Source: Geothrix terrae (GTDB lineage Bacteria; Acidobacteriota; Holophagae; Holophagales; Holophagaceae). Taken from it: a stretch of 64,000 nt of DNA. The notes below the pieces were generated by a model. The model was not told where the DNA came from. It did not search any database and worked only from the letters and a program-made list of their open reading frames with translations. This document shows positions 1 to 64,000 of this stretch, in pieces (the stretch's first letter is position 1; every line of letters begins with the position of its first letter). The translations under genes were made by a program, and so were the position numbers. The stretch lies in NCBI RefSeq assembly GCF_022808775.1, contig NZ_JAKZLA010000008.1, positions 1 to 64,000 on the forward strand, given 5' to 3'.

Positions 1-115
1 TCGGTGAAACCAGAAGGACGAGGAATGATGCGGGTTTGCCGCCAGAGCAAGCCAGGCTGACGAAGCTGGGCCAGAACCCCACCGCCAAGCAGACAGAAAG
101 AGAAGGGCGAACGAG
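1..115 (-). other. Left-edge remainder of a further cassette
   Basis: These bases lie beyond the first attC site and belong to the next cassette of the array. On the minus strand a frame opening with GTG near position 80 stays open to the window edge, but too little is visible to say whether it is a gene. Confidence 0.35.
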
Positions 116-239
116 GCCTAACGAATGAAGCTAACCGGACCCGCCTGCACCGAAGCGCTGAGCGGAGTCGAGGAAGCGAGAAGGTGAGAGAGAGCGGAAG
201 GCAATGCAGGCGGGGTCCGAGTTGAGCGGAGGGTTAGGT
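116..239 (-). repeat. attC site 1
   Basis: Outer boxes are GCCTAAC (116-122) and GTTAGGT (233-239). Inside, CCCGCCTGCA and TGCAGGCGGG form the arms of a long imperfect hairpin, with unpaired bases on one strand near GAGTTGAGC. It is the recombination site downstream of the 288-1172 cassette gene. Length is 124 bp. Confidence 0.9.
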
Positions 240-287
240 GGCGAACATCGCAATGAATGATGTGCCAAGATTCGCCGAATTACAAAC

Positions 288-1172
288 TTAGTGGTAGCCC
301 CAAAAGTATTTTGCTTTCTGTATTAACCCACTTGAGAATAGCAAATACCCATCTTCGTTATACCCGCTGTGCCAAAACAGCAGTTCAGATTGCCCATCGC
401 CATCGAAATCACCCGAGCCAACTAGTTCCAGGCCCGCGCCAAGATATGTGGCTCCTTCTGAGAGTAGGAATGTGTGCTGATCCCAGGCGGTATCGGGAGG
501 ACCATCACAGGTTTCAGACTCTTTGATGGGCCGAAGGCGCAGCGTGACGAGTTGCCGACCATCTTTGTCTTTAAGACAGTCGAGAACTTCGATGCTTTTT
601 AGGGTGTATTGAAATGGAACAGAAGTCTCTGGGTCTTTGGGGCAAAAGAACGCACGGCCAGCCACTTTCTTGAATACACCGAAAAGTCGTTCTTTGTTTT
701 TCATGCTTAGAGTTGATCGTGTCCATTTGGATGGGTCAATTGCTGACCCTTCAGAAAGGACGATCAACGGGCGATCTTCTGGAATTGAGCACCAGCCATG
801 AAAACGTTTCCCTTTATTTTTAACTGAAGAAAATGAATGACTTGAGATTGGATTCAATACCCTGTCTCTTGAGTAGGTCCACGGATATTCAGTGCTGAAC
901 CCAGGATCTGTCGTTTCAATAGAACCTAATTTCTTTCCTTCATAAATGACGATCCATTCCATTTTGGTGATGAGAAACCTGCGCCCAGCTTGATCGTTGT
1001 CTAATGAGATCCAATTCTTTCCACTCTTCGCGAACAAGGCCCTAACACGAATGCCACTCTGCTCTTTGCATTGCGGTGTTTCCAACACACCGAGAACAGA
1101 GGGGTTTCCGGCTACCAGCCGGAATGGAACGAGTGTCAGAAACAGTAGGAAGCTGGAAATCAAGCGGATCAT
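288..1172 (-). CDS. Cassette gene: secreted protein of unknown function
   Basis: This 294-residue protein begins with a hydrophobic signal peptide (about residues 1-21, ending near LVAG). The rest is soluble with several cysteines. Near the C-terminus it carries GDFDGDGQSELLFW, a short Asp-rich calcium-loop motif typical of FG-GAP/EF-hand-like repeats. No enzyme family is recognisable. It occupies a complete cassette between attC sites 1 and 2, and its start lies only about 10 bp from the recombination core, as is usual for cassette genes. Its lower GC content contrasts with the chromosome right of 4.4 kb and points to horizontal acquisition. Confidence 0.75.
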   Translation of the reverse strand: MIRLISSFLLFLTLVPFRLVAGNPSVLGVLETPQCKEQSGIRVRALFAKSGKNWISLDNDQAGRRFLITKMEWIVIYEGKKLGSIETTDPGFSTEYPWTYSRDRVLNPISSHSFSSVKNKGKRFHGWCSIPEDRPLIVLSEGSAIDPSKWTRSTLSMKNKERLFGVFKKVAGRAFFCPKDPETSVPFQYTLKSIEVLDCLKDKDGRQLVTLRLRPIKESETCDGPPDTAWDQHTFLLSEGATYLGAGLELVGSGDFDGDGQSELLFWHSGYNEDGYLLFSSGLIQKAKYFWGYH

Positions 1173-1181
1173 TCTTGAGCG

Positions 1182-1305
1182 ACCTAACGAATGAAGCTAA
1201 GCGGCCCCGCCTGCACCGAGGCGACAAGCGAAGCCGAGATAGCAAACTGCTGAGAGAGAGTGAAAGGTAATGCAGGCGGGGTCCGACTTGAGCGGAGGGT
1301 TAGGG
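1182..1305 (-). repeat. attC site 2
   Basis: Outer boxes are ACCTAAC (1182-1188) and GTTAGGG (1299-1305), with the same inner inverted arms as the other attC sites. Length is 124 bp. The right box also supplies the stop codon of the neighbouring cassette gene. Confidence 0.9.
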
Positions 1306-1779
1306 CTCGGGACGCGATGACGGTGCTTTGAGTGTAGTGCAAAGGAAATTTGCCAAGAATCCTTGCTCGGACCTGGCAATGAAACGACCGAGCCCAAAGA
1401 TCGCCCAAAGGAAGGCAACCATCAATAGAAGAATAAACGATAGATCGCCCTTGCTACGACTGGAATACCACACGGTTCCGCACCAAACAGAAACCAGAAC
1501 TGAGAACCAGAACGGGATTCGATTTACACGAAACTTGATAAACACCTGAGACCCAGTTGCAGTAGGTGAGATTTGGCCATACACAAATGTTTGGAAACTG
1601 TTGCGATAGTTAATTCTCTTGTGGAGTCGGAACCCAGAAATTGATGCGATACCTAAAACAGGCCGAGTGCCGCGCGGTTCCCACAAAATCGAATTCTGAA
1701 TATCGATAACATCGGTTAACGCCGAAAGGCATTTCTCAGGCTCCATTGGTGTGATGAATTCAAGGGTGTTGGATCTCAA
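1300..1779 (-). CDS. Cassette gene: membrane protein of unknown function
   Basis: The protein has 159 residues if it starts at the TTG at 1779, nine bases from the next attC core; an ATG at 1746 would shorten it by 11 residues. Two adjacent hydrophobic segments in the second half (around residues 88-104 and 113-131) suggest a small inner-membrane protein with a soluble N-terminal part of about 85 residues. No family is recognised. The TAA stop codon lies inside the attC box, so translation termination is provided by the recombination site itself. Confidence 0.65.
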   Translation of the reverse strand: MRSNTLEFITPMEPEKCLSALTDVIDIQNSILWEPRGTRPVLGIASISGFRLHKRINYRNSFQTFVYGQISPTATGSQVFIKFRVNRIPFWFSVLVSVWCGTVWYSSRSKGDLSFILLLMVAFLWAIFGLGRFIARSEQGFLANFLCTTLKAPSSRPEP

Positions 1780-1787
1780 TGCAGGAG

Positions 1788-1911
1788 CCCTAACGAATGA
1801 AGCTAACCGGCCCCGCCTGCACCGAAGCGATGAGCGGAGCCGAGGAAGCGGGATGAAGAGAAAGAGCGGAAGGCAATGCAGGCGGGGTCCGAGTTGAGCT
1901 AAGGGTTAGGC
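1788..1911 (-). repeat. attC site 3
   Basis: Outer boxes are CCCTAAC (1788-1794) and GTTAGGC (1905-1911), with the shared inner arms. Length is 124 bp. The first base departs from the RYYYAAC consensus. Confidence 0.9.
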
Positions 1912-2166
1912 CGATGGTGGCCATGGCCGGATTATGTAAGGAAGCTGGGATTCTAGCTGCCAGTTTATCGGCTTACGTTCGGGGTAAAACCATAGGCAAC
2001 CCTGATTCACCCAAGATTGGTAATGCTGTTCGTGGTCGTCGTATCCGTAATCACACCCGCAACATTCGCAGATGTCGTAGGACCAACGGAGCTCCTGCGC
2101 TGAAGCATAGGCGGAGTTGAATGGCCCATGCCCGCAGACAGGACAATGAGTAATCGTGGCTTCCAT
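1906..2166 (-). CDS. Cassette gene: CPCC-type cysteine-rich protein
   Basis: This 86-residue protein has a CPVCG motif near residue 8 and a second CECCGCDYGYDD motif around residues 33-44, followed by aromatic KPINWQLESQL. The layout matches the small 'CPCC family' proteins that commonly turn up in integron cassettes and near toxin-immunity genes, and the four to six cysteines probably bind zinc. The biochemical role is unknown. The TAA stop codon is contributed by the attC box GTTAGGC (1905-1911). This is the shortest cassette gene in the array. Confidence 0.75.
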   Translation of the reverse strand: MEATITHCPVCGHGPFNSAYASAQELRWSYDICECCGCDYGYDDHEQHYQSWVNQGCLWFYPERKPINWQLESQLPYIIRPWPPSA

Positions 2167-2171
2167 GAGAG

Positions 2172-2295
2172 GCCTAACGAATGAAGCTAACCAGCCCCGC
2201 CTGCACCGAGGCGCTGAGCAGAGCCGAGGAAGCGAAATGTTGAGAGAGAGCGGAAGACAATGCAGGCGGGGTCCGAGTTGAGCGGAGGGTTAGGC
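2172..2295 (-). repeat. attC site 4
   Basis: Outer boxes are GCCTAAC (2172-2178) and GTTAGGC (2289-2295), a perfect inverted pair, with the shared inner arms. Length is 124 bp. Confidence 0.9.
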
Positions 2296-2308
2296 GTGTG
2301 CCGAACCA

Positions 2309-2710
2309 TTAGCTTTCTGGATCTGGTTGACGTTCTTCGGCTTCTTTGTCGGAGACGATGCGGTGGATTGGCAGTTCAACCCAACCATCCTTGAAGATCA
2401 GGCCAATATTCCATAGGAAACAGGAACAGTCGCCATCAAGATCAGCTGGTTTCCACAGTTCAAGAACAGTAGGGCCAATCTTGGCTTTGGCTTTTGATCG
2501 GATATCGAACTGCTGCCTCTTTGTCAGCTTGATCTTCATGCCGGGCTTGAACTGGCTTCGAACCAGGGCTGCCTGAGCTTTCGTGAGTTGAATTTCAATT
2601 ACCGGCTCGTCAGCGAGTCGCCCTTTCGTGAATTTGAAGCCATCTGCAAGCAAAGTGGTAGTTGAGGCGACGAGCCAGCAAAGAGCGAGGATGGATTTTC
2701 GGAGGCTCAT
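2309..2710 (-). CDS. Cassette gene: secreted small protein
   Basis: The protein has 133 residues with an N-terminal signal peptide (residues 1-22, ending LLADG). The mature part is basic in the middle (KIKLTKRQQFDIRSKAKAKIG) and contains a DLDGDCSCF stretch, then an acidic tail. No known domain is recognised. It fills one cassette between attC sites 4 and 5, and its start codon lies six bases from the core site. Confidence 0.7.
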   Translation of the reverse strand: MSLRKSILALCWLVASTTTLLADGFKFTKGRLADEPVIEIQLTKAQAALVRSQFKPGMKIKLTKRQQFDIRSKAKAKIGPTVLELWKPADLDGDCSCFLWNIGLIFKDGWVELPIHRIVSDKEAEERQPDPES

Positions 2711-2715
2711 TGAAC

Positions 2716-2839
2716 GCCTAACGAATGAAGCTAACCGGCCCCGCCTGCACCGAGACGCTGAACGAAGCCGAGAAAGCGAGATGTTGAGAGAGAGTGGAAG
2801 GCAATGCAGGCGGGGTCCGAGTTGAGCGGAGGGTTAGGG
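2716..2839 (-). repeat. attC site 5
   Basis: Outer boxes are GCCTAAC (2716-2722) and GTTAGGG (2833-2839), with the shared inner arms. Length is 124 bp. Confidence 0.9.
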
Positions 2840-2854
2840 CGATCAACGATACGT

Positions 2855-3511
2855 CTATTCAAATTGAACAAAACTAGGTTTGATCTTATCTGGGTTCTGA
2901 AGGCCATTTACAATCAGGAATTCAGCGACATCCATTCCGAATGCCTTGGCACCCTTTTCGGCCCAAGTCCACGCTATTGCTGGATTCCGCTTAATGCCCA
3001 ATTCCTTCGATCCGTACGAATAGTATCGAACCAGATGAACTGCAGCCTCGCCCTTTCGTTGCCCCATCTGGGTGGAACGCTTCAGCCACTCAAATCCTTT
3101 AGCTTTGTCGATAGAATCATCATCGAGCATTATTAAAGCGTACTCAAAGGGGGCCTCAGGGTGGCCTTTGAGTGCTGCTTGCTCAATCCATGGGAGGCAT
3201 TCCTTCTGAGTAGTCAGCCCCTCCTTGGCAAACATCCGACTGTAAGCGCCAATGCGGTACATTGATTCGATATCACCTGAATGAGCTTCCATCATCAATT
3301 GTTTGAATGCACGGTTGAGTTCAAGATGAAAAGCTTTTGCATGAGCTTCTCTATCGCTCTTCGGTAGTTTTCGGTCGTGGGAAAGCCTGTCTTCCACCAG
3401 CGCATGCTTCAAGAAACCCACGCCAGCACTCTCACTGACACGAGAGTCCTGCAAATGACCCGGAGCAAGCAGGACAATAAGTGCGATTGGGAAGGCGGGT
3501 AGTAGGGTCAT
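2855..3511 (-). CDS. Cassette gene: secreted Sel1-like repeat protein
   Basis: This 218-residue protein starts with a signal peptide (MTLLPAFPIALIVLLAPG). The remainder is helical with repeats of the Sel1/TPR type, for example MYRIGAYSRMFAKEG, WIEQAALKGHPEAPFEYALI and WLKRSTQMGQRKGEAAVHLV. Sel1 repeats are protein-interaction scaffolds, so a binding role in the periplasm is likely, but the partner cannot be named. The gene fills one cassette, and its start is about eight bases from attC site 6. Confidence 0.7.
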   Translation of the reverse strand: MTLLPAFPIALIVLLAPGHLQDSRVSESAGVGFLKHALVEDRLSHDRKLPKSDREAHAKAFHLELNRAFKQLMMEAHSGDIESMYRIGAYSRMFAKEGLTTQKECLPWIEQAALKGHPEAPFEYALIMLDDDSIDKAKGFEWLKRSTQMGQRKGEAAVHLVRYYSYGSKELGIKRNPAIAWTWAEKGAKAFGMDVAEFLIVNGLQNPDKIKPSFVQFE

Positions 3512-3518
3512 GCGAGAG

Positions 3519-3642
3519 CCCTAACGAAGGAAGCTAAGCGGCCACGCCTGCACCGAGACGATGAGCGGAGCCGAGATAGCGAAATGTTGAGAGAGAGCGA
3601 AAGGCAGTGCAGGCGGGGTCCGACTTGAGCGGAGGGTTAGGC
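3519..3642 (-). repeat. attC site 6
   Basis: Outer boxes are CCCTAAC (3519-3525) and GTTAGGC (3636-3642), with the shared inner arms. Length is 124 bp. It is the attC of the first (right-most) cassette. Confidence 0.9.
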
Positions 3643-3657
3643 TGATTTCGAATAGAA

Positions 3658-4173
3658 TTATTTTGATTTCAGTTCGGCTAAAATTGCAAGATTAAGACCC
3701 TTCTCTACTTGAACTTTATCTTTCTCTTTCAAACTCAGATACTCCTTCCTTTCTTCTTCTGACATCCCATCTTTGATCAATTCGAACATCTGTAAGTCAG
3801 GAACAAGGGTCCCTTCTGCTGTCCGCCAGGCAAATGCCGTAAGAACAGCTTCGTTTCTAATCATGATTTCCAATTGTTCTTTCTTGGTAGCAGAGGCGGT
3901 TGTCGGTTTTTGGAGCATTATTGAAGCGATCAATCTTGCCATTTCAGAAGTCATCTTGGGTTTGTGGCTGGCGAGTCCCTTATGAACTTCTCTAATCTCT
4001 GTAAGCGTGTCGAGCAGGTCCTGGATTTCTTCAGATTCGACGTTCGTGCCGAGTTTCTTCATCATCCCATCGACCATATCCATGTATTCATTCCCATACT
4101 GCTTCTTTGCCTTGTATAAATGCAAGAAGATGAGAATCGCCGCTATTAAAGTAATTACGACAAGTGCTGCCAT
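3658..4173 (-). CDS. Cassette gene: single-span membrane protein
   Basis: This 171-residue protein has an N-terminal hydrophobic segment (about residues 2-19) that probably anchors it in the inner membrane. It is followed by a charged, mostly helical domain with coiled-coil character near the end (KDGMSEEERKEYLSLKEKDK). A GGGGGA purine run lies just ahead of the start as a possible ribosome-binding site. No family is recognised. It is the first cassette of the array, closest to the missing integrase, and in active integrons that position is the best expressed. Its AT-rich codon use contrasts strongly with the peptidase gene to the right. Confidence 0.7.
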   Translation of the reverse strand: MAALVVITLIAAILIFLHLYKAKKQYGNEYMDMVDGMMKKLGTNVESEEIQDLLDTLTEIREVHKGLASHKPKMTSEMARLIASIMLQKPTTASATKKEQLEIMIRNEAVLTAFAWRTAEGTLVPDLQMFELIKDGMSEEERKEYLSLKEKDKVQVEKGLNLAILAELKSK

Positions 4174-4267
4174 TTTTCCCCCAGTGCATAGAATGGGCCG
4201 AGAGGTTGAACTAACAATGGACGCAGATGTATGAACAAAGGCTGAGTAATTTCCAGCAAAGGTGGAA

Positions 4268-4274
4268 GCCTAAC
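4268..4274 (-). other. Terminal integron core site (attI-like or residual half-site)
   Basis: On the minus strand this reads GTTAGGC, the same 7-bp core that ends attC sites 3, 4 and 6, placed exactly where the attI crossover point should precede the first cassette. No inner hairpin arms lie to its right, so it is not a full attC. It may be an attI crossover point or a deletion remnant. Confidence 0.6.
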
Positions 4275-4416
4275 TTTGAATTGGACGATGAGGGGGGAGG
4301 GGGTTGAGGGTCGTCTAGCCCGGGTTTGGGGGATGGTAAGTGTTGAAAATCCCGTGGGACTACAGCAGCAGGAGGGCTGATTAGGCAGACTAAAAAAGAG
4401 CGGATCGGGGGCGGGG

Positions 4417-6009
4417 CTAGCGGGCGGCTTTGAAGGTGGGTTTGGTGGGGGCGTTGGCGACGGCTTGGCCGAGGTCGAAGGTGAACTGGGCCTGCTGGAG
4501 CATGCCGCGCAGGTCCCAGGTGGGGTCGTATTCGTCGGTGACCTGGTGGTAGCGCTTGCCGTAGGCGGCGGCCTTGGCTTTCAGGGCGGCGGGGTCGGCA
4601 CCCAGGTAGTCCCGGCCGCCACCCACGGACAGGGCGGGCACGCCCGCCTGGACGAAGCTGAAGTGGTCCGAGCGGAAGTAGCCGCCCGCGGTATCGGGAC
4701 GGGTGGAGGCGACGGCGAGGCCCGAGGCCTTGGCCACGGCGGTGCCCAGGTCGCCGAGGGTGCTGCGGTTGCCGAAGGGCAGGCCGATGTCCCGCGCGGG
4801 GGCCACGAAGTTGAGGCTGTCCAGGTTCAGGTCTGCCGCGGTCTTCGCCAGGGGCCAGAGGGGGCTGGCGGCGTAGGCCTTGGAACCCAGCAGCCCCTGC
4901 TCCTCCCCGCAGACGAAGAGGAACATCTGACTGCGCCGGGCCGGGGCGTGGACGGCGGCCTGGGCCATGGCGAGCAGGGCGGCGCAGCCCGAGGCATTGT
5001 CCACGGCGCCGTTGTAGATGTCGTCCCCGTCGTGGCCTGGGTGGCTGTCCGGAGCGGGGGCGGCGCCCTTGCCCAGGTGGTCCCAGTGGGCGGAATAGAT
5101 GACGACCTCTTCCTTCAGGGCCAGGTCGGAGCCGGGGATCACGCCGGCCACGTTGAACTGGTCGAGGGTGCGCACGGCGCTGGCGAGGGTGCCTTTGAGG
5201 CGCAGGTCCAGGGGCACGGGCCGGAAGTCGCGGCGCTGGGCGGCGGCCCGGAGGGCGTCGAGGTCCCCGCCCCCCTGCTTCACCAGGGCCCGGGCCACCT
5301 CCTCGGTGACCCAGCCCTCGAGCGGCGCCCCCTCGGGGCCCCTGGCCAGCCGGAAGCGCTCCGCGTCCCAGCCATTGCGCACCACGGGCCAGCCATAGCT
5401 GGCGGAGGGGGTGGTGTGGATGAGCAGGATGCCGGCGGCGCCCTGGCGGGCGGCCTCCTCGAACTTGTAGGTCCAGCGGCCGAAATAGCTGAGGTCGGGG
5501 CCCTCGAACCGCTCCGGTTCCTCGGCGGTGGGGGCGGGTTCGTTCACGAGCACCAGCAGGACCTTGCCCTTCAGATCCACGCCCTTGAAATCATCCCAGC
5601 GGTCCGCGGGTGAATGGATGCCGAAGCCCGCGAAGACCACGGGTGCATCGAAGGACTGCTCGGCCCTGGCGGCGCCGGAACCGTAGACGATGCCCGAGCC
5701 GAAGGCGGGCGTGGCGCAGGCCCCGCCGCCCATGAAGCTCAGGACACTGCGGTCGGTGAGGGTGCGGAGGCCCAGCAGGGAGACGGCCTGCCGGTACGAC
5801 GTTCCCTGGGCGGGCTTCAGGCCCAGGGCCTGCAGCTGGGTCTCCAGGTAGCGCACGGTCAGCTCGGCCCCCCGCTGCCCGGTGCCGCGGCCCTCCAGCA
5901 GGTCATCCGCCAGGAAGGCCAGGTGGGCGCGAAGGGGCCCCTCCTGCACGGGGGGCGCCGCCTGGGCGAGAAAGGGGACCGTGGCCAGGAGGAACGGCAG
6001 CACGCGCAT
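4417..6009 (-). CDS. Secreted M28-family zinc aminopeptidase with PA domain
   Basis: The protein has 530 residues from the ATG at 6009, which is preceded by GGAG and opens directly into a signal peptide (MRVLPFLLATVPFLAQA). An upstream in-frame ATG at 6045 would spoil the signal. A protease-associated (PA) insert in the first half precedes the catalytic core. The two-zinc ligand set of M28 is visible: SAHWDHLG, AVDNASG, GEEQGLLGS with the paired Glu, NLDSLN and a final SDHFSF. It should cleave N-terminal residues of peptides in the periplasm or outside the cell. It lies 25 bp downstream of rsmE and may be co-transcribed with it. Confidence 0.9.
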   Translation of the reverse strand: MRVLPFLLATVPFLAQAAPPVQEGPLRAHLAFLADDLLEGRGTGQRGAELTVRYLETQLQALGLKPAQGTSYRQAVSLLGLRTLTDRSVLSFMGGGACATPAFGSGIVYGSGAARAEQSFDAPVVFAGFGIHSPADRWDDFKGVDLKGKVLLVLVNEPAPTAEEPERFEGPDLSYFGRWTYKFEEAARQGAAGILLIHTTPSASYGWPVVRNGWDAERFRLARGPEGAPLEGWVTEEVARALVKQGGGDLDALRAAAQRRDFRPVPLDLRLKGTLASAVRTLDQFNVAGVIPGSDLALKEEVVIYSAHWDHLGKGAAPAPDSHPGHDGDDIYNGAVDNASGCAALLAMAQAAVHAPARRSQMFLFVCGEEQGLLGSKAYAASPLWPLAKTAADLNLDSLNFVAPARDIGLPFGNRSTLGDLGTAVAKASGLAVASTRPDTAGGYFRSDHFSFVQAGVPALSVGGGRDYLGADPAALKAKAAAYGKRYHQVTDEYDPTWDLRGMLQQAQFTFDLGQAVANAPTKPTFKAAR

Positions 6010-6034
6010 GGGGACTCCGGAGGGAGCCTCCAGC

Positions 6035-6790
6035 TTACCTCGCAAGACGGGGTTTGTCGGGAGGCCTTCCCAGCTCGAACTGCACGGCCCCCAGCAGGGC
6101 CACGGGGGCGGTGACGGCGCGGAGGATGCTGCGGCCCAGGCTCACGGGGCACCAGCCGGCGACGGACAGGGCGGCATACTCAGCGTCCGTGATCCCCCCT
6201 TCGGGCCCGCAGGTGAAGGCCAGGGCCTCCCGGCGCAGGTCCGGGTTGGCCTGCCCCGTGGCCAGCTCGTAGGCCACCCACTTCTGGGGCGCGTCCCAGG
6301 CCGGCAGCGCGTGGAAGGGAATGGGTGAGCGGAGCTCGGGCAGGCGGCTGCGGTGGCTCTGCTCGCAGGCGGACTGGAGGATCCGAGCCCAGCGCTCGGC
6401 GCGGGCGGCGGCCTTGGCGGAATCGAACTCGCTGCGGGCGTAGGCCACGGGCTGGATGAGCGTGACGCCCAGCTCCACCAGGGGCGCCAGCCAGTCGTCG
6501 AAGAGGCTGAGCTGCGCAGGGATCGGCAGGCAGGCCTGAAGGGAGATGGGCGACTCGCGATCCTCGTGCAGGGGGGCCACCAGGCGGGCCACGGCCCGGC
6601 CGCGGTCCAGCTCGGCCAGGTCCGCCATCCAGGGCTGATCCCCCAGGACCAGCTCCAGGGCGTCGCCGGGTTGGAGGCGCAGGGCCCGCAGGTGGCGCGC
6701 GGCCTCGACGCCCAGGGGCAGGATGACGTTCTCGGCGGCGTCAGCCGGGGGGGCGAGGAAGAGTCGGGGGAGGCTCACGGGCACCATCAT
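6035..6790 (-). CDS. rsmE: 16S rRNA (uracil-1498-N3)-methyltransferase
   Basis: The 251-residue protein matches RsmE in length and layout, with an N-terminal PUA-like barrel and a C-terminal SPOUT methyltransferase knot. The signature GPEGGITDAEY binds S-adenosylmethionine, and LGRSILRAVTAP is the typical trefoil-knot C-terminal motif. The enzyme methylates U1498 of 16S rRNA in the assembled 30S subunit. It starts divergently from terC and is followed by the M28 peptidase gene on the same strand. Confidence 0.95.
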   Translation of the reverse strand: MMVPVSLPRLFLAPPADAAENVILPLGVEAARHLRALRLQPGDALELVLGDQPWMADLAELDRGRAVARLVAPLHEDRESPISLQACLPIPAQLSLFDDWLAPLVELGVTLIQPVAYARSEFDSAKAAARAERWARILQSACEQSHRSRLPELRSPIPFHALPAWDAPQKWVAYELATGQANPDLRREALAFTCGPEGGITDAEYAALSVAGWCPVSLGRSILRAVTAPVALLGAVQFELGRPPDKPRLAR

Positions 6791-6861
6791 CCCATGGGAG
6801 AGCGCTCCCTCTGGTCGGGGGGCTTCCGGCGTTCGATAAGCTGGATGTCCTGGAGGACTCC

Positions 6862-7806
6862 TTGGTCGATGCCCTGCTGCAAGCCGCTCCCTGGTGGGCC
6901 TGGGGGGGCTTCCATGCCTTCGTGTTCCTGATGCTCACCCTGGACTTGGGCGTGTTCAACCGGAAGATCCACGCGCCCAGCATGCGGGAGGCCGGGATCT
7001 GGAGCGCGGTCTGGATCACGCTGGCCCTCATCTTCAACGTGGTGATCTTCCAGACGGAGGGCACCCAGAAGGGGCTGGAGTGGTTCACGGGCTACGTGCT
7101 GGAGAAGTCCCTCAGTGTGGACAACCTCTTCGTGTTCGTCCTGGTGTTCCAGAGCTTCCAGGTGGACCTGCGGCACCAGCACCGGGTGCTGTTCTGGGGC
7201 GTGCTGGGGGCCCTCGTCATGCGGGCCGCGATGATCCTCGCGGGTACGGCCCTGCTGAACCGCTTCGAGTGGATGATGTACGTCTTCGGGGGCTTCCTCC
7301 TCTACACCGGCGTGAAGATGCTGCTGGTGAAGGGCGAGGATCCCGATCCCACCCAGAACCCGCTGGTGCGCGCCTTCCGCCGCTTCGTGCCCTACGACGA
7401 GCGGGGCGGCCACGAGCACTTCTGGTCGTTCAAGGAGGGCCGCCGCCTCGCCACGCCCATGCTGCTGGTGCTCATCACCATCGAGGTGACGGACCTGGTC
7501 TTCGCCGTGGATTCCATCCCGGCGGTGCTGGCCGTGAGCCGCGATCCCTTCGTGGTCTACACCTCGAACATCTTCGCCATCCTGGGCCTGCGGAGCCTCT
7601 ACTTCCTGCTGGCCAAGATGATGGACCGCTTCCACCGCCTGAAGACCGGGCTGGCCATGGTGCTGGCCTTCGTAGGCGTGAAGATGTGCGTCGCGACCTG
7701 GGTGCACATCCCCGTGCAGTACAGCCTGCTGATCATCGCCGCGATCCTGGCCGGCAGCGTGGTGGCCAGCCTGGCCTGGCCCGCGGAGCAGGACGGCGCC
7801 GAATGA
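6862..7806 (+). CDS. TerC/Alx family integral membrane protein
   Basis: The 314-residue polytopic membrane protein starts with TTG at 6862, five bases after a strong GGAGG (6852-6856). The nearby ATG at 6845 is out of frame. Family marks are MLTLDLGVFNRK in the first membrane segment, EKSLSVDNLFVFVLVF, and ITIEVTDLVFAVDSIPAVLA with the conserved membrane-embedded acidic residues. TerC/Alx proteins are linked to manganese export and metallation of secreted proteins, and to tellurite resistance in some hosts. No ter genes lie nearby, so metal homeostasis is the likelier role. Its stop overlaps the ribF start (ATGA), implying coupled translation. Confidence 0.9.
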   Translation: MVDALLQAAPWWAWGGFHAFVFLMLTLDLGVFNRKIHAPSMREAGIWSAVWITLALIFNVVIFQTEGTQKGLEWFTGYVLEKSLSVDNLFVFVLVFQSFQVDLRHQHRVLFWGVLGALVMRAAMILAGTALLNRFEWMMYVFGGFLLYTGVKMLLVKGEDPDPTQNPLVRAFRRFVPYDERGGHEHFWSFKEGRRLATPMLLVLITIEVTDLVFAVDSIPAVLAVSRDPFVVYTSNIFAILGLRSLYFLLAKMMDRFHRLKTGLAMVLAFVGVKMCVATWVHIPVQYSLLIIAAILAGSVVASLAWPAEQDGAE

Positions 7807-8753
7807 TGCAGGTCTGGCGCCACACCCTGGAGACGGCCCCCGCCGCGGGGCCCTCCATCGTCACCCTGGGGACCTTCGACGGCGTCCACGCGGGCCACCG
7901 GGAGCTGTTGCGCATCGCTGCCAGCCGGGCCCGGTCCGCGGGCCTGCGGGCGGCCGTGGTCACCTTCGATCCGCACCCCACGGTGGTGGTGGCGCCCCAG
8001 CGCAAGCCGAAGCTGCTGATGACTCTGGAGCAGCGCCTGGAGGCCTTCGAATCCGAGGGCATGGACCTGGCCTGGGTGATCCCCTTCAGCCGCGCCTTCT
8101 CGGAGCTGAGCCCCGCCGCCTTCCTGGGCGGCGTGCGGCGGGCCCTCTCGCCCGTGGAGCTGCACGTGGGCCGGGCCTTCTGCTTCGGCCGAGACCGCAG
8201 CGGCAACGTGGACACCCTGGAGGCCTGGGGCGCCGAACACGGCTGCGCCGTGCACACCCTGGCCCTGCGGGCCCCGGATGGCGGGCGCCTCTCCAGCACC
8301 CGCATCCGGGAGGCCCTGGACCGGGGCGAGGTGGAGGCCGCCGCGGAGCTGCTGGGCCACCCCTACACCCTGACGGGAGTGGTGGTGGAGGGGGACCGGC
8401 GGGGGCGCCACCTGGGCTTCCCCACGGCGAACCTGGCCTGGGACCAGGAGCAGCTGCCGGCCTACGGCGTCTATGTGACCGAAGCCTTCCTGCCGCACCA
8501 CCATCCTTCCCTGGGGGGGCCCCGCCTGGGACTCACCAACGTGGGCGAAAAGCCCACCTTCGAGGGCCGGCGGCTCACGGTGGAGACCCACCTGCCGGGC
8601 TTCGAGGGCGACCTCTACGGCGCCCGCCTCCACCTGCGCTTCCTCCACCGCCTCCGCGGCGAGGCCCGTTTCGCCTCGGTGGACGAGCTCCGGGCGCAGA
8701 TCACGCGCGATGTGGCCGAAGGCACGGCCTGGTGGAAGGCCCGCCGGGCCTGA
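7803..8753 (+). CDS. ribF: Bifunctional riboflavin kinase / FAD synthetase
   Basis: The 316-residue protein turns riboflavin into FMN and then FAD. The N-terminal FAD-synthetase half shows the nucleotidyltransferase motifs GTFDGVHAGH and FDPHP, then SSTRIREAL. The C-terminal flavokinase half begins around residue 190 with GDRRGRHLGFPTANL. The start is the ATG at 7803, overlapping the terC stop by four bases; a second ATG follows at once. No FMN riboswitch is possible here because there is no leader. The gene ends just before a convergent small gene. Confidence 0.95.
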   Translation: MMQVWRHTLETAPAAGPSIVTLGTFDGVHAGHRELLRIAASRARSAGLRAAVVTFDPHPTVVVAPQRKPKLLMTLEQRLEAFESEGMDLAWVIPFSRAFSELSPAAFLGGVRRALSPVELHVGRAFCFGRDRSGNVDTLEAWGAEHGCAVHTLALRAPDGGRLSSTRIREALDRGEVEAAAELLGHPYTLTGVVVEGDRRGRHLGFPTANLAWDQEQLPAYGVYVTEAFLPHHHPSLGGPRLGLTNVGEKPTFEGRRLTVETHLPGFEGDLYGARLHLRFLHRLRGEARFASVDELRAQITRDVAEGTAWWKARRA

Positions 8754-8754
8754 A

Positions 8755-8955
8755 TCAGCTGGCGGCGGCCACCCGCCAGCGGGTGAGGGGGCGCTCCGAG
8801 AGGTCCCAGACCTGGAAGCCCAGGGGGAGGCGGCTCACGCCGAGGCGCTGGCGGATCTGGGCCTTGGCCGCCTCGAGGCTCTCCGCCTCGATGGGGCCGT
8901 ACTCCATGAAGTAGCCGCTGAACTTGTAGCCGAAACTGCGAAAAGAGGTCCGCAT
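8755..8955 (-). CDS. Small conserved-looking hypothetical protein
   Basis: The protein has 66 residues, starting at the ATG at 8955 with GGAG six bases upstream. It is soluble and mixed in charge (FMEYGPIEAESLEAAKAQIRQRLGV, then LPLGFQVWDLSER), with no signal peptide or membrane segment. A good promoter lies just upstream (8982-9010), which supports a real gene. No family is recognised. It ends two bases from the ribF stop on the opposite strand. Confidence 0.65.
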   Translation of the reverse strand: MRTSFRSFGYKFSGYFMEYGPIEAESLEAAKAQIRQRLGVSRLPLGFQVWDLSERPLTRWRVAAAS

Positions 8956-8981
8956 GGGGGCTCCGTCAATTCCGTTTCCCA

Positions 8982-9010
8982 AATATTCGTCTTTTATTCG
9001 CGTTCGTCAA
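8982..9010 (-). promoter_or_regulatory. Sigma-70-type promoter for the 66-residue gene
   Basis: Read on the minus strand, TTGACG (9010-9005) and AATATT (8987-8982) are separated by 17 bases. Transcription would begin about 20 bases ahead of the ATG at 8955. Confidence 0.6.
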
Positions 9011-9114
9011 GACTGAATGACGAAAAAAGTCGGAAAACGGGAGAGAACCCTTTCAGCTTGGGCCCGTCCATGGGACAGGGGCTGTCGAATCCGCGGGCTG
9101 CCAGATCCTCCGGT

Positions 9115-9417
9115 TCAGTGGAACCAGAGCTCCACGCGGGCCTGGAAGGGCGGGGCCAGAGGCCGAGGCAGGGGCCGCGGCAGCGGCTGGAGGACCACGC
9201 GACCCGCTTCGCAGTCCTCATCGCGGTAGGGCCGGACGTAGGCTTCGGGATAATAACCCCGGCGCTCCCAGCGGTCGTCCTCCCAGCGGCGGTAGGAATC
9301 CCCGCAGGCATCCCGTTCCACCACCACCACGCGGCGGGAGGGACGGCGCCAGGGGTGGTGGGCGGAGAGGGGGAAGGCGGCGAGGGTGGCGAGGGCGAGC
9401 AGGACCAGACGGCGCAT
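9115..9417 (-). CDS. Small secreted basic protein
   Basis: The 100-residue protein has a clear signal peptide (MRRLVLLALATLAAFPLSA) and a perfect AAGGAGGT ribosome-binding site just before the ATG, so the gene is convincing. The mature part is rich in Arg, Trp, Tyr and Pro, with two Cys that could form a disulfide and a PLPRPLPRPLAPP proline tract near the end. No family is recognised. It lies alone, with about 160 bp of featureless sequence on either side. Confidence 0.7.
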   Translation of the reverse strand: MRRLVLLALATLAAFPLSAHHPWRRPSRRVVVVERDACGDSYRRWEDDRWERRGYYPEAYVRPYRDEDCEAGRVVLQPLPRPLPRPLAPPFQARVELWFH

Positions 9418-9583
9418 GGGACCTCCTTGCTGGGGTGGGGTGGGTCACCCCGTGCGGAGGACGTCTCACGACCCGTGCCAGATCTGGAAGTGAAGCCAAC
9501 AGCACGGTTGACTTCGTGAAGGCGCAGGGTCGCCGCGCGAAATGCAACATCGGAGCCCGCGGGCGTGGCAGGGGACGACGCGA

Positions 9584-10198
9584 TCAGCGGTGCCGGCGGT
9601 CCCCCACCACCACGGCGGGCACCCCCGCGACGATGGCCCACTCGGGCACGTCCTTCGTGACCACGGCCCCCATGGCCACCACGGCGTGGTCGCCGATGCG
9701 CACGCCGTCGGTGACGCCGGCGTTGGCGCCGATCCAGACATCGCGGCCGATGTGGATGCCGCGGGAGCGCACGGGCTGGTCCTTGAGGTCGCGGTCCGGC
9801 TTCATCCCGTGATCGAAGGCGTAGAGGGCCGCCCCGCTGGCGATGCGCGTGCCGTCGCCGAGGGTGATGCCCTTGCGCCCACCGTCGAGACGGGCGCCGG
9901 CGTTCACGCTCACGTCGCGACCCAGGGTGAGGGGCCCGTGCAGGAAGGCCTGGGCGGCGATGGCGCAGCGGTCGCCCAGCACCACGCCCCGGCCGGGTTC
10001 GCCGAAGATGGCGGCGTCCGGCGCGATGAAGCAGCCCGAGCCGAGGGTCACGGTCTCCTGGGCCACGAGGCGCGCCTGCACCTCCGCCTGCCAGGCCTCG
10101 GCCCAGGCGCGGTGGCGGGGTTTCAGGGCGAAGTAGAGCCAGGGCATCCAGGCCAGCCGGCGCTGGTGCTGCTCCCGCAGGGTCTCGAGGTCGCGCAT
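9584..10198 (-). CDS. Left-handed beta-helix (hexapeptide) acyltransferase
   Basis: The 204-residue protein has an N-terminal helical segment of about 50 residues, then repeated hexapeptide turns such as [51 protein letters not shown] and [19 protein letters not shown]. It ends in the typical [11 protein letters not shown] of the maltose/galactoside O-acetyltransferase and WcaF group. An AFDHG loop carries the probable catalytic His. It likely moves an acetyl group from acetyl-CoA to a sugar or glycan. The acceptor is unknown. The structured repeat element 10209-10483 begins 11 bp upstream of its start. Confidence 0.85.
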
Positions 10199-10208
10199 GG
10201 GAGAAGTT

Positions 10209-10483
10209 TAGGGCCTGTTTTCAAAGTGGGACGCCGCCGCGACGGTGTCCAGCCGCGCTCATGGCAAGGCGCCGGCCGAAGGGCGATGCGGGACATCGCT
10301 CGAGGTTGGCAACGCAGCCAGGGGCGCGGCTGGCCATCGTCCCGGAGGGCAAGGGGCGGCGCCCGGCGCGATGCTGCGTCAAGCTCCTCGCCGATAGGAG
10401 CCGCTATCGCCTTCGTCGCTTTCCTGGCCTCGCTTGGGCGGCGCCCCTTGCGCGGCCACGCCCCCCTTTGAAAACAGGCCCTA
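10209..10483 (+). repeat. Structured palindromic element, copy 1
   Basis: The outer ends are a perfect 18-bp inverted repeat (10209-10226 and 10466-10483), with TA as the terminal dinucleotide at each end. Inside are a second pair (CCAGCCGCGC and GCGCGGCTGG), a third GC-rich pair around GCAAGGGGCGGCGCCC, and a small GATAG/CTATC hairpin. The loop sequences AGGGCGATGCGGGACATCG (10280-10298) and GCGATGCTGCGTCAAGCTC (10368-10386) recur in copy 2 at 23583-23852, whereas the stems differ in sequence. It fills the divergent gap between the acyltransferase and MarC genes and ends 16 bp before the MarC start codon. Confidence 0.8.
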
Positions 10484-10499
10484 GCGGCTACAGTAGGCC

Positions 10500-11186
10500 A
10501 TGCCCCACCTCGGCCCCCTGCCCACCTTATCCTTCGCCCTCGGCGTGGCGACCTCGCTGTTCTCGGTGCTGAATCCCATCAGCGCGGCGGCCATCTTCGC
10601 CAGCGCCACCGCGGGCATGGAGGCGCCGGCCCTGCGCCGCAGCGCGAAGAAGGCGGCGCTGACGGCGGGCGCGGCCATGCTGGCCTTCGCCCTGGTGGGC
10701 CAGTTCATGTTCAGCCTCTTCGGCTTCACGGCGCTGGCCATGCGCTTCGTGGGCGGCGTGCTGGTGCTCTACCGCGCCATCGCCATGCTCTACGGCGAGG
10801 ATCCCCGCGAGCGCACCACCGAGGACGAGAAGGCCGAGGCCAGCCGCAAGCTGCCGGAAGACTTCGCCATCATCCCCTTCGGCATCCCGCTGGTGGCGGG
10901 CCCGGGCACGCTGTCGACGGTGATGGGCATGATCGCGGGCATCAGCTGGCTGGAGTACGGCGTGGTGCTGCTGGCCATCTTCCTGAACACCTGGATCGTC
11001 TACCTCTTCCTGCGCAAGGCGCCGGCCGTCTTCGCCCGCCTGGGCGCCATCGGCACCAAGGTGGTGAACAAGCTCATGGGCCTCATCCTCGCCGCCGTGG
11101 CCATGCAGTTCCTCATCAACGGCGTGAAGGCCCTCTACGTCGAGATGCGCGAGACGCCGCCGGCGGCCGTGGTGGCGACGAAGTAA
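10500..11186 (+). CDS. MarC family integral membrane protein
   Basis: The 228-residue protein has about six membrane segments. Family marks are SVLNPISAAAIF in the first helix, IPFGIPLVAGPGTLSTVM in the centre, and NKLMGLILAAVAMQFLINGV at the end, as in MarC/YchE/YhgN proteins. The transport role of the family is undefined; despite the name, antibiotic resistance is not established. Its stop codon directly abuts the stop of the convergent glutathione peroxidase gene. The structured element ending at 10483 lies in sense orientation immediately upstream. Confidence 0.9.
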   Translation: MPHLGPLPTLSFALGVATSLFSVLNPISAAAIFASATAGMEAPALRRSAKKAALTAGAAMLAFALVGQFMFSLFGFTALAMRFVGGVLVLYRAIAMLYGEDPRERTTEDEKAEASRKLPEDFAIIPFGIPLVAGPGTLSTVMGMIAGISWLEYGVVLLAIFLNTWIVYLFLRKAPAVFARLGAIGTKVVNKLMGLILAAVAMQFLINGVKALYVEMRETPPAAVVATK

Positions 11187-11717
11187 CTACTTCAGGGCGG
11201 ACTCGATGGCGGCTCGCAGGTCGGGACTGTCGGGAGCGACCTTGCTGGGGAAGGCCTGGAGCACCTGGCCGTCCTTGCCCACGAGGTACTTGTGGAAGTT
11301 CCAGGCGGGCTCGCCGTGCTTGGCGGTGAGGAACTGGTACACGGGGGCCTGGTGCGCGCCCTTCACGTCCAGCTTCTCGTAGAGGGGGAAGGTCACCCCG
11401 TAGTTCTTCTGGCAGAAGCTCTCGATCTGGGCCGCGGTGCCGGGCTCCTGGGCGCCGAACTGGTTGCAGGGGAAGCCGAGCACCACCAGGCCGCGGTCCT
11501 TGTAGTCCGCGTAGAGCTTCTGCAGCCCCGCGTACTGGGGCGTGAACCCGCACTCGCTGGCCACGTTCACGGCCAGCACGACCTTGCCCTTGTAGGCGGC
11601 CAGGGACTGGGGCTTCCCATCCAGGGTGCGGAGGGTGATCTCGTGCAGGGACATGGGAACCTTCCTTTCAGCGGCGGGCAGGGACAGGGCGAGGAAGAGG
11701 GCGAGGGCGGCGCGCAA
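11187..11717 (-). CDS. Glutathione peroxidase (cysteine type), probably periplasmic
   Basis: The protein has 176 residues from a TTG start at 11717 preceded by GGAGG; this start gives a signal peptide (about 16 residues). A second start, ATG at 11654, also has a purine-rich site (AAGGAAGG) and would give a 155-residue cytosolic form, so the location is not settled. Active-site motifs are NVASECGFT with the peroxidatic Cys, LGFPCNQFGAQEPG with the Gln, and WNFHKYLV with the Trp and Asn. It has Cys, not selenocysteine. It should reduce hydroperoxides, probably using thioredoxin-like donors. Confidence 0.9.
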   Translation of the reverse strand: MRAALALFLALSLPAAERKVPMSLHEITLRTLDGKPQSLAAYKGKVVLAVNVASECGFTPQYAGLQKLYADYKDRGLVVLGFPCNQFGAQEPGTAAQIESFCQKNYGVTFPLYEKLDVKGAHQAPVYQFLTAKHGEPAWNFHKYLVGKDGQVLQAFPSKVAPDSPDLRAAIESALK

Positions 11718-11773
11718 GGAACCTCCAGGGACACCGGTTGGATGCCTTCCCCCGGGGAGTCATGCCGGGCTGA

Positions 11774-11947
11774 GGGAAAAAGGCCCGGGACCAGCGATCC
11801 CCGGGCCACGGCACCGGCCTGGGACTGGCCATGGTGCTCAACATCGTCCGGCAGCATCGGGGGACCTTGCAGGTGGGTACGGCCCCCGGGCGAGGCACCG
11901 CCTTCCGGGTGCTGCTGCCGCGGGCCGGGAGCGGTGCGGCGGGGTGA
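11774..11947 (+). pseudogene. C-terminal remnant of a histidine kinase
   Basis: One frame on the plus strand reads GHGTGLGLAMVLNIVRQHRG, then TLQVGTAPGRGTAFRVLLPR, ending at the TGA at 11945-11947. This is the G2 box and final strands of a HATPase domain. The frame is closed upstream by a TGA at 11771, so only about 57 codons remain. There is no dimerisation domain, N-box or plausible start, so it is a decayed gene end. It lies between the glutathione peroxidase and rseP genes. Confidence 0.75.
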
Positions 11948-11955
11948 GGCTTCCG

Positions 11956-13092
11956 CTACCTCCGCAGCTTCATCAGGTCCAGGAAGATCACCAGGGCCAT
12001 GAGGGAGGCCAGGAGGATGAAGCCGCCCGTGAGGATCTTCTCCTTCAGCTCGATGGTGAGATCCTTGCGCCGCAGCTTCTCGAAGGCCAGCAGGGCCATG
12101 TGGCCGCCGTCCAGGGCCGGGATGGGCAGGGCGTTGAGGATGGCCAGCTGGAGGCTGATGGCTCCGCACATGAAGAGGAAGGTCTCCCAGCCATGCTGGG
12201 CGGCCTTGCTGCCCTGCTTGATGATGCCGATGGGACCGGCCACTTCGGCGCTGCGGGCCTGGAAGGTCACGAGGCGCTTGAGGAAGCTGAAGACCTGGCC
12301 CGTGAGGCGCCAGGAGGTCTCCACCGCATAACGGCCACCGGTCCACAGGTCGCCCGCCTGGAAGGGGCGGAACTCCAGCGGCGTGGCCACGGGCAGGGGC
12401 ATGAAGCCCAGGCGTCCCTTGCCGCCCTCGGCCCGGGGCGTGAGCGGGAGCTCCATGGGCTTGCCGTCCCGGGTGAGACGGAAGGGCACGGGCTGGTCCG
12501 GGTGGGCCTGGATGTAGGCCACGGCCGCCTCCCACTGGGCGCCCGGGAAGCTCAGGTCGCCGATGCCGCGCAGCTCGTCACCCACCTTGAGGCCGCCCTG
12601 CTCCGCGGCGCTGCCGGGCACCACCTCCACCACGGTCCAGGTCTCCTGCACCTTGGTGACGCGGGCCTGGTGGACGCCCACGAGGCCGAAGAGCACCAGC
12701 GTGGTGGCCAGGTTGGCCAGGATGCCGCCGCTGTAGAAGAGCATCCGCTTGTGGAAGGGCTGCTGGAGGAAGCCGTAGGGATCCTCGGCGCCGGGCTCCT
12801 CGGGGTTGAAGCCCGCCAGCTTCACGTAGCCGCCCAGGGGCAGGAGGGACAGGCGGACATCCGTCTCGCGCCACTTGAAGCCGAGGAGGCGGGGGCCGAA
12901 GCCCAGGGAGAAGACCTCCACGGGCATGCCCATCCACTTGGCCGCCAGGAAGTGGCCGCCTTCGTGAAGGAAGATGAGGCCGCCCAGCATGAGCACGGGC
13001 CCCCAGAACCCCACGCCGGGAACTTTGAGGGCGACGATCGAAACGGCGGCGAAGGCGAAGCAGAACGACAAAGGCAGGCGGAGGCGGTTCAT
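11956..13092 (-). CDS. rseP: RIP metalloprotease RseP (site-2 protease, M50B)
   Basis: The 378-residue intramembrane zinc protease shows HEGGH in the first membrane segment, a central PDZ domain (VEVVPGSAAEQGGLKVGDEL), and the distal NALPIPALDGGHMALL motif containing the third zinc ligand. It cuts anti-sigma factors and leftover signal peptides within the membrane. The ATG at 13092 overlaps the dxr stop (ATGA), which favours it over an upstream ATG at 13128. It is the last gene of uppS-cdsA-dxr-rseP, a grouping common in Gram-negative bacteria. Confidence 0.95.
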   Translation of the reverse strand: MNRLRLPLSFCFAFAAVSIVALKVPGVGFWGPVLMLGGLIFLHEGGHFLAAKWMGMPVEVFSLGFGPRLLGFKWRETDVRLSLLPLGGYVKLAGFNPEEPGAEDPYGFLQQPFHKRMLFYSGGILANLATTLVLFGLVGVHQARVTKVQETWTVVEVVPGSAAEQGGLKVGDELRGIGDLSFPGAQWEAAVAYIQAHPDQPVPFRLTRDGKPMELPLTPRAEGGKGRLGFMPLPVATPLEFRPFQAGDLWTGGRYAVETSWRLTGQVFSFLKRLVTFQARSAEVAGPIGIIKQGSKAAQHGWETFLFMCGAISLQLAILNALPIPALDGGHMALLAFEKLRRKDLTIELKEKILTGGFILLASLMALVIFLDLMKLRR

Positions 13093-14261
13093 GGACACCC
13101 GAAAGATCGGACCCTGGTTCGGACCCATCCTTCAGCATGACGCCTCGCGGCCCGGTCTGCATCCAGCACCTGGCCCAGGGAGGCCAGGGGCGCGGCGGGA
13201 ATCCGGGCCAGGGTGTCCCGGTTGCAGGCCTGGATGTCCCAGAACCCCAGCTGGCCTTGGAGGAAAGCGGCCACGGCCACCTCGTTGGCGGCATTCAGCA
13301 GGGCCGGGGCGGTGCCGCCCTCCCGCAGGGCCTCGAAGGCCAGCCCCAGGCAGGGGAAGCGCGCCAGGTCCGGGGCCTCGAAGGTCCAGGTACGGGCTTC
13401 CTCCCACGGATAGGGGGCCACGGGACCGGGCTGCTTGTCCGGGTAGAGCAGGCAGTACTGGATGGGCAGCTTCATGTCGTTGGCGCAAACCTGGAGCTGG
13501 TAGCTGCCATCGTGGAAGCCCACCATGGCGTGGACTTGGCTCTGGGGGTGTACCGTGACGGCCACCTGGTCGGCCGTGAGCCCGAAGAGCACCGAGGCCT
13601 CGATGACCTCCAGGCCCTTGTTCATCAGCGTGGCGCTGTCGATGGTGATCTTGGGGCCCATCTTCCAGGTGGGGTGGTTGAGGGCCTCTTGGATGGTCGC
13701 GGCCTGGATCCGCGCCAGGGGCCAATCCCGGAAGGGGCCGCCGCTGGCGGTGATCCTCACCTCGCGGATGGAGGCGGGATCGCGCCCGTCCAGCAGCTGA
13801 TGCAGGGCGGCGTGCTCGCTATCCACGGGCAGCAGCTCGCCGCCGCCAGCGCGCGCCGCCTCGTGCATGAGGGCGCCGCCCACCACCAGCGATTCCTTGT
13901 TGGCCACGCAGACCCGGCGGCCGGCGCGCAGGGCGGCCTCGGTGCTCGCGAGCCCGGCGCTGCCCACGATGGCGGCCACCACTGTGTCGGCGTCGGCATG
14001 GAGGGCGCAGGCCAGGAGGCCGTCGTCCCCCCAGTGGACCTCGGGCCGGTAGGAGAGGTTCGCGCGGAGCCACTCCGCGTCCCCCTTCGATCCCACGGAG
14101 ACGCAGCGGGGCCGGAAGGCGTCGCACTGGTCCCGCAGCAGCTCCCGGTTGCGCCCGCCCGCCAGCGCCACCACCGAGAGGCGGTCCGGATGCGCCCGCA
14201 CCACGTCCAGGGTGGAGGTGCCGATGCTCCCCGTGGAGCCGAGGAGGGCGAGGTGTCTCAC
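13089..14261 (-). CDS. dxr: 1-deoxy-D-xylulose-5-phosphate reductoisomerase
   Basis: This enzyme makes 2-C-methyl-D-erythritol 4-phosphate, the committed step of the MEP isoprenoid pathway. Visible motifs are GSTGSIGTSTLDVV for NADPH binding, ANKESLVVGG, PVDSEHAALHQ, ITASGGPF, HPTWKMGPKITIDSATLMNKG and a final LNAANEVAV. I chose the GTG at 14261, one base after the cdsA stop, because the protein then begins VRHLALLGSTGSIG as family members do (390 residues). An ATG at 14291 would add ten residues and overlap cdsA. Neither start has a clear ribosome-binding site, fitting coupled translation. Confidence 0.95.
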   Translation of the reverse strand: MRHLALLGSTGSIGTSTLDVVRAHPDRLSVVALAGGRNRELLRDQCDAFRPRCVSVGSKGDAEWLRANLSYRPEVHWGDDGLLACALHADADTVVAAIVGSAGLASTEAALRAGRRVCVANKESLVVGGALMHEAARAGGGELLPVDSEHAALHQLLDGRDPASIREVRITASGGPFRDWPLARIQAATIQEALNHPTWKMGPKITIDSATLMNKGLEVIEASVLFGLTADQVAVTVHPQSQVHAMVGFHDGSYQLQVCANDMKLPIQYCLLYPDKQPGPVAPYPWEEARTWTFEAPDLARFPCLGLAFEALREGGTAPALLNAANEVAVAAFLQGQLGFWDIQACNRDTLARIPAAPLASLGQVLDADRAARRHAEGWVRTRVRSFGCP

Positions 14262-14262
14262 G

Positions 14263-15147
14263 TCAATTGAACCCGTGGACGAAGTGGACATACGCGAACA
14301 GCACCGGCGCGGCGAACACCAGGCTGTCCACGCGGTCCAGCACGCCGCCGTGACCGGGGATGCTCACGCCCACGCAGGAATCCTTGACGCCCGCGCTGCG
14401 CTTCCAGGTGCTCTCCACCAGGTCCCCCAGCTGGCCCGCGATGCCGAGCAGCAGCCCGAGGGCCACGGCGTCCACCACGGACCACTCGGAGCAGACCGTG
14501 GCCTTCATGAGGAAGGCCCCCAGGAGATTCCCGCCCAGGTTGCCGAAGGCGCCTTCCCAGCTCTTCTTGGGGCTCACCCGGGGCGCGAGCTTGTGCTTGC
14601 CGAGGAAGGTGCCCACGAAGTAGGCGGCGCTGTCGCCGAACCAGGTGATGATGAACAGGGCGAGGATGAGGCGGCTGCCGGTCCTGGGCAGGGTGCCCTG
14701 GAGCATGAAGAGCTTCTGCTGGAAGCCCAGGCCGAAGCCCAGGTAGAGCGCTCCGAGCCAGGTGATGGCCTGGCTGGGCAGGGCTTCCTCCAGCTTCCGG
14801 TCGAAGAAGAGGGCGCTGAAGTGGATCACCAGGCCCCCGGCCGCGAGGACCAGCCAGAGCGGCAGGGGATCCTGGCCGCCCGTGGCCAGGAAGAAATGGG
14901 CGAGGATGCCCCAGCCCACCAGGGTTCCCGCGGCCAGGGAGGGGTTGAAGCCCCGCACCCGGGCCATGAGGGTCATCTCGCGGACGCCCCCGAGGATGGC
15001 GAGGGCCATGACGGCCAGGTAGGTCCAGGGGGCCCAGGGCTGGTCGCCGAACCAGAGGAGGCTGAAGAAGAAGACGCCGAAGACCAGGGCCGTGGCGATG
15101 CGCACGGTCATGTTCTTCGTGTCGACCTTGGGCGTGGTCCGTTCCAT
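14263..15147 (-). CDS. cdsA: Phosphatidate cytidylyltransferase
   Basis: The 294-residue polytopic membrane enzyme makes CDP-diacylglycerol from phosphatidate and CTP, the entry to phospholipid head-group synthesis. The family signature is complete near the C-terminus: SPKKSWEGAFGNLGGN, then GDLVESTWKRSAGVKDS and IPGHGGVLDRVDSL. Its ATG overlaps the uppS stop by four bases (ATGA), and its own stop is one base from the dxr start, so the four genes are tightly coupled. Confidence 0.95.
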   Translation of the reverse strand: MERTTPKVDTKNMTVRIATALVFGVFFFSLLWFGDQPWAPWTYLAVMALAILGGVREMTLMARVRGFNPSLAAGTLVGWGILAHFFLATGGQDPLPLWLVLAAGGLVIHFSALFFDRKLEEALPSQAITWLGALYLGFGLGFQQKLFMLQGTLPRTGSRLILALFIITWFGDSAAYFVGTFLGKHKLAPRVSPKKSWEGAFGNLGGNLLGAFLMKATVCSEWSVVDAVALGLLLGIAGQLGDLVESTWKRSAGVKDSCVGVSIPGHGGVLDRVDSLVFAAPVLFAYVHFVHGFN

Positions 15148-15833
15148 CAGATCCCCCCGAAACGCCGTTCGCGCTGGGCGTAGTCCTCAAGCGCTTCTTT
15201 CAGCTCCGCGGGGCCGAAGTCCGGCCACAGGAGGTCTGTCATGTAGAGTTCGGCATAGGCGGACTGCCAGAGCAGGAAATTCGAGATGCGGTGCTCGCCG
15301 CTGGTGCGGATGAGCAGGTCCACATCCGGCACGCCGGCGGTCCAGAGGCGGGCGCCCAGGGCGGTCTCGTCCACCTGATCGGGACGGAGGCCCTCCTCCA
15401 CGCAGCGCCGGGCGGCCTGGGCCAATTCCAGGCGGGATCCGTAGTTCACGGCCAGGTGGAAGGTCATGCCCGGATTCCCCGCCGTGGCCTTCTCCAGGGC
15501 CCGCATGTCCGCCTGGATGCCGCCGGGCATCCCCTCGAGGGCGCCCAGGTGGTGGAAGCGGATGCCCTTGCGGGCCAGCTGGTGGACGAACATGCGCAGG
15601 TACATGCGCAGGAGGGCCATGAGGGCGGCCACCTCCTGGGGGGGGCGCTTCCAGTTCTCGGTGGAGAAGGCGTAGAGGCTCAGGTGCCGGATGCCCGCGT
15701 CCGAGGCGGCCTCCAGGATGCGCTCCACCGCCTGCACCCCGGCCTTGTGCCCCTTGATGCGGGGCCACCCCCGCTGCGCCGCCCAGCGGCCGTTGCCGTC
15801 CATGATGATCGCGACATGGGTCGGGACAGTCAT
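15147..15833 (-). CDS. uppS: Isoprenyl transferase (undecaprenyl diphosphate synthase)
   Basis: The 228-residue cis-prenyltransferase makes the lipid carrier for cell-wall glycans. Motifs are HVAIIMDGNGRWA with the catalytic Asp, HKAGVQAVERI, YAFSTENWKRP, and a final RTSGEHRISNFLLWQSAYAE. The start at 15833 matches the family N-terminus, but no ribosome-binding site precedes it. Instead a 36-codon reading frame, which begins with a copy of the uppS 5' end, stops in an ATGA overlap at this start. It is the first gene of the operon; upstream lies the divergent MglA fusion gene. Confidence 0.95.
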   Translation of the reverse strand: MTVPTHVAIIMDGNGRWAAQRGWPRIKGHKAGVQAVERILEAASDAGIRHLSLYAFSTENWKRPPQEVAALMALLRMYLRMFVHQLARKGIRFHHLGALEGMPGGIQADMRALEKATAGNPGMTFHLAVNYGSRLELAQAARRCVEEGLRPDQVDETALGARLWTAGVPDVDLLIRTSGEHRISNFLLWQSAYAELYMTDLLWPDFGPAELKEALEDYAQRERRFGGI

Positions 15834-15940
15834 CGCGGGCCCCCGGAGGGAGGGAAGCCTGCCCCTTCCGCGTGGCCGGTCTCGCGTATGCCCGGAGGGC
15901 ATACCGAGAAGATGATCGCGACATGAGTCGGGACGGTCAT
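15804..15940 (-). repeat. Direct repeat of the uppS 5' end
   Basis: Bases 15804-15833 (uppS codons 1-10) recur at 15911-15940 with 28 of 30 identical, spaced 107 bases apart. Confidence 0.85.
15830..15940 (-). CDS. Possible 36-codon leader frame from partial uppS duplication
   Basis: The frame starts with ATG at 15940 and encodes MTVPTHVAII, identical to the first ten residues of UppS, then diverges into an unrelated Gly/Pro-rich tail. It ends with a TGA that overlaps the uppS ATG (ATGA at 15833-15830). A GAGG lies about 11 bases ahead of the start, whereas the true uppS start has no such site. It may act as a translated leader coupling ribosomes to uppS, or be a harmless remnant. Confidence 0.4.
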   Translation of the reverse strand: MTVPTHVAIIFSVCPPGIRETGHAEGAGFPPSGGPR

Positions 15941-16065
15941 GACGCCAAAAACCTCGGAAAGGTGAAAAAGGTCATGCTATCACGGGGCCTGCCGTAAAGC
16001 TGGGGAGCGGCTTGTCTTCCGAAGGCCCGTGTTAGGCTTGACTCCACTTTTTCCCTGGCGAACCC

Positions 16066-18480
16066 ATGGTTCAGTTCAATACCCGTGCCAATGAGATCCT
16101 GCTCAAGCTGGTCTACTACGGGCCGGGCCTCTCGGGCAAGACGACCAACCTTCAGTCCCTGCACGCCATGTGCTCGGACCGGCAGCGCGGTGAGCTCTTT
16201 TCCGTCAACACCCAGGAAGACCGGACCCTCTTCTTCGACCTGCTGCCCATCAACCTGGGCTATGTCTACGGCAACTCCATCCACCTGCAGATCTACACCG
16301 TGCCGGGCCAGGTGCAGTACGACGCCAGCCGGCGGGTGGTGCTGGGCGGGGCGGACGGCGTGGTCTTCGTGGCGGATTCCAGCGAAGCCAAGATGCAGGA
16401 CAACGTGGACTCGCTGTCGAACCTGTACCACAACCTCAATGCCAACCGCTTGAACATCAAGCAGATCCCCTTCGTCCTCCAGTACAACAAGCGGGACCTG
16501 CCGGACGCCCTGGCGGTGGGCGTCATGAACCGCCGCCTGAACTTCCGCAACGTGCCCTACTTCGAATCCGTGGCCAACCGCGGTCCCGGGGTGCTGGACA
16601 CCTTCCTGGCCATCACCCGGGAGACGGTGGACTACACCTTCCGCAAGTACCACCTGGACAAGAAGATCAAGGACTTCGACGGGATGCTCGCCCTCATCGA
16701 ATCCAACGTGCGCTCGACCCTGCGGGAGCTTCCGCCCCCGCCGGATCCGGCCAGGACGGAATCCGGGACAGAGTCCGCGCCGGTGGCGGATGTGACGGTC
16801 CTGAAGCATGGCAACGTGACCGTGGCCGACCTCCAGCCCGGCCGGGCGGCGGATCCCCAGGAGCTGCTGGAGAGCGCCCTCCAGTCGAACATGGAGACGG
16901 CCCGGCTCTATTCCGAGCTGAAGCAGGCCAAGGAGTCCCTGGAAAAGAAGAACGAGGAGATGACCCAGCTCTACGCCCAGCTGGAGCGGGTGAACCAGGA
17001 CAACCAGAAGACCAGGAAGTACCTGGAAGGCCTCATCCAGAACATGGGCGAGGCCCTGGTGTCCTTCTCGGCCGACGGGAAGATCCTCACCTGGAACGCC
17101 GCGGCCGAGCGCATCTTCGGATACTCGCGGCCGGAAATCGTGGGCCACAGCATCTGCAAGCTGGCCCCCGGGGGCGAGCGGGGCGACCTGGACCAGGTCA
17201 TCCAGCAGGTGAGCCGGGGCCAGGTGGTCCGAGACATCGACACGGTCCGGGTCCGGAAGGCGGGGGAGACCTTCCCCGCCAGCGTCACCTACGCCCCGGT
17301 GCGGGGCGCCGATGACCGCGTCCTGGCGGTGTCGGCCCTGGTGCGGGACACGAGCGAGACCCAGGCCCTGGAGACGCAGCTGGTCCGTTCCCAGAAGCAC
17401 GAGGCCCTGGGGCGGCTGGTTCCGGCTCTCTTCCACGAGGCCTCGAACCGCCTCACCCCCGTGCTGCTGGAGGCCCGGCTCATCTCCGAATCCGCCCTGG
17501 ATCCCCACCAGGCGGAGCAGGCCGCGCGGCTGGTGAAGGCCGTGGACTCGGTGCAGAGCCTGCTGGACCCGCTCCAGACGGTGCTGAACCCGCCCACCCC
17601 CGCCCGGGTCCGGACCCAGCTCAACCAGGTGATCCAGGAGGCCGTGGACCTCGTGGAATTGAAGGCCCGGCGCATGGAGGTCGACCTGGACCTGAGCCTG
17701 GACCCGACCCTTCCCGAAGCGCCCCTGGACCCGGTCCTCATGCGCCAGGCTCTGACGAACCTGATGCTGAACGGCCTCCAGGCCCTGGCCGCCAGCCCGG
17801 TCAAGCGCTTGCGCGTGGCCACCCGCGCGGTGGACGGCCACATCCAGGTGGTGGTCCAGGACTCGGGAACCCCGCTGCCGGAGGCCGAGCTTCCGGACCT
17901 GTTCGATCCCGTCTCGGCCTCGACCCCGGAAGCCCTGGGCCTGCCAGTGGCCCATCTCATCGCCCGCCAGCACGGCGGGCAGCTCACGGTGCGGAGCCAG
18001 GCCGGCCTGGGGAACGCCTTCCTGATGGAGCTGCCCCTCGCGGGGGCCGCGGACCCGGCGGTGACCGCGGACTCGGCGGCGGCCGGCGTCACAGGGCTCC
18101 AGGGGCGCCGCGCCCTGGTGGTGGACGACGAAGCCTTCCTGCTGGAGTGCCTGGTGGACGCCCTCCAGGTCTGGGGCTTGGAGGTCACCTCGGCGGGGCG
18201 GGGCGATGAGGCGGTCGAGCGCCTCAAGGCCGCGACCTTCGATCTGATCGTCTCCGACATCCGCATGCCGGGGCTGTCGGGGGTGGACCTCTTCGAGTGG
18301 CTGCGGGCCCAGCAGCCGGCCCTGACCCGCCGCATCCTTTACACCACCGGCGATTCCTTCGACACGAAGACCCGGGACTTCCTGGAGACGAACCAGGTGC
18401 CCCACCTGGGTAAGCCTTTCGATCTAAAACAATTGAAACGAAGCCTGGAGCAATTGCTAGAGACTCCGATCGAGGCGTGA
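16066..18480 (+). CDS. MglA-like GTPase fused to PAS-histidine kinase-receiver
   Basis: This 804-residue fusion begins with a Ras-like MglA domain (residues 1-200): P-loop GPGLSGKT (19-26), YTVPGQ (77-82) and NKRD (141-144). A Pro-rich linker and coiled coil (about 265-320) lead to a PAS domain (322-430). Next comes a kinase-like region with LFHEASNRLTP (His457), the N-box LTNLMLNGLQAL (563-574) and DSG (599-601), but the GxGxG lid is reduced to ALGLPVAH. A receiver domain follows (682-795) with Asp731 in VSDIRMPG and Lys783 in GKPF. MglA proteins set polarity and motility; this fusion would join GTPase state to phosphorelay. It is divergent from uppS. Confidence 0.9.
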   Translation: MVQFNTRANEILLKLVYYGPGLSGKTTNLQSLHAMCSDRQRGELFSVNTQEDRTLFFDLLPINLGYVYGNSIHLQIYTVPGQVQYDASRRVVLGGADGVVFVADSSEAKMQDNVDSLSNLYHNLNANRLNIKQIPFVLQYNKRDLPDALAVGVMNRRLNFRNVPYFESVANRGPGVLDTFLAITRETVDYTFRKYHLDKKIKDFDGMLALIESNVRSTLRELPPPPDPARTESGTESAPVADVTVLKHGNVTVADLQPGRAADPQELLESALQSNMETARLYSELKQAKESLEKKNEEMTQLYAQLERVNQDNQKTRKYLEGLIQNMGEALVSFSADGKILTWNAAAERIFGYSRPEIVGHSICKLAPGGERGDLDQVIQQVSRGQVVRDIDTVRVRKAGETFPASVTYAPVRGADDRVLAVSALVRDTSETQALETQLVRSQKHEALGRLVPALFHEASNRLTPVLLEARLISESALDPHQAEQAARLVKAVDSVQSLLDPLQTVLNPPTPARVRTQLNQVIQEAVDLVELKARRMEVDLDLSLDPTLPEAPLDPVLMRQALTNLMLNGLQALAASPVKRLRVATRAVDGHIQVVVQDSGTPLPEAELPDLFDPVSASTPEALGLPVAHLIARQHGGQLTVRSQAGLGNAFLMELPLAGAADPAVTADSAAAGVTGLQGRRALVVDDEAFLLECLVDALQVWGLEVTSAGRGDEAVERLKAATFDLIVSDIRMPGLSGVDLFEWLRAQQPALTRRILYTTGDSFDTKTRDFLETNQVPHLGKPFDLKQLKRSLEQLLETPIEA

Positions 18481-18537
18481 GCCCCCCCGCTGCGGCATAA
18501 TGGGGACTCTCATCGCACCCTCAACGAGGAGCCTCCT

Positions 18538-19698
18538 ATGCAGCGTCGCTGGGTCTTGGCAGTCATCGTGGGTTCGGGCCTCCTGGCCCAGACGCCCCAA
18601 CCCGTCCCCCCTCCTGCGCCCGCACCTGCCCCGGCCCCCGCGCCGGCTCCGGCGCCAGCCCCTGCACCCGCGCCCGCGCCGACCCAGGTGCCCGCCCCCG
18701 AGCCCAAGCCCGCCGAGGTGAAGGCCGAGGCCCCGGCCGCGCCCCAAGCCGAAGCGAAGCCCTTCGACCAGCTCCGCCCCAGCCAGCGGAAGCTGGCCTA
18801 CACCCTGCAGCGCGCCGCCCTCTCGGCCCATGAGCTGGGCTACTACCGGAGCCACCCCAAGGCCGTCGAGGTGCGCGACACCCTCGGCGCCCTCGTGGCC
18901 GTGAAGTCCATCCTCCCGGAGAAGGCCTCGGCCGCCATTCCCGCCGTCGAGACGTACCTGGCCAAGGTGCGCGCCCAGCACGGGCTCTATGACGCCGACG
19001 GGAAGAAGCTCCTCCTCGAGACCACCTGGAAGGACCTGCAGGCCGCCGCCCGTGCCGCCGCGAAGGCCGACGCCAAGGGGCTGGAGCCGCGCCTCGCCAA
19101 GCTGCGGGGCCTCCTGCTCGATCCCAAGGTGGACGCCGCCGCTCCTGCCTGGACGGCGCCCGAGCCGCCGGCCAAGGGCAAGAAGGCCAAGGCCGCCAAG
19201 GGGCCCAAGGCGCCCGAGGGTTTCGCCAATCAGAAGGCCATCACGGCCCTGTGGGTGAAGCGGGCCCAGGCCTGGATCGACAACACCCGCCAGGAGGTGG
19301 ACGTCAAGGGCGAGAAGAAGCTGCGCAGCGTGCCCGATCCCGCGCAGACCAAGGCCCTGAACGCCCTGATGATCTGGCTGGAGAACGAGGACCTCGACCT
19401 GCTGCGGGATCCCGGCTTCGGCTGGCTGGACCTGCGTCGCCTCGGAGCGACGCCCGGCGCCGCCCTGCTGGCCCACGCCGATGCGATCGCCACCTCCAAG
19501 GCCCCCGAGGGCCCGGCGGGCGAGCTGACCCTGCTGCCGGCCCTCGAGCCCGTGATGGCCGAGAGCAAGTTCAGCAAGGGTGACGAGAAGCGCCAGGTCC
19601 TCTCCGACGTGAAGCAGGGGGCCCCCGCCGCCAGCCTCGCCGAGCAGATGACCACCTTCGAGAAGCTGGGCCGCAGCCGCGAGATCGAGGTCAAATAG
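18538..19698 (+). CDS. Secreted Pro/Ala-rich protein of unknown function
   Basis: The 386-residue protein has a signal peptide (MQRRWVLAVIVGSGLLA, then Gln), followed by an uninterrupted Pro-Ala repeat (about residues 25-50) that probably spans the periplasm or cell wall. The rest is a helical Lys/Ala-rich domain with a second low-complexity stretch (PPAKGKKAKAAKGPKAPEG). The part around SQRKLAYTLQRAALSAHELG faintly recalls the N-terminal region of M49 dipeptidyl-peptidase III, but no HExxGH zinc motif is present, so I do not assign it. GAGGAG precedes the start, and a strong terminator follows at 19711. Confidence 0.75.
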   Translation: MQRRWVLAVIVGSGLLAQTPQPVPPPAPAPAPAPAPAPAPAPAPAPAPTQVPAPEPKPAEVKAEAPAAPQAEAKPFDQLRPSQRKLAYTLQRAALSAHELGYYRSHPKAVEVRDTLGALVAVKSILPEKASAAIPAVETYLAKVRAQHGLYDADGKKLLLETTWKDLQAAARAAAKADAKGLEPRLAKLRGLLLDPKVDAAAPAWTAPEPPAKGKKAKAAKGPKAPEGFANQKAITALWVKRAQAWIDNTRQEVDVKGEKKLRSVPDPAQTKALNALMIWLENEDLDLLRDPGFGWLDLRRLGATPGAALLAHADAIATSKAPEGPAGELTLLPALEPVMAESKFSKGDEKRQVLSDVKQGAPAASLAEQMTTFEKLGRSREIEVK

Positions 19699-19710
19699 TC
19701 GTTCCCGAAG

Positions 19711-19742
19711 GGAAAGCGGGGCGCGACCGCGCCCCGCTTTCC
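19711..19742 (+). terminator. Intrinsic terminator hairpin
   Basis: A 14-bp perfect stem (GGAAAGCGGGGCGC and its complement) with a four-base loop is followed by TTGATT. It sits 13 bases after the 18538-19698 gene and can also serve the convergent barrel-protein gene. Confidence 0.8.
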
Positions 19743-19779
19743 TTGATTCCAAGGACGCCAACCGCCCTCGAGTACCCGC

Positions 19780-20352
19780 TCAGAACCGGAAGGTCACGCC
19801 GGCCTGGAGCGCATTGGCGGTCGGATCCCAGGCGGTCTGGTTGGCGTAATGAGAGCTGACATAGCGGAGCTCGGCCCCGACGGTCCGGTTGAAGTTGTAT
19901 CCAAGCCCGGCCGAGTATCCAAAGCGGGTCGAGGACTGGGACGCCGAGGATGCCGGGAATGGGGCGATGGCGGGGGTCTCGGTGTCCACACGCCAGCGGT
20001 GGAGGCCAAGCCCGGCGGTCAGGTAGAGGCCGCCGGGTGTTCCGCCGGGGAAGTAGAGGTAGTCCGCGCCCAGGCTGAGATCGTTCGCCTTGGTTTTGAA
20101 TCCGTTGACCGTGCCTTCGGGATAGAACACGGCGTCGAACCTTGGCCTGATCACGTGGCCCGCACCTAGATCAAACGTGACATGGGCGCCGAGCCCGGCA
20201 CCGGGCTTGTTGTCGACCGCCGTCTTGAGGTCGCCGGTCGGGAAGTTCGCGTGGAGCTGAAGGCCGAAGCGCGGCTCCTCGGCCCGGGCCTGAACCGCCC
20301 CGAAGGCGAGGGCCACGGCCAACGCGGTGAACAGACGAGGACAAACGGGCAT
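19780..20352 (-). CDS. Outer-membrane beta-barrel protein (OmpA/OMP_b-brl type)
   Basis: The 190-residue protein starts at the ATG at 20352, four bases after GGAGG. It has a signal peptide ending AVQARA, then alternating amphipathic strands with Gly and aromatic residues (FGLQLHANFPTGDLKTAV, GLYLTAGLGLHRWRV, GAELRYVSSHYANQT) and a C-terminal Phe (QAGVTFRF), the usual barrel-assembly signal. The size suggests an eight-stranded barrel. The function is not predictable from sequence. Confidence 0.8.
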   Translation of the reverse strand: MPVCPRLFTALAVALAFGAVQARAEEPRFGLQLHANFPTGDLKTAVDNKPGAGLGAHVTFDLGAGHVIRPRFDAVFYPEGTVNGFKTKANDLSLGADYLYFPGGTPGGLYLTAGLGLHRWRVDTETPAIAPFPASSASQSSTRFGYSAGLGYNFNRTVGAELRYVSSHYANQTAWDPTANALQAGVTFRF

Positions 20353-20454
20353 GAAGCCTCCGGATGGCATCCATTGGGGATGGGTGGGTAAAAGATACCC
20401 CCATGGATGGGACCATCCCGCCCTAAGTTCCGGGTTCGGATCAGCCGCGGAACA

Positions 20455-21174
20455 TCACTCCTCGCCCTTCCGCTGTTTCCCTTCGGGATCGAACTGGTAG
20501 CCGACGCTGCGGATGGTGTGGACCCAGCGCGGATGGTGCGGGTCCAGCTCCATCACGCGGCGGATGCGGACGATGAAGTTGTCCACGGTGCGGCTGGTGG
20601 GGTAGGCGTCCTCGCCCCAGACCTTGTCCAGGATGTCCGTGCGGCTCACCACCTGGCCGGGCCGCTCCATGAGCAGGCGGAGGATCATGCACTCCTTCAT
20701 GCCGAGCTGGAAGGGGCCGTTGGGCCCCTCGCCGCAGTAGTTGTCGAAGTCCACCCAGTGGGCGCCGAAGGCCTGGCGGCTGCTCATCTCGCGGCTCCGG
20801 TACCAGGCTTCGCGGCGGAGGATGGCCCGGACCCGCAGCAGCAGCTCCTTCACCTGGAAGGGCTTGCCCAGGTAGTCGTCGGCGCCGGTCTCGAAGCCGT
20901 GCACCCGGTCGTCGTCCGTGTTCTTGGCCGTGAGGAAGAGGATGGGCGTGAAGTTCTTCGCCTCGCGCACCTTCTGGCAGATGGTGAAGCCGTCCATGCC
21001 CGGCAGCATCACGTCGAGGATCACGAGGTCGTAGGCCTCGGCCAGGATCTGCTTCAGGGCCTGGTCGCCCCGGGGAATCCAGGTGCAGGCAAGGCCCTCC
21101 AGCTCGAGGTTCAGCTTGATGCCCTCGGCGAGGCTGAGCTCGTCTTCCACCAGCAGGATCTTGGGCTCGGGCAT
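20455..21174 (-). CDS. OmpR/PhoB-family response regulator (orphan)
   Basis: The 239-residue regulator has an N-terminal receiver (LVEDELSLAEG, Asp in VILDVMLPGMDG, Thr in LFLTAKN, Lys in GKPFQVKE) and a C-terminal winged helix ending in SRTVDNFIVRIRRVME and HTIRSVGYQFDPEG. It should bind DNA when phosphorylated by a partner kinase. No kinase gene adjoins it. The neighbours are a barrel protein downstream on the same strand and a divergent glycosyltransferase, so a role in envelope control is possible but unproven. Confidence 0.9.
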   Translation of the reverse strand: MPEPKILLVEDELSLAEGIKLNLELEGLACTWIPRGDQALKQILAEAYDLVILDVMLPGMDGFTICQKVREAKNFTPILFLTAKNTDDDRVHGFETGADDYLGKPFQVKELLLRVRAILRREAWYRSREMSSRQAFGAHWVDFDNYCGEGPNGPFQLGMKECMILRLLMERPGQVVSRTDILDKVWGEDAYPTSRTVDNFIVRIRRVMELDPHHPRWVHTIRSVGYQFDPEGKQRKGEE

Positions 21175-21227
21175 GGCTGACTCCAGGACAGCTATAGATC
21201 CTACTAGAATGAGGGGTTGGAGCGCCC

Positions 21228-22178
21228 ATGGACCCCTATCTGAGCATCGTCATCCCCATCTACAACGAGGAGGAGAACATCCCCACGCTGTGGGCGCGCC
21301 TGTCCAAGGTGATGGCGGAGTCCTTCACGGATCCCTCGAAACCCTGGGAGGTCATCTTCACGGATGACGGCAGCCGGGACCGCAGCCTGGTCCTGCTGGT
21401 GGCCATCGCCAAGGAGGAACCCCGCGTGAAGGTCGTGGAGTTCAACCGGAACTACGGCCAGCACAGCGCGATCTTCGGCGCCTTCGCCGAGGTGAAGGGC
21501 CGCGTCGTCGTCACCCTGGACGCGGACCTCCAGAACCCTCCCGAGGAGATCCCCAAGCTGGTGGCCAAGGTGGAGGAGGGCTACGACGTCGTCGGCGGCT
21601 GGCGCCAGGGCCGCCAGGAGAACGACAGCTTCTTCCGCACCATGCCCAGCAAGATCGTCAATGCCGTCACCCGCAAGACCACGGGCGTGAAGCTCCACGA
21701 CTACGGCTGCATGCTGCGGGCCTACAGCCGCGAGGTGGTGGACGCCATGCTGCTCTGCAAGGAGCGCTCGAGCTTCATCCCCGCGCTGGCCAACAGCTTC
21801 GCCAAGCGCATCACCGAGGTGCCCGTGGCCCACGCGGAGCGCGCCGCCGGCGAGAGCAAGTACGGCCTCTGGAAGCTCATCAACCTCCAGTTCGACCTGC
21901 TCACCAGCTTCAGCCTGATCCCCCTCCAGGCCCTCAGCGTGTTCGGCGTCGTCACGGCCGCCATCGGCTTCATCCTCTTCCTGGGCCTGGTGGTCTACCG
22001 CTTCCTGCACCCGGAAGGCACGGCCCAGGGCGTGTTCACGCTGTTCGCCATCCTCTTCTTCTTCGTGGGCTGCCAGTTCATCGCCTTCGGCCTGCTGGGC
22101 GAGTACATCGGCCGCATCTACCAGGAAGTGCGCGACCGGCCCCGCTACATGGTGAAGAAGGTCCACCAGGCGCAGTAG
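21228..22178 (+). CDS. Family 2 glycosyltransferase, ArnC/DPM1-like membrane enzyme
   Basis: The 316-residue protein has a GT-A domain (SIVIPIYNEEENIP, FTDDGSRDRS, VVTLDADLQNPPEEIPKL with the DxD-type metal site, and VKLHDYGCMLRAYSREVV). Two C-terminal membrane segments follow (about residues 230-260 and 270-295) and an EYIGRIYQEVRDRPRYMV tail. This layout is that of enzymes which move a sugar from a nucleotide donor to undecaprenyl or dolichyl phosphate on the cytoplasmic face. The lipid-linked sugar probably modifies LPS or another glycan. The sugar cannot be deduced. Confidence 0.9.
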   Translation: MDPYLSIVIPIYNEEENIPTLWARLSKVMAESFTDPSKPWEVIFTDDGSRDRSLVLLVAIAKEEPRVKVVEFNRNYGQHSAIFGAFAEVKGRVVVTLDADLQNPPEEIPKLVAKVEEGYDVVGGWRQGRQENDSFFRTMPSKIVNAVTRKTTGVKLHDYGCMLRAYSREVVDAMLLCKERSSFIPALANSFAKRITEVPVAHAERAAGESKYGLWKLINLQFDLLTSFSLIPLQALSVFGVVTAAIGFILFLGLVVYRFLHPEGTAQGVFTLFAILFFFVGCQFIAFGLLGEYIGRIYQEVRDRPRYMVKKVHQAQ

Positions 22179-22193
22179 GGCGGGGATCCCGGC

Positions 22194-23591
22194 CTATCGG
22201 GTGGCTCCGGCTGGGAACGCCACCGTGACGACCAGGCCGGGACCCGTGGTGGGATCCGACAGGCGGACCTCGGCGCCCAGGGCGCGGGCCACTTCCTGGA
22301 CGATGGAGAGCCCCAGGCCGCACCCGGGCGTGTCGTAGCTGCCGAGCCGGCAGAACCGCTCAAACACCCGGGCGCGGTCGGCGGGGGGGATGCCGGGCCC
22401 GTTGTCCTCGATGGACAGGACCGGACGCCCCTCGACCCGGCGGAGCGAAAGCGTGACCCGCCCGCCCGGGGGCGTGTAGCGGAGGGCGTTGTCCACGAGG
22501 TTGGCCACCAGCTCGTGGAGCATGGTGGACGAGGCGGGCAGGTCCACGCGGTCCTCGGGGCGGTCGAAGCCCAGATCGATGCGGCGGGCCTGGGCCAGGG
22601 TCGCCTGCTCCTCGAGCACCCGCTGGGCCAGCTCCGTCAGGTCCACCACCTCGCCGGGCCGGCGGGTCTGGGCCCCGGCCTCGGCCCGGGACAGGGCGAG
22701 CAGCTGGTTCACGAGGCGCGTCCCCTGGCGGACGCCTTCGGACATGGCCCCGAGGGTTTCGTCCTTGACGGCCGGATCCGGGCTGCGGAGGCCGTAGTTG
22801 GCCTGGGTCTGGAGCACGGCGAAGGGGGTGCGGAGCTGGTGCGAGGCGTTGGCGATGAAGCGGCTGCGGACCGCCATCTGAGCGTCCAGGCGCTGGATGT
22901 AGCCGTTGAGGGATTCCACCAGGGGCCGGAGCTCCTGGGGCATGGGTCCGGCTTGGATGGGTTCCAGCGAGCCCGGCTTGCGCCGTCCCACCTCATCCCG
23001 GAGGCGGAGGATGTCCTTCAGGCCCCGGCGCAGGGCGAACCAGATCAGGAGGCCGGCGAGGGCCAGCGTCCACAGGTCCTGCCGCAGGGTGGTGGTCCAG
23101 AGCTTGCGGGCCAGCTGGTTGTGGTCCTGGAGGGTCTGGGCCACTTCGATGATCACCGGGCCCTCGGCGGGGGCCGCGAAGACGGGCTGGGCGTAGGCCA
23201 CCACCCGTACGGGCTCGCCCCGGACTTCCGTCTGGAAGTACACCGATTCCTCGGGTCGGGGCGCCTCCGCTGGGGGGGGCAGCTCCGCGTAGCCCGAGAG
23301 GAGCACCCCCTTGGGCGAGGCGATGCGGTAGTACACCCGGTCCTGGGCCCTGGACTGGAACAGCTCCAGGGCCGCCGGGGGGATGGCCACGTCCAGGAGG
23401 CCATCCTCGAACTGGATCTGCTGGGCGATGATGCGGGCCGATCCGAGCAGCAGGCGGTCCTGCACCATGTCGGCCGTGTGCCGGGCCTCCCGCCGGGCCA
23501 GGGTGAGGTTCGTGAGGGCGAGGACGCCCAGGGGCACCAGCAGCCACAGCAGCAGGCGGGCCCGGAGGCTGAGGGCGGACTCAGAGGTCAT
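22194..23591 (-). CDS. TctE/QseC-like sensor histidine kinase
   Basis: The 465-residue protein has two membrane segments (about 13-30 and 172-190) flanking a periplasmic sensor of the 2CSK_N type. Then come the H-box NASHQLRTPFAVLQ, N-box VANLVDNALRYTPPGG, SIEDNGPGIPP and PGCGLGLSIVQEV. It should phosphorylate the response regulator encoded just upstream (23852-24526). The two genes are split by a 270-bp structured element whose terminal repeat contains this gene's start codon. A GGGG run inside the element may serve as ribosome-binding site. Confidence 0.9.
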   Translation of the reverse strand: MTSESALSLRARLLLWLLVPLGVLALTNLTLARREARHTADMVQDRLLLGSARIIAQQIQFEDGLLDVAIPPAALELFQSRAQDRVYYRIASPKGVLLSGYAELPPPAEAPRPEESVYFQTEVRGEPVRVVAYAQPVFAAPAEGPVIIEVAQTLQDHNQLARKLWTTTLRQDLWTLALAGLLIWFALRRGLKDILRLRDEVGRRKPGSLEPIQAGPMPQELRPLVESLNGYIQRLDAQMAVRSRFIANASHQLRTPFAVLQTQANYGLRSPDPAVKDETLGAMSEGVRQGTRLVNQLLALSRAEAGAQTRRPGEVVDLTELAQRVLEEQATLAQARRIDLGFDRPEDRVDLPASSTMLHELVANLVDNALRYTPPGGRVTLSLRRVEGRPVLSIEDNGPGIPPADRARVFERFCRLGSYDTPGCGLGLSIVQEVARALGAEVRLSDPTTGPGLVVTVAFPAGATR

Positions 23592-23852
23592 ATCAACACC
23601 CCACGAGGCCGCGCGAGGGCCGCCGGGCGAGCGAGGCGAGGAAGGCGAGGAGACGCGTAGCAGGCACTACGCGCGACGAGCGTGACGAAGCATCGCGACG
23701 CCCGCCGGCCCTCGCCCGGAGGGATGAAGCCAGGCTGGCGCCCCTCGGTGTCAGGGCCCTTGAACGATGTCCCGCATCGCCCTGCGGGCCCTTCCTTGCG
23801 GTGCATCCAGCCTGGCTTCATCGCGGCCTCGTCGGGTGTTGATATGACCTCT
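23583..23852 (-). repeat. Structured palindromic element, copy 2
   Basis: It is bounded by a perfect 19-bp inverted repeat (23583-23601 and 23834-23852), extending to about 31 bp with one mismatch. On the minus strand it carries AGGGCGATGCGGGACATCG (23783-23765), identical to copy 1, and GCGATGCTTCGTCACGCTC (23696-23678), 17 of 19 as in copy 1. Further stems are GATGAAGCCAGGCTGG with CCAGCCTGGCTTCATC, GCGAGGGCCGGCGG with its partner, and GCGTAG/CTACGC. It lies between response-regulator and kinase genes in the sense orientation. One terminal arm includes the kinase ATG and the other touches the regulator stop codon. Confidence 0.8.
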
Positions 23853-24526
23853 TAGGCCTCATGGCGTGGCTTCAGGAGGTAGCCGAGGCCCCGGAGTGTG
23901 GCGATCACCACGTCGCCGTCCTCGAGCTTCTTCCGGAGGCGGTGGACGTAGATCTCGATGGCCTCGGGGCTCACGTCCTGGTCGAGTGAGTAGAGGCTCT
24001 CGGCCAGGGCCTTCTTGCTCACCGTCCGGCCGGCCTTCATCATCAGCCCCTCCAGCACGGCGTGCTCTCGGGGTGTCAGGGCCAGGGGCGCGCCCGACAG
24101 GGTGAATTCGCGGCGGTTGCTGTCGTAGACCAGGGAGCCGCAGGCGAACACCGGGTTCTTCTGCTGGTTGACGCGCCGGAGCAGGGCCCGGATGCGGGCT
24201 TCCAGCTCATGCACCTCGAAGGGCTTGACCATGTAGTCGTCGGCCCCGAAATCCAGGCCCTCCACCCGGTCGCGGGTGGCGTCGAAGGCGGTGAGGATCA
24301 GCACCGGCACGGCATTGCGCCGACTCCGGAGGCGCTTGAGAACCTCCCGGCCATCCAGCCCCGGGAGGGCCAGGTCCAGGATCACCAGATCGTAGGCCTC
24401 CGTGCGGAGGAGACCGTCGGCCTCCAGGCCGTCCTGGGCGCACTCCACCGTGTACTTGTCCGCCCTCAGGGTCCGGGCCAGCCACTCGGAGAGGGCGCGG
24501 TTGTCCTCGACCAGCAGGAGTTTCAT
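23852..24526 (-). CDS. TctD/QseB-like response regulator
   Basis: The 224-residue OmpR-family regulator has a receiver domain (LLVEDNRALSEWL, Asp in VILDLALPGLDG, Thr in LILTAFD, Lys in MVKPFEVHE) and a winged-helix DNA-binding domain (LTPREHAVLEGLMMKAGR, PEAIEIYVHRLRKKLE, TLRGLGYLLKP). It lies 22 bases downstream of a periplasmic binding-protein gene and upstream of its cognate kinase, in the order of tctC-tctD-tctE systems that switch on carboxylate uptake. Likely targets are the divergent porin and transporter genes. Confidence 0.9.
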   Translation of the reverse strand: MKLLLVEDNRALSEWLARTLRADKYTVECAQDGLEADGLLRTEAYDLVILDLALPGLDGREVLKRLRSRRNAVPVLILTAFDATRDRVEGLDFGADDYMVKPFEVHELEARIRALLRRVNQQKNPVFACGSLVYDSNRREFTLSGAPLALTPREHAVLEGLMMKAGRTVSKKALAESLYSLDQDVSPEAIEIYVHRLRKKLEDGDVVIATLRGLGYLLKPRHEA

Positions 24527-24548
24527 GGGCGGCGGATTCCGGGAGAGG

Positions 24549-25547
24549 TCACTTGACGGCGTTCACGAATTCCAGGGTATAGGTGCTGGCGAGGTCCACG
24601 GCCTTCCCCTGGAGGGATCGCTCGGTGTGGGTCAGGATGCGCAGGACGTTGGCGGGGCCGTTGGCGGGCATCCGGCCGTCGGGGATGAAGATGGGTTTGC
24701 TGCGCGCCAGGGCCCTGATGTAGATGGCCTTGTCCTGTCCGTAGTAGTCGGCGGGGACGTGGGCGGCGATCTCGGCCGCCGTGTGGCCCTGGATGTAGCG
24801 GAGGGCCTTCACCAGCGCGTTGACGAGCTTCTGCACCTCGGGCTTGTGGCGATTCACCCAAGCGGTCTGCATGTAGAGGCAGGAGGCCGGGTAGGGACCG
24901 CCGAGCGCCCTGGCCGTGTCCTCCGGGGTGCGGAGGTCCACCAGCACCCGCGCCTGGCCGGTGGCGAGCAGCCGCGACGCCGTGGGCTCGGTGGTCATGC
25001 CGGCGCCGATGGTTCCACTGCTCATGGCCTCGATGAACGACTCACCGGTGCCCACGGGCTTGAAGGTCACCTGGTTCAGCCGCAGTCCTGCCGACAGGGC
25101 GAGGTAGCGGGAGAGGAACTGGGTGGATGAGCCGAGCCCGGTGACGCCGAGGGTCTGGCCGCCGAGATCGGCCATGGTGCGGACCCTGGGCAGCCGGGAG
25201 GACACCAGCTCCACTTCGCCGGGAGCCTGCGAGAACTGGACCACCGACACCACAGCCTTGCCCTGGGTCTGCATGTAGACGGTGTGGTCATAGAACCCGA
25301 CCACGCCCTGGGCCCCGCCCACGAGGAGCATGTCCACCCCGCGGACGCCCGCCCATTCGCTGTGGACCTCCACCTCCAGCCCTTCCTGCTCGAAGTAGCC
25401 CAGCTGCTGGGCCAGCTTCACGGGCAGGTAGATGATCTTCTCGATGCCGCCCACCATCAGGACGATGCGCTCGGCGGCGCGGCCGGGCCAGGCGGCTCCC
25501 GCCAGCAGGACAGCGGCAAGCGCGAGGGACCTGGGCGTGCGCGTCAT
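24549..25547 (-). CDS. NMT1/TauA-type periplasmic substrate-binding protein
   Basis: The 332-residue protein starts at the ATG at 25547 and opens into a signal peptide (MTRTPRSLALAAVLLAGAAWPGRAA). The fold is that of NitT/TauT/THI5-like ligand-binding proteins: IIYLPVKLAQQLGYFEQEGLEVEV at the front, TMADLGGQTLGVTGLGSSTQ in the ligand cleft, then a second lobe. There is no ABC permease or ATPase gene nearby, so it is more likely a sensory binding protein working with the downstream two-component pair than part of an ABC importer. The ligand is unknown; the neighbouring transporter suggests a carboxylate or other anion. Confidence 0.85.
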   Translation of the reverse strand: MTRTPRSLALAAVLLAGAAWPGRAAERIVLMVGGIEKIIYLPVKLAQQLGYFEQEGLEVEVHSEWAGVRGVDMLLVGGAQGVVGFYDHTVYMQTQGKAVVSVVQFSQAPGEVELVSSRLPRVRTMADLGGQTLGVTGLGSSTQFLSRYLALSAGLRLNQVTFKPVGTGESFIEAMSSGTIGAGMTTEPTASRLLATGQARVLVDLRTPEDTARALGGPYPASCLYMQTAWVNRHKPEVQKLVNALVKALRYIQGHTAAEIAAHVPADYYGQDKAIYIRALARSKPIFIPDGRMPANGPANVLRILTHTERSLQGKAVDLASTYTLEFVNAVK

Positions 25548-25779
25548 GGCGGCTCCGGATCGGGTTCGGGGGTCTTCCAGGATGATCGCACCGGCGCGCG
25601 CCGGACGCGCCGCGTGACCGTACGCACATCCGGAGGCGCTGAAAGCTGACTGAAAGGTTGGCCTCCTAGATTCCCAGTGATCCATCCCGCTTCGCCCTGA
25701 TCCCTCTCCCGGGGGGCGACCTCCGGCTGTCCGTCTCTCCCGATCCCGCTGTACCCATCCCTCACACCAAGGAGTCCCC

Positions 25780-27042
25780 ATGCATCTCCGCACCCTGGCC
25801 TGCCTTGCCGCGGCCGCCCTCCTCCCGGCCCAGGAGGTTGACGTCAAGGCCGAGCTGGCCAAGCAGAACGCGCGCATCGCCGAGCTGGAGCAGAAGCTGG
25901 CGTCCAAGCCTGAAGCCAAGCCTGAAGCCAAGGCGGAGGCCTTCAAGTTTCCCGCGGAGCTGACCCCCTACATCCTCATCGACGCCACCCTAGGGTCCAA
26001 GACCAACGCCACCGCCGACGGCCGCACCAAGGTGGACTTCATGGAGTCCTGGTTCAGCGGCAGCCGCTGGGGCCTGAAGGGCGCCATCAAGACCAACGTC
26101 GACGGCCTCAGCGTGATCTACAAGCTGGAGAGCGAGTACTTCCTCTACGACGGCGAGCAGGGCAAGGCCAACACCCTGTTCAACCGCGACGCCTGGCTGG
26201 GCATCAAGAGCAAGGAGCTGGGCCAGCTCACCTTCGGCCGCCAGAACACCCTGGCCCGCGACTTCGCCGTGATCTACGGCGACCCCTTCGCCCATGCCGA
26301 GGTGAACTACGACGAGGGCGGCTGGACCAACAACAACAACTTCAAGTCCCTGGTCTACTACGCCGGGGCCGTGAGCGTGGGCTCCCCCACGGGCGGGCCG
26401 GCCCAGACCCGCATCGACAAGGGCGTGGTGTGGAAGAAGGTCACCGACGGCGGCTTCGCCATGGGCGCGGCCTACAACCTGAACTACGAGCCCAACACCA
26501 CCACCAAGAACTCCACGGCCTCCATGGCCCTGGGCTACAACGCGAAGGCCTTCCACCTCGCCGGCTTCTACACCCAGGCCAACAACAACGGCTTCACGCA
26601 GAAGTCCGCCTCCCTGGGCGGCAACGTGAGCCCGGTGGCGTGGCTGCGCCTGAACGCCGGCTACTTCCACTACACGGCCGAGCAGGGCCTCAACCACCCG
26701 GACCGCAGGGATTCCGCCTTCACCGTGTCGGCCTCCATCCAGACGGATCCGAAGTGGAGCTACTACCTGGGCTTCCAGTCCATGAAGGCCGACGACGCCG
26801 GCTTGGGCGCCGCCACGGGCGCCTGGCAGAACCCCTTCGCCGACACCGCCAACAAGGCCTACTTCGTGTCGGGCCGCCGGGACACCACCTACGGGGCCGT
26901 GCGGCGACACCTCAGCAAGAAGATGGAAGCCTACGTGGTCTTCGACTACCTGAAGCTGCACGACGCCTTCCGCCTCTCGGCCACCAACCCCCACGACTCC
27001 CAGACCGAGTTCGCCATCGGCATGCGCATCCGCGCCCTGTAG
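25780..27042 (+). CDS. Gram-negative porin
   Basis: The 420-residue outer-membrane protein has a signal peptide (MHLRTLACLAAAALLPA, then Gln) and a short coiled-coil segment (AELAKQNARIAELEQKL) that may reach the cell wall. About sixteen amphipathic strands of the general porin type follow: WGLKGAIKTNVDGLSVIYKLE, LGIKSKELGQLTFGRQNT, GAVRRHLSKKMEAYVVFDYL. It is transcribed divergently from the binding-protein operon and precedes the anion transporter. This suggests it lets the same substrate across the outer membrane. CAAGGAG lies just before the start. Confidence 0.85.
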   Translation: MHLRTLACLAAAALLPAQEVDVKAELAKQNARIAELEQKLASKPEAKPEAKAEAFKFPAELTPYILIDATLGSKTNATADGRTKVDFMESWFSGSRWGLKGAIKTNVDGLSVIYKLESEYFLYDGEQGKANTLFNRDAWLGIKSKELGQLTFGRQNTLARDFAVIYGDPFAHAEVNYDEGGWTNNNNFKSLVYYAGAVSVGSPTGGPAQTRIDKGVVWKKVTDGGFAMGAAYNLNYEPNTTTKNSTASMALGYNAKAFHLAGFYTQANNNGFTQKSASLGGNVSPVAWLRLNAGYFHYTAEQGLNHPDRRDSAFTVSASIQTDPKWSYYLGFQSMKADDAGLGAATGAWQNPFADTANKAYFVSGRRDTTYGAVRRHLSKKMEAYVVFDYLKLHDAFRLSATNPHDSQTEFAIGMRIRAL

Positions 27043-27051
27043 GTGGCCCTC

Positions 27052-27081
27052 CCGCCGGGTCCGGACGACTGGGCCCGGCGG
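27052..27081 (+). terminator. GC-rich hairpin after the porin gene
   Basis: CCGCCGGG (27052-27059) pairs with CCCGGCGG (27074-27081) over a 14-base loop, ten bases after the porin stop codon. No U-run follows, so it may only attenuate read-through into the transporter gene. Confidence 0.45.
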
Positions 27082-27139
27082 TCTCTCGCGACCCCCAACC
27101 CTGGCGCCAGCCCGTCTGGCCCCTCCCGCAGGTGCTGAT

Positions 27140-28930
27140 ATGTCCAATCCGGAATCCCAAGGCGGTGGATGGCAGGGGGCCAAGCCCCTCCGCCTCCTGG
27201 CCACCCTCGCGGTGGGCTGCCTCCTCTACGTCATCCTTCCGCGCGTCGCGCCGGTGCCCGACGCCAAGTTCTTCGCGGGAAGCGCCGCCGCCAAGGCCAA
27301 GAACGGCGAGAAGGGCGCGAAGCTCGGCGAGAAGTCGGCCAAGCCCGCCGACAAGTCCAAGCCCGCGGAGGCCAAGGCGGCCGAGCCCAAAAGTGAGCCG
27401 AAAACCGAACTGAAGGCTGAGCCCAAGCCGGCCGCCGCGGCCAAAAAGCTGAGCGCCAAGGAACTCGACGTCCAGCGCATCGAGGCCGAAGCCAGGGTCA
27501 AGTTCGAGGCCGCCGCGAAGGCCAAGGCCGAAGCCGAGGCCAAGGTGAAGGCGGAGGCGGAGGCCAAGACGAAGGCCGAGGCCGAGAAGGTCCGCCAGGC
27601 CGACTGGGTCCGCGGGCTGCACCTCTTCGCCATCTTCGTGGCCACCATCCTGGGCATCATCCTCCGCCCCCTGCCCATGGGCGCCGTGGCCATGATCGGC
27701 GTGGGCCTCACCGCCATCACGGGCACCCTGCCCATCGGCGACAGCCTCAGCGGGTTCGCCGAGAAGACGCTCTGGCTCATCATCGTGGCCTTCATGTTCG
27801 CCCGGGGCTTCATCAAGACGGGCCTGGGCACGCGCATCGCCTACTTCTTCATGCGCCTGCTGGGCAAGCGCACCCTCGGCCTGGCCTATGGCTTCGCCGC
27901 CACCGAGTTCGTGCTGGCGCCCGTGGTGCCCAGCAACACCGCCCGCACGGCCGGCATCATCATGCCCATCATGCGCTCCCTGGCCCGGGCCTACGGCAGC
28001 AACCCCGAGGACGGTACCGCCCGCAAGATCGGCGCCTACCTCACCATGACCTGCTTCAACCTGGACCTCATCGTCAGCGCCATGTTCCTCACGGCCATGG
28101 CGGCCAACCCCATGACCCAGAAGTTCGCCGCGGACTTCGGCATCACCATCACCTGGAACAGCTGGTTCGTGGCCGCCATCGTGCCCGGCCTCGTGGGCCT
28201 GCTGGTGATCCCCTACTTCTTCTACAAGCTCTACAAGCCCGAGATCACGGAGACGCCCGAGGCGGTGGAGATGGCCACGGCCAGGCTGAAGGAGATGGGC
28301 CGTCCGTCCATGTCCGAGTGGCTGATGGTCGCCGTGTTCAGCTTCGTGCTGGTGCTCTGGGTCATCGGCGAGAAGAGCTTCGGCATCGATGGCACCACGG
28401 CGGCGCTCCTGGGCCTGGCCCTGCTGCTGCTGACGGGCGTGCTGACCTGGAAGGATGTCCTGGAGGAGCACAATGCCTGGGACGTGCTCATCTGGACCGG
28501 CGGCCTGATCATGATGGCGGGCTTCCTGAACAAGCTGGGCATGATCCCCTGGTTCAGCAAGGTGGTGGGCGCCTCCATGGCGGGCCACAGCTGGCAGTTC
28601 GGCTTCCTGGTCTTGGCCGTGACCTACTTCTACGCCCACTACTTCTTCGCCAGCATGACGGCCCACGCCGGCGCCATGTACGCGGCCTTCCTGGGCGTGG
28701 CCATCACGCTCGGCGCGCCGCCCATGCTCGCCGCGCTGGTGCTGTGCTTCTTCTCCAACCTGCACGCCAGCATGACCCACTACGGGACGGGCCCCGCCCC
28801 GGCCATGTTCGGCCTGGGCTATGTGCCCATCGGTACTTGGTGGCGCCTGGGCTTCATGGTCAGCGTCGTGAACATCCTCATCTGGGTGGTCGTGGGTGGC
28901 GCCTGGTGGAAGGTGCTGCACCTCTGGTAG
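27140..28930 (+). CDS. DASS/SLC13-type anion (dicarboxylate) transporter with charged insert
   Basis: The 596-residue membrane protein belongs to the CitT/SODiT1 branch of divalent-anion symporters: PVVPSNTARTAGIIMPIM is the first substrate/cation hairpin motif and YAHYFFASMTAHAGAMYAAFLGVAI the second. Twelve or so membrane segments are present. Unusually, the first membrane segment (about 18-38) is followed by a roughly 105-residue Lys/Ala/Glu/Pro-rich low-complexity and coiled-coil insert (residues 49-155) before the next helix at about 160. The substrate is probably a di- or tricarboxylate. Divergent sensor genes and the upstream porin suggest one uptake unit. Confidence 0.85.
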   Translation: MSNPESQGGGWQGAKPLRLLATLAVGCLLYVILPRVAPVPDAKFFAGSAAAKAKNGEKGAKLGEKSAKPADKSKPAEAKAAEPKSEPKTELKAEPKPAAAAKKLSAKELDVQRIEAEARVKFEAAAKAKAEAEAKVKAEAEAKTKAEAEKVRQADWVRGLHLFAIFVATILGIILRPLPMGAVAMIGVGLTAITGTLPIGDSLSGFAEKTLWLIIVAFMFARGFIKTGLGTRIAYFFMRLLGKRTLGLAYGFAATEFVLAPVVPSNTARTAGIIMPIMRSLARAYGSNPEDGTARKIGAYLTMTCFNLDLIVSAMFLTAMAANPMTQKFAADFGITITWNSWFVAAIVPGLVGLLVIPYFFYKLYKPEITETPEAVEMATARLKEMGRPSMSEWLMVAVFSFVLVLWVIGEKSFGIDGTTAALLGLALLLLTGVLTWKDVLEEHNAWDVLIWTGGLIMMAGFLNKLGMIPWFSKVVGASMAGHSWQFGFLVLAVTYFYAHYFFASMTAHAGAMYAAFLGVAITLGAPPMLAALVLCFFSNLHASMTHYGTGPAPAMFGLGYVPIGTWWRLGFMVSVVNILIWVVVGGAWWKVLHLW

Positions 28931-28942
28931 GTTCGCAGTCAC

Positions 28943-28975
28943 CGAGGGGGACCTGCCGGGCGCGGGTCCCCCTCG
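28943..28975 (+). terminator. Intrinsic terminator hairpin
   Basis: An 11-bp stem (CGAGGGGGACC with GGTCCCCCTCG) and an 11-base loop lie 12 bases after the transporter stop codon, followed by a pyrimidine-rich tract ending in TTTT. Confidence 0.65.
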
Positions 28976-28994
28976 CCCTTCCTGTTTTCCACGG

Positions 28995-29582
28995 ATGACC
29001 ATGATCGAACACGAGACCCTACCCGAGGATCAACCGGGGCCCCGCTCCCTGACGGACCTCTTCCTGACCTTCACCTGGCTGGCCGTGCAGGGCTTCGGCG
29101 GCGTGATGGCCGTGGCGCACCGGGAGCTGGTCGAGCGGAAGCGGTGGCTCAGCCAGGCCGCCTTCGTCGAGGAATGGGCCGTGGCCCAGATCATGCCCGG
29201 CCCCAACGTCATGAACCTCTCGCTGGTCATCGGCGGCCGGCGCTTCGGCTGGCGGGGCGCCCTGGCGGCCATGGCCGGCATGCTCGCGCTGCCGCTGCTG
29301 CTGGTCCTGCTGCTGGCCGTGGCCTACGGCCGGTTCGGCGGGCATCCCGCCGTGGCCCGGGCCCTGCGCGGGATGGGCGCCGTGGCCGCAGGCCTGATCA
29401 TGGCCGCGGGTCTCCGCCTCTCCGGGGGCCTGAAGGGCCACCCCCTCGGCGCGCTTGCCTGCGGGGCCCTGGCCGTGGCCGCCTTCGGAGGGGTGGCGCT
29501 GCTGCACTGGCCCATGCCCTTCGTCCTGCTGGGGCTCGGCGGCGTGGCCTGCCTGGCCACCTACGCGAGGCTGGACCCGTGA
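28995..29582 (+). CDS. Chromate transporter, short-chain CHR subunit 1
   Basis: The 195-residue membrane protein equals one half of full-length ChrA. The signature is FTWLAVQGFGGVMAVAHREL, then KRWLSQAAFVEEWAVAQIMPGPNVMNLSLVIG. Short-chain CHR proteins come as adjacent pairs that together act as chromate (or related anion) exporters. Two ATGs (28995 and 29001) are possible starts. Its stop overlaps the start of the partner gene (GTGA), so the two are made together. Confidence 0.9.
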   Translation: MTMIEHETLPEDQPGPRSLTDLFLTFTWLAVQGFGGVMAVAHRELVERKRWLSQAAFVEEWAVAQIMPGPNVMNLSLVIGGRRFGWRGALAAMAGMLALPLLLVLLLAVAYGRFGGHPAVARALRGMGAVAAGLIMAAGLRLSGGLKGHPLGALACGALAVAAFGGVALLHWPMPFVLLGLGGVACLATYARLDP

Positions 29583-30166
29583 CGGCCGCCCCGGGAGCCT
29601 TCCCTCTGCACGGCTGGGACTGGCTGCAACTCTTCGGCCACTTCCTCCTGCTGTCGCTGCTGTCCGTGGGCGGCGCCCTCACCACGGCCCCGGAGATGCA
29701 CCGCTACCTGGTGCTCCAGCAGCGGTGGCTCAGCGAGACCCAGTTCAGCAGCTCCATCACGCTCGCGCAGGCGGCGCCGGGCCCGAACATCCTCTTCGTG
29801 GCCCTCCTGGGCTGGAACCTGGGCATGAACTCCGGCGGGCCGCTGCTGGCGCTGGCCGGGGTGGTCCTCTCCCTGACCGGCATCCTGCTGCCCAGCACCA
29901 TCGTCACGCACCTGGCCTCCCAGTGGGGGCACCGGAACCGGCACCTGCGCGCGGTTCGGGCCTTCAAGCAGGGCATGGCCCCGGTCGTCATCGGCCTCAT
30001 GCTGGCCACCGGCTGGATCCTGGCCCGCACGGCCCACGATGCCGGCCCGGCCTGGCCCCTCTGGCTGCTGACCGCCGCCACGGCCCTGCTGGTCTGGCGA
30101 ACGCGGGTCCATGTGCTCTGGCTCCTGGCGGCCGGCGCGCTCCTCGGCATCCTCGGCGTGGTCTAG
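29579..30166 (+). CDS. Chromate transporter, short-chain CHR subunit 2
   Basis: The 195-residue membrane protein is homologous to the preceding gene: FGHFLLLSLLSVGGALTTAPEM, then QRWLSETQFSSSITLAQAAPGPNILF. It starts at the GTG at 29579, overlapping its partner's stop by four bases. The pair resembles a split ChrA with the two halves probably in opposite membrane orientation. Whether chromate is the natural substrate here is not shown by the sequence. Confidence 0.9.
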   Translation: MTAAPGAFPLHGWDWLQLFGHFLLLSLLSVGGALTTAPEMHRYLVLQQRWLSETQFSSSITLAQAAPGPNILFVALLGWNLGMNSGGPLLALAGVVLSLTGILLPSTIVTHLASQWGHRNRHLRAVRAFKQGMAPVVIGLMLATGWILARTAHDAGPAWPLWLLTAATALLVWRTRVHVLWLLAAGALLGILGVV

Positions 30167-30191
30167 ACCCCGCCCCTCTCGCGAGTTCCCC

Positions 30192-31385
30192 ATGCAGCCC
30201 TCGGTCCTCAGCGGCATCCGCGTCCTCGAGCTGGGCCAGCTCATCGCGGGGCCCTTCGCGGCCAAGATCCTCGGCGAGTTCGGGGCGGAGGTCATCAAGG
30301 TCGAGCCGCCGGGCGCCGGCGACCCCCTGCGCAAGTGGCGCCTGCTGAAGGACGGCACCTCCGTCTGGTGGCAGGTGCAGTCGCGCAACAAGCGGTCCGT
30401 GGCCCTGGACCTGCGGAAGCCCGAGGCCCAGGCCATCGTCCGCGACCTGGCGAAGGAGGCGGACGTCCTCATCGAGAACTTCCGCCCGGGCACCCTCGAG
30501 AGCTGGGGCCTGGGCTGGGAGGAGCTGCACGCCCTCAGCCCCGGCCTCGTGATGCTGCGGATATCGGGCTACGGCCAGACGGGGCCCTACCGGGACCGCC
30601 CGGGCTTCGGCGTCATCGGCGAGGCCATGGGCGGCCTGCGCCACCTCACGGCCGAACCGGGCCGCACGCCCGTGCGGGTGGGCGTGTCCATCGGCGACTC
30701 CCTGGCGGGCCTGCACGGGGCCCTCGGCGTGCTGCTGGCCCTCTACCACCGGAAGGTGAACGGCGGCGAGGGGCAGGTCATCGATGTGGCCCTCTACGAG
30801 GCCGTCTTCCACATGATGGAGAGCCTGCTGCCCGAGTACAGCGCATTCGGCGTGGTGCGCGAGCCCTCGGGCAGCGCCCTGCCGGGCATCGCGCCCACCA
30901 ACGCCTACCGCTGCGCGGACGGCGGCTACGCCCTCATCGCGGGCAATGGCGACGGCATCTTCAAGCGCCTCATGGTCCGCATCGGCCGGGAGGACCTGGC
31001 CGAGGATCCCGGGCTGGCGGGCAACGACGGCCGCGCCGCCCGGGCGGCGGAACTGGATGCGGCCATCGGCGCCTGGTCGGCCACGCGATCCCTGGACGAG
31101 GTGCTCGGGGCCCTGGACGAGGCCCGGGTGCCCGCGGGGTGCATCTACAACGCCCGGGACATCGCCGAGGATCCCCACTACCGGTCCAGGGACATGATCC
31201 TCCAGGCCCGCCTGCCCGACGGCCAGGCCATCGAGGTCCCGGGCATCGTGCCCAAGCTGAGCCTCACGCCGGGCCGGGTGGAGCGCCCCGCGCCGGCCCT
31301 GGGGGCGGATACGGAGGCCGTGCTGCGCCGGGCGGGTGTGTCCGAGGCGGCCATAACGGAACTGCGCGCCAAGGGCGTGATCTGA
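30192..31385 (+). CDS. CaiB/BaiF family (class III) CoA-transferase
   Basis: The 397-residue protein starts at the ATG at 30192. Family marks are GIRVLELGQLIAGPFAAKIL, FGAEVIKVEPPGAGDPLRKW, NKRSVALDLRKPEAQ, and an Asp in SIGDSLAGLHGALGVLLAL fitting the catalytic aspartate that forms the CoA-linked intermediate. It should swap CoA between two organic acids. The HMG-CoA-lyase-like gene starts nine bases after its stop, so the two probably act in sequence: activation of a branched hydroxy acid and then its cleavage. Confidence 0.9.
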   Translation: MQPSVLSGIRVLELGQLIAGPFAAKILGEFGAEVIKVEPPGAGDPLRKWRLLKDGTSVWWQVQSRNKRSVALDLRKPEAQAIVRDLAKEADVLIENFRPGTLESWGLGWEELHALSPGLVMLRISGYGQTGPYRDRPGFGVIGEAMGGLRHLTAEPGRTPVRVGVSIGDSLAGLHGALGVLLALYHRKVNGGEGQVIDVALYEAVFHMMESLLPEYSAFGVVREPSGSALPGIAPTNAYRCADGGYALIAGNGDGIFKRLMVRIGREDLAEDPGLAGNDGRAARAAELDAAIGAWSATRSLDEVLGALDEARVPAGCIYNARDIAEDPHYRSRDMILQARLPDGQAIEVPGIVPKLSLTPGRVERPAPALGADTEAVLRRAGVSEAAITELRAKGVI

Positions 31386-31393
31386 GGGATCCC

Positions 31394-32368
31394 ATGTTCG
31401 AGCACCACTTCCCCCATCCCATCCACATCCAGGAAGTGGGCCCCCGCGACGGCTTCCAGATCGAGGACCGCTTCGTCCCCACCGCCGACAAGATCGAGCT
31501 GATCGATGCCCTCGGCCTCTGCGGGCTGGCCAAGATCGAGGTCACCTCCTTCACCTCGCCCAAGGCCATCCCCGCCCTGGCGGACGCCGACGAGGTCATG
31601 CGCGGGATCCGGCGCGTCCCCGGCGTGGTCTACACGGCCCTGGTGCCCAACCTCCGCGGCGCTGAGCGGGCCCTCGCCGCGGGCACGGACGAGCTGAACC
31701 TGGTGGTGTCCGCCAGCGAGACCCACAACCTGCTGAACCTCCGCATGACCCGCGAGCAGTCCGTGGCGCGGCTGCTGGAGGTGGTGGACCTGGTGAAGGG
31801 GACCGGGGCGGCCCTGAACGTGTCGATCTCCACCAGCTTCGGCTGCCCCATGGAGGGCGCGGTCCCCGAGGCTACGGTGCTGGGCCTGGCCGAGCGGTTC
31901 CTGGCCCGGGGCGTGGCGGGTATCACCCTCTGCGACACCACGGGCATGGCCCATCCCCGCCAGGTGGCCTCCCTCTGCGCAGCCTTCCGGGCGCGGTTCC
32001 CGGAGGCTGAGCTCACGGCCCACCTTCACAACACCCGGGGCATGGGCCTGGCGAACGCCCTCGCGGCGCTGGAGGCCGGGGTCGTCCGCTTCGACGCCTC
32101 CCTGGGCGGGCTGGGGGGCTGCCCCTACGCGCCGGGCGCCACCGGGAACGTCTGCACCGAGGACCTGGTCCACATGCTCCAGGCCATGGGATTCCCCGTG
32201 GCCGTGGACCTGCCGCGCCTCCTGGCGGCCGCCCGCAGCCTGCCGGAGCTGGTGGGCCATGACGTGCCTGGCCAGGTGATGCACGCGGGGCGCAGCCAGG
32301 ACCTGCATCCGGCGCCTGCCAGCCTGGAGGCCATCCGGGCCCGGGCCGAGGCCCAGGCTCAGGCCTGA
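31394..32368 (+). CDS. Hydroxymethylglutaryl-CoA lyase-like enzyme
   Basis: The 324-residue TIM-barrel lyase has the HMGL motifs QEVGPRDGFQ (Arg and Asp), TAHLHNTRGMG (metal-binding His pair) and GLGGCPYAPGATGN with the catalytic Cys. It would split a 3-hydroxy-3-methyl acyl-CoA, for example HMG-CoA into acetoacetate and acetyl-CoA, or citramalyl-CoA into pyruvate and acetyl-CoA. The upstream CoA-transferase would make the CoA ester. I cannot tell leucine breakdown from citramalate or itaconate breakdown by sequence alone. Confidence 0.9.
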   Translation: MFEHHFPHPIHIQEVGPRDGFQIEDRFVPTADKIELIDALGLCGLAKIEVTSFTSPKAIPALADADEVMRGIRRVPGVVYTALVPNLRGAERALAAGTDELNLVVSASETHNLLNLRMTREQSVARLLEVVDLVKGTGAALNVSISTSFGCPMEGAVPEATVLGLAERFLARGVAGITLCDTTGMAHPRQVASLCAAFRARFPEAELTAHLHNTRGMGLANALAALEAGVVRFDASLGGLGGCPYAPGATGNVCTEDLVHMLQAMGFPVAVDLPRLLAAARSLPELVGHDVPGQVMHAGRSQDLHPAPASLEAIRARAEAQAQA

Positions 32369-32375
32369 AGCCGGA

Positions 32376-32564
32376 TCAGCCCTCCTCGCCCTCGCCGCTC
32401 CAGCCTTCGCCGTCCTCCTCCTGGGGCTTCTCCGGGACGCGGTAGCTTTCGCTGGCCCAGGCGCCCAGGTCGCGGAGCCGGCAGCGCTCGGAGCAGAAGG
32501 GCTTGAAGGGGTTGCCCTCCCAGGCGGTGGGCGTTCGGCAGATGGGGCAGGGACGAAGCGTCAT
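32376..32564 (-). CDS. yacG: DNA gyrase inhibitor YacG (zinc-binding)
   Basis: The 62-residue protein has four zinc-ligating cysteines in [10 protein letters not shown] and [15 protein letters not shown], as in YacG, followed by an acidic tail. YacG binds GyrB and blocks DNA binding by gyrase. It is convergent with the HMG-CoA-lyase-like gene and divergent from dnaK. Confidence 0.9.
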
Positions 32565-32608
32565 GATGTCAGCATATCCCTTGAAGGGCGTTAAGCGACC
32601 AAGAAGAA

Positions 32609-32637
32609 AATATGAGTCAAAACTAGAAGATCATATT
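32609..32637 (+). promoter_or_regulatory. Inverted repeat abutting the dnaK -35 box
   Basis: AATATGA (32609-32615) and TCATATT (32631-32637) form perfect 7-bp arms with a 15-base spacer, the right arm running into TTGACA. Its position suggests a regulator binding site for dnaK; the protein is unknown. Confidence 0.4.
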
Positions 32638-32663
32638 GACAAAGAGTGCCCAGCTTGTATCCT
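32636..32663 (+). promoter_or_regulatory. Promoter of dnaK
   Basis: TTGACA (32636-32641), a 16-base spacer and TATCCT (32658-32663) form a good housekeeping-sigma promoter about 60 bases ahead of the dnaK start. The surrounding 60 bases are unusually AT-rich for this genome. Confidence 0.65.
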
Positions 32664-32724
32664 CGTAGGGCCAGGGTGGGCGCAGCCCGGCCTGACTCCC
32701 CAAGCAGACCCCAGGAGGAACGAC

Positions 32725-34626
<1,902 letters not shown>

Positions 34627-34682
34627 CCTTCCCCGGGGGTCCCGCGCTCCGCTTCGCTGCGCGCACACCCCCGGACCCCCTC

Positions 34683-34718
34683 GCGGAGTCTCGGCCCAGC
34701 CGCGACTCCGCTTTTTTT
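34683..34718 (+). terminator. Intrinsic terminator after dnaK
   Basis: GCGGAGTC (34683-34690) pairs with GACTCCGC (34704-34711), with an inner CGGC/GCCG in the loop, followed by seven T. It implies that dnaJ has its own promoter or depends on partial read-through. Confidence 0.8.
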
Positions 34719-34730
34719 CGGCGAACGAAA

Positions 34731-34751
34731 TCTTAGTGTCCTAGACTAAAG
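34731..34751 (+). promoter_or_regulatory. HAIR-like operator at dnaJ (probable HspR site)
   Basis: TCTTAGT-N7-ACTAAAG resembles the HspR operator HAIR (CTTGAGT-N7-ACTCAAG) in spacing and in the AGT-N7-ACT core; the right arm matches at six of seven bases. It ends two bases before the dnaJ ATG and overlaps a possible -10 box (TAGACT, 34742-34747). hspR lies downstream in the same cluster. Confidence 0.5.
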
Positions 34752-34753
34752 CC

Positions 34754-35821
34754 ATGCCCCATCCCGACTACTACAAGATCCTGGGCGTGCCCCGGACGGC
34801 GTCCGAGGAGGACATCAAGAAGGCGTACCGCAAGCTGGCGCGGAAGCACCACCCGGACCTGAACCCGGGCGATGCCCAGGCCGAGGCCGAGTTCAAGAAG
34901 CTCTCGGAAGCCAACGAGGTGCTCTCGGACCCCGAGAAGCGGAAGAACTACGACACCTACGGCGATCCCAACGGCCCCGGGGCCCAGGCGCCGCCGGGCT
35001 TCGAGCAGGGCGGGGGCTTCTCCTTCGAGGACATCTTCGCGGGCTTCGGCGGGCGGCCCATGCGCCACGGGCCCGAGCGGGGGGAAGACCTGGTCCATAC
35101 CGTGCGCCTGGGCTTCCGCGAGGCCTTCGAGGGCACGCGCCTGAGCCTGCGCGTGAACCGCTCCGAGCCCTGCCTGGCCTGCCGCGGCACCGGCGAGAGC
35201 TCCCGGAAGCAGGAGGTCTGCCGCACCTGCAACGGCAAGGGCAAGCTGGGCGGCGGCGGCGGGTTCCTCAGCTTCGGCCGGACCTGTCCCGACTGCCAGG
35301 GCCGCGGCATGCGCGCCCCGGCCTGTCCCGAGTGCGGGGGCGCGGGCCGGCATCCCCGCCAGGAGACCGTCACCATCGCCATTCCGGCCGGCGTGGAGGA
35401 CGGCGCGCGCCTGCGCGTGGCGGGCAAGGGCGAGGCGGGCCGCCGCGGCGGCGGGCCCGGCGACCTCTACCTGCAGATCAGCATGGAGGCGGACGCCCGC
35501 TTCGAGCGCAAGGGTCCGAACCTCTACGTGAAGCTGCCCGTCAGCTTCTCCGAGGCGGCCCTGGGGGCCAAGGTGGAGGTGCCCACGCCGGAGGGCCACC
35601 AGACCATCAAGGTGCCCCCGGGCACCCAGACCGGCGCCAAGCTCCGCCTCAAGGGCCAGGGCATGCCCATCCCCAGGAGCAGCCAGCGGGGCGACCTCAT
35701 CGCGGAAGTGGCGGTGGTGACGCCCCAGATCCAGGACGAGCGCAGCAAGGACCTCCTCCGCGAGCTGGCGGAGCTGAACGACGCGGACGTGCGGAAACAG
35801 CGAGGACAGCATCATGGCTAA
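34754..35821 (+). CDS. dnaJ: Co-chaperone DnaJ (Hsp40, type I)
   Basis: The 355-residue protein has a J-domain ([16 protein letters not shown], with HPD in KHHPDLNPG), a Gly/Phe-rich linker, a zinc domain with four CxxCxGxG-like motifs ([32 protein letters not shown]), then C-terminal substrate-binding domains. It stimulates DnaK ATPase. No ribosome-binding site precedes the ATG; if transcription starts at the nearby TAGACT, the mRNA would be nearly leaderless. Its 3' end overlaps hspR by eight bases. Confidence 0.95.
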
Positions 35822-36188
35822 AGATCCCCGCCTCGGCGCCTACATGATCGGCGTGGTGTCCATGCGCTACGGCGTGCATCCCCAGACCCTGCGCCTCTAC
35901 GAGCGGGAGGGCCTGCTCACCCCCAGCCGCACCGAAGGCAAGACCCGCCTCTACAGCGACGAGGACCTCGAGCGCCTGGAGTTCATCCTCAACCTCACGC
36001 GGGACCTGGGCGTCAACCTGGCCGGTGTGGAGGTGGTGCTCACCTTGCGGGATCGCCTCAATCGCATGCAGGAGGACCTGGAGCGGCTGGCCCAGGCCCT
36101 GGAGGCCGCCGGCGTGAAGGATGTGCCCTGGCCGGCCAGCGGCACGGGCCTGGTGAAGCTCACGCCCCACGGATTGCGCAAGCGCTGA
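35814..36188 (+). CDS. hspR: MerR-family heat-shock repressor HspR
   Basis: The 124-residue protein has a MerR-type winged helix ([26 protein letters not shown], then [21 protein letters not shown]), followed by a helical dimerisation segment. It matches HspR, the dnaK-operon repressor that uses DnaK as co-repressor and binds HAIR operators. Its position directly after dnaJ, overlapping by eight bases, supports this. A HAIR-like site lies at 34731-34751. The C-terminal tail ([12 protein letters not shown]) is basic. Confidence 0.9.
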
Positions 36189-36254
36189 AGCCGGTCGCAG
36201 TTGCCCTGGGGGCGCGGATCGCTTGCTATGCTGGTTCCTCCCCCAAGGTGTTCC

Positions 36255-37121
36255 GTGCCCCTCCGGCATCTCGAAGAGCGTTCGCTCGACAAGTACTTCG
36301 ACTCCATCCGCCACCTGCCCCTGCTGACGGCGGAGGAGGAGCGCATCAACGGGCGCCTGTGGCAGAACGACCGCAACCCGGAAGGCCTCCGCAAGCTCGT
36401 CGAGGGCAACCTCCGCTTCGTGGTGAAGGAGGCCCGCAAGTTCGAAGGCATGGGCCTGGACCTGCTGGACCTCATCAGCGAGGGCAACCTCGGCCTCATC
36501 GAGGCCGCCAAGCGCTTCGACCCGGAACGGCAGAACAAGTTCCTCACCTATGCCTCCTGGTGGGTGCGGCAGGCCATCTTCCACGCGCTCGCCGAACACG
36601 GGAACAAGATCCGCCTGCCACAGAAGGTGGCGGGCCACCTGGTGCACCTGAACCGCGTCACCCAGCGGCTGAGCCAGTCCCTGGGCCGGGTGCCCATGCT
36701 CCAGGAGATCGCGGACGCGGCCAACCTCACGGTGGAGGAGGTGGAGCGTCTCCAGCTCCTCCAGCAGACCACGTCCACCGTCTCCACCGAGCAGGGCCTG
36801 GGCGATTCGGACCTCACCGTGGGCGACAGCCTGGAGCAGGAGGTGGAGCCCTCCGCCATGCACACGCTGGACCAGGAGGCTTTCCTGGAGCAGATCGAGG
36901 CCAGCCTTCAGACCCTCAGCGAGAAGGAGCGCAAGATCATCGCCCTGCACTTCGGGCTGGGCGGCCAGGAGCCCCTGACCCTGGAGCAGATCGGCAAGCA
37001 GTTCAACCCGCCCATCTCCCGGGAGCGGGTGCGGCAGCTGGAGGAGCGAGCCTTCTCCCGCATCCGCGAGCGTCGCCGCGAGGTGCTGGGAGGCTTCCTG
37101 CGCGGCGGGGACGGGCCATGA
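36255..37121 (+). CDS. RNA polymerase sigma-70 family factor
   Basis: The 288-residue protein starts at a GTG (36255), five bases after AAGGTG. Region 1.2 (SLDKYFDSIRHLPLLTAEEE), region 2 (NLRFVVKEARKFEGMGLDLLDLISEG, then YASWWVRQAIFHAL), region 3 and region 4 (LTLEQIGKQFNPPISRERVRQ) are complete, but the long region 1.1 of the main sigma factor is missing. It is therefore an alternative, RpoD-related (group 2-like) sigma factor. Its place just after dnaK-dnaJ-hspR suggests a stress role, which is inference. Confidence 0.9.
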   Translation: MPLRHLEERSLDKYFDSIRHLPLLTAEEERINGRLWQNDRNPEGLRKLVEGNLRFVVKEARKFEGMGLDLLDLISEGNLGLIEAAKRFDPERQNKFLTYASWWVRQAIFHALAEHGNKIRLPQKVAGHLVHLNRVTQRLSQSLGRVPMLQEIADAANLTVEEVERLQLLQQTTSTVSTEQGLGDSDLTVGDSLEQEVEPSAMHTLDQEAFLEQIEASLQTLSEKERKIIALHFGLGGQEPLTLEQIGKQFNPPISRERVRQLEERAFSRIRERRREVLGGFLRGGDGP

Positions 37122-37158
37122 GCGCAGCGGCGGGTTCAGGCCCGGCCGGAGCGGTCCC

Positions 37159-38052
37159 ATGGTGAAGGGCCGCCCTGACTGCCCCCGCTGCCAGGGGCAG
37201 GGCCTCATCTTCGATCCGGATCCCCAGAAGCCGGTGCGGGTCTGCGGCTGCACGGCCGACGTGGCGCCGGACGCGGAGACCCTGGGCCTGCCCGCCCGCT
37301 ACCGCGAGGCGGATTTCACCCGCTTCTGGAAGTGGTGGAACAACGCCCAGGCCAGCGGGGCCCGGTCCATGCTGGAGCGCGTGCCGGACCTAGAGGAGTG
37401 GCTGGCCCGGCCCGAGGAGGAGGTGGGGCCCATCCCCTTCCGGGACGACCTGGCCCGGCTCCTCACGGCCCTCCGCAAGCGGCCCGAGCACGGCATCCGC
37501 CCGGCGGGCGCCGAGGCCCTGTCCCAGTGGGCCACCACCGGCAAGCACAAGTTCCGCCACGGCTGGGAGCTGTGGTGGATCCACGGCCCCGCCCAGAGCG
37601 GCCGCAGCACCCTGGCCGCCGCCGCCCTGCGGGCCTGGACCGAGCGCACGGGCCGCGGCGGGCGCTTCGTCTCCGTGCGGACCCTCAGCCAGAGCATCAA
37701 GGACGCCTACTACGACATCCGCAGCTTCCAGAACCAGGCCTTCCAGAGCGTGCGCGATCTCATCGAGCCCCTCCAGGACCCGCCCCTCCTGGTGCTGGAT
37801 GACTGGGACCGCATGGACTCGGACCTCCGCGTGGCCGCGGCCCTGGCCCAGCTCCTGGACCACCGCTACAGCGAAGAGCTGCCCACCGTCCTCACGGCGG
37901 CTGGTCCGCCCGAGGCCCTGGACCGCCGGGAGAACCATCCCCTGGCCCGGCTGGAGGATGGCAGCCTCATGGAGCGGTTGCGGGGGGCGGAGCGCGTGGA
38001 GATGGTGCCGGCCCTGAAGCCCTGGATCGATCGCGCCGGCGCGGACAGGTGA
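37159..38052 (+). CDS. DnaC/IstB-like AAA+ ATPase with N-terminal zinc motif
   Basis: The 297-residue protein begins with a small zinc motif (CPRCQGQG, then VCGCTAD, residues 8-33). A helical region follows, then an AAA+ domain like that of DnaC-type helicase loaders. Walker B LLVLDDWDRM (210-219) is intact, but Walker A reads GPAQSGRST (143-151), with Arg in place of the usual Lys. It may load the replicative helicase or have lost ATP hydrolysis. It lies between the sigma factor and an RND exporter; its stop overlaps the exporter start by one base. Confidence 0.8.
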   Translation: MVKGRPDCPRCQGQGLIFDPDPQKPVRVCGCTADVAPDAETLGLPARYREADFTRFWKWWNNAQASGARSMLERVPDLEEWLARPEEEVGPIPFRDDLARLLTALRKRPEHGIRPAGAEALSQWATTGKHKFRHGWELWWIHGPAQSGRSTLAAAALRAWTERTGRGGRFVSVRTLSQSIKDAYYDIRSFQNQAFQSVRDLIEPLQDPPLLVLDDWDRMDSDLRVAAALAQLLDHRYSEELPTVLTAAGPPEALDRRENHPLARLEDGSLMERLRGAERVEMVPALKPWIDRAGADR

Positions 38053-40604
38053 TGAAAGCCCTGCTGCGCGGCCTGCTCCGCCTGCACCTGTCCCGGTCCC
38101 GGGGACTCTGGATCCTCACGGCGGGCCTGACGCTGGCTCTGGGCTGGGGCACCCTGCGCGTGGAGCGGGCCCTCGACCTGATGAGCCTGCTGCCCTCCGA
38201 GCATCCCGCCGTGCGGGCCAACCTGGAGGCCGGCGTCGGCCAGCAGGAGCTGATCTGGCTCGTGGCCGAAGGGGGCCCGGCCGACCTGGAGGCCCGCCGC
38301 GCCTGGGCCGAGGGCCTGGTGGACCGCCTGCTCACCAAGGGCGACCTGCCCCTCAACGGGCTGGCCGCCGAGGGTCGCCTGTCCGATCCCATCCCGGTGC
38401 CCGGGCCGGGAGGCGTGAGCCCCTGGCCCGCGCTCCTGGCCGTGGGGGCCATCACCGAGGGGGACGCGGCGGTGAGCCGGCTCACCACGGAAACCCTCTA
38501 CTCCCTGGCCCCAGCCTGGCTGGGGGACCGCCTGGAGCCTCTCAAGAACCCGGCGGAAGTGAAGCGCCGCCTGGAGGCCACCGCCCGGGCCCTGGGCTCG
38601 CCGGAACCGCTCCCCGCGGCCCTGGCGCGGCTGGATCCGCTGGGCCTGCGGACCCTCGCCCCCCAGAACGGCGAGGGCATGGCCAAGGCCGTGCAGCTGG
38701 GCCGGGCCTTCACCCTGCGCATGCGGACCGGCTACCTGGAGACCAAGGATGGCCGCTTCATCCTGGTGCCCCTGGTGGCGGGCTTTCCCGCCTCGGATGT
38801 GAAGGCCACCACCCGCGTCCTGGCCTGGCTCGGGCGGGGCGCCGAGGGGCCCCTGCCTCCGGCCGCGGCCCTGAAGGCCGTGGAGGCGGCCCTGACCCCC
38901 CAGGCCGACCGCCCCTTCGCCCTCCAGGTGACGGGCGCCCATGCCATCACCGCCTGGGAATCGCACCGGCTTAGCTACGAGGTGGCCCTCAGCCTGGTCC
39001 TCAGCTTCGTCCTCATCGGCCTCGTGTACTGGCTGGGCTTCCGCACCCTCGCGGGCTACGGCTTCGTCATGGGGCCTCTGCTCGTGGGCATGGTGTGGGC
39101 TCTGGGGCTCACGGGGTGGATCCTGGGCCGGGTGAATCTCATGGCCGCCGGCTTCGGCGCGGTGCTGCTGGGCGTGGGCGATGACGTGGGCATCATGCTC
39201 TTCAGCCGCTACCGCGAGGAGCGCCGGGCGGGCCGGGCCAAGGCGCGGGCACTCCGGGCCGCGATGCTGGGCACGGGCCCCGGCGTGGTGGCGGGCGCCC
39301 TGGCCACGGCCCTGGCCTTCCTGGCCCTCGCCTTCGCGCCCTTTCCGGGCATCCGGGACCTGGGGCTCACCACGGGCCTGGGCCTGCTGGCCTGCCTGGT
39401 CGCCACCTTCCTGGTGATGCCGCCCATGCTGATGGGGCTGGACCGGGGCCGGGGCACCTTCGCTCCGGGGCCGCCCCCGCCCCGCCCCCGCCGCCGCGTC
39501 TGGGCCCCCTGGGCCGCCCTGGCCCTGCTGGCCCTGGCGCTGGCGGGCGCGCCCCGCACCCGCTGGGAGGAGGACCTCCGGCGCTTCCGGGCCCAGGGGA
39601 ACCCGGCCCTCACCCTCCAGGCGCGGCTGACGAAGACCCTCGGCGCCAGCCTCCAGCCCCTGGCCCTCCAGATTCCGCTGGAGGACCCGGACCGTCTCCC
39701 GGCCCGGTGGAACAAGCTGAGCCCCATCCTCCGCGAGGCGGGCCTGCCGGTGCCCGATTGGCAGAGCCTCGATCCGGAGCTGCAGCACACCCTGGGTTCG
39801 GAGACCTGGCGGCACCAGGTGCTCGAGGCCGCCGCCAGGGCGGGGCTGGACCCGGCGGGGCTGGAGGGGCCCCTGTCGGCCCTGGCCGCCGCCGCGGTGG
39901 ACCCCTCCCAGCCCGTACGGGCGCTCCAGGTCCTGCTGCCCCGGTCGGCACCCGCCCCGGAGGGCCGCCATCCCTGGACCCTCTGGGGTCGCCTGCACCA
40001 TGGATCGATGCCCGCTCCCCTGGCCCCGGCCCTGACGGTCCCCATCCGGCTGGATGAGGCCTCGCTTCTCCGGCTCACGCCCGAGGTCGAGGCGGCCGGC
40101 GGGCGCTTCGTGGGCACCCAGCCCCTCTTCCGCGTGGTGAAGGGCATCGCCCGGGACACGGTCCGGCAGGCGGTGCTGCTGGCCCTGGCGGGCATCCTCG
40201 TGGTCATCGCCCTCTTCGGCCGCAGCCTGCGCTTCGCCCTGCTGGCCCTGGTGCCCCTGGCGGCCAGCCAGGTGGGGGCCCTGGGCGCCCTGGGCTGGAC
40301 CGGGGAGCCCCTGACCTTCCTGTCGCTCATGGCCATTCCCATCGCCCTGGGCGTAAGCGTGGACACGGCCTTCAACCTGCTGCACCGGGCCCGGGGCGAG
40401 GCCGACGCCCCGGAGCGCGTGGCCCGCGTCAATGGCGTCTGCGCCGGCACCACCCTCGCCGGCTTCGGCGGCATGGTCTTCAGCGGCTACCGCGGCCTGC
40501 GGGGCCTGGGCCTCGCCTGCCTAGGCGGTGTGGCCCTGGCCCTGATCCTCACCCAGTGGCTGCTGCCCGTGCTGCTGGAGAGGTGGCCCCTGGAGAAGAA
40601 GTGA
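38052..40604 (+). CDS. MMPL/RND-superfamily exporter (HpnN-like)
   Basis: The 850-residue protein has two repeats, each with one leading membrane helix, a periplasmic domain and five clustered helices. The RND/MMPL motifs are VGDDVGIMLFSRYREERRAG in repeat one and ALGVSVDTAFNLLHRARGE in repeat two. Such proteins move lipids or hydrophobic compounds out of the inner membrane; HpnN moves hopanoids, but no hopanoid genes are seen here. ATG at 38052 (or GTG at 38049) is the start, and the 3' end overlaps the next gene by four bases. Confidence 0.85.
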   Translation: MKALLRGLLRLHLSRSRGLWILTAGLTLALGWGTLRVERALDLMSLLPSEHPAVRANLEAGVGQQELIWLVAEGGPADLEARRAWAEGLVDRLLTKGDLPLNGLAAEGRLSDPIPVPGPGGVSPWPALLAVGAITEGDAAVSRLTTETLYSLAPAWLGDRLEPLKNPAEVKRRLEATARALGSPEPLPAALARLDPLGLRTLAPQNGEGMAKAVQLGRAFTLRMRTGYLETKDGRFILVPLVAGFPASDVKATTRVLAWLGRGAEGPLPPAAALKAVEAALTPQADRPFALQVTGAHAITAWESHRLSYEVALSLVLSFVLIGLVYWLGFRTLAGYGFVMGPLLVGMVWALGLTGWILGRVNLMAAGFGAVLLGVGDDVGIMLFSRYREERRAGRAKARALRAAMLGTGPGVVAGALATALAFLALAFAPFPGIRDLGLTTGLGLLACLVATFLVMPPMLMGLDRGRGTFAPGPPPPRPRRRVWAPWAALALLALALAGAPRTRWEEDLRRFRAQGNPALTLQARLTKTLGASLQPLALQIPLEDPDRLPARWNKLSPILREAGLPVPDWQSLDPELQHTLGSETWRHQVLEAAARAGLDPAGLEGPLSALAAAAVDPSQPVRALQVLLPRSAPAPEGRHPWTLWGRLHHGSMPAPLAPALTVPIRLDEASLLRLTPEVEAAGGRFVGTQPLFRVVKGIARDTVRQAVLLALAGILVVIALFGRSLRFALLALVPLAASQVGALGALGWTGEPLTFLSLMAIPIALGVSVDTAFNLLHRARGEADAPERVARVNGVCAGTTLAGFGGMVFSGYRGLRGLGLACLGGVALALILTQWLLPVLLERWPLEKK

Positions 40605-41665
40605 ATCCGCTGAACGACCTGCTGCAGACCCGTCTCGCCTCAGGCCCCGTGCCCGCCTCGGAGGTGATGGCGCTGGGCCTCTACCACCCCGAGCACGGCT
40701 ACTACCGGCGCCAGGAGGGCCCCTGGGGTTTCGAGGGCAAGGACTACTACACGGCCCTGGACCTGGGCCCCCTGCTGGGCCAGACCCTCGCCCTGCGCCT
40801 GGAGGCGGCCTGGGAGCGCCTGGGCCGCCCGGCGCGCTTCACGGCCCTGGAGCCCGGCGCAGGCCGCGGCTGGCTGGGCCGCGACGTGCTGAATGCCGTC
40901 ACCGGGCCCTTCGCCGAAGCCCTGGTCTACGTCCACCGCGACGACAACCCCGCCGCCAGAAGGGCGGCGGAGGAATCCCTGGCGCCTTTCCTTGCGGCGA
41001 ATCGCGCGCGATTCGCCTCCGAGAACGAAACGCTGGAACCCTTCACGGGCGCCATCTTCAGCAACGAGCTCTTCGACGCCCTGCCCGCCCAGCCCTGGCG
41101 CTGGGACGGCGAGCGCTGGACGCGCGAGGTGCTGACGGCGGCGGGCCCCGAGTGGCAGGCGGCGGATCCCGGCGAAGCCGGAGCCTGGTTCGCGGAGCAG
41201 ACCGACGGCCTGGAGCCCCGCGACGGCAGCATCTGGTGCGAGGCCCTGCCAGGCCTGGTGCGCGAGCTGGCGGCGCCCCTGGAGGCGGGCCTCTTCCTGG
41301 CCGTGGACTACGGCGAGTCCGCGGACCGGTTGCTGGCCAAGGGTGCCGACCTGCGCCGCTTCAAGGCCCACACCGTGGACGGCAACTGGCACGAGGACCT
41401 GGGCGAGGCGGATCTGACAGCCGATGTCGATTTCACGCGCCTGGCGCGCCTGCTGGAGGGCGAGGGCTTCACGGGCCTGGGCCACATGGAGCTGAGCAAG
41501 TGGATCCGCACCCACGCCCCCCTGGAACAGTGGGCCCCCGGCTGGATGGCCCTGCCGGTCCCCGAGCGCGTCAAGCGCACCGAGAACCTCCTCCAGCTCA
41601 CCCTGCCGGATCGGATGGGCAGCCGGTTCCGGGTGCTGGAGGGTTGGAAGGGAAGTGCCTTTTAG
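40601..41665 (+). CDS. SAM-dependent methyltransferase, MidA/NDUFAF7 family
   Basis: The 354-residue protein starts at a GTG overlapping the exporter stop (GTGA). It shows the DUF185/NDUFAF7 pattern: YHPEHGYYRR, DYYTALDLGPLLGQTLA, the SAM loop ALEPGAGRGWLGRDVL, and FSNELFDALPAQPW. In mitochondria NDUFAF7 methylates an arginine of respiratory complex I; the bacterial target is not known. It is the last gene of the run from the sigma factor. Confidence 0.9.
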   Translation: MNPLNDLLQTRLASGPVPASEVMALGLYHPEHGYYRRQEGPWGFEGKDYYTALDLGPLLGQTLALRLEAAWERLGRPARFTALEPGAGRGWLGRDVLNAVTGPFAEALVYVHRDDNPAARRAAEESLAPFLAANRARFASENETLEPFTGAIFSNELFDALPAQPWRWDGERWTREVLTAAGPEWQAADPGEAGAWFAEQTDGLEPRDGSIWCEALPGLVRELAAPLEAGLFLAVDYGESADRLLAKGADLRRFKAHTVDGNWHEDLGEADLTADVDFTRLARLLEGEGFTGLGHMELSKWIRTHAPLEQWAPGWMALPVPERVKRTENLLQLTLPDRMGSRFRVLEGWKGSAF

Positions 41666-41721
41666 CCACGGATAAACGCGGATGGACACGGATCAAGAAA
41701 GCCTCCGTGTCCACCCGTGGC

Positions 41722-41722
<1 letters not shown>
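41664..41722. terminator. Two-way terminator hairpin between convergent genes
   Basis: Two nested inverted repeats, AGCCACGG/CCGTGGCT (41664-41671, 41715-41722) and TGGACACGGA/TCCGTGTCCA (41683-41692, 41704-41713), form a long broken stem between the convergent methyltransferase and hydrolase genes. Confidence 0.65.
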
Positions 41723-43623
<1,901 letters not shown>

Positions 43624-43799
43624 GGAGGCTCCGGGACGATGCATCATGATATGCGGCATGACGCGTCCCCGGGGAGATTCCTGTCGTCGCATCCATCGGG
43701 AGCTGCCTCCCCGCAATAAGCCTCGACGGAAGAAGGCCCTTTTGATGAACTGGAGGGTGCTCCCATCCGGGGCCGCATCCTGTCCAGGGGTTCCGCACC

Positions 43800-44825
43800 A
43801 TGTCCCATCCGACCTGCCGACAACCCGCCGAGTGGGATCTCCACAGCGCCTGCTGGCTGGCCTGGCCCGGCCACGGCCACCTCTGGCGGGAGAACCTGGC
43901 CCCGGCCCAGAGGGAGTGGACGGCCCTCTGCATCGCCATCGCCGAGCAGGGCGGCGAAGCCCTGGACATCCTGGTGGGAGACGAGGCCTACGAGGCGGCG
44001 GCCCGGCAGGCCCTGGCTCCGGTGGCGGATCGGGTCCGCTTCCACCGGGTGCCCGTGGGCGACATCTGGCTGCGGGACACGGCGCCCATCTTCGTGAAGG
44101 ACGGCGCGGGCGCTCTCCAGGCCGCCTGCTTCGGGTTCAACGGCTGGGGCGAGAAGTACGTCCTGCCCGGCGATGACCGGGTGGCGGGCCGCGTGGCGGC
44201 CCTCAGCGGCGCGCCCCGCCGCGACCACGCCTTCATCCTCGAGGGGGGGTCCGTGGAGGTGGACGGCGAGGGCACGGTGCTCACCACCCGCCAGTGCCTG
44301 CTGAACCCCAACCGCAACCCGGGCCTGGACCGGGCGGAGCTGGAAGCGGCCCTGGCCGACGGGCTCGGCGCCGAGAAGGTGCTGTGGCTGGACGAGGGTC
44401 TCCTCAACGACCACACGGACGGCCACATCGACACCCTGGCCCGCTTCGTGGCGCCGGGCGTGGTGGTCTGCATGGAGGCCCGCGATCCCGCGGATCCCAA
44501 CGCCGCCACCCTGGACCGCCTGGCCGCAGACCTGGCGGGCTTCACCGATGCCAGGGGCCGGCGGCTCCAGGTGGTGCGCATCCCCTCGCCCGGCGTGGTG
44601 CGGGACGAAGAAGGCGAGCTGATGCCCGCCAGCTTCGTGAACTTCTACATCGGCAACCGCAGCGTGGTGGTGCCCACCTACGGCACGCCCTACGATGGGG
44701 AAGCCGTGGCCGCCCTGGCGCGGCTCTTCCCGAACCACCGCGTGGTGGGCCGCTCCGCCCGCGCCATCCTCAGCGGCGGCGGCGCCTTCCACTGCATCAC
44801 CCAGCAGCAGCCGGAGGTCCGATGA
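43800..44825 (+). CDS. aguA: Agmatine deiminase
   Basis: The 341-residue protein of the porphyromonas-type arginine deiminase fold has WLAWPGHGHLW, IWLRDTAPIFV, FGFNGWGEKY, LEGGSVEVDG, LLNDHTDGHIDTLARF, and the catalytic Cys in SGGGAFHCITQQQP. It converts agmatine to N-carbamoylputrescine. The next gene, overlapping by four bases, does the following step to putrescine, so polyamine synthesis from arginine is the pathway. The enzyme is probably cytosolic. Confidence 0.95.
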   Translation: MSHPTCRQPAEWDLHSACWLAWPGHGHLWRENLAPAQREWTALCIAIAEQGGEALDILVGDEAYEAAARQALAPVADRVRFHRVPVGDIWLRDTAPIFVKDGAGALQAACFGFNGWGEKYVLPGDDRVAGRVAALSGAPRRDHAFILEGGSVEVDGEGTVLTTRQCLLNPNRNPGLDRAELEAALADGLGAEKVLWLDEGLLNDHTDGHIDTLARFVAPGVVVCMEARDPADPNAATLDRLAADLAGFTDARGRRLQVVRIPSPGVVRDEEGELMPASFVNFYIGNRSVVVPTYGTPYDGEAVAALARLFPNHRVVGRSARAILSGGGAFHCITQQQPEVR

Positions 44826-45679
44826 GCGCCGAGTCCCGCACCATCCGCGTCGCCGCCACCCAGTGCGCCTTCACCGGGGACCTGGCGCAGAACGTGGCCC
44901 GGGTGGAGGGCCTCGTCCGCGAGGCCGCCGCCACGGGCGCCCAGGTGATCCTGCCTTCCGAGCTCTTCGAGGGCCCCTACTTCTGCCGGGAGGAGAAGGA
45001 CGCCTTCTTCGACTGGGCCCGGCCCGTGGAGGGCCATCCCACCATCGCGCGGTTCCAGGCCCTGGCGAAGGAGCTGGGCGTGGTGATCCCCGTCTCCTTC
45101 TTCGAAAAGGACGGGCCCCACCACTACAACAGCCTGGCCATGGTGGACGCGGACGGTTCCATGCTCGGTGTCTACCGCAAGAGCCACATTCCGGACGGAC
45201 CTGGCTACGAGGAGAAGTTCTACTTCCGCCCCGGCAACACCGGCTTCAAGGTCTGGGACACCCGCTTCGGGAAGCTGGGCGTGGGCATCTGCTGGGATCA
45301 GTGGTATCCCGAGTGCGCCCGGGCCATGATGCTGATGGGCGCGGAGGTCCTGCTCTATCCCACGGCCATCGGCACCGAGCCGGAGAGCCCCGAGCTGGAC
45401 ACCAAGAACCTGTGGCAGCGGGCCATGATCGGCCACGCCGTGTCCAACGTCGTGCCGGTGGTGGCCGCGAACCGGGTGGGGACGGAGGGCGACCAGACCT
45501 TCTACGGCCACTCCTTCATCGCCAACCACCGCGGCGACAAGGTGGCCGAGCTGGGCCGCACGGACGCCGGCGTGATCACCGCGGACTTCGACCTCGAAGA
45601 GATCCGCCGGAACCGCGCCTCCTTCGGCTTCTTCCGGGACCGCCGGCCGGAGCTCTACGGAATCCTCTCCAGGGCCTGA
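44822..45679 (+). CDS. aguB: N-carbamoylputrescine amidase
   Basis: The 285-residue nitrilase-family amidohydrolase has the Glu-Lys-Cys triad visible: Glu in LPSELFEGPYF, Lys in GVYRKSHIPDGPGY, Cys in VGICWDQWYPE. It hydrolyses N-carbamoylputrescine to putrescine, CO2 and ammonia. The start (ATG at 44822) overlaps the aguA stop, giving coupled translation of the two-step pathway. Confidence 0.95.
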   Translation: MSAESRTIRVAATQCAFTGDLAQNVARVEGLVREAAATGAQVILPSELFEGPYFCREEKDAFFDWARPVEGHPTIARFQALAKELGVVIPVSFFEKDGPHHYNSLAMVDADGSMLGVYRKSHIPDGPGYEEKFYFRPGNTGFKVWDTRFGKLGVGICWDQWYPECARAMMLMGAEVLLYPTAIGTEPESPELDTKNLWQRAMIGHAVSNVVPVVAANRVGTEGDQTFYGHSFIANHRGDKVAELGRTDAGVITADFDLEEIRRNRASFGFFRDRRPELYGILSRA

Positions 45680-45687
45680 GCCCCCGG

Positions 45688-46626
45688 TCAGCCTTCACCC
45701 AGGATGCCCGCCACGGCGGAGTAGGGGTCCTGGGCGTGGTCGGCGATGGCCTGGATGGCGGCCTCCAGGCGCTCGGGGCCGGCCTGGGCCCGGGCCCGGC
45801 GCAGGGCGGCTTCGGCCAGGAGCGATTCGAAGCGCAGGCGGGCCCGCTCCCGGGCCTTGCGGGCCAGCCCGCCGTGGGCCCGCAGCCAGGCGCCATGTTG
45901 CCGGACCTGCTCCAGCAGCTCCGGCACGCCTTCGCCCCGCTGGGCCACGGTGCGCAGCACCGGCGGATCCCAGGGCCGCGTGGCCGCCATGGACTTCATG
46001 GCCACCAGCTCCTGCTCCACCTGGTCGGCCCCGTCGCGGTCGGCCTTGTTGATCACGAAGAGGTCCGCGACCTCCATGATGCCGGCCTTGATGGCCTGGA
46101 TCTCGTCGCCCATGCCCGGCACCAGCACCACGCAGCAGGTCTGGACGCAAGCCACCACGTCCACCTCATCCTGCCCCACGCCCACGGTCTCCACGATCAC
46201 CGTGTCGAAGCCCGCGGCATCCAGCAGGTCGATGGCGTCTTGGGTGGCCCGGGCCAGGCCGCCCAGCGCCCCGCGCGTGGCCATGCTCCGGATGAAGATG
46301 CCGGGATCGGCGGCGATGCGCTGCATGCGGATGCGGTCGCCCAGGATGGCCCCGCCGCTGAAGGGCGAGGTGGGATCCACCGCGAGGATGCCCACCTTCT
46401 GGCCTTCCGCCCGCAGGGCCCGGGCGAGCTGGTCCGTGAGGGTGCTCTTGCCGGCGCCGGGGGAGCCCGTGATGCCGATCACGACTGCCCGGCCCAGGTG
46501 GGGCCAGAGGCGGGCCATGAGGGCCCGGGCCTCGGGGTGGCCATTTTCCATCCAGGAGATGGCCCGGCCCAGCGCCCGCGCCTCCCCGCGGCGCAGGGGC
46601 TCCAGGAGATCGGCGGCAGAAGGCAT
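45688..46626 (-). CDS. meaB: MeaB/ArgK-type G-protein chaperone of a B12 mutase
   Basis: The 312-residue G3E GTPase has Walker A GITGSPGAGKSTL, AVDPTSPFSGGAILGDRIRM, VETVGVGQDE and NKAD. MeaB guards and repairs adenosylcobalamin-dependent methylmalonyl-CoA mutase; related proteins serve other acyl-CoA mutases. The mutase genes are not in the window. It is convergent with aguB, with eight bases between stops. Confidence 0.92.
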   Translation of the reverse strand: MPSAADLLEPLRRGEARALGRAISWMENGHPEARALMARLWPHLGRAVVIGITGSPGAGKSTLTDQLARALRAEGQKVGILAVDPTSPFSGGAILGDRIRMQRIAADPGIFIRSMATRGALGGLARATQDAIDLLDAAGFDTVIVETVGVGQDEVDVVACVQTCCVVLVPGMGDEIQAIKAGIMEVADLFVINKADRDGADQVEQELVAMKSMAATRPWDPPVLRTVAQRGEGVPELLEQVRQHGAWLRAHGGLARKARERARLRFESLLAEAALRRARAQAGPERLEAAIQAIADHAQDPYSAVAGILGEG

Positions 46627-46729
46627 GGGCCCAGGATGCCATCACCCCGCCGGGACCGGAACTCGCCGGGGGGGATCCGATGGGGTACCCTAAACCTTCC
46701 GGCCCGCGCCGCAGTAGGACCATACAACG

Positions 46730-47140
46730 ATGATCAAAGGGCTGAAACCCTCGAAAGACCCCGCTTCCGGGGACGCGGCGCCGGAGGCGACGCGCGGGCC
46801 GGGCCAGGCCCCAGTCCGGCTGACCAAGCGGGCGCCCGTGGCTCCTCCGGACCCCAAGTCGCCTCGGGAGAAGATCTGTGCCGAGTGCGGCATGCGCTTC
46901 AAGGTGGAGACCGGCCAGAAGTTCTACCTCTGCCCCGACTGTTACCGCCGCTCCTTCACCTACAAGCGGAAGGGGGGGAAGGAGGCCACCCGGGTCCTCA
47001 CGCACATCACCTGCGCCACCTGCGGGGCCCAGGAGTACCTGCCCTTCGTGCCCGAGGATCCCGCCAAGGCCCTGTGCCGGGCCTGCTATGCCAAGGATCG
47101 GCCGGAACCCAAGGCCGCTCCTCGGCACTCCCGTTCATGA
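46730..47140 (+). CDS. Double zinc-ribbon protein
   Basis: The 136-residue soluble protein has a Pro-rich, probably disordered N-terminal 45 residues. Two CxxC...CxxC zinc ribbons follow: CAECGMRF with LCPDCYRRS, and CATCGAQEY with LCRACYAKD. The pattern matches small zinc-ribbon proteins of unknown role, possibly nucleic-acid binding. It is divergent from meaB and 13 bp ahead of the next gene. Confidence 0.75.
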   Translation: MIKGLKPSKDPASGDAAPEATRGPGQAPVRLTKRAPVAPPDPKSPREKICAECGMRFKVETGQKFYLCPDCYRRSFTYKRKGGKEATRVLTHITCATCGAQEYLPFVPEDPAKALCRACYAKDRPEPKAAPRHSRS

Positions 47141-47153
47141 GTCAGGAGATCTG

Positions 47154-48284
47154 ATGCGTTACACCGTTCTGCCTCTGCTGTTCACCGTGTCGCTGCTGCC
47201 CGCCCAGGGCCCGGCCCCGGCCAAGCCCGCCGCCAGGCCCACTCTGAAGACGGCCCCGAAGGCCGAACCCACCTCCGAGGCCGCCCGCCGGACCTTCCTC
47301 CAGGTGCTCGACGCCGTGGATGCCGGGTGGTTCGGCCAGCCCTACCAGGGCATCACCTCCGTGGAGATGCAGGGCACCCTCGGCGTGGCCCTCAGCGGCG
47401 CCGCCGTGAACCAGAAGGTGGACAGCCTCAGCCAAGGCCAGGTGAAGGGCAACAGCCAGGGCGGCCAGGCCAACCTCCGCCTCAAGGGCACCTACTTCGC
47501 CAATGGCGACTTCCGCACGGACCTGGCCGGGGACTTCGGCAACCTGCTCTACACCCGCCGCGGCACCCGGGGCTTCCTGTACAGCAAGGAGCAGAACGCC
47601 TACACCACCCGGGTGGAGCCGCCTCCGTCCGACGCGCCGCGGACCTACATGGCCTGGTTCCGGCAGACCCTGAACGACATCAAGGCCGTCTACATCGACG
47701 CCCCCACCTTCAAGGCCAGCCTGGCGGGCGAGGAGACCAGCGGCGGCCGGACCCTCCAGCATCTCGTCTTCAACGCCCCCACCAAGCCCTGGGACGCCAA
47801 GCGCCGCGAGCAGAGCATGGCCCAGAGCCTGGGCTTCTGGAAGCGGGGCCGCCTGGAGGTGACCGTGGACAAGGCCACCCAGATGCCCCAGCGCGTGGAG
47901 TTCCGGAATGACGAGCAGGGGGTCCACACCCGCATGGACTTCACCTACGGCGCCGGGAACAAGCTCCAGGCCGTGAACCTCACCAACAGCAGCCGCGGCT
48001 TCGAGGGCCCGGGCTGGCTCCGCCTCGGCTACGGCGGGGACGGCCTCATGTCCCACATCGCCGGCGAGCTGGCGAGCCAGGACAAGAAGATCTCCTTTGC
48101 CATGGATCTGGCCTGGTCCAAGACCCGCACCCCCAACGACCTCATCGCCATCCCGCCCGCCGGGGCCACCAAGCGCGGCCGGGAGGACATGGAGATCCAG
48201 CTCATGGTGGGCCTCGCCTCCAAGATCTTCGACCTCCAGCGCGCCGGCCTCAACCTCCGGAGCGTCGCCATCGGCGGAAAGTAA
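47154..48284 (+). CDS. Secreted protein with LolA-like character, function unknown
   Basis: The 376-residue protein starts at the ATG at 47154 after CAGGAGAT. Its signal peptide is MRYTVLPLLFTVSLLPA with Gln next, followed by a Pro/Ala/Lys linker of about 30 residues. The body has repeated beta-strand stretches (VEMQGTLGVALSGA, ANLRLKGTYFANGDFRTDLAG, GRLEVTVDKATQMPQRVEF, RMDFTYGAGNKLQAVNL), recalling the open barrel of LolA/LppX-like lipid carriers. This likeness is only by general pattern. It ends 15 bases before tRNA-Pro. Confidence 0.7.
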   Translation: MRYTVLPLLFTVSLLPAQGPAPAKPAARPTLKTAPKAEPTSEAARRTFLQVLDAVDAGWFGQPYQGITSVEMQGTLGVALSGAAVNQKVDSLSQGQVKGNSQGGQANLRLKGTYFANGDFRTDLAGDFGNLLYTRRGTRGFLYSKEQNAYTTRVEPPPSDAPRTYMAWFRQTLNDIKAVYIDAPTFKASLAGEETSGGRTLQHLVFNAPTKPWDAKRREQSMAQSLGFWKRGRLEVTVDKATQMPQRVEFRNDEQGVHTRMDFTYGAGNKLQAVNLTNSSRGFEGPGWLRLGYGGDGLMSHIAGELASQDKKISFAMDLAWSKTRTPNDLIAIPPAGATKRGREDMEIQLMVGLASKIFDLQRAGLNLRSVAIGGK

Positions 48285-48299
48285 GTAGACTGGATCCAT

Positions 48300-48376
48300 C
48301 GGAGCGTGGCGCAGCCTGGTAGCGCATCTGCTTTGGGAGCAGAGGGTCGCGAGTTCGAATCTCGCCGCTCCGACCA
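48300..48376 (+). tRNA. tRNA-Pro (UGG)
   Basis: The acceptor stem CGGAGCG pairs with CGCTCCG. The anticodon loop TTTGGGA gives TGG (48334-48336), the T-arm contains GTTCGAAT, and CCA is encoded at 48374-48376. All four arms fold normally. Confidence 0.97.
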
Positions 48377-48443
48377 AGAAATGGGGGGCCGAACGGCCTC
48401 CCATTTCTTGGTCGGAAAAGACCCGGCGATATTCGAACTCGCG
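48369..48443. repeat. Inverted copy of the tRNA-Pro 3' end
   Basis: A near-perfect palindrome starts inside the tRNA: bases 48369-48385 (end of acceptor stem, CCA and flank) are mirrored at 48400-48416. Bases 48424-48443 mirror the T-arm (48348-48367) at 19 of 20 positions. The inner part can also act as a terminator hairpin. Confidence 0.8.
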
Positions 48444-48446
48444 AGT

Positions 48447-48489
48447 GGCCTTTCTACGGCAGGACCAGATGTCCTGCCGTAGAAAGGCC
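48447..48489. terminator. Long perfect hairpin downstream of tRNA-Pro
   Basis: A 19-bp perfect inverted repeat (GGCCTTTCTACGGCAGGAC and its complement) surrounds a five-base loop. No T-run follows on either strand, so a terminator role is only a guess. A further T-loop-like CAGTTCGAATC lies at about 48511-48521. Confidence 0.45.
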
Positions 48490-48599
48490 GGCGGCTGGCG
48501 AAGCCAGACGCAGTTCGAATCAGCCCGAGTGGGTCGGTCGGACCGTAGGAGCCTCCCTCGCGCCGGAGAACGGCCTGCGCGATGAGCCTGACAAACCCT

Positions 48600-49172
48600 T
48601 CAGGCCGACTCGGCTTCCCCGGAAGACGCCTCCGATCCGGCCATGGGGGGCCGGGACGATCCCCGCATGGGGAGCCTCAACAGGACGGCCTTCTTGTCGC
48701 GGCGGTACTCCGCTGGGTCGTAGTCCGGCGTCGCGGCCAGGCACCACTCCGCATATTGATGGATGGACATGACGGGCTTGGCGGGGTTGCCGCAGGCCAG
48801 GACATCCGGAGGGATGTTTCGCGTCACGACAGATCCGGCGGCGATCACAGAGTTCGGGCCGATGGTCACTCCGGGGAGGATGATGGCCCGCTGGCCGATC
48901 ACGCAGTTGTCCAGCACCGTGATCCGGCCGAACTTGATGACCTTCTTGTAGCGCTCCTGATCGCGGAAGACGTGGGTGCCGCCGTCATGCGTGAGGAAGC
49001 AGACTTCCGCGGCCATGGCCACATGGTGGCCAATGGTGACCAGGTAGGGTTCTGACCCGAAGTCCGGGAGCCCTCCCAGCTTGCAATCGTCCGGAAGGGT
49101 CAGGCCGGCCCTCCGGAGCTGCCAGAGCCGGAGGCGATTGTAGATTTTGCGCGCGGAACTGACGATGAGCAT
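48600..49172 (-). CDS. Left-handed beta-helix acyltransferase
   Basis: The 190-residue hexapeptide-repeat protein has LVTIGHHVAMAAEVCFLTHDGGTHVF (with the catalytic His), ITVLDNCVIGQRAIILPGV, TIGPNSVIAAGSVVTRNIP and the closing CGNPAKPV loop. It is close to the colanic-acid/LPS O-acetyltransferase group. A disordered tail of about 30 residues ends it. It is divergent from the acyl-carrier-protein gene cluster and may act on the same glycan or lipid product. Confidence 0.85.
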   Translation of the reverse strand: MLIVSSARKIYNRLRLWQLRRAGLTLPDDCKLGGLPDFGSEPYLVTIGHHVAMAAEVCFLTHDGGTHVFRDQERYKKVIKFGRITVLDNCVIGQRAIILPGVTIGPNSVIAAGSVVTRNIPPDVLACGNPAKPVMSIHQYAEWCLAATPDYDPAEYRRDKKAVLLRLPMRGSSRPPMAGSEASSGEAESA

Positions 49173-49239
49173 TTACCCCCCTGCGGGCGCCCGGGATCGC
49201 GGAAAAGGGCCGATGGGCGCGAGGCTTGCGGTTTGACAG

Positions 49240-49260
49240 CCCCTCCAAAATTTGGAGGGG
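49240..49260. promoter_or_regulatory. Perfect palindrome in the divergent promoter region
   Basis: CCCCTCCAAA-A-TTTGGAGGGG lies between the divergent acyltransferase and acyl-carrier-protein genes, 68 bases upstream of the former. It is placed as an operator would be; a hairpin terminator is less likely here. Confidence 0.45.
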
Positions 49261-49323
49261 GAGGGCCTGGCACATTCACGGGTCTGAGAAATATTGTAAC
49301 CGTTTTTTCAATAGTCATATCCA

Positions 49324-49351
49324 TTGAATAGCTGTAAAACAAGCATACATT
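49324..49351 (+). promoter_or_regulatory. Promoter for the acyl-carrier-protein cluster
   Basis: TTGAAT (49324-49329), a 16-base spacer and TACATT (49346-49351) lie in an AT-rich patch (about 49288-49355). The patch stands out from the GC-rich surroundings and precedes the start of the first gene by about 75 bases. Confidence 0.5.
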
Positions 49352-49424
49352 CTGGGGATGCTGATGCCAGGAATGAATTGCCTCGGGCATCCCAATCACT
49401 GACACCGAAGGAAGGAGAAAGATC

Positions 49425-49694
49425 ATGATCGCCGACTCCAACTCCGTTGCTCCCGAGCTCCGCGAGTTCATCTCGCGGAACTTCCTGTTCAGCGACCAGG
49501 GCTTCAAGTACGGGGATGACGCCTCCTTCCTCCGGGAAGGCATCATCGATTCGCTGGGGGTCATGGAACTGGTGACCTTCGTGGAGAAGCAGTACGGCAT
49601 CGCGGTGGCCGACCACGAGCTCCTGCCCAGCAATTTCGATTCCGTGAGCCGGCTGAGCTCGTTCATCACCAGCAAGCTGGCGGGCCATTCATGA
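49425..49694 (+). CDS. Acyl carrier protein
   Basis: The 89-residue acidic four-helix protein has the phosphopantetheine serine in GIIDSLGVMELVTFVEK (DSL motif near residue 43). It is not the fatty-acid ACP, which normally lies with fab genes, but a stand-alone carrier next to its own ligase. It would hold an acyl or aminoacyl group as a thioester. AAGGAGAAAG precedes the start. It is the first gene of a run reaching 55959. Confidence 0.92.
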   Translation: MIADSNSVAPELREFISRNFLFSDQGFKYGDDASFLREGIIDSLGVMELVTFVEKQYGIAVADHELLPSNFDSVSRLSSFITSKLAGHS

Positions 49695-49704
49695 GGGGTT
49701 CCGG

Positions 49705-51210
49705 GTGCTTGTCCACGAATTCCTGACCCGCTCGGCCGCCCGCTTTCCGGAGAAGGTCGCCCTGGTGTGTGATGGCCGGCGGCTGACCTACGCGGAGCTG
49801 GACGACATGACGGACCGGCTCGGGAACGCCCTCGTCCAGGGGGGCGTGGGCCGAGGCGACCGGGTCGCCCTCCACCTGCCCAACTCTGTGGAGGCGGTGG
49901 TCGGGATCTTCGCCGCGCTGAAAGCGGGCGGCACCTTCGTGTGCATCAACGCCTCCACCAAGGCGGAGAAGCTGGCCTACATCCTGAACGATTGCCGTGC
50001 CAAGGCGCTGTTGATGCAGGAGCGGACCGGAGGCTGGGACGCCGTTCCCTCCCTCACCCTCAGCGTTCTCTGCGGCGCGCAGGAGAGGCCCGCGGATGCG
50101 CGCCTGCGGCGCTTCGAGGAGATCCTGGCCGAAGCCCCCGCGACCCCCCTGCCCCTCCGCAACATCGACCTGGACCTGGCCTGCCTGGTCTACACCTCGG
50201 GCAGCACGGGCGAACCCAAGGGCGTGATGTGCGATCACAGCAACGTGGATTTCGCCAGCACCGCCATCATGACCTACCTGCAGAACCGGGCGGAGGACAT
50301 CATCCTCAGCGCCCTGCCCCTGTCCTTCGACTACGGCCTGTATCAGCTCCTGATGGCGTTCAAGGTGGGTGGGACGCTGGTGCTGGAGCGGTCCTTCATG
50401 TACCCGACGGTGATCCTCCAGCAGATCCAGGAGGAGCGCCCCACGGGATTCCCCGGGGTTCCCACCATCTTCGCGATGCTGGTCCAGAAGGACCTTCGCG
50501 CCTACGACACCTCCAGCCTCCGCTACCTCACCAACACGGCGGCCTCCCTGCCGCCCAGCCGGATCCTCGAGCTGCAGGCCGCCTTTCCGGGCGTGGCACT
50601 CTATTCGATGTACGGCCTCACCGAGACCAAGCGCACCCTCTACCTGCCCCCCGACCAGCTCGCCATCCGGCCCGGCTCCGTCGGCATCCCCATTCCCGGC
50701 ACCGAGGCCTGGATCGAGGACGAATCCGGGCGGCGCCTGGGCCCCGGCGAGACGGGCGAGCTGGTGGTGCGCGGCCGGCATGTGATGCGCGGCTACTGGG
50801 AGGCCCCGGAGGCGACGGCCCACCGGTTCCGCCCCGGCCCCATCCCGGGCGAGCGGCTCTGCTACTCCGGGGACCTGTTCCGTCAGGATGCCGACGGGTA
50901 CTTCTACTTCCTCAGCCGGAAGGACGACATCATCAAGAGCCGCGGGGAGAAGGTGGCACCCAAGGAAGTGGAGAACGTCCTCCACATGCTTCCCGGCGTC
51001 ACGGCCGTGGTGGTGGGTGTTCCCGATCCGACGGCCGGGGAGGTGGTGAAGGCCTTCGTCGTGGCCCAAGGGGCGCCGCTGACGGAAGCCCAGGTGATCG
51101 CCCATTGCCGGGCGCACCTGGAGGAATTCATGGTTCCGAAATACGTCGAATTCAGGACCGACCTGCCCATGACCTCCTCCGGGAAGATCAGCCGGCTCGG
51201 ACTGCGATAG
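49705..51210 (+). CDS. AMP-forming acyl-CoA/acyl-ACP ligase
   Basis: The 501-residue ANL-family enzyme starts at a GTG. Core motifs are LVYTSGSTGEPKGVMC (P-loop), YSMYGLTETKRTLYLP, LCYSGDLFRQDADGYFYFLSRKDDIIK and the C-terminal MTSSGKISR with the catalytic Lys. It would activate a carboxylic or amino acid with ATP and load the adjacent carrier protein. Overall it is most like the ligases of exosortase-A/EPS loci (known as TIGR03098), but this is judged from memory of the family. Confidence 0.9.
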   Translation: MLVHEFLTRSAARFPEKVALVCDGRRLTYAELDDMTDRLGNALVQGGVGRGDRVALHLPNSVEAVVGIFAALKAGGTFVCINASTKAEKLAYILNDCRAKALLMQERTGGWDAVPSLTLSVLCGAQERPADARLRRFEEILAEAPATPLPLRNIDLDLACLVYTSGSTGEPKGVMCDHSNVDFASTAIMTYLQNRAEDIILSALPLSFDYGLYQLLMAFKVGGTLVLERSFMYPTVILQQIQEERPTGFPGVPTIFAMLVQKDLRAYDTSSLRYLTNTAASLPPSRILELQAAFPGVALYSMYGLTETKRTLYLPPDQLAIRPGSVGIPIPGTEAWIEDESGRRLGPGETGELVVRGRHVMRGYWEAPEATAHRFRPGPIPGERLCYSGDLFRQDADGYFYFLSRKDDIIKSRGEKVAPKEVENVLHMLPGVTAVVVGVPDPTAGEVVKAFVVAQGAPLTEAQVIAHCRAHLEEFMVPKYVEFRTDLPMTSSGKISRLGLR

Positions 51211-51218
51211 GAGCGTCA

Positions 51219-53207
51219 ATGTGCGGCATCGTGGGCATCTGCGGGCTCAACGGGGGACCCCCGGCCGAGGTCTCGACCCTCCGCCGCATGCTGGGGATGA
51301 TCCGCCACCGGGGCCCGGACCAGTTCGGAATCTACGTGGACGACCACGCGGCCCTGGGCAGCGCACGGCTCAGCATCATCGACCTGAGCACCGGCCAGCA
51401 GCCCATCTCCAACGAGGACGGCACCCTCTGGATCGTGTTCAACGGGGAGGTCTTCAACCACCCGGAGCTCCGCCAGGAGCTGGAGCGGAGGGGGCACCGG
51501 TTCGCCACCGCCTGCGACACGGAGACGGTCCTTCACGCCTATGAGGAGTACGGTCCGGACTGCCTGGCGAAGTTCAACGGCCAGTTTGCCATCGCCATCT
51601 GGGACACGCGCAATCGCGCCCTGTTCCTGGCCCGGGACCGGCTGGGCGTACGGCCCCTGTTCTACACCTTCGCCGACGGCCGCCTGGTGTTCGGCTCCGA
51701 GATCAAGGCGATCCTGGCCGGCCCCGGCGTGGTGGCCGCCGTGGATCCCCTGGCGCTGGACCAGATCTTCACGTTCTGGAGCCCCCTCTCGCCGCGGTCC
51801 TTCTTCCAGGGGATCGAGGAGGTCCCACCGGGCCACTTCCTGCGGCTGCAGGAAGGCCGGGTGGCCCTGGAGCCCTACTGGCAGCTGACTTTCCCGGAAG
51901 GACGCCCGGAACCGGCGCGCTCCCAGGATGAGTACGCCGCGGAGTTGCGGGAACTCCTCATCGATGCCACACGCATCCGGCTCCGGGCGGACGTGCCCGT
52001 GGGGGCCTACCTGAGCGGAGGGCTGGATTCCTCCACCATCACCGCGATCATCCGCCATCACACGGCGAGTCCGCTGGAGACCTTCTCGATCTCGTTCTCG
52101 GATGCGGACTACGACGAAAGCGGGTTCCAGACCCGGATGGCCCGGCACCTGGGCACCGATCACCACGTGGTCCACGCCTCCGACGCCGACATCGGGAGGG
52201 TGTTCCCGGAGGTGGTCTGGCACGCCGAGACCCCGCTTCTCAGGACTTCTCCGGCGCCGATGTTCCTCCTGTCCGGGCTGGTCCGGGAGAAGGGGTTCAA
52301 GGTGGTCCTCACGGGCGAGGGGGCCGATGAATTCCTGGCGGGCTACGACCTGTTCAAGGAAGCCAAGATCCGGAGGTTCTGGGCGGCCCAACCCGACTCC
52401 AAGCTCCGCCCGGCCCTGTTCAGCCGGATCTACCCCTGGATCTCCGGGCTGACCCAGGGCGGATCGGCCTATGCGACGGCCTTCTTCGGGCTGGGGCTGG
52501 AGGAAACCGCCTCCTCCAGCTATTCCCACAGCCTCCGCTGGCGCACCACCAGCCGGGTCAAGCGCTTCTTCAGCGACGACATGGCGGATCGGATCCGCGC
52601 CGCCGGTTCCGGAACCCACCTGGATCCCTCCTTCCCCGAGGGCTTCGACGGCTGGGATCCCCTCCACCGGGCCCAGTACCTGGAGATCTCGATCTTCCTG
52701 TCCCAGTACCTGCTGTCGTCCCAGAGCGACCGGGTGGCCATGGGCCACTCGGTGGAGGGGCGGTTCCCCTTCCTGGACCATCGGGTGGTCGATTTCTGCA
52801 ACCGGCTTCCCCCGGACCTGAAGCTCCATGGTCTCAAAGAGAAGTTCCTGCTGAAGGAGATCAGCCGCGAATGGCTTCCCGCGGAGATCACCGACCGGCC
52901 CAAGCAGCCCTACCGCGCGCCGATCCATCGCGCCTTCTTCAACGACTCGCCCCCGGACTACCTCGAGGAGCTGCTCTCGCCCTCCGCCATCCGCGCCTCG
53001 GGCTTCTTCAATCCCGTGGCCGTGGACCATCTGATCGCCAAGGCCCGGCGGGGCCAGGGCCTGGGTGAGACCGACGACATGGCCCTGGCCGGCATCATCT
53101 CCACCCAGCTCGTGGACGCGCAGTTTCTGTCCGGATTCGTACCCACCCCTCCCCTGGACGATGGCGACGACGTGAAGGTCGTGATCGGTCGGGGCGTCTG
53201 TCCCTGA
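51219..53207 (+). CDS. Asparagine-synthase-type glutamine amidotransferase
   Basis: The 662-residue protein has an N-terminal class II glutaminase domain (MCGIVGICG with the catalytic Cys2, RHRGPDQFG, SIIDLSTGQQPISNEDG, FNGEVFNH). The C-terminal synthetase domain has a PP-loop (VGAYLSGGLDSSTI) and VVLTGEGADEFLAGYD. It would amidate a carboxylate using glutamine and ATP. In polysaccharide and exosortase clusters such AsnB paralogues are thought to amidate products other than aspartate. It begins eight bases after the ligase stop. Confidence 0.9.
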   Translation: MCGIVGICGLNGGPPAEVSTLRRMLGMIRHRGPDQFGIYVDDHAALGSARLSIIDLSTGQQPISNEDGTLWIVFNGEVFNHPELRQELERRGHRFATACDTETVLHAYEEYGPDCLAKFNGQFAIAIWDTRNRALFLARDRLGVRPLFYTFADGRLVFGSEIKAILAGPGVVAAVDPLALDQIFTFWSPLSPRSFFQGIEEVPPGHFLRLQEGRVALEPYWQLTFPEGRPEPARSQDEYAAELRELLIDATRIRLRADVPVGAYLSGGLDSSTITAIIRHHTASPLETFSISFSDADYDESGFQTRMARHLGTDHHVVHASDADIGRVFPEVVWHAETPLLRTSPAPMFLLSGLVREKGFKVVLTGEGADEFLAGYDLFKEAKIRRFWAAQPDSKLRPALFSRIYPWISGLTQGGSAYATAFFGLGLEETASSSYSHSLRWRTTSRVKRFFSDDMADRIRAAGSGTHLDPSFPEGFDGWDPLHRAQYLEISIFLSQYLLSSQSDRVAMGHSVEGRFPFLDHRVVDFCNRLPPDLKLHGLKEKFLLKEISREWLPAEITDRPKQPYRAPIHRAFFNDSPPDYLEELLSPSAIRASGFFNPVAVDHLIAKARRGQGLGETDDMALAGIISTQLVDAQFLSGFVPTPPLDDGDDVKVVIGRGVCP

Positions 53208-53210
53208 GGA

Positions 53211-54215
53211 ATGCCCATGCCCATGAACCCGCGAGTCCTGGATATCGATGCTGCCGCCGAAACAGATCGGATCGTGCAGTGGCTGAGGGAGAACATGCGG
53301 GGTCTCCATCGCATGGGAGCCGTGCTCGGCATCAGTGGGGGGATCGATTCCTCTGTCTGCCTGGCGCTCTGCGTCAAGGCGTTCGGACCCGAGCGGGTGG
53401 TGCCCCTCCTGCTGCCCGAGAAGGATTCGGATCCCGCCTCCGAGGATCTGGCCCGGATGCTGGCGGCCCACTACGGTGTCACGCCCGTGCTGGAGGTCAT
53501 CACGCCGGCCCTGGACGGCTATGCCTGCTACCAGCGGCGGGATGAGGCCATCGCGCGGGTGTTCCCCGAGTACAACGCCAGCGCCGGGTACAAGGCGAAG
53601 ATCGTCCTGCCCCCCGGGCTTCTGGACCAGGGCACGCTGAACGTCTTCTCCCTGACGATCATCACCCCCGGGGGCGAGGAGAAGAGTGCGCGGCTGCGCC
53701 CCGCGGATCTGGCCCAGATCGTGGCCGCGTCCAATTTCAAGCAGCGCACCCGCACGGCGATGCTCTACTACCATGCCGAGCTCAGGAACTACGCGGTCAT
53801 CGGGACGCCCAACAAGAACGAGCACGACCAGGGATTCTTCGTCAAATACGGCGATGGCGGCGTGGACCTGATGCCCATCGTCCACCTCTACAAAACGCAG
53901 GTGTACCAGCTGGCCCGCCACCTGGATGTTCCCGAGGTGATCCAGAAGCGCCCGCCGACCTCCGATACGTACAGCGCCCCCACGACCCAGGAGGAATTCT
54001 TCTTCCGCATCCCCTTCAGGACCATGGACTTGCTCTGGTACGCCCAGGAGAACCAGGTCTCTGTGGAGGAGACGGCCGCGGCCCTGGACATGACGTCCGA
54101 TCAGGTGCGTCGTGCCTTCGAGGACTTCACCCAGAAGAAGCGGTCGACGTACTACCTGCGGACCCCTCCCTTGAACATGACCTCCCTTGGGACGCCGGCC
54201 TTCGCGGGCCGCTGA
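53211..54215 (+). CDS. NAD-synthetase (NadE)-like amidating enzyme
   Basis: The 334-residue N-type ATP pyrophosphatase has GISGGIDSSVC as the PP-loop, GTPNKNEHDQGFFVKYGDGGVDLMP, and LYKTQVYQLARHLDVPE, as in ammonia-dependent NAD synthetases. It lacks a glutaminase domain. The segment after PPTSDTYSAPTTQEEFFFR differs from the usual PPSADLW..Q.DE of NadE, and the gene is embedded in a biosynthetic cluster, so it may amidate another substrate. It starts three bases after the preceding gene. True NAD synthesis is still possible. Confidence 0.8.
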   Translation: MPMPMNPRVLDIDAAAETDRIVQWLRENMRGLHRMGAVLGISGGIDSSVCLALCVKAFGPERVVPLLLPEKDSDPASEDLARMLAAHYGVTPVLEVITPALDGYACYQRRDEAIARVFPEYNASAGYKAKIVLPPGLLDQGTLNVFSLTIITPGGEEKSARLRPADLAQIVAASNFKQRTRTAMLYYHAELRNYAVIGTPNKNEHDQGFFVKYGDGGVDLMPIVHLYKTQVYQLARHLDVPEVIQKRPPTSDTYSAPTTQEEFFFRIPFRTMDLLWYAQENQVSVEETAAALDMTSDQVRRAFEDFTQKKRSTYYLRTPPLNMTSLGTPAFAGR

Positions 54216-54243
54216 TTCCGCTCCCGCCGCCTTGGAGGGCCCC

Positions 54244-55173
54244 ATGACATCGATGCCCGGATCTCCGCCCCCGAAACCCGCCCTGGTGTGGATCAGGAGG
54301 AGCTTTCTTCCCGCGGCGGCGGCCCTCCTCCTGACCTGTTCCCCCGGGGCGGGGACTCCCGGAGCCGCCCAGCCCAAGGAGCGCGTCGTGCCGCCCGAAC
54401 CTGCCTCAAAGATCCTCTTCCTGCACCACAGCACCGGCGAGGCCATCTGGGAGGCCGGCCTGCCCCAGTTCTTCCAGGCTTGGAACGCGAACCACGGCAC
54501 CCGCTACGCCATCACGGAGATGACGTATCCGATGGCCAACGGGGGGCACACCCGGCTGGACCGGATGCTCCCCACCCGGGTGTTCCGGCGTCTGGTGCAC
54601 GACCGCTACCCCTGGGACAACTACCCCTACGACTACTGGAACCTGTGGGTGACCCACGCCGGGGCCGCGAGGGACCGACAGGAGCCCAACCTGGATGACC
54701 TCGCCGCCTCCCACGACGTCATCGTCTTCAAGCACTGCTTCCCCATCAGCCGGGTCCAGCCCGAGGACGGAGCCCCCAGCGTGGCCTCCCCGAAGAAGAC
54801 CCTCGCCAATTACCGCCTGCAGTACGAGGCCCTCAAGACCCGCATGCACCAGTTCCCCCACACGACCTTCATCGTATGGACGGGCCCGGCGCTGACGGAG
54901 GCCTCCACCACCCCGGAAGAGGCCGAGCGCGCCCGGCAGTTCGCCACCTGGGTGAAGGAGAGCTGGGATGAGAAGGGCGACAACATCTTCGTGTGGGACT
55001 TCCGCGAGCTGGAGACGGAGGGCGGCCTGTACCTGAAGCCGGCCTATGCGGATGGACCCACCAATGCCCATCCCTCTCGGACCCTCGCCGCGAAGGCTGC
55101 GCCGCTGCTGGGGCGGCGCATCGTGGAGGTCCTCGAGGGGCGGGGAGACCAGTCCAGCTTGACCGGAGGCTGA
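54244..55173 (+). CDS. Lipoprotein SGNH-hydrolase-like protein
   Basis: The 309-residue protein starts at the ATG at 54244 after GGAGG. It has a hydrophobic leader with a lipobox (ALLLTC), suggesting a lipid-anchored envelope protein. The body begins ILFLHHSTGEAIWEAGL, an SGNH-like first block with Ser in HHSTG, and ends with NAHPSRTLAAKAAPLLGRR, where His would complete the active site. It could transfer or remove an acyl group outside the inner membrane, in the way DltD acts in D-alanylation. This parallel is inference. Confidence 0.75.
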   Translation: MTSMPGSPPPKPALVWIRRSFLPAAAALLLTCSPGAGTPGAAQPKERVVPPEPASKILFLHHSTGEAIWEAGLPQFFQAWNANHGTRYAITEMTYPMANGGHTRLDRMLPTRVFRRLVHDRYPWDNYPYDYWNLWVTHAGAARDRQEPNLDDLAASHDVIVFKHCFPISRVQPEDGAPSVASPKKTLANYRLQYEALKTRMHQFPHTTFIVWTGPALTEASTTPEEAERARQFATWVKESWDEKGDNIFVWDFRELETEGGLYLKPAYADGPTNAHPSRTLAAKAAPLLGRRIVEVLEGRGDQSSLTGG

Positions 55174-55224
55174 GGCCCGCCATCCGGGTACACAGGAGGC
55201 AGTCGGCTTGACCAGGGAGGACCG

Positions 55225-55959
55225 ATGAAAGACGACAAGGTGAGCGTAAGCGTCGATGCTGTGACCCGGACGGAGGATCCGGGCCCCGCCGCCCGGCTTG
55301 CCGCCGGGCACCACCGCTTCCTGGGGGTGGACCTGCTGGTGGGTGAGGATGTCCTGGTTCCCCGGGAGGAGACGGAGATCCTGGGACGGGAGGTCCTGGC
55401 CCTCCTCCGCGCTCGGTCGGTCGAGGAACCGGAGTGCGAGCTGCGGATGATCGACATGGGCTGCGGATCGGGGAACCTGGCCTGCATTGCGGCGCTGGGG
55501 GTGCTCTCCGTGAGGGTCTGGGCCTCGGATACCTCGGACGCCTGCGCCCTCCTGACGCGGGCGAATGTGGCCCGTCTTGGCCTGGAAGATCGGGTGGTGG
55601 TCGCCCAGGGGGATCTCTTCGCGTCCCTCGCGACCGAGGGCCTTGAAGGCACCATGGACCTGGTGGTGATGAACCCGCCCTACATCCCCTCCCATGTGCT
55701 GGAGGCATCCCTGGCCGGCCTGCTTCAGCACGAGCCGAGGGCGGCGTTCGACGGCGGCCCGTACGGGATCACGATCCTCACGCGGCTCTTGAAGGAGGCG
55801 CCGGCCTTCCTGAAGCCAGGGGGGCACCTCCTGTTCGAGTTCGGGCTGGGGCAGGCCGGGCTAGTCCAGGCCCTGGTGGAGCGGAATCGGCGCTATTCCG
55901 CCCTCCGGTTCGTCGGGGATGCCCAGGGCCGTCCGAGGGTGGCCGTCCTCGGGCTGTAG
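55225..55959 (+). CDS. HemK/PrmC-like methyltransferase
   Basis: The 244-residue Rossmann methyltransferase has a SAM loop IDMGCGSGNLACIAAL and the NPPY catalytic tetrapeptide in DLVVMNPPYIPSHVLE. EPRAAFDGGPYGITIL matches PrmC-type enzymes that methylate glutamine amides. The usual N-terminal helical domain of PrmC is largely missing, so release factors are not the obvious target. Because it closes a cluster with two amidating enzymes, methylation of an amide nitrogen in the cluster product is plausible. It overlaps nothing and is convergent with the E1 beta gene. Confidence 0.8.
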   Translation: MKDDKVSVSVDAVTRTEDPGPAARLAAGHHRFLGVDLLVGEDVLVPREETEILGREVLALLRARSVEEPECELRMIDMGCGSGNLACIAALGVLSVRVWASDTSDACALLTRANVARLGLEDRVVVAQGDLFASLATEGLEGTMDLVVMNPPYIPSHVLEASLAGLLQHEPRAAFDGGPYGITILTRLLKEAPAFLKPGGHLLFEFGLGQAGLVQALVERNRRYSALRFVGDAQGRPRVAVLGL

Positions 55960-55963
55960 CCCC

Positions 55964-56947
55964 TCACCAGATCGGAGCCGCCTCCAGCATCCGGGCCACG
56001 AGCTGCCGGGCGGCCCCGGCGATGGCGTCGGCCTGGGGGGCGAAGGCCTGCTCCAGGGGGTAGCTGGCGGGGGCCGGGGCGTCCGGGCCCGTGAGGCGGA
56101 GGATGGGGGCCCGCAGGGCCTCGAAGGCCTGCTCGGAGATCAGGGCCGCCACCTCGGCGCCCACGCCGCAGAGGCGGCTGGCCTCGTGGACGAGGATGGC
56201 GCGGCCGGTCTTGCGCACGGAGGCAAGGATGGTGGCTTCGTCCAGGGGCTTGAGGGTGCGCAGGTCCACCACCTCGGCGGAGACGCCCTCGGCCGCCAGG
56301 GCCTCGGCGGCGGCCAGGCAGGTGTGGGTGGTCTTGGCGTAGGAGATGAGGGTGACGTCACGGCCTTCGCGGCGGACGGCCGCCTTCCCGAGGGGGACGA
56401 CCTCGTCGGTCTCGGGCACCTCGCCGGGGGCGAAGGCCAGGCCGATGTCCATGAAGAAGAGCACGGGGTTCTCGTCGCGGATGGCGGCCTTCATGAGGCC
56501 CTTGGCATCGGCGGGCGTGGACGGCATCACCACCTTGAGGCCCGGGGCATGGACGAACCAGGCCTCCAGGTTGTGGTTGTGCTGGGCGCCCACGCTCCAG
56601 CCGCCGCCGGTCATGGCCAGCGCCACCATGGGGAACGAGAACTGGCCGCCGGACATGTAGCGCAGCTTGCCCGCGCTGTTCACCAGCTCGTCCATGGCGA
56701 AGCAGAGGAAGGGCGCGAAGAGCAGGTCCACCACCGGGCGCAGGCCCGTGGCGGCGGCCCCGGCGGCGGTGCCGGCGATGATGCCCTCGGCCAGGGGCGT
56801 GTTGCGCACGCGCTGGGGTCCGAAGGCCTTGAGCAGGCCCTTGCGCTTGGTGGCGGTGCCCTCGCCGAACATGAGCACGCGGGAGTCCCGGGCCATCTCC
56901 TCGTGGAGGGCGGCTTCGACGGCGTCGTGGAAGGTCATCTGGGTCAT
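55964..56947 (-). CDS. 2-oxo-acid dehydrogenase E1, beta subunit
   Basis: The 327-residue transketolase-like subunit has FHDAVEAALHEEMARDSRVLMFGE, NTPLAEGIIAGTAAGAAATGLRPVVDLLF and LIVHEASRLCGVGAEVA-type motifs (seen as ILVHEASRLCGVG). With the alpha subunit it forms the thiamine-diphosphate E1 of pyruvate, acetoin or branched-chain dehydrogenases. The E2 and E3 genes are not adjacent. It follows the alpha-subunit gene by nine bases, and GAGGAG precedes its ATG. Confidence 0.92.
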   Translation of the reverse strand: MTQMTFHDAVEAALHEEMARDSRVLMFGEGTATKRKGLLKAFGPQRVRNTPLAEGIIAGTAAGAAATGLRPVVDLLFAPFLCFAMDELVNSAGKLRYMSGGQFSFPMVALAMTGGGWSVGAQHNHNLEAWFVHAPGLKVVMPSTPADAKGLMKAAIRDENPVLFFMDIGLAFAPGEVPETDEVVPLGKAAVRREGRDVTLISYAKTTHTCLAAAEALAAEGVSAEVVDLRTLKPLDEATILASVRKTGRAILVHEASRLCGVGAEVAALISEQAFEALRAPILRLTGPDAPAPASYPLEQAFAPQADAIAGAARQLVARMLEAAPIW

Positions 56948-56956
56948 GTCGGCTCC

Positions 56957-57919
56957 TCAGGCGTAGACGCCGGTGGCGAGGTCGGCGGGATCGGGATAGG
57001 GCGAGGTGGCGGCGAAGGTGGCGGCGTCCTCGATGGCCTGGCGGGCCTGGGCGTGGAGGGCCTCGAGGCCGTCCGCCGTGAGCTCGCCGGCCTCCAGGAG
57101 GCGGGCCTCCAGGCGGGCGATGGGGTCCTTGGCCATCCAGGCCTCGATCTCGGCGGGATCCACATAGGACTGGTCGTGGGGCTCCATGTGGCCGCGCTGG
57201 CGGTAGGTCCAGGCCTCCAGCAGGAAGGGCCGGCGCGTCTCGCGCACCTGCGCGGCGGCGCGCAGGGCGGCCTTGCACACGGCCTCCACATCGTTGCCGT
57301 CCACGGTGAGGCTGTCGATGCCGTAGGGCGCGGCCCAGGGGGCCACGTGGTCGCCCACCATGGTCTCCTTCCGGTGGACGAAGGCCTGCCACTGGTTGTT
57401 CTCGCAGACGTAGAGCACGGGCAGGTTCCAGACCGAGGCCAGGTTCAGGGACTCGTGGAAGATGCCCTCGCAGGCGGCGCCGTCGCCGAAGAAGCAGACC
57501 ACGATGCCCTCGCCGCCCAGCATGGCCCGCGACAGGGCCACGCCCGGGGCCAGGGACAGCTCGCCGCCCACGATGGTGGAGGTGAGCACCACGCCCAGCT
57601 CTTTCACGGAGATGTGCAGGGTGCCGCTGCGGCCCTGGCAGTAGCCGGTGCTGCGGCCCATGACCTCGGCCAGCATGCGGCCGGGGTCGGCGCCGCGGGC
57701 CAGGAGGTGCCCGGCGCTGCGGTGGTTGGTGAGGATCTGGTCCTCGGGGCGGAGGGCGGAGACCACGCCCACGGCGGCGGCCTCCTGGCCCACGGAGGTG
57801 CAGACGTTGGGGAAGGGACCCGCGGCGTGGAAGGCCACGATCTTCTCTTCGTAGGCCCGGATGCGCAGCATGGTGGCGAGCAGGTCCTGGCGGGTGGACA
57901 CGGTTCCAGAAGGGGTCAT
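56957..57919 (-). CDS. 2-oxo-acid dehydrogenase E1, alpha subunit
   Basis: The 320-residue protein starts at the ATG at 57919 after GAGGT. The thiamine-diphosphate motif runs from CFFGDGAACEGIFHESLNLA to VLYVCENNQWQAFV, and HRSAGHLLARGADPGRMLAE and YRQRGHMEPHD are as in the acetoin/pyruvate E1 alpha group. It decarboxylates a 2-oxo acid and passes the acyl unit to lipoyl-E2. The lack of a neighbouring E2 means the substrate cannot be settled. Confidence 0.92.
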   Translation of the reverse strand: MTPSGTVSTRQDLLATMLRIRAYEEKIVAFHAAGPFPNVCTSVGQEAAAVGVVSALRPEDQILTNHRSAGHLLARGADPGRMLAEVMGRSTGYCQGRSGTLHISVKELGVVLTSTIVGGELSLAPGVALSRAMLGGEGIVVCFFGDGAACEGIFHESLNLASVWNLPVLYVCENNQWQAFVHRKETMVGDHVAPWAAPYGIDSLTVDGNDVEAVCKAALRAAAQVRETRRPFLLEAWTYRQRGHMEPHDQSYVDPAEIEAWMAKDPIARLEARLLEAGELTADGLEALHAQARQAIEDAATFAATSPYPDPADLATGVYA

Positions 57920-57947
57920 GGGACCTCGCGTGGGAAGGGGTTGGGAT

Positions 57948-58928
57948 TCAGTGGGACGGGACGAAGGGGGCGTCGGCGATCCAGCGGCGGACGTGGTCCA
58001 CGGCGGCCTGGTCCACGCGCACGGTGCCCAGGGGGGGCATCTGGGCGATGGGATCCCGGCTGCCCATGCGGTGCAGCAGGGCGCTGCGCTCCGGGTGCCC
58101 GGGGCTGAGGATGCGGCTCTCCGGCTGGCCGGGCACGGGGAAGCTGCCCGCACCCGCGGTCGTGCGGAGGGCATGGGCGGGGCGCAGGTCCAGGTCCAGG
58201 CCCGGGATGGGCCGGTCCGCCCGGTGGCAGGTGGCGCAGTTGGCCTGGAGGTAGCCCAGGGCCGCGCGGGTGGCGGGATCGCCCGCGATGCGGGGAGGGC
58301 GGCTCAGGAGGTCCGGCCGGGCGCGGCGAAGGAGGCGCCGGGCCACCAGATCCTTCAGGGTGATCATGCCGGGGCGGAGGGGCTCCCCGTGGAGGGCCCC
58401 CGGGTCCCGGTCCGGGGAGAGCTGGAGGGCCGTGAAGCCGAGGACCTCCACCCGTTCCTGGCCGTGGCAGTCCCGGCAGTCCGCCCGCGAGGGGATGCCG
58501 TGGCGCAGCCCCGGGGCCACCTCGGCGGCATCCGGCAGCCCGCCCTCGGGCACGAGGACAGCGTCGGTCTGGGCCTCGTTCCAGGCGTAGCTGGCGAAGA
58601 CCCAGGTCCCGGGCCCGGTCTTCCAGAGCAGGCGCGTCTCCACCTTGCGGCCCCCGAAGGCAAACTCCTTCCAGGCCTTGGTACCCACGGGGAACACCCA
58701 GCCCGCCTCGTCGCGGCCATCGATGGCTGCCGGCAGGTGGATCCACCGGGCCTTGGCCGCACCGTCGGTCCACAGGGGGTACTGGGGCGCGTAGGGCAGG
58801 TTCCGGGCCGCCACCAGGCCCGGGGCGGCGTAGAGGCCGGTCTGGGAGAGCAGGCGGGGCGGGGCGGGAGCCTTCGCGGCCCCCGGCCACGCGCCGAGGG
58901 CCAGGAGGGCCGGGAGGAGGGTGGGCAT
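57948..58928 (-). CDS. Periplasmic diheme c-type cytochrome (SO2930-like)
   Basis: The 326-residue secreted protein has a signal peptide of about 19 residues and two heme motifs, CRDCH near the middle and CATCH in the C-terminal third. The YPLWTDGAAKARWIHLP region and the FPVGTKAWKEFAFGG strand match the SO2930-type diheme family. Axial Met candidates include MPPLGTVRVD near the end. It probably carries electrons in the periplasm. It lies 13 bases downstream of the monoheme cytochrome gene. Confidence 0.88.
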   Translation of the reverse strand: MPTLLPALLALGAWPGAAKAPAPPRLLSQTGLYAAPGLVAARNLPYAPQYPLWTDGAAKARWIHLPAAIDGRDEAGWVFPVGTKAWKEFAFGGRKVETRLLWKTGPGTWVFASYAWNEAQTDAVLVPEGGLPDAAEVAPGLRHGIPSRADCRDCHGQERVEVLGFTALQLSPDRDPGALHGEPLRPGMITLKDLVARRLLRRARPDLLSRPPRIAGDPATRAALGYLQANCATCHRADRPIPGLDLDLRPAHALRTTAGAGSFPVPGQPESRILSPGHPERSALLHRMGSRDPIAQMPPLGTVRVDQAAVDHVRRWIADAPFVPSH

Positions 58929-58941
58929 GGCGGGATCCGGC

Positions 58942-59511
58942 TCAGTGCATGGGGATGGGCGTGGGGGCGGGCGCGATGGGCGCGGGCACCTTGTTCTTCA
59001 CGGCCGGGATCGAGTGCAGGTAGGCGAAGATCGCCTTCAGGTCGGCGTCGCTGGCGGCTTGGAGGTTCTGGATGGGCATGGGGGGCAGGATGGCCCGGCC
59101 CTGGCCCAGGTGGCGGGCGCTGCGCACCATCTGGAAGAACTGGGCCTCGGTCCAGGCGCCCAGGCCGGTCTCCTTGTCGGGCGTGAGGTTCGCGGCGTAG
59201 CTGACGCCCCAGGGACCCGAGAAGGCGGTCATGGTCAGGGAGCCGGCCCAGCCCCAGGGGGCCTCGGTCAGCTTCGGCGCCGGCGGCATCTGCAGACCCT
59301 CGGGATGGCCCGACAGCATGCGGCTCATGTCCGGCTCGGGGCCCTTCGGACCCATCTTCAGCGGGGTGTGGCAGTCGTGGCAGCCGGCCACCCGCACGAG
59401 GTAGGCCCCGTGCTGGACGAGCTTCGTCTGCGCCGGAGGGGCGGCCTGCGCGGTGCCCGTGCCGAGCGTGAGGCCGAGGATGGCCAGGAGGAAGGAGCGG
59501 TTCAGGGTCAT
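58942..59511 (-). CDS. Monoheme c-type cytochrome
   Basis: The 189-residue protein starts at the ATG at 59511, six bases after GAGG. It has a signal peptide ending GTAQA and one heme site, GCHDCHTPLKMGPKGPEPD, with a likely Met ligand in LPPMPIQNL. The pattern is that of cytochromes accompanying dehydrogenases or oxidases (CHDCHTP type). A Pro/Ala/Lys tail ends it. It leads the two-cytochrome operon, with an AT-rich promoter region upstream. Confidence 0.88.
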   Translation of the reverse strand: MTLNRSFLLAILGLTLGTGTAQAAPPAQTKLVQHGAYLVRVAGCHDCHTPLKMGPKGPEPDMSRMLSGHPEGLQMPPAPKLTEAPWGWAGSLTMTAFSGPWGVSYAANLTPDKETGLGAWTEAQFFQMVRSARHLGQGRAILPPMPIQNLQAASDADLKAIFAYLHSIPAVKNKVPAPIAPAPTPIPMH

Positions 59512-59539
59512 GGTGTGCCTCATCAGGAAGGTCGGGACT

Positions 59540-59650
59540 CGAAACCCGATGAGGGATATATGCCACCAATGACGAATGGTTTATTTGTTTTTTCCATCCT
59601 TAAGAAAGAATTAGCAAGCCTTTAAGAAGGTTTTAAGAAAAGGCAGGTCC
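59540..59650. other. AT-rich intergenic region between operons
   Basis: This stretch is far more AT-rich than its surroundings (runs such as TTTATTTGTTTTTT and AAGGTTTTAAGAAAAGG) and lies upstream of the cytochrome operon and downstream of the split-barrel/GAF gene. It probably holds the cytochrome promoter. No single -35/-10 pair is clear. Confidence 0.4.
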
Positions 59651-59654
59651 AGGG

Positions 59655-61001
59655 TCAGGCTCCGGGGTCCATGTCCTCCAACTCCAGGGGCCGGGCCACC
59701 AGCAGCCGGAAGCGGCCGCGGCCCGTCTTCTCCAACTGCACGCAGGCCTGCCGCTCCGCCAGGCGACGGTGGAGCAGGACGAGGCGGGCCTCCAGGTTGT
59801 CGCTCTGGTCCGGCAGGCGCACCCGGGGGTCGGCGCGCAGCTCCCGGTTGCTGAACTGGGTGCGGCCCAGGGCCTGGTGATCCTGCAGGAGCGTCCAGAG
59901 GATGTTTCCGGCCACGCCTTTGATGAGGTAGTCGTCCCCCAGGAACACGCTGTCGTTGGCGGCGTAGTGCCGCACCCGCAGGGGCGCCCCGCCCGGCCGG
60001 GGATCCCGGGCCGCGGCGGGCTGGGCCTCGTCGCCCAGCTCCAGCTCCGCCAGGAAGAGGCGGAAGAGGCCCCCCACCTGGGTGGCCAGGGCCACCAGGG
60101 CATCCTCATCGGCGTGGGTGAAGCGCATCTCCGTGGGGCTCTCCACGAAGAGCACGCCCAGGGGCTCGCGGGCTCCGGGGATGGGCACGGCCAGCTGGCT
60201 GCCGGGCGAGGCCAGACCCGGGAAGGGGATCTCCGTCTCCAGCCGGTCGCCCATGCCCTGCCGCTCGGCCCCCTCGCGCATGGCGAGGCCGTAGGCGTAC
60301 TCGGAGGTGACGTGCGAGATGCGGATGGGCACGCGCTCCCGGGCCGCCACGCCGATGACGCCATCGCCCAGCGGAATCTCCGAGCCCACGCCCGAGGTCG
60401 CATAGCCCCGGCTGGCCACGGTGTAGAGCCGGTCCCGCCGGGGATCCAGCATCATCACCAGGGCCTGCTCGATGGCGAAGTGGGCCTGCAGGCCGTCCAG
60501 CAGCGCATCCAGGAGGGACTCGGCGTCTGAGCTGGTGGGCAGCCGCTCCATGCAGGTCCGCAGGGCCAGGAGGGGATCCACCGCGGAGGCCGGGGCGGGC
60601 AGCGTGCTGCCCGGCACCACCTCCGCCCCTTCGATGCGGTAGATGTCGGAGCCCAGCAGGCGGAATACGCCGCTCATCCCGGTGTGGGACGCGATGCCCG
60701 CCAGCTTGGCCTTCATGGATTCGAAGACGGGACCCTGGGTCTCCGTGCGCTCGTAGACGAGGTGCAGCCGGTACTGCTGGGCGGTCTGGGGGTGGATGAG
60801 GCCCAGGGTGACCCGCGGATTCGCGAGCAGGTTCTGATGGGTACGGTTGAAGAACTGGTAGGAGAGGGCCAGGTGCCGGTCGTCGAGGTACTGGCCCTGG
60901 GACATGTAGGCCACGTTGGGGGTGCCGTCCGGGGCGCAGGTGGAGACCACGCCGGGGATGACGCCATCCAGGCAGTCGCGGAGGGCGCGGATGGGGATCA
61001 T
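59655..61001 (-). CDS. Split-barrel flavoprotein/GAF/winged-helix regulator
   Basis: The 448-residue protein starts at the ATG at 61001, overlapping the upstream stop (ATGA). The N-terminal about 150 residues resemble the pyridoxamine-phosphate-oxidase FMN barrel (GVVSTCAPDGTPNVAYMSQGQYL, NLLANPRVTLGLIHP). A GAF domain follows (about 165-315; DAESLLDALLDGLQAHF, LAVPIPGAREPLGVLFVES). The C-terminal about 110 residues (LIKGVAGNILWTLLQDH, SNRELRADPRVRLPD, LEARLVLLHRRLAE) look like a winged helix. A flavin- or ligand-responsive transcription factor is likely. The target is unknown. Confidence 0.8.
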   Translation of the reverse strand: MIPIRALRDCLDGVIPGVVSTCAPDGTPNVAYMSQGQYLDDRHLALSYQFFNRTHQNLLANPRVTLGLIHPQTAQQYRLHLVYERTETQGPVFESMKAKLAGIASHTGMSGVFRLLGSDIYRIEGAEVVPGSTLPAPASAVDPLLALRTCMERLPTSSDAESLLDALLDGLQAHFAIEQALVMMLDPRRDRLYTVASRGYATSGVGSEIPLGDGVIGVAARERVPIRISHVTSEYAYGLAMREGAERQGMGDRLETEIPFPGLASPGSQLAVPIPGAREPLGVLFVESPTEMRFTHADEDALVALATQVGGLFRLFLAELELGDEAQPAAARDPRPGGAPLRVRHYAANDSVFLGDDYLIKGVAGNILWTLLQDHQALGRTQFSNRELRADPRVRLPDQSDNLEARLVLLHRRLAERQACVQLEKTGRGRFRLLVARPLELEDMDPGA

Positions 61002-61522
61002 GGGGCCCCCGGCGTCGGGGGTGGAGTCAGGGCCGGGATCAGGGGCGTTCCGGCCTGGGCCCCCGGTGTCGAGTTGAAGAAGGCCGAGGGCGTGAAGGTC
61101 AGGGCCACCAGCGCTTCGTCGGGACAATCGAGCAGGGTCCGGACCATGACTTCCGTGAAGCCGAGGAAGACCAGAGACTGCGCAAAGGCCGTGCGGTAGG
61201 CCGTGACGCAGGCCAGATCGTCCTCGGCCAGAGGGACGAGCCGGGCGTCCTGGCCCTTGATCTGGACCGTCCGGTGGGTGGGGGGCTCGCTGAAGACCAC
61301 GGCCAAGGCTCCGCTGGCCGTGGCATCCCGGATCAGATCCGCGGCCTGGGGCGCGGAGAAAAAGAGGGTGATGCGGCCCGTGCCCGGGTCCACGCGGCAG
61401 CCGAAGGCCCGGCAGAGGCTGGGGAGACCCTCCGCACCGCCGGAGCCCGCATTGATGGACACGCCCCCCATGACGAAGCGGGTCAGCTCCGGATCGAGGA
61501 GGAGGGATGGGAGGGCGGGCAT
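60998..61522 (-). CDS. Pyridoxamine-5'-phosphate-oxidase-like (FMN-binding) protein
   Basis: The 174-residue protein has the flavin split-barrel pattern (GRITLFFSAPQAADLIRDA, GALAVVFSEPPTHRTVQIKG), followed by a Pro-rich tail. Such proteins bind FMN or a related cofactor and reduce small molecules or sense redox state. It directly precedes the split-barrel/GAF/winged-helix gene with ATGA overlap, so the pair is one functional unit. It is divergent from hemerythrin. Confidence 0.8.
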   Translation of the reverse strand: MPALPSLLLDPELTRFVMGGVSINAGSGGAEGLPSLCRAFGCRVDPGTGRITLFFSAPQAADLIRDATASGALAVVFSEPPTHRTVQIKGQDARLVPLAEDDLACVTAYRTAFAQSLVFLGFTEVMVRTLLDCPDEALVALTFTPSAFFNSTPGAQAGTPLIPALTPPPTPGAP

Positions 61523-61606
61523 GGGGGGATGATTTTATCCAGTCTCCATCGGCCGGTGGGGCCGAGGAACGGGGTCCTGGCTCCCACCCTGGTCAGGGGC
61601 TTCCTG

Positions 61607-62062
61607 ATGCTCTGGTATTCTTTGCACGTGAATCCCGCCCCTGTCCCTCGAAGCGCGAAATCCCCCGTGCGCTGGCGCCCCGAGCTCGAAACCGGGTTGG
61701 GAGCCATCGACCAGCAGCACCGGGAGCTCTTCGAGGCGCTGGCCCGGCTGGCCGGGGACCTCGAGGCGGGGATGCCGGGAACCCTCCTGGACGAGCCGCT
61801 GGCCGCCCTGGCCCGGCACCTCATCAAGCACTGTCAGACCGAAGAAAGCCTCATGAAGGAGGCGGGGTTCCCAGGCCGCGTCGCCCACGCGAACCAGCAC
61901 CAGGAGGTGGTTCTCCGGGTACGCGATCTCCAGTACCGGCGGATGAAGGGCCAGGCCGTCGGTCGGGACGCTCTGGTCGAGCTGGGAGCCTGGCTCGAGC
62001 AGCACATCGGTGAAGCGGACCAGGCCATGGCGGGCTACTTGAGGAGCCTTCACACGGCGTGA
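61607..62062 (+). CDS. Bacteriohemerythrin
   Basis: The 151-residue protein carries the di-iron ligand set of hemerythrins: AIDQQHRELFEAL, HLIKHCQTEESLM, HANQHQEVV and WLEQHIGEADQAM. It binds oxygen reversibly at a non-heme di-iron site and may sense or store oxygen. The start is probably the ATG at 61607 with AGGGG upstream; a GTG at 61628 is an alternative. It is divergent from the flavin-protein operon, suggesting a shared link to redox or oxygen. Its stop codon overlaps the first tRNA-derived repeat. Confidence 0.9.
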   Translation: MLWYSLHVNPAPVPRSAKSPVRWRPELETGLGAIDQQHRELFEALARLAGDLEAGMPGTLLDEPLAALARHLIKHCQTEESLMKEAGFPGRVAHANQHQEVVLRVRDLQYRRMKGQAVGRDALVELGAWLEQHIGEADQAMAGYLRSLHTA

Positions 62063-62408
62063 GTCCAGCTAGGCGCCTGAGTGGGCGCCGGCCCACGTAA
62101 CGCTGGACTCGAACTGCGCTCGGCTGCGCCGATCGCCGGTTTCGCTTCGGTGCGACATCTAGTCGCACCTCCGCGATCCCACTCGACGCTGGACCCCGGC
62201 CGAGTCCGCGCGGCCGGGGCTGGCCCGAGTCCAGCTAGGCGCCTGAGTGGGCGTCGGCCCACGTAACGCTGGACTCGAACTGCGCTCGGCTGCGCTGATC
62301 GCCGGTCTCGCTTCGGTGCGACATCTAGTCGCACCTCCGCGATCCCACTCGACGCTGGACCCCGGCCGAGTCCGCGCGGCCGGGGCTGGCCCGAGTCCAG
62401 CTAGGCGC
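62061..62408. repeat. Two 166-bp tandem repeats with tRNA-Arg 3'-end fragments
   Basis: Units start at 62061 and 62227 (three mismatches), with a 16-base partial third unit at 62393. Each opens with GAGTCCAGCTAGGCGC, the tRNA-Arg T-arm/acceptor 3' strand, and mirrors it 44 bases on with GCTGGACTCGAAC. Inner hairpins are GGTGCGAC/GTCGCACC and CCCCGGCC/GGCCGGGG. No gene is visible in this stretch. Confidence 0.85.
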
Positions 62409-62411
62409 ACT

Positions 62412-62488
62412 TGGTGCGCCTAGCTGGACTCGAACCAGCGACCTGCGGCTTAGAAGGCCGCTGCTCTATCCACCTGAGCTATAGGCGC
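62412..62488 (-). tRNA. tRNA-Arg (UCU)
   Basis: On the minus strand the acceptor GCGCCTA pairs with TAGGCGC. The anticodon loop CTTCTAA gives TCT (complement of 62452-62454), the T-arm holds GTTCGAGT, and CCA is encoded (62414-62412). Immediately downstream is an 18-bp inverted copy of the tRNA 3' end (62393-62410). Confidence 0.97.
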
Positions 62489-62546
62489 GCGAGGGATAGT
62501 CTAGCGGGTTGGGGCGTGCCTAGACTGGGGGCTCCGGGAGGCGCCC

Positions 62547-63149
62547 ATGTCTGAGACCCTCGACCCCATCCAGGATGAGGTGCAGGACCACGCCAGGGAC
62601 AGCCGCCTCAATGGGTTCATCGCCCTGTTCGTGGCGGTGGTGGCGACGTTCATGGCCCTGTGCAACGTGAAGGACGGCAATGTCGTCCAGGCCATGCAGC
62701 AGTCCCAGGCCAAGGCGGTGGACCAGTGGGCCTTCTACCAGAGCAAGAGCACCAAGCAGCACATCGCCGAGAACGCGGTGGAGATGCTGAGGGTCCAGCT
62801 CGACATGAGCCCCGGGTTGAAACCGGAAGCCCGCGCCAAGGTGGAGGCCCGGATCGCCGCCCAGGAAGCGGCCGGGAGGAAATACGAGCAGGAGAAGGAG
62901 CAGATCAGGATGGAGGCGGAGCGGGCGGCCAAGGACTACGACGCCATGAACGTCCATGACGACCAGTTCGACTTGGCCGAGGCCTGCCTGAGCGTGGCCG
63001 TGGCGCTGGCCGGGGTCACAGCCCTCACCCGGAAGCGGTGGCTCTTCGCCGTGGCGGGGATCTTCGCGAGCATCGGTCTGGTCTTCGGCCTGGCGGGGTT
63101 CCTTCACTGGAACCTGCACTCCGACGTGATGGCGAAGCTCCTGGGCTGA
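62547..63149 (+). CDS. DUF4337 membrane protein
   Basis: The 200-residue protein has an N-terminal membrane segment (FIALFVAVVATFMALCNV), a long charged coiled-coil region (about 55-135; KVEARIAAQEAAGRKYEQEK), and two C-terminal membrane helices (ACLSVAVALAGVTAL, LFAVAGIFASIGLVFGLAGF). This layout, with the QAKAVDQWAFYQSKSTKQH motif, is that of DUF4337. The function of the family is unknown. It ends at a two-way terminator. Confidence 0.88.
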   Translation: MSETLDPIQDEVQDHARDSRLNGFIALFVAVVATFMALCNVKDGNVVQAMQQSQAKAVDQWAFYQSKSTKQHIAENAVEMLRVQLDMSPGLKPEARAKVEARIAAQEAAGRKYEQEKEQIRMEAERAAKDYDAMNVHDDQFDLAEACLSVAVALAGVTALTRKRWLFAVAGIFASIGLVFGLAGFLHWNLHSDVMAKLLG

Positions 63150-63179
63150 GCGCTCCTGGACCGAGCCTCACCGGGTAAA

Positions 63180-63210
63180 CGAAAGGGGGACCCGCAGGCC
63201 CCCCCTTTCG
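63180..63210. terminator. Two-way terminator hairpin
   Basis: CGAAAGGGGG (63180-63189) pairs with CCCCCTTTCG (63201-63210) between the convergent DUF4337 and barrel-protein genes. Confidence 0.75.
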
Positions 63211-63225
63211 AGCCTTCCGAAGGGA

Positions 63226-64000
63226 TCAGAAGTGGATCTGCAGCTGGGCCATGGGCGCGGTGACGCGCTTGTTGGTGGCGGGGGCGGGGCCGTCGTTGTT
63301 CGGGCCGCCGAACTTGTTGTTCCAGTACTCGAAGCCGGGGCCCACGTAGACCTTCTTCTTGGTGCCGAAGAGGGGGCTGATGTCGAAGAGCAGGGAGAGG
63401 TTGGCCAGGGTCTCGGGCTTGGTGTCGATGCCGAAGCCGTCCTTGCCTTTGGCGCCTTCGTAGTTGGCGTAGCCCTTGAACTCGGCGCCCACCTGGCCCA
63501 CTTGGAAGGGGATGCCCCAGGCGGCGGTGAGGTAGTACGTGGTCTTGAAGTCCACGGACCGGCCCACGATGCCGTTGTAGTTCTGCTCGTGGCAGGCCAG
63601 GAGGCCCAGGTCGAAGAAGCCGTCCGCCACCTTGAAGTTGAAGGTGGGCCCGGCGACCAGGAAGCGCTTCTTGGAGGCGAAGGCGTTGTCCTTGGAGTTG
63701 AAGTCGAAGCCGGCGGTGAGGGAGATGTCGCGCACTGGGCCGAAGCCGAGGTCGGTCTTCGTGAGCTTGCCGAGGCTCAGCGAGCCGCGGTAGAGGGCGT
63801 AGACCTCGTTGGCGCCGCTGTTCCCGCTGGCGGTGGGGTCGTTCCGGTCGGACATGAGCATGTCCACATTGAAGAAGTTGGTGCCGTAGGCCCAGCCGCT
63901 GACGTGGCCGAGCTGGACGATGTTCTTCTTCACGGTGCCGTCGATGCCGGGCTCGCGGAACTGGGTGCCGGTGCGGTAGCCGATGAAGGTGTCGCTCCAG
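63226..64000 (-). CDS. Tsx/OmpK-like outer-membrane channel (5' end missing)
   Basis: The frame stays open to the right edge of the window, so about 257 C-terminal residues are seen and the signal peptide lies outside. Residues WSDTFIGYRTGTQFREPG, then KKNIVQLGHVSGWAYGTNFFNVDMLMS, match the opening of nucleoside-channel Tsx/OmpK barrels. Later strands (FYLTAAWGIPF-like, VYVGPGFEYWNNKFG) and the C-terminal Phe (MAQLQIHF) fit an outer-membrane barrel of about 12 strands. The substrate is not certain. An internal GTG at 63933 is not the true start. Confidence 0.8.
   Translation of the reverse strand, partial: WSDTFIGYRTGTQFREPGIDGTVKKNIVQLGHVSGWAYGTNFFNVDMLMSDRNDPTASGNSGANEVYALYRGSLSLGKLTKTDLGFGPVRDISLTAGFDFNSKDNAFASKKRFLVAGPTFNFKVADGFFDLGLLACHEQNYNGIVGRSVDFKTTYYLTAAWGIPFQVGQVGAEFKGYANYEGAKGKDGFGIDTKPETLANLSLLFDISPLFGTKKKVYVGPGFEYWNNKFGGPNNDGPAPATNKRVTAPMAQLQIHF

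Follow-up and report, generated by a model that had tools for sequence, protein, structure and literature searches.

The window analysed here, a 64,000-nucleotide stretch of a 3.43-Mb genome from the Geothrix-containing group (Holophagaceae, Acidobacteriota), carries two copies of a strongly folded repeat that contains no gene and that we regard as a new, structured variant of MITE with a phylum-wide distribution. In the usual account, a bacterial MITE derives from one insertion sequence (IS) and is short-lived. Here one structured core is combined with ends that belong to no fewer than two transposase families in 14 families of a phylum, a testable case of a non-coding element whose fold, rather than its ends, persists. 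No description of this element family was found in the openly available literature, and an earlier description is possible.

Copy A has a body of 271 bp (10211–10481) with a TA dinucleotide, read directly, on both sides, and occupies a gap bounded by divergent ORFs at 9584–10198 (−) and 10500–11186 (+). Copy B, likewise read directly, lies on the opposite strand, between genes that we take from their ORFs to be response-regulator-like and kinase-like. The first-pass annotation had reported a structured element with a second copy sharing certain loop blocks. The two copies do share these blocks, and both fold: the z-score is -6.2 for copy A, treated as single-stranded DNA, and -11.3 for copy B, treated as RNA, with 0/200 shuffles as good in either case. 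The fold is a three-way junction composed of an outer stem P1 formed by the terminal repeats (20–30 bp), a hairpin P2 (~103 nt, with the conserved blocks GGCAAGG, AGGGCGATGCGGGACATCG and AACGCAGCC in copy A), a short linker hairpin (9 nt) and a hairpin P3 (~104 nt). P3 proved to be P2 in inverted and diverged form: the P2 model matches its minus strand in the window and at many other loci, and in several other lineages the two are 71–75% identical as inverted copies. The layout is therefore TIR-H-H'-TIR' (TIR, terminal inverted repeat), with overall dyad symmetry and a core in which one ~100-nt hairpin occurs twice, the copies inverted relative to each other (Table 1). One-hairpin forms of 167–174 bp, in which a domain is missing, also exist, as do short copies consisting solely of terminal repeats. 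Ortholog alignments revealed an optional 66-bp extension of the linker hairpin in other copies, and those of its matches that were checked all lay inside these elements.

Table 1. Features of the two element copies in the window.
Feature	Position	Strand	Evidence
Left TA target-site duplication, copy A	10209–10210	.	Single TA at empty orthologous sites
P1 left arm, left terminal inverted repeat GGGCCTGTTTTCAAAGTGGG	10211–10230	+	First 17 bases equal IS5-family left end
P2 hairpin domain, copy A	10240–10342	+	Covariance model R1 match, 99 bits
Short linker hairpin CCCGGAGGG, P2/P3 junction	10341–10349	+	Consensus folds, ortholog alignments
P3 hairpin domain, copy A	10349–10452	-	Minus-strand match to P2 model, E 2.5e-4
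P1 right arm, right terminal inverted repeat	10462–10481	+	Complement of left arm
Right TA target-site duplication, copy A	10482–10483	.	Flank comparison, empty sites
Copy B, type-B ends (GAGGTCATATCAACACCC), core as in copy A	23584–23851	-	
P2 hairpin domain, copy B	23722–23823	-	Covariance model match, 92 bits
TNA target (TAA), stop codon of putative response-regulator-like gene upstream	23852–23854	-	ORF 23852–24526 (-) ends there
TNA target (TGA), other side of copy B	23581–23583	-	

In its own genome the element is dispersed, with at least 13 core-bearing copies besides the short ones (BLAST and pattern searches), and 51 of 77 Holophagaceae genomes carry it. The copies fall into two end classes, type A (GGGYCTGTTTTCAAAGTGG, with YTA and TAR flanks) and type B (GAGTGCCTAACAAAACCCC and many variants such as GAGGTCG.., GAGCTCC.. 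and GAGCGTG.., with CTNA and TNAG flanks). Near-perfect terminal inverted repeats bound ~120 copies from Holophagaceae and, in other lineages, 27 of 40 copies. An exact TNA duplication borders 14 of 49 type-B copies, against 6.7 expected with shuffled flank pairs. Of 56 type-A copies, 37 are bordered by TA at both ends, a count for which shuffling is uninformative given how common TA is there, so that the argument is borne by the empty site. The joined flanks of copy A match contiguous empty sites with a single TA in many sister genomes (AAGTCTAGCGG in L267, against AAGTTTA/GGG..CCC/TAGCGG in the window, slashes marking the element borders), and the site is filled in its own genome and in two close relatives.

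Insertion sequences with matching ends were found as well. An 861-bp IS5-family element of a sister genome (NF033580, 268 bits, above cut-off, with two reading frames joined by hand) has TA flanks and an end equal to the type-A end over its first 17 bases. In the sister genome G034 (L220) there are about ten copies of an IS5-family insertion sequence, most of them near-identical; they are likely to be live and to supply type-A elements with transposase. The end GGAGCCTGTCCAAGTAA is common to a 1474-bp IS1182-family element (NF033551, 382 bits, above cut-off) and to elements of two other Holophagaceae genera; a full-length IS with type-B ends was not found in the family Holophagaceae. Another insertion sequence, of 824 bp with ends GGGCCTGTTAACACTA and TA flanks, was seen in L252 and L263 (two relatives). 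None of the insertion sequences was found to contain the core hairpins, and neither the DUF4096 nor the DDE_Tnp_1 transposase model found a match in the genome of the window, which makes present local mobility doubtful. The first-pass annotation had contrasted the element with a transposon, which it expected to keep its terminal repeats; that contrast falls, given the terminal inverted repeats, the TA or TNA target-site duplications, the filled and empty sites, and the ends in common with an autonomous element, all of them marks of a MITE. Judging from these genome comparisons, on which mobility, site choice and the matching IS rest, the element very probably belongs to the MITE class and is non-autonomous.

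We also searched with a covariance model describing the P2 hairpin (12 input sequences, threshold E <= 0.001), the kind of search that the annotation had proposed. It matched 60 of 396 sampled Acidobacteriota genomes, 32 of them Holophagaceae and 28 from 13 other families, with up to 83 matches in a single genome. Forty loci, all outside the genus Geothrix, were read closely; the 27 with clear ends are mostly 265–281 bp long and have TA or TNA flanks. Their ends represent about a dozen unrelated sequences under one core, with three end types in the genome G066 alone, and the end types match at least two transposase families (IS5 and IS1182), in keeping with the earlier view that this is not an ordinary MITE with constant ends. 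A copy whose stems are wholly different and whose loop block is unchanged was also detected in one alphaproteobacterial MAG contig, directly after gyrB in what we take from its ORFs to be a dnaN-recF-gyrB arrangement; mis-binning of this contig is possible. Searches for plasmid, phage and viral-contig relatives found none.

Many copies sit at the end of a gene. With a simple GC3 rule for gene calling, 38 of 61 type-A copies had the stop codon of a neighbouring gene at their edge, against 48 of the 128 CTAG sites in noncoding DNA (p 0.002); for type B the counts were 27 of 40 copies against 49 of the 201 CTNAG sites in noncoding DNA (p 3e-7). Outside the genus the figures were 11 of 27 against 8 of 384 control sites. 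Within the window, copy B is at a stop codon and copy A is not. Such siting is best explained by site preference together with the survival of harmless insertions: target sites are often stops in GC-rich genomes and insertion rebuilds the stop, so that surviving copies would accumulate there. At the other side of copy B (positions 23581–23591), the ATG of the downstream kinase-like ORF (23589–23591, −) falls within the terminal repeat of the element; the insertion may have supplied this start codon, and a start further in is also possible.

The first-pass annotation had also held that the stems differ between copies and yet remain paired, and the compensating change proved real, with double changes at 45 of 69 predicted pairs in the Holophagaceae alignment and at 37 of 37 pairs of the hairpin across the phylum. 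The covariation statistics that it had called for gave, for the phylum hairpin, a score of 0.736 against 0.174 for shuffled and 0.07–0.10 for slid partners, in an alignment fitted to the model; in the same model-fitted alignment 89% of cells pair, against 32–41% in slid controls. Comparing 20 lineages less than 80% identical, the outer P2 arms are 60% identical (57% for shuffled arms) and the P2 core 72% (59% shuffled), while the arms of one P2 form 21.3 Watson-Crick pairs of 27, against 15.5 for arms taken from different lineages. Between lineages, then, the outer stem arms differ like shuffled DNA yet stay complementary, and the letters of loops and bulges are kept. The picture of fixed loops and variable stems is true in this sense between families; within one family many unpaired columns vary too.

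After insertion, the element evolves more slowly than its surroundings: at nine orthologous sites paired columns are 3.0% divergent, unpaired columns 6.0% and flanks 7.9–8.6%. Purifying selection, correction of one arm by the other or gene conversion among copies could each produce this. Changed pairs of the type-A terminal repeats are double in 48% of cases among close paralogs and in 14% among orthologs, the ortholog pairs not being independent; for type B the values are 31% and 25%, a small contrast, and for internal stems 13–18% in all comparisons.

Covariation by itself is no proof of functional RNA, and the stem replacements described here form a natural series for telling DNA-level from RNA-level selection. 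When only pairs with a Watson-Crick majority and a prediction on both strands are counted, there are 72 G-U and 70 A-C exceptions; the terminal repeats have 20 and 35. The two kinds of intermediate are as rare as each other, a finding that speaks against selection on RNA alone. Unrestricted pairs of the Holophagaceae P2 give 161 G-U against 40 A-C from copies that are not independent, and 22:14 when each lineage is counted once (p 0.24). An early excess of G-U over A-C, considered as proof of RNA, was rejected as an artefact of pairs chosen by an RNA folder and of a few fixed positions, and it vanishes after the restriction to Watson-Crick-majority pairs on both strands. Of the earlier suggestion of a selected RNA or cruciform DNA structure, the maintained fold, the fixed loops and the covarying stems stand; the counts are no proof of RNA as the selected molecule, and we lean to pairing at the DNA level.

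In the mechanism that we propose, IS5- and IS1182-family transposases encoded elsewhere would act in trans on the terminal repeats of an element built as terminal inverted repeat, hairpin H, inverted H copy and terminal inverted repeat, and insertion at YTA/R or CTNA/G sites would duplicate TA or TNA. The twin-hairpin core would be the lasting part, its ends being exchanged as resident transposases change, an exchange that we infer because one core is found under many end types. Most likely, although we advance it tentatively, the stems are held to complementarity rather than to sequence through cloverleaf folding of the element when single-stranded; the cloverleaf would rebuild a double-stranded terminal repeat, one arm templating the other. 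The hairpins may act in transposition; since ends-only copies exist, H is not strictly needed. We consider doubtful the bolder idea that the inverted hairpin pair is itself a durable selfish entity living off transposases. In this view it would survive over phylum-scale time by refitting both ends at once to the resident IS5- or IS1182-type transposase, one arm being copied from the other via hairpin folding.

A plausible but less probable alternative for the core is a role at the RNA level in 3' UTRs, where the transcript following a stop codon would fold and stabilise or destabilise the upstream mRNA, mobility only spreading the element, as proposed for ERIC, NEMIS and bcr3. The siting of copies at stop codons agrees with it, as does the slow change of paired columns after insertion. 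In 18 of 20 lineages it is the + strand that folds better, and several of the fixed pairs are G-U, both of which fit RNA. The stop-codon gene lies at the right edge only in 39 cases and at the left edge only in 16 (p 0.003), a bias that has been counted in its favour; however, with the gene on that side the transcript would usually be the minus strand and not the better-folding one. The equality of G-U and A-C exceptions, their ratio in the terminal repeats and the presence of all four Watson-Crick pair types with few wobbles at most outer-stem pairs also speak against it.

An unlikely explanation is that of a neutral MITE, in which complementarity would come from mutation, template switching between the arms correcting quasi-palindromes, and not from selection. 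Equal G-U and A-C intermediates, and double changes in excess even among orthologs, fit this. So do the opposite orientations found at 3 orthologous sites in different species with both flanks aligned (two more have one flank aligned), which could reflect in-place inversion or re-insertion. Template switching leaves the conserved loops unexplained, however, and the loop and bulge letters of the core, together with its near-constant length, were kept over 14 families while the stems were randomised. Finally, a free-standing small RNA gene family or riboswitch with no transposon link, with which strong covariation and the Rfam result are compatible, is very improbable given the target duplications, IS-matching ends and mixed orientations of surrounding genes, and is already contradicted by the empty sites. 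The annotation had recognised no known riboswitch or REP family; Rfam gave no match to the element at gathering threshold and only a chance-level miRNA match (E 0.4), and a supposed likeness to the twister-sister ribozyme found no support in that search.

Several MITE-like structured repeats are known from bacteria (PMC2229807, PMC2267715, PMC3446304, PMC3733652). ERIC (RU-1) of enterobacteria is likewise non-coding, palindromic and intergenic, with terminal TA, target duplication and folding transcripts, but it is a single long stem-loop of 127 bp (PMC2229807), whereas the present element is a GC-rich, ~270-bp three-way junction with twin inverted hairpins, many end types and a phylum-wide range. 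The pneumococcal RUP resembles it in ends that match a resident IS, in TA targets and in proposed trans-mobilisation, and differs in having one IS (IS630-Spn1), one end type and no conserved structured core reported in PMC2229807. YPAL (RU-2), a structured palindromic mobile repeat also with filled and empty sites, has target duplications of 3–26 bp and no terminal TA (PMC2229807). The MITE-like bcr1–bcr3 repeats of Bacillus cereus are also often found in UTRs, and bcr3 correlates with mRNA decay, but they belong to one species group and no end switching is reported for them in PMC3446304. Paired inverted hairpins recall REPINs and REP dimers; REPs, however, are 20–40 bp long and tagged by GTAG or CGTC, the GTAG ones being linked to tyrosine transposases (PMC3116915, PMC3733652), whereas our hairpins are ~100-nt units without such a tag, enclosed by DDE-type terminal repeats.

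Some further variation was seen among individual copies. Orthologous copies differ by the 66-bp linker extension and by a 42-bp palindromic module (GATATCAGTTTGTCTCGCGTATCGCCGAAGGCGATACCGAGA), which is a separate repeat dispersed in the Geothrix-group genomes searched (L133, L129, L139 and many others) and which also occupies a constant position within the hairpin core in both end classes, as a repeat within a repeat. Sites with copies in opposite orientation include L093 versus L146, L024/L160 versus L138, and L027 versus L139. In some type-B copies (L074, L139) the inner part of P3 is swapped for a longer, different structured domain, the outer P3 stem being kept.
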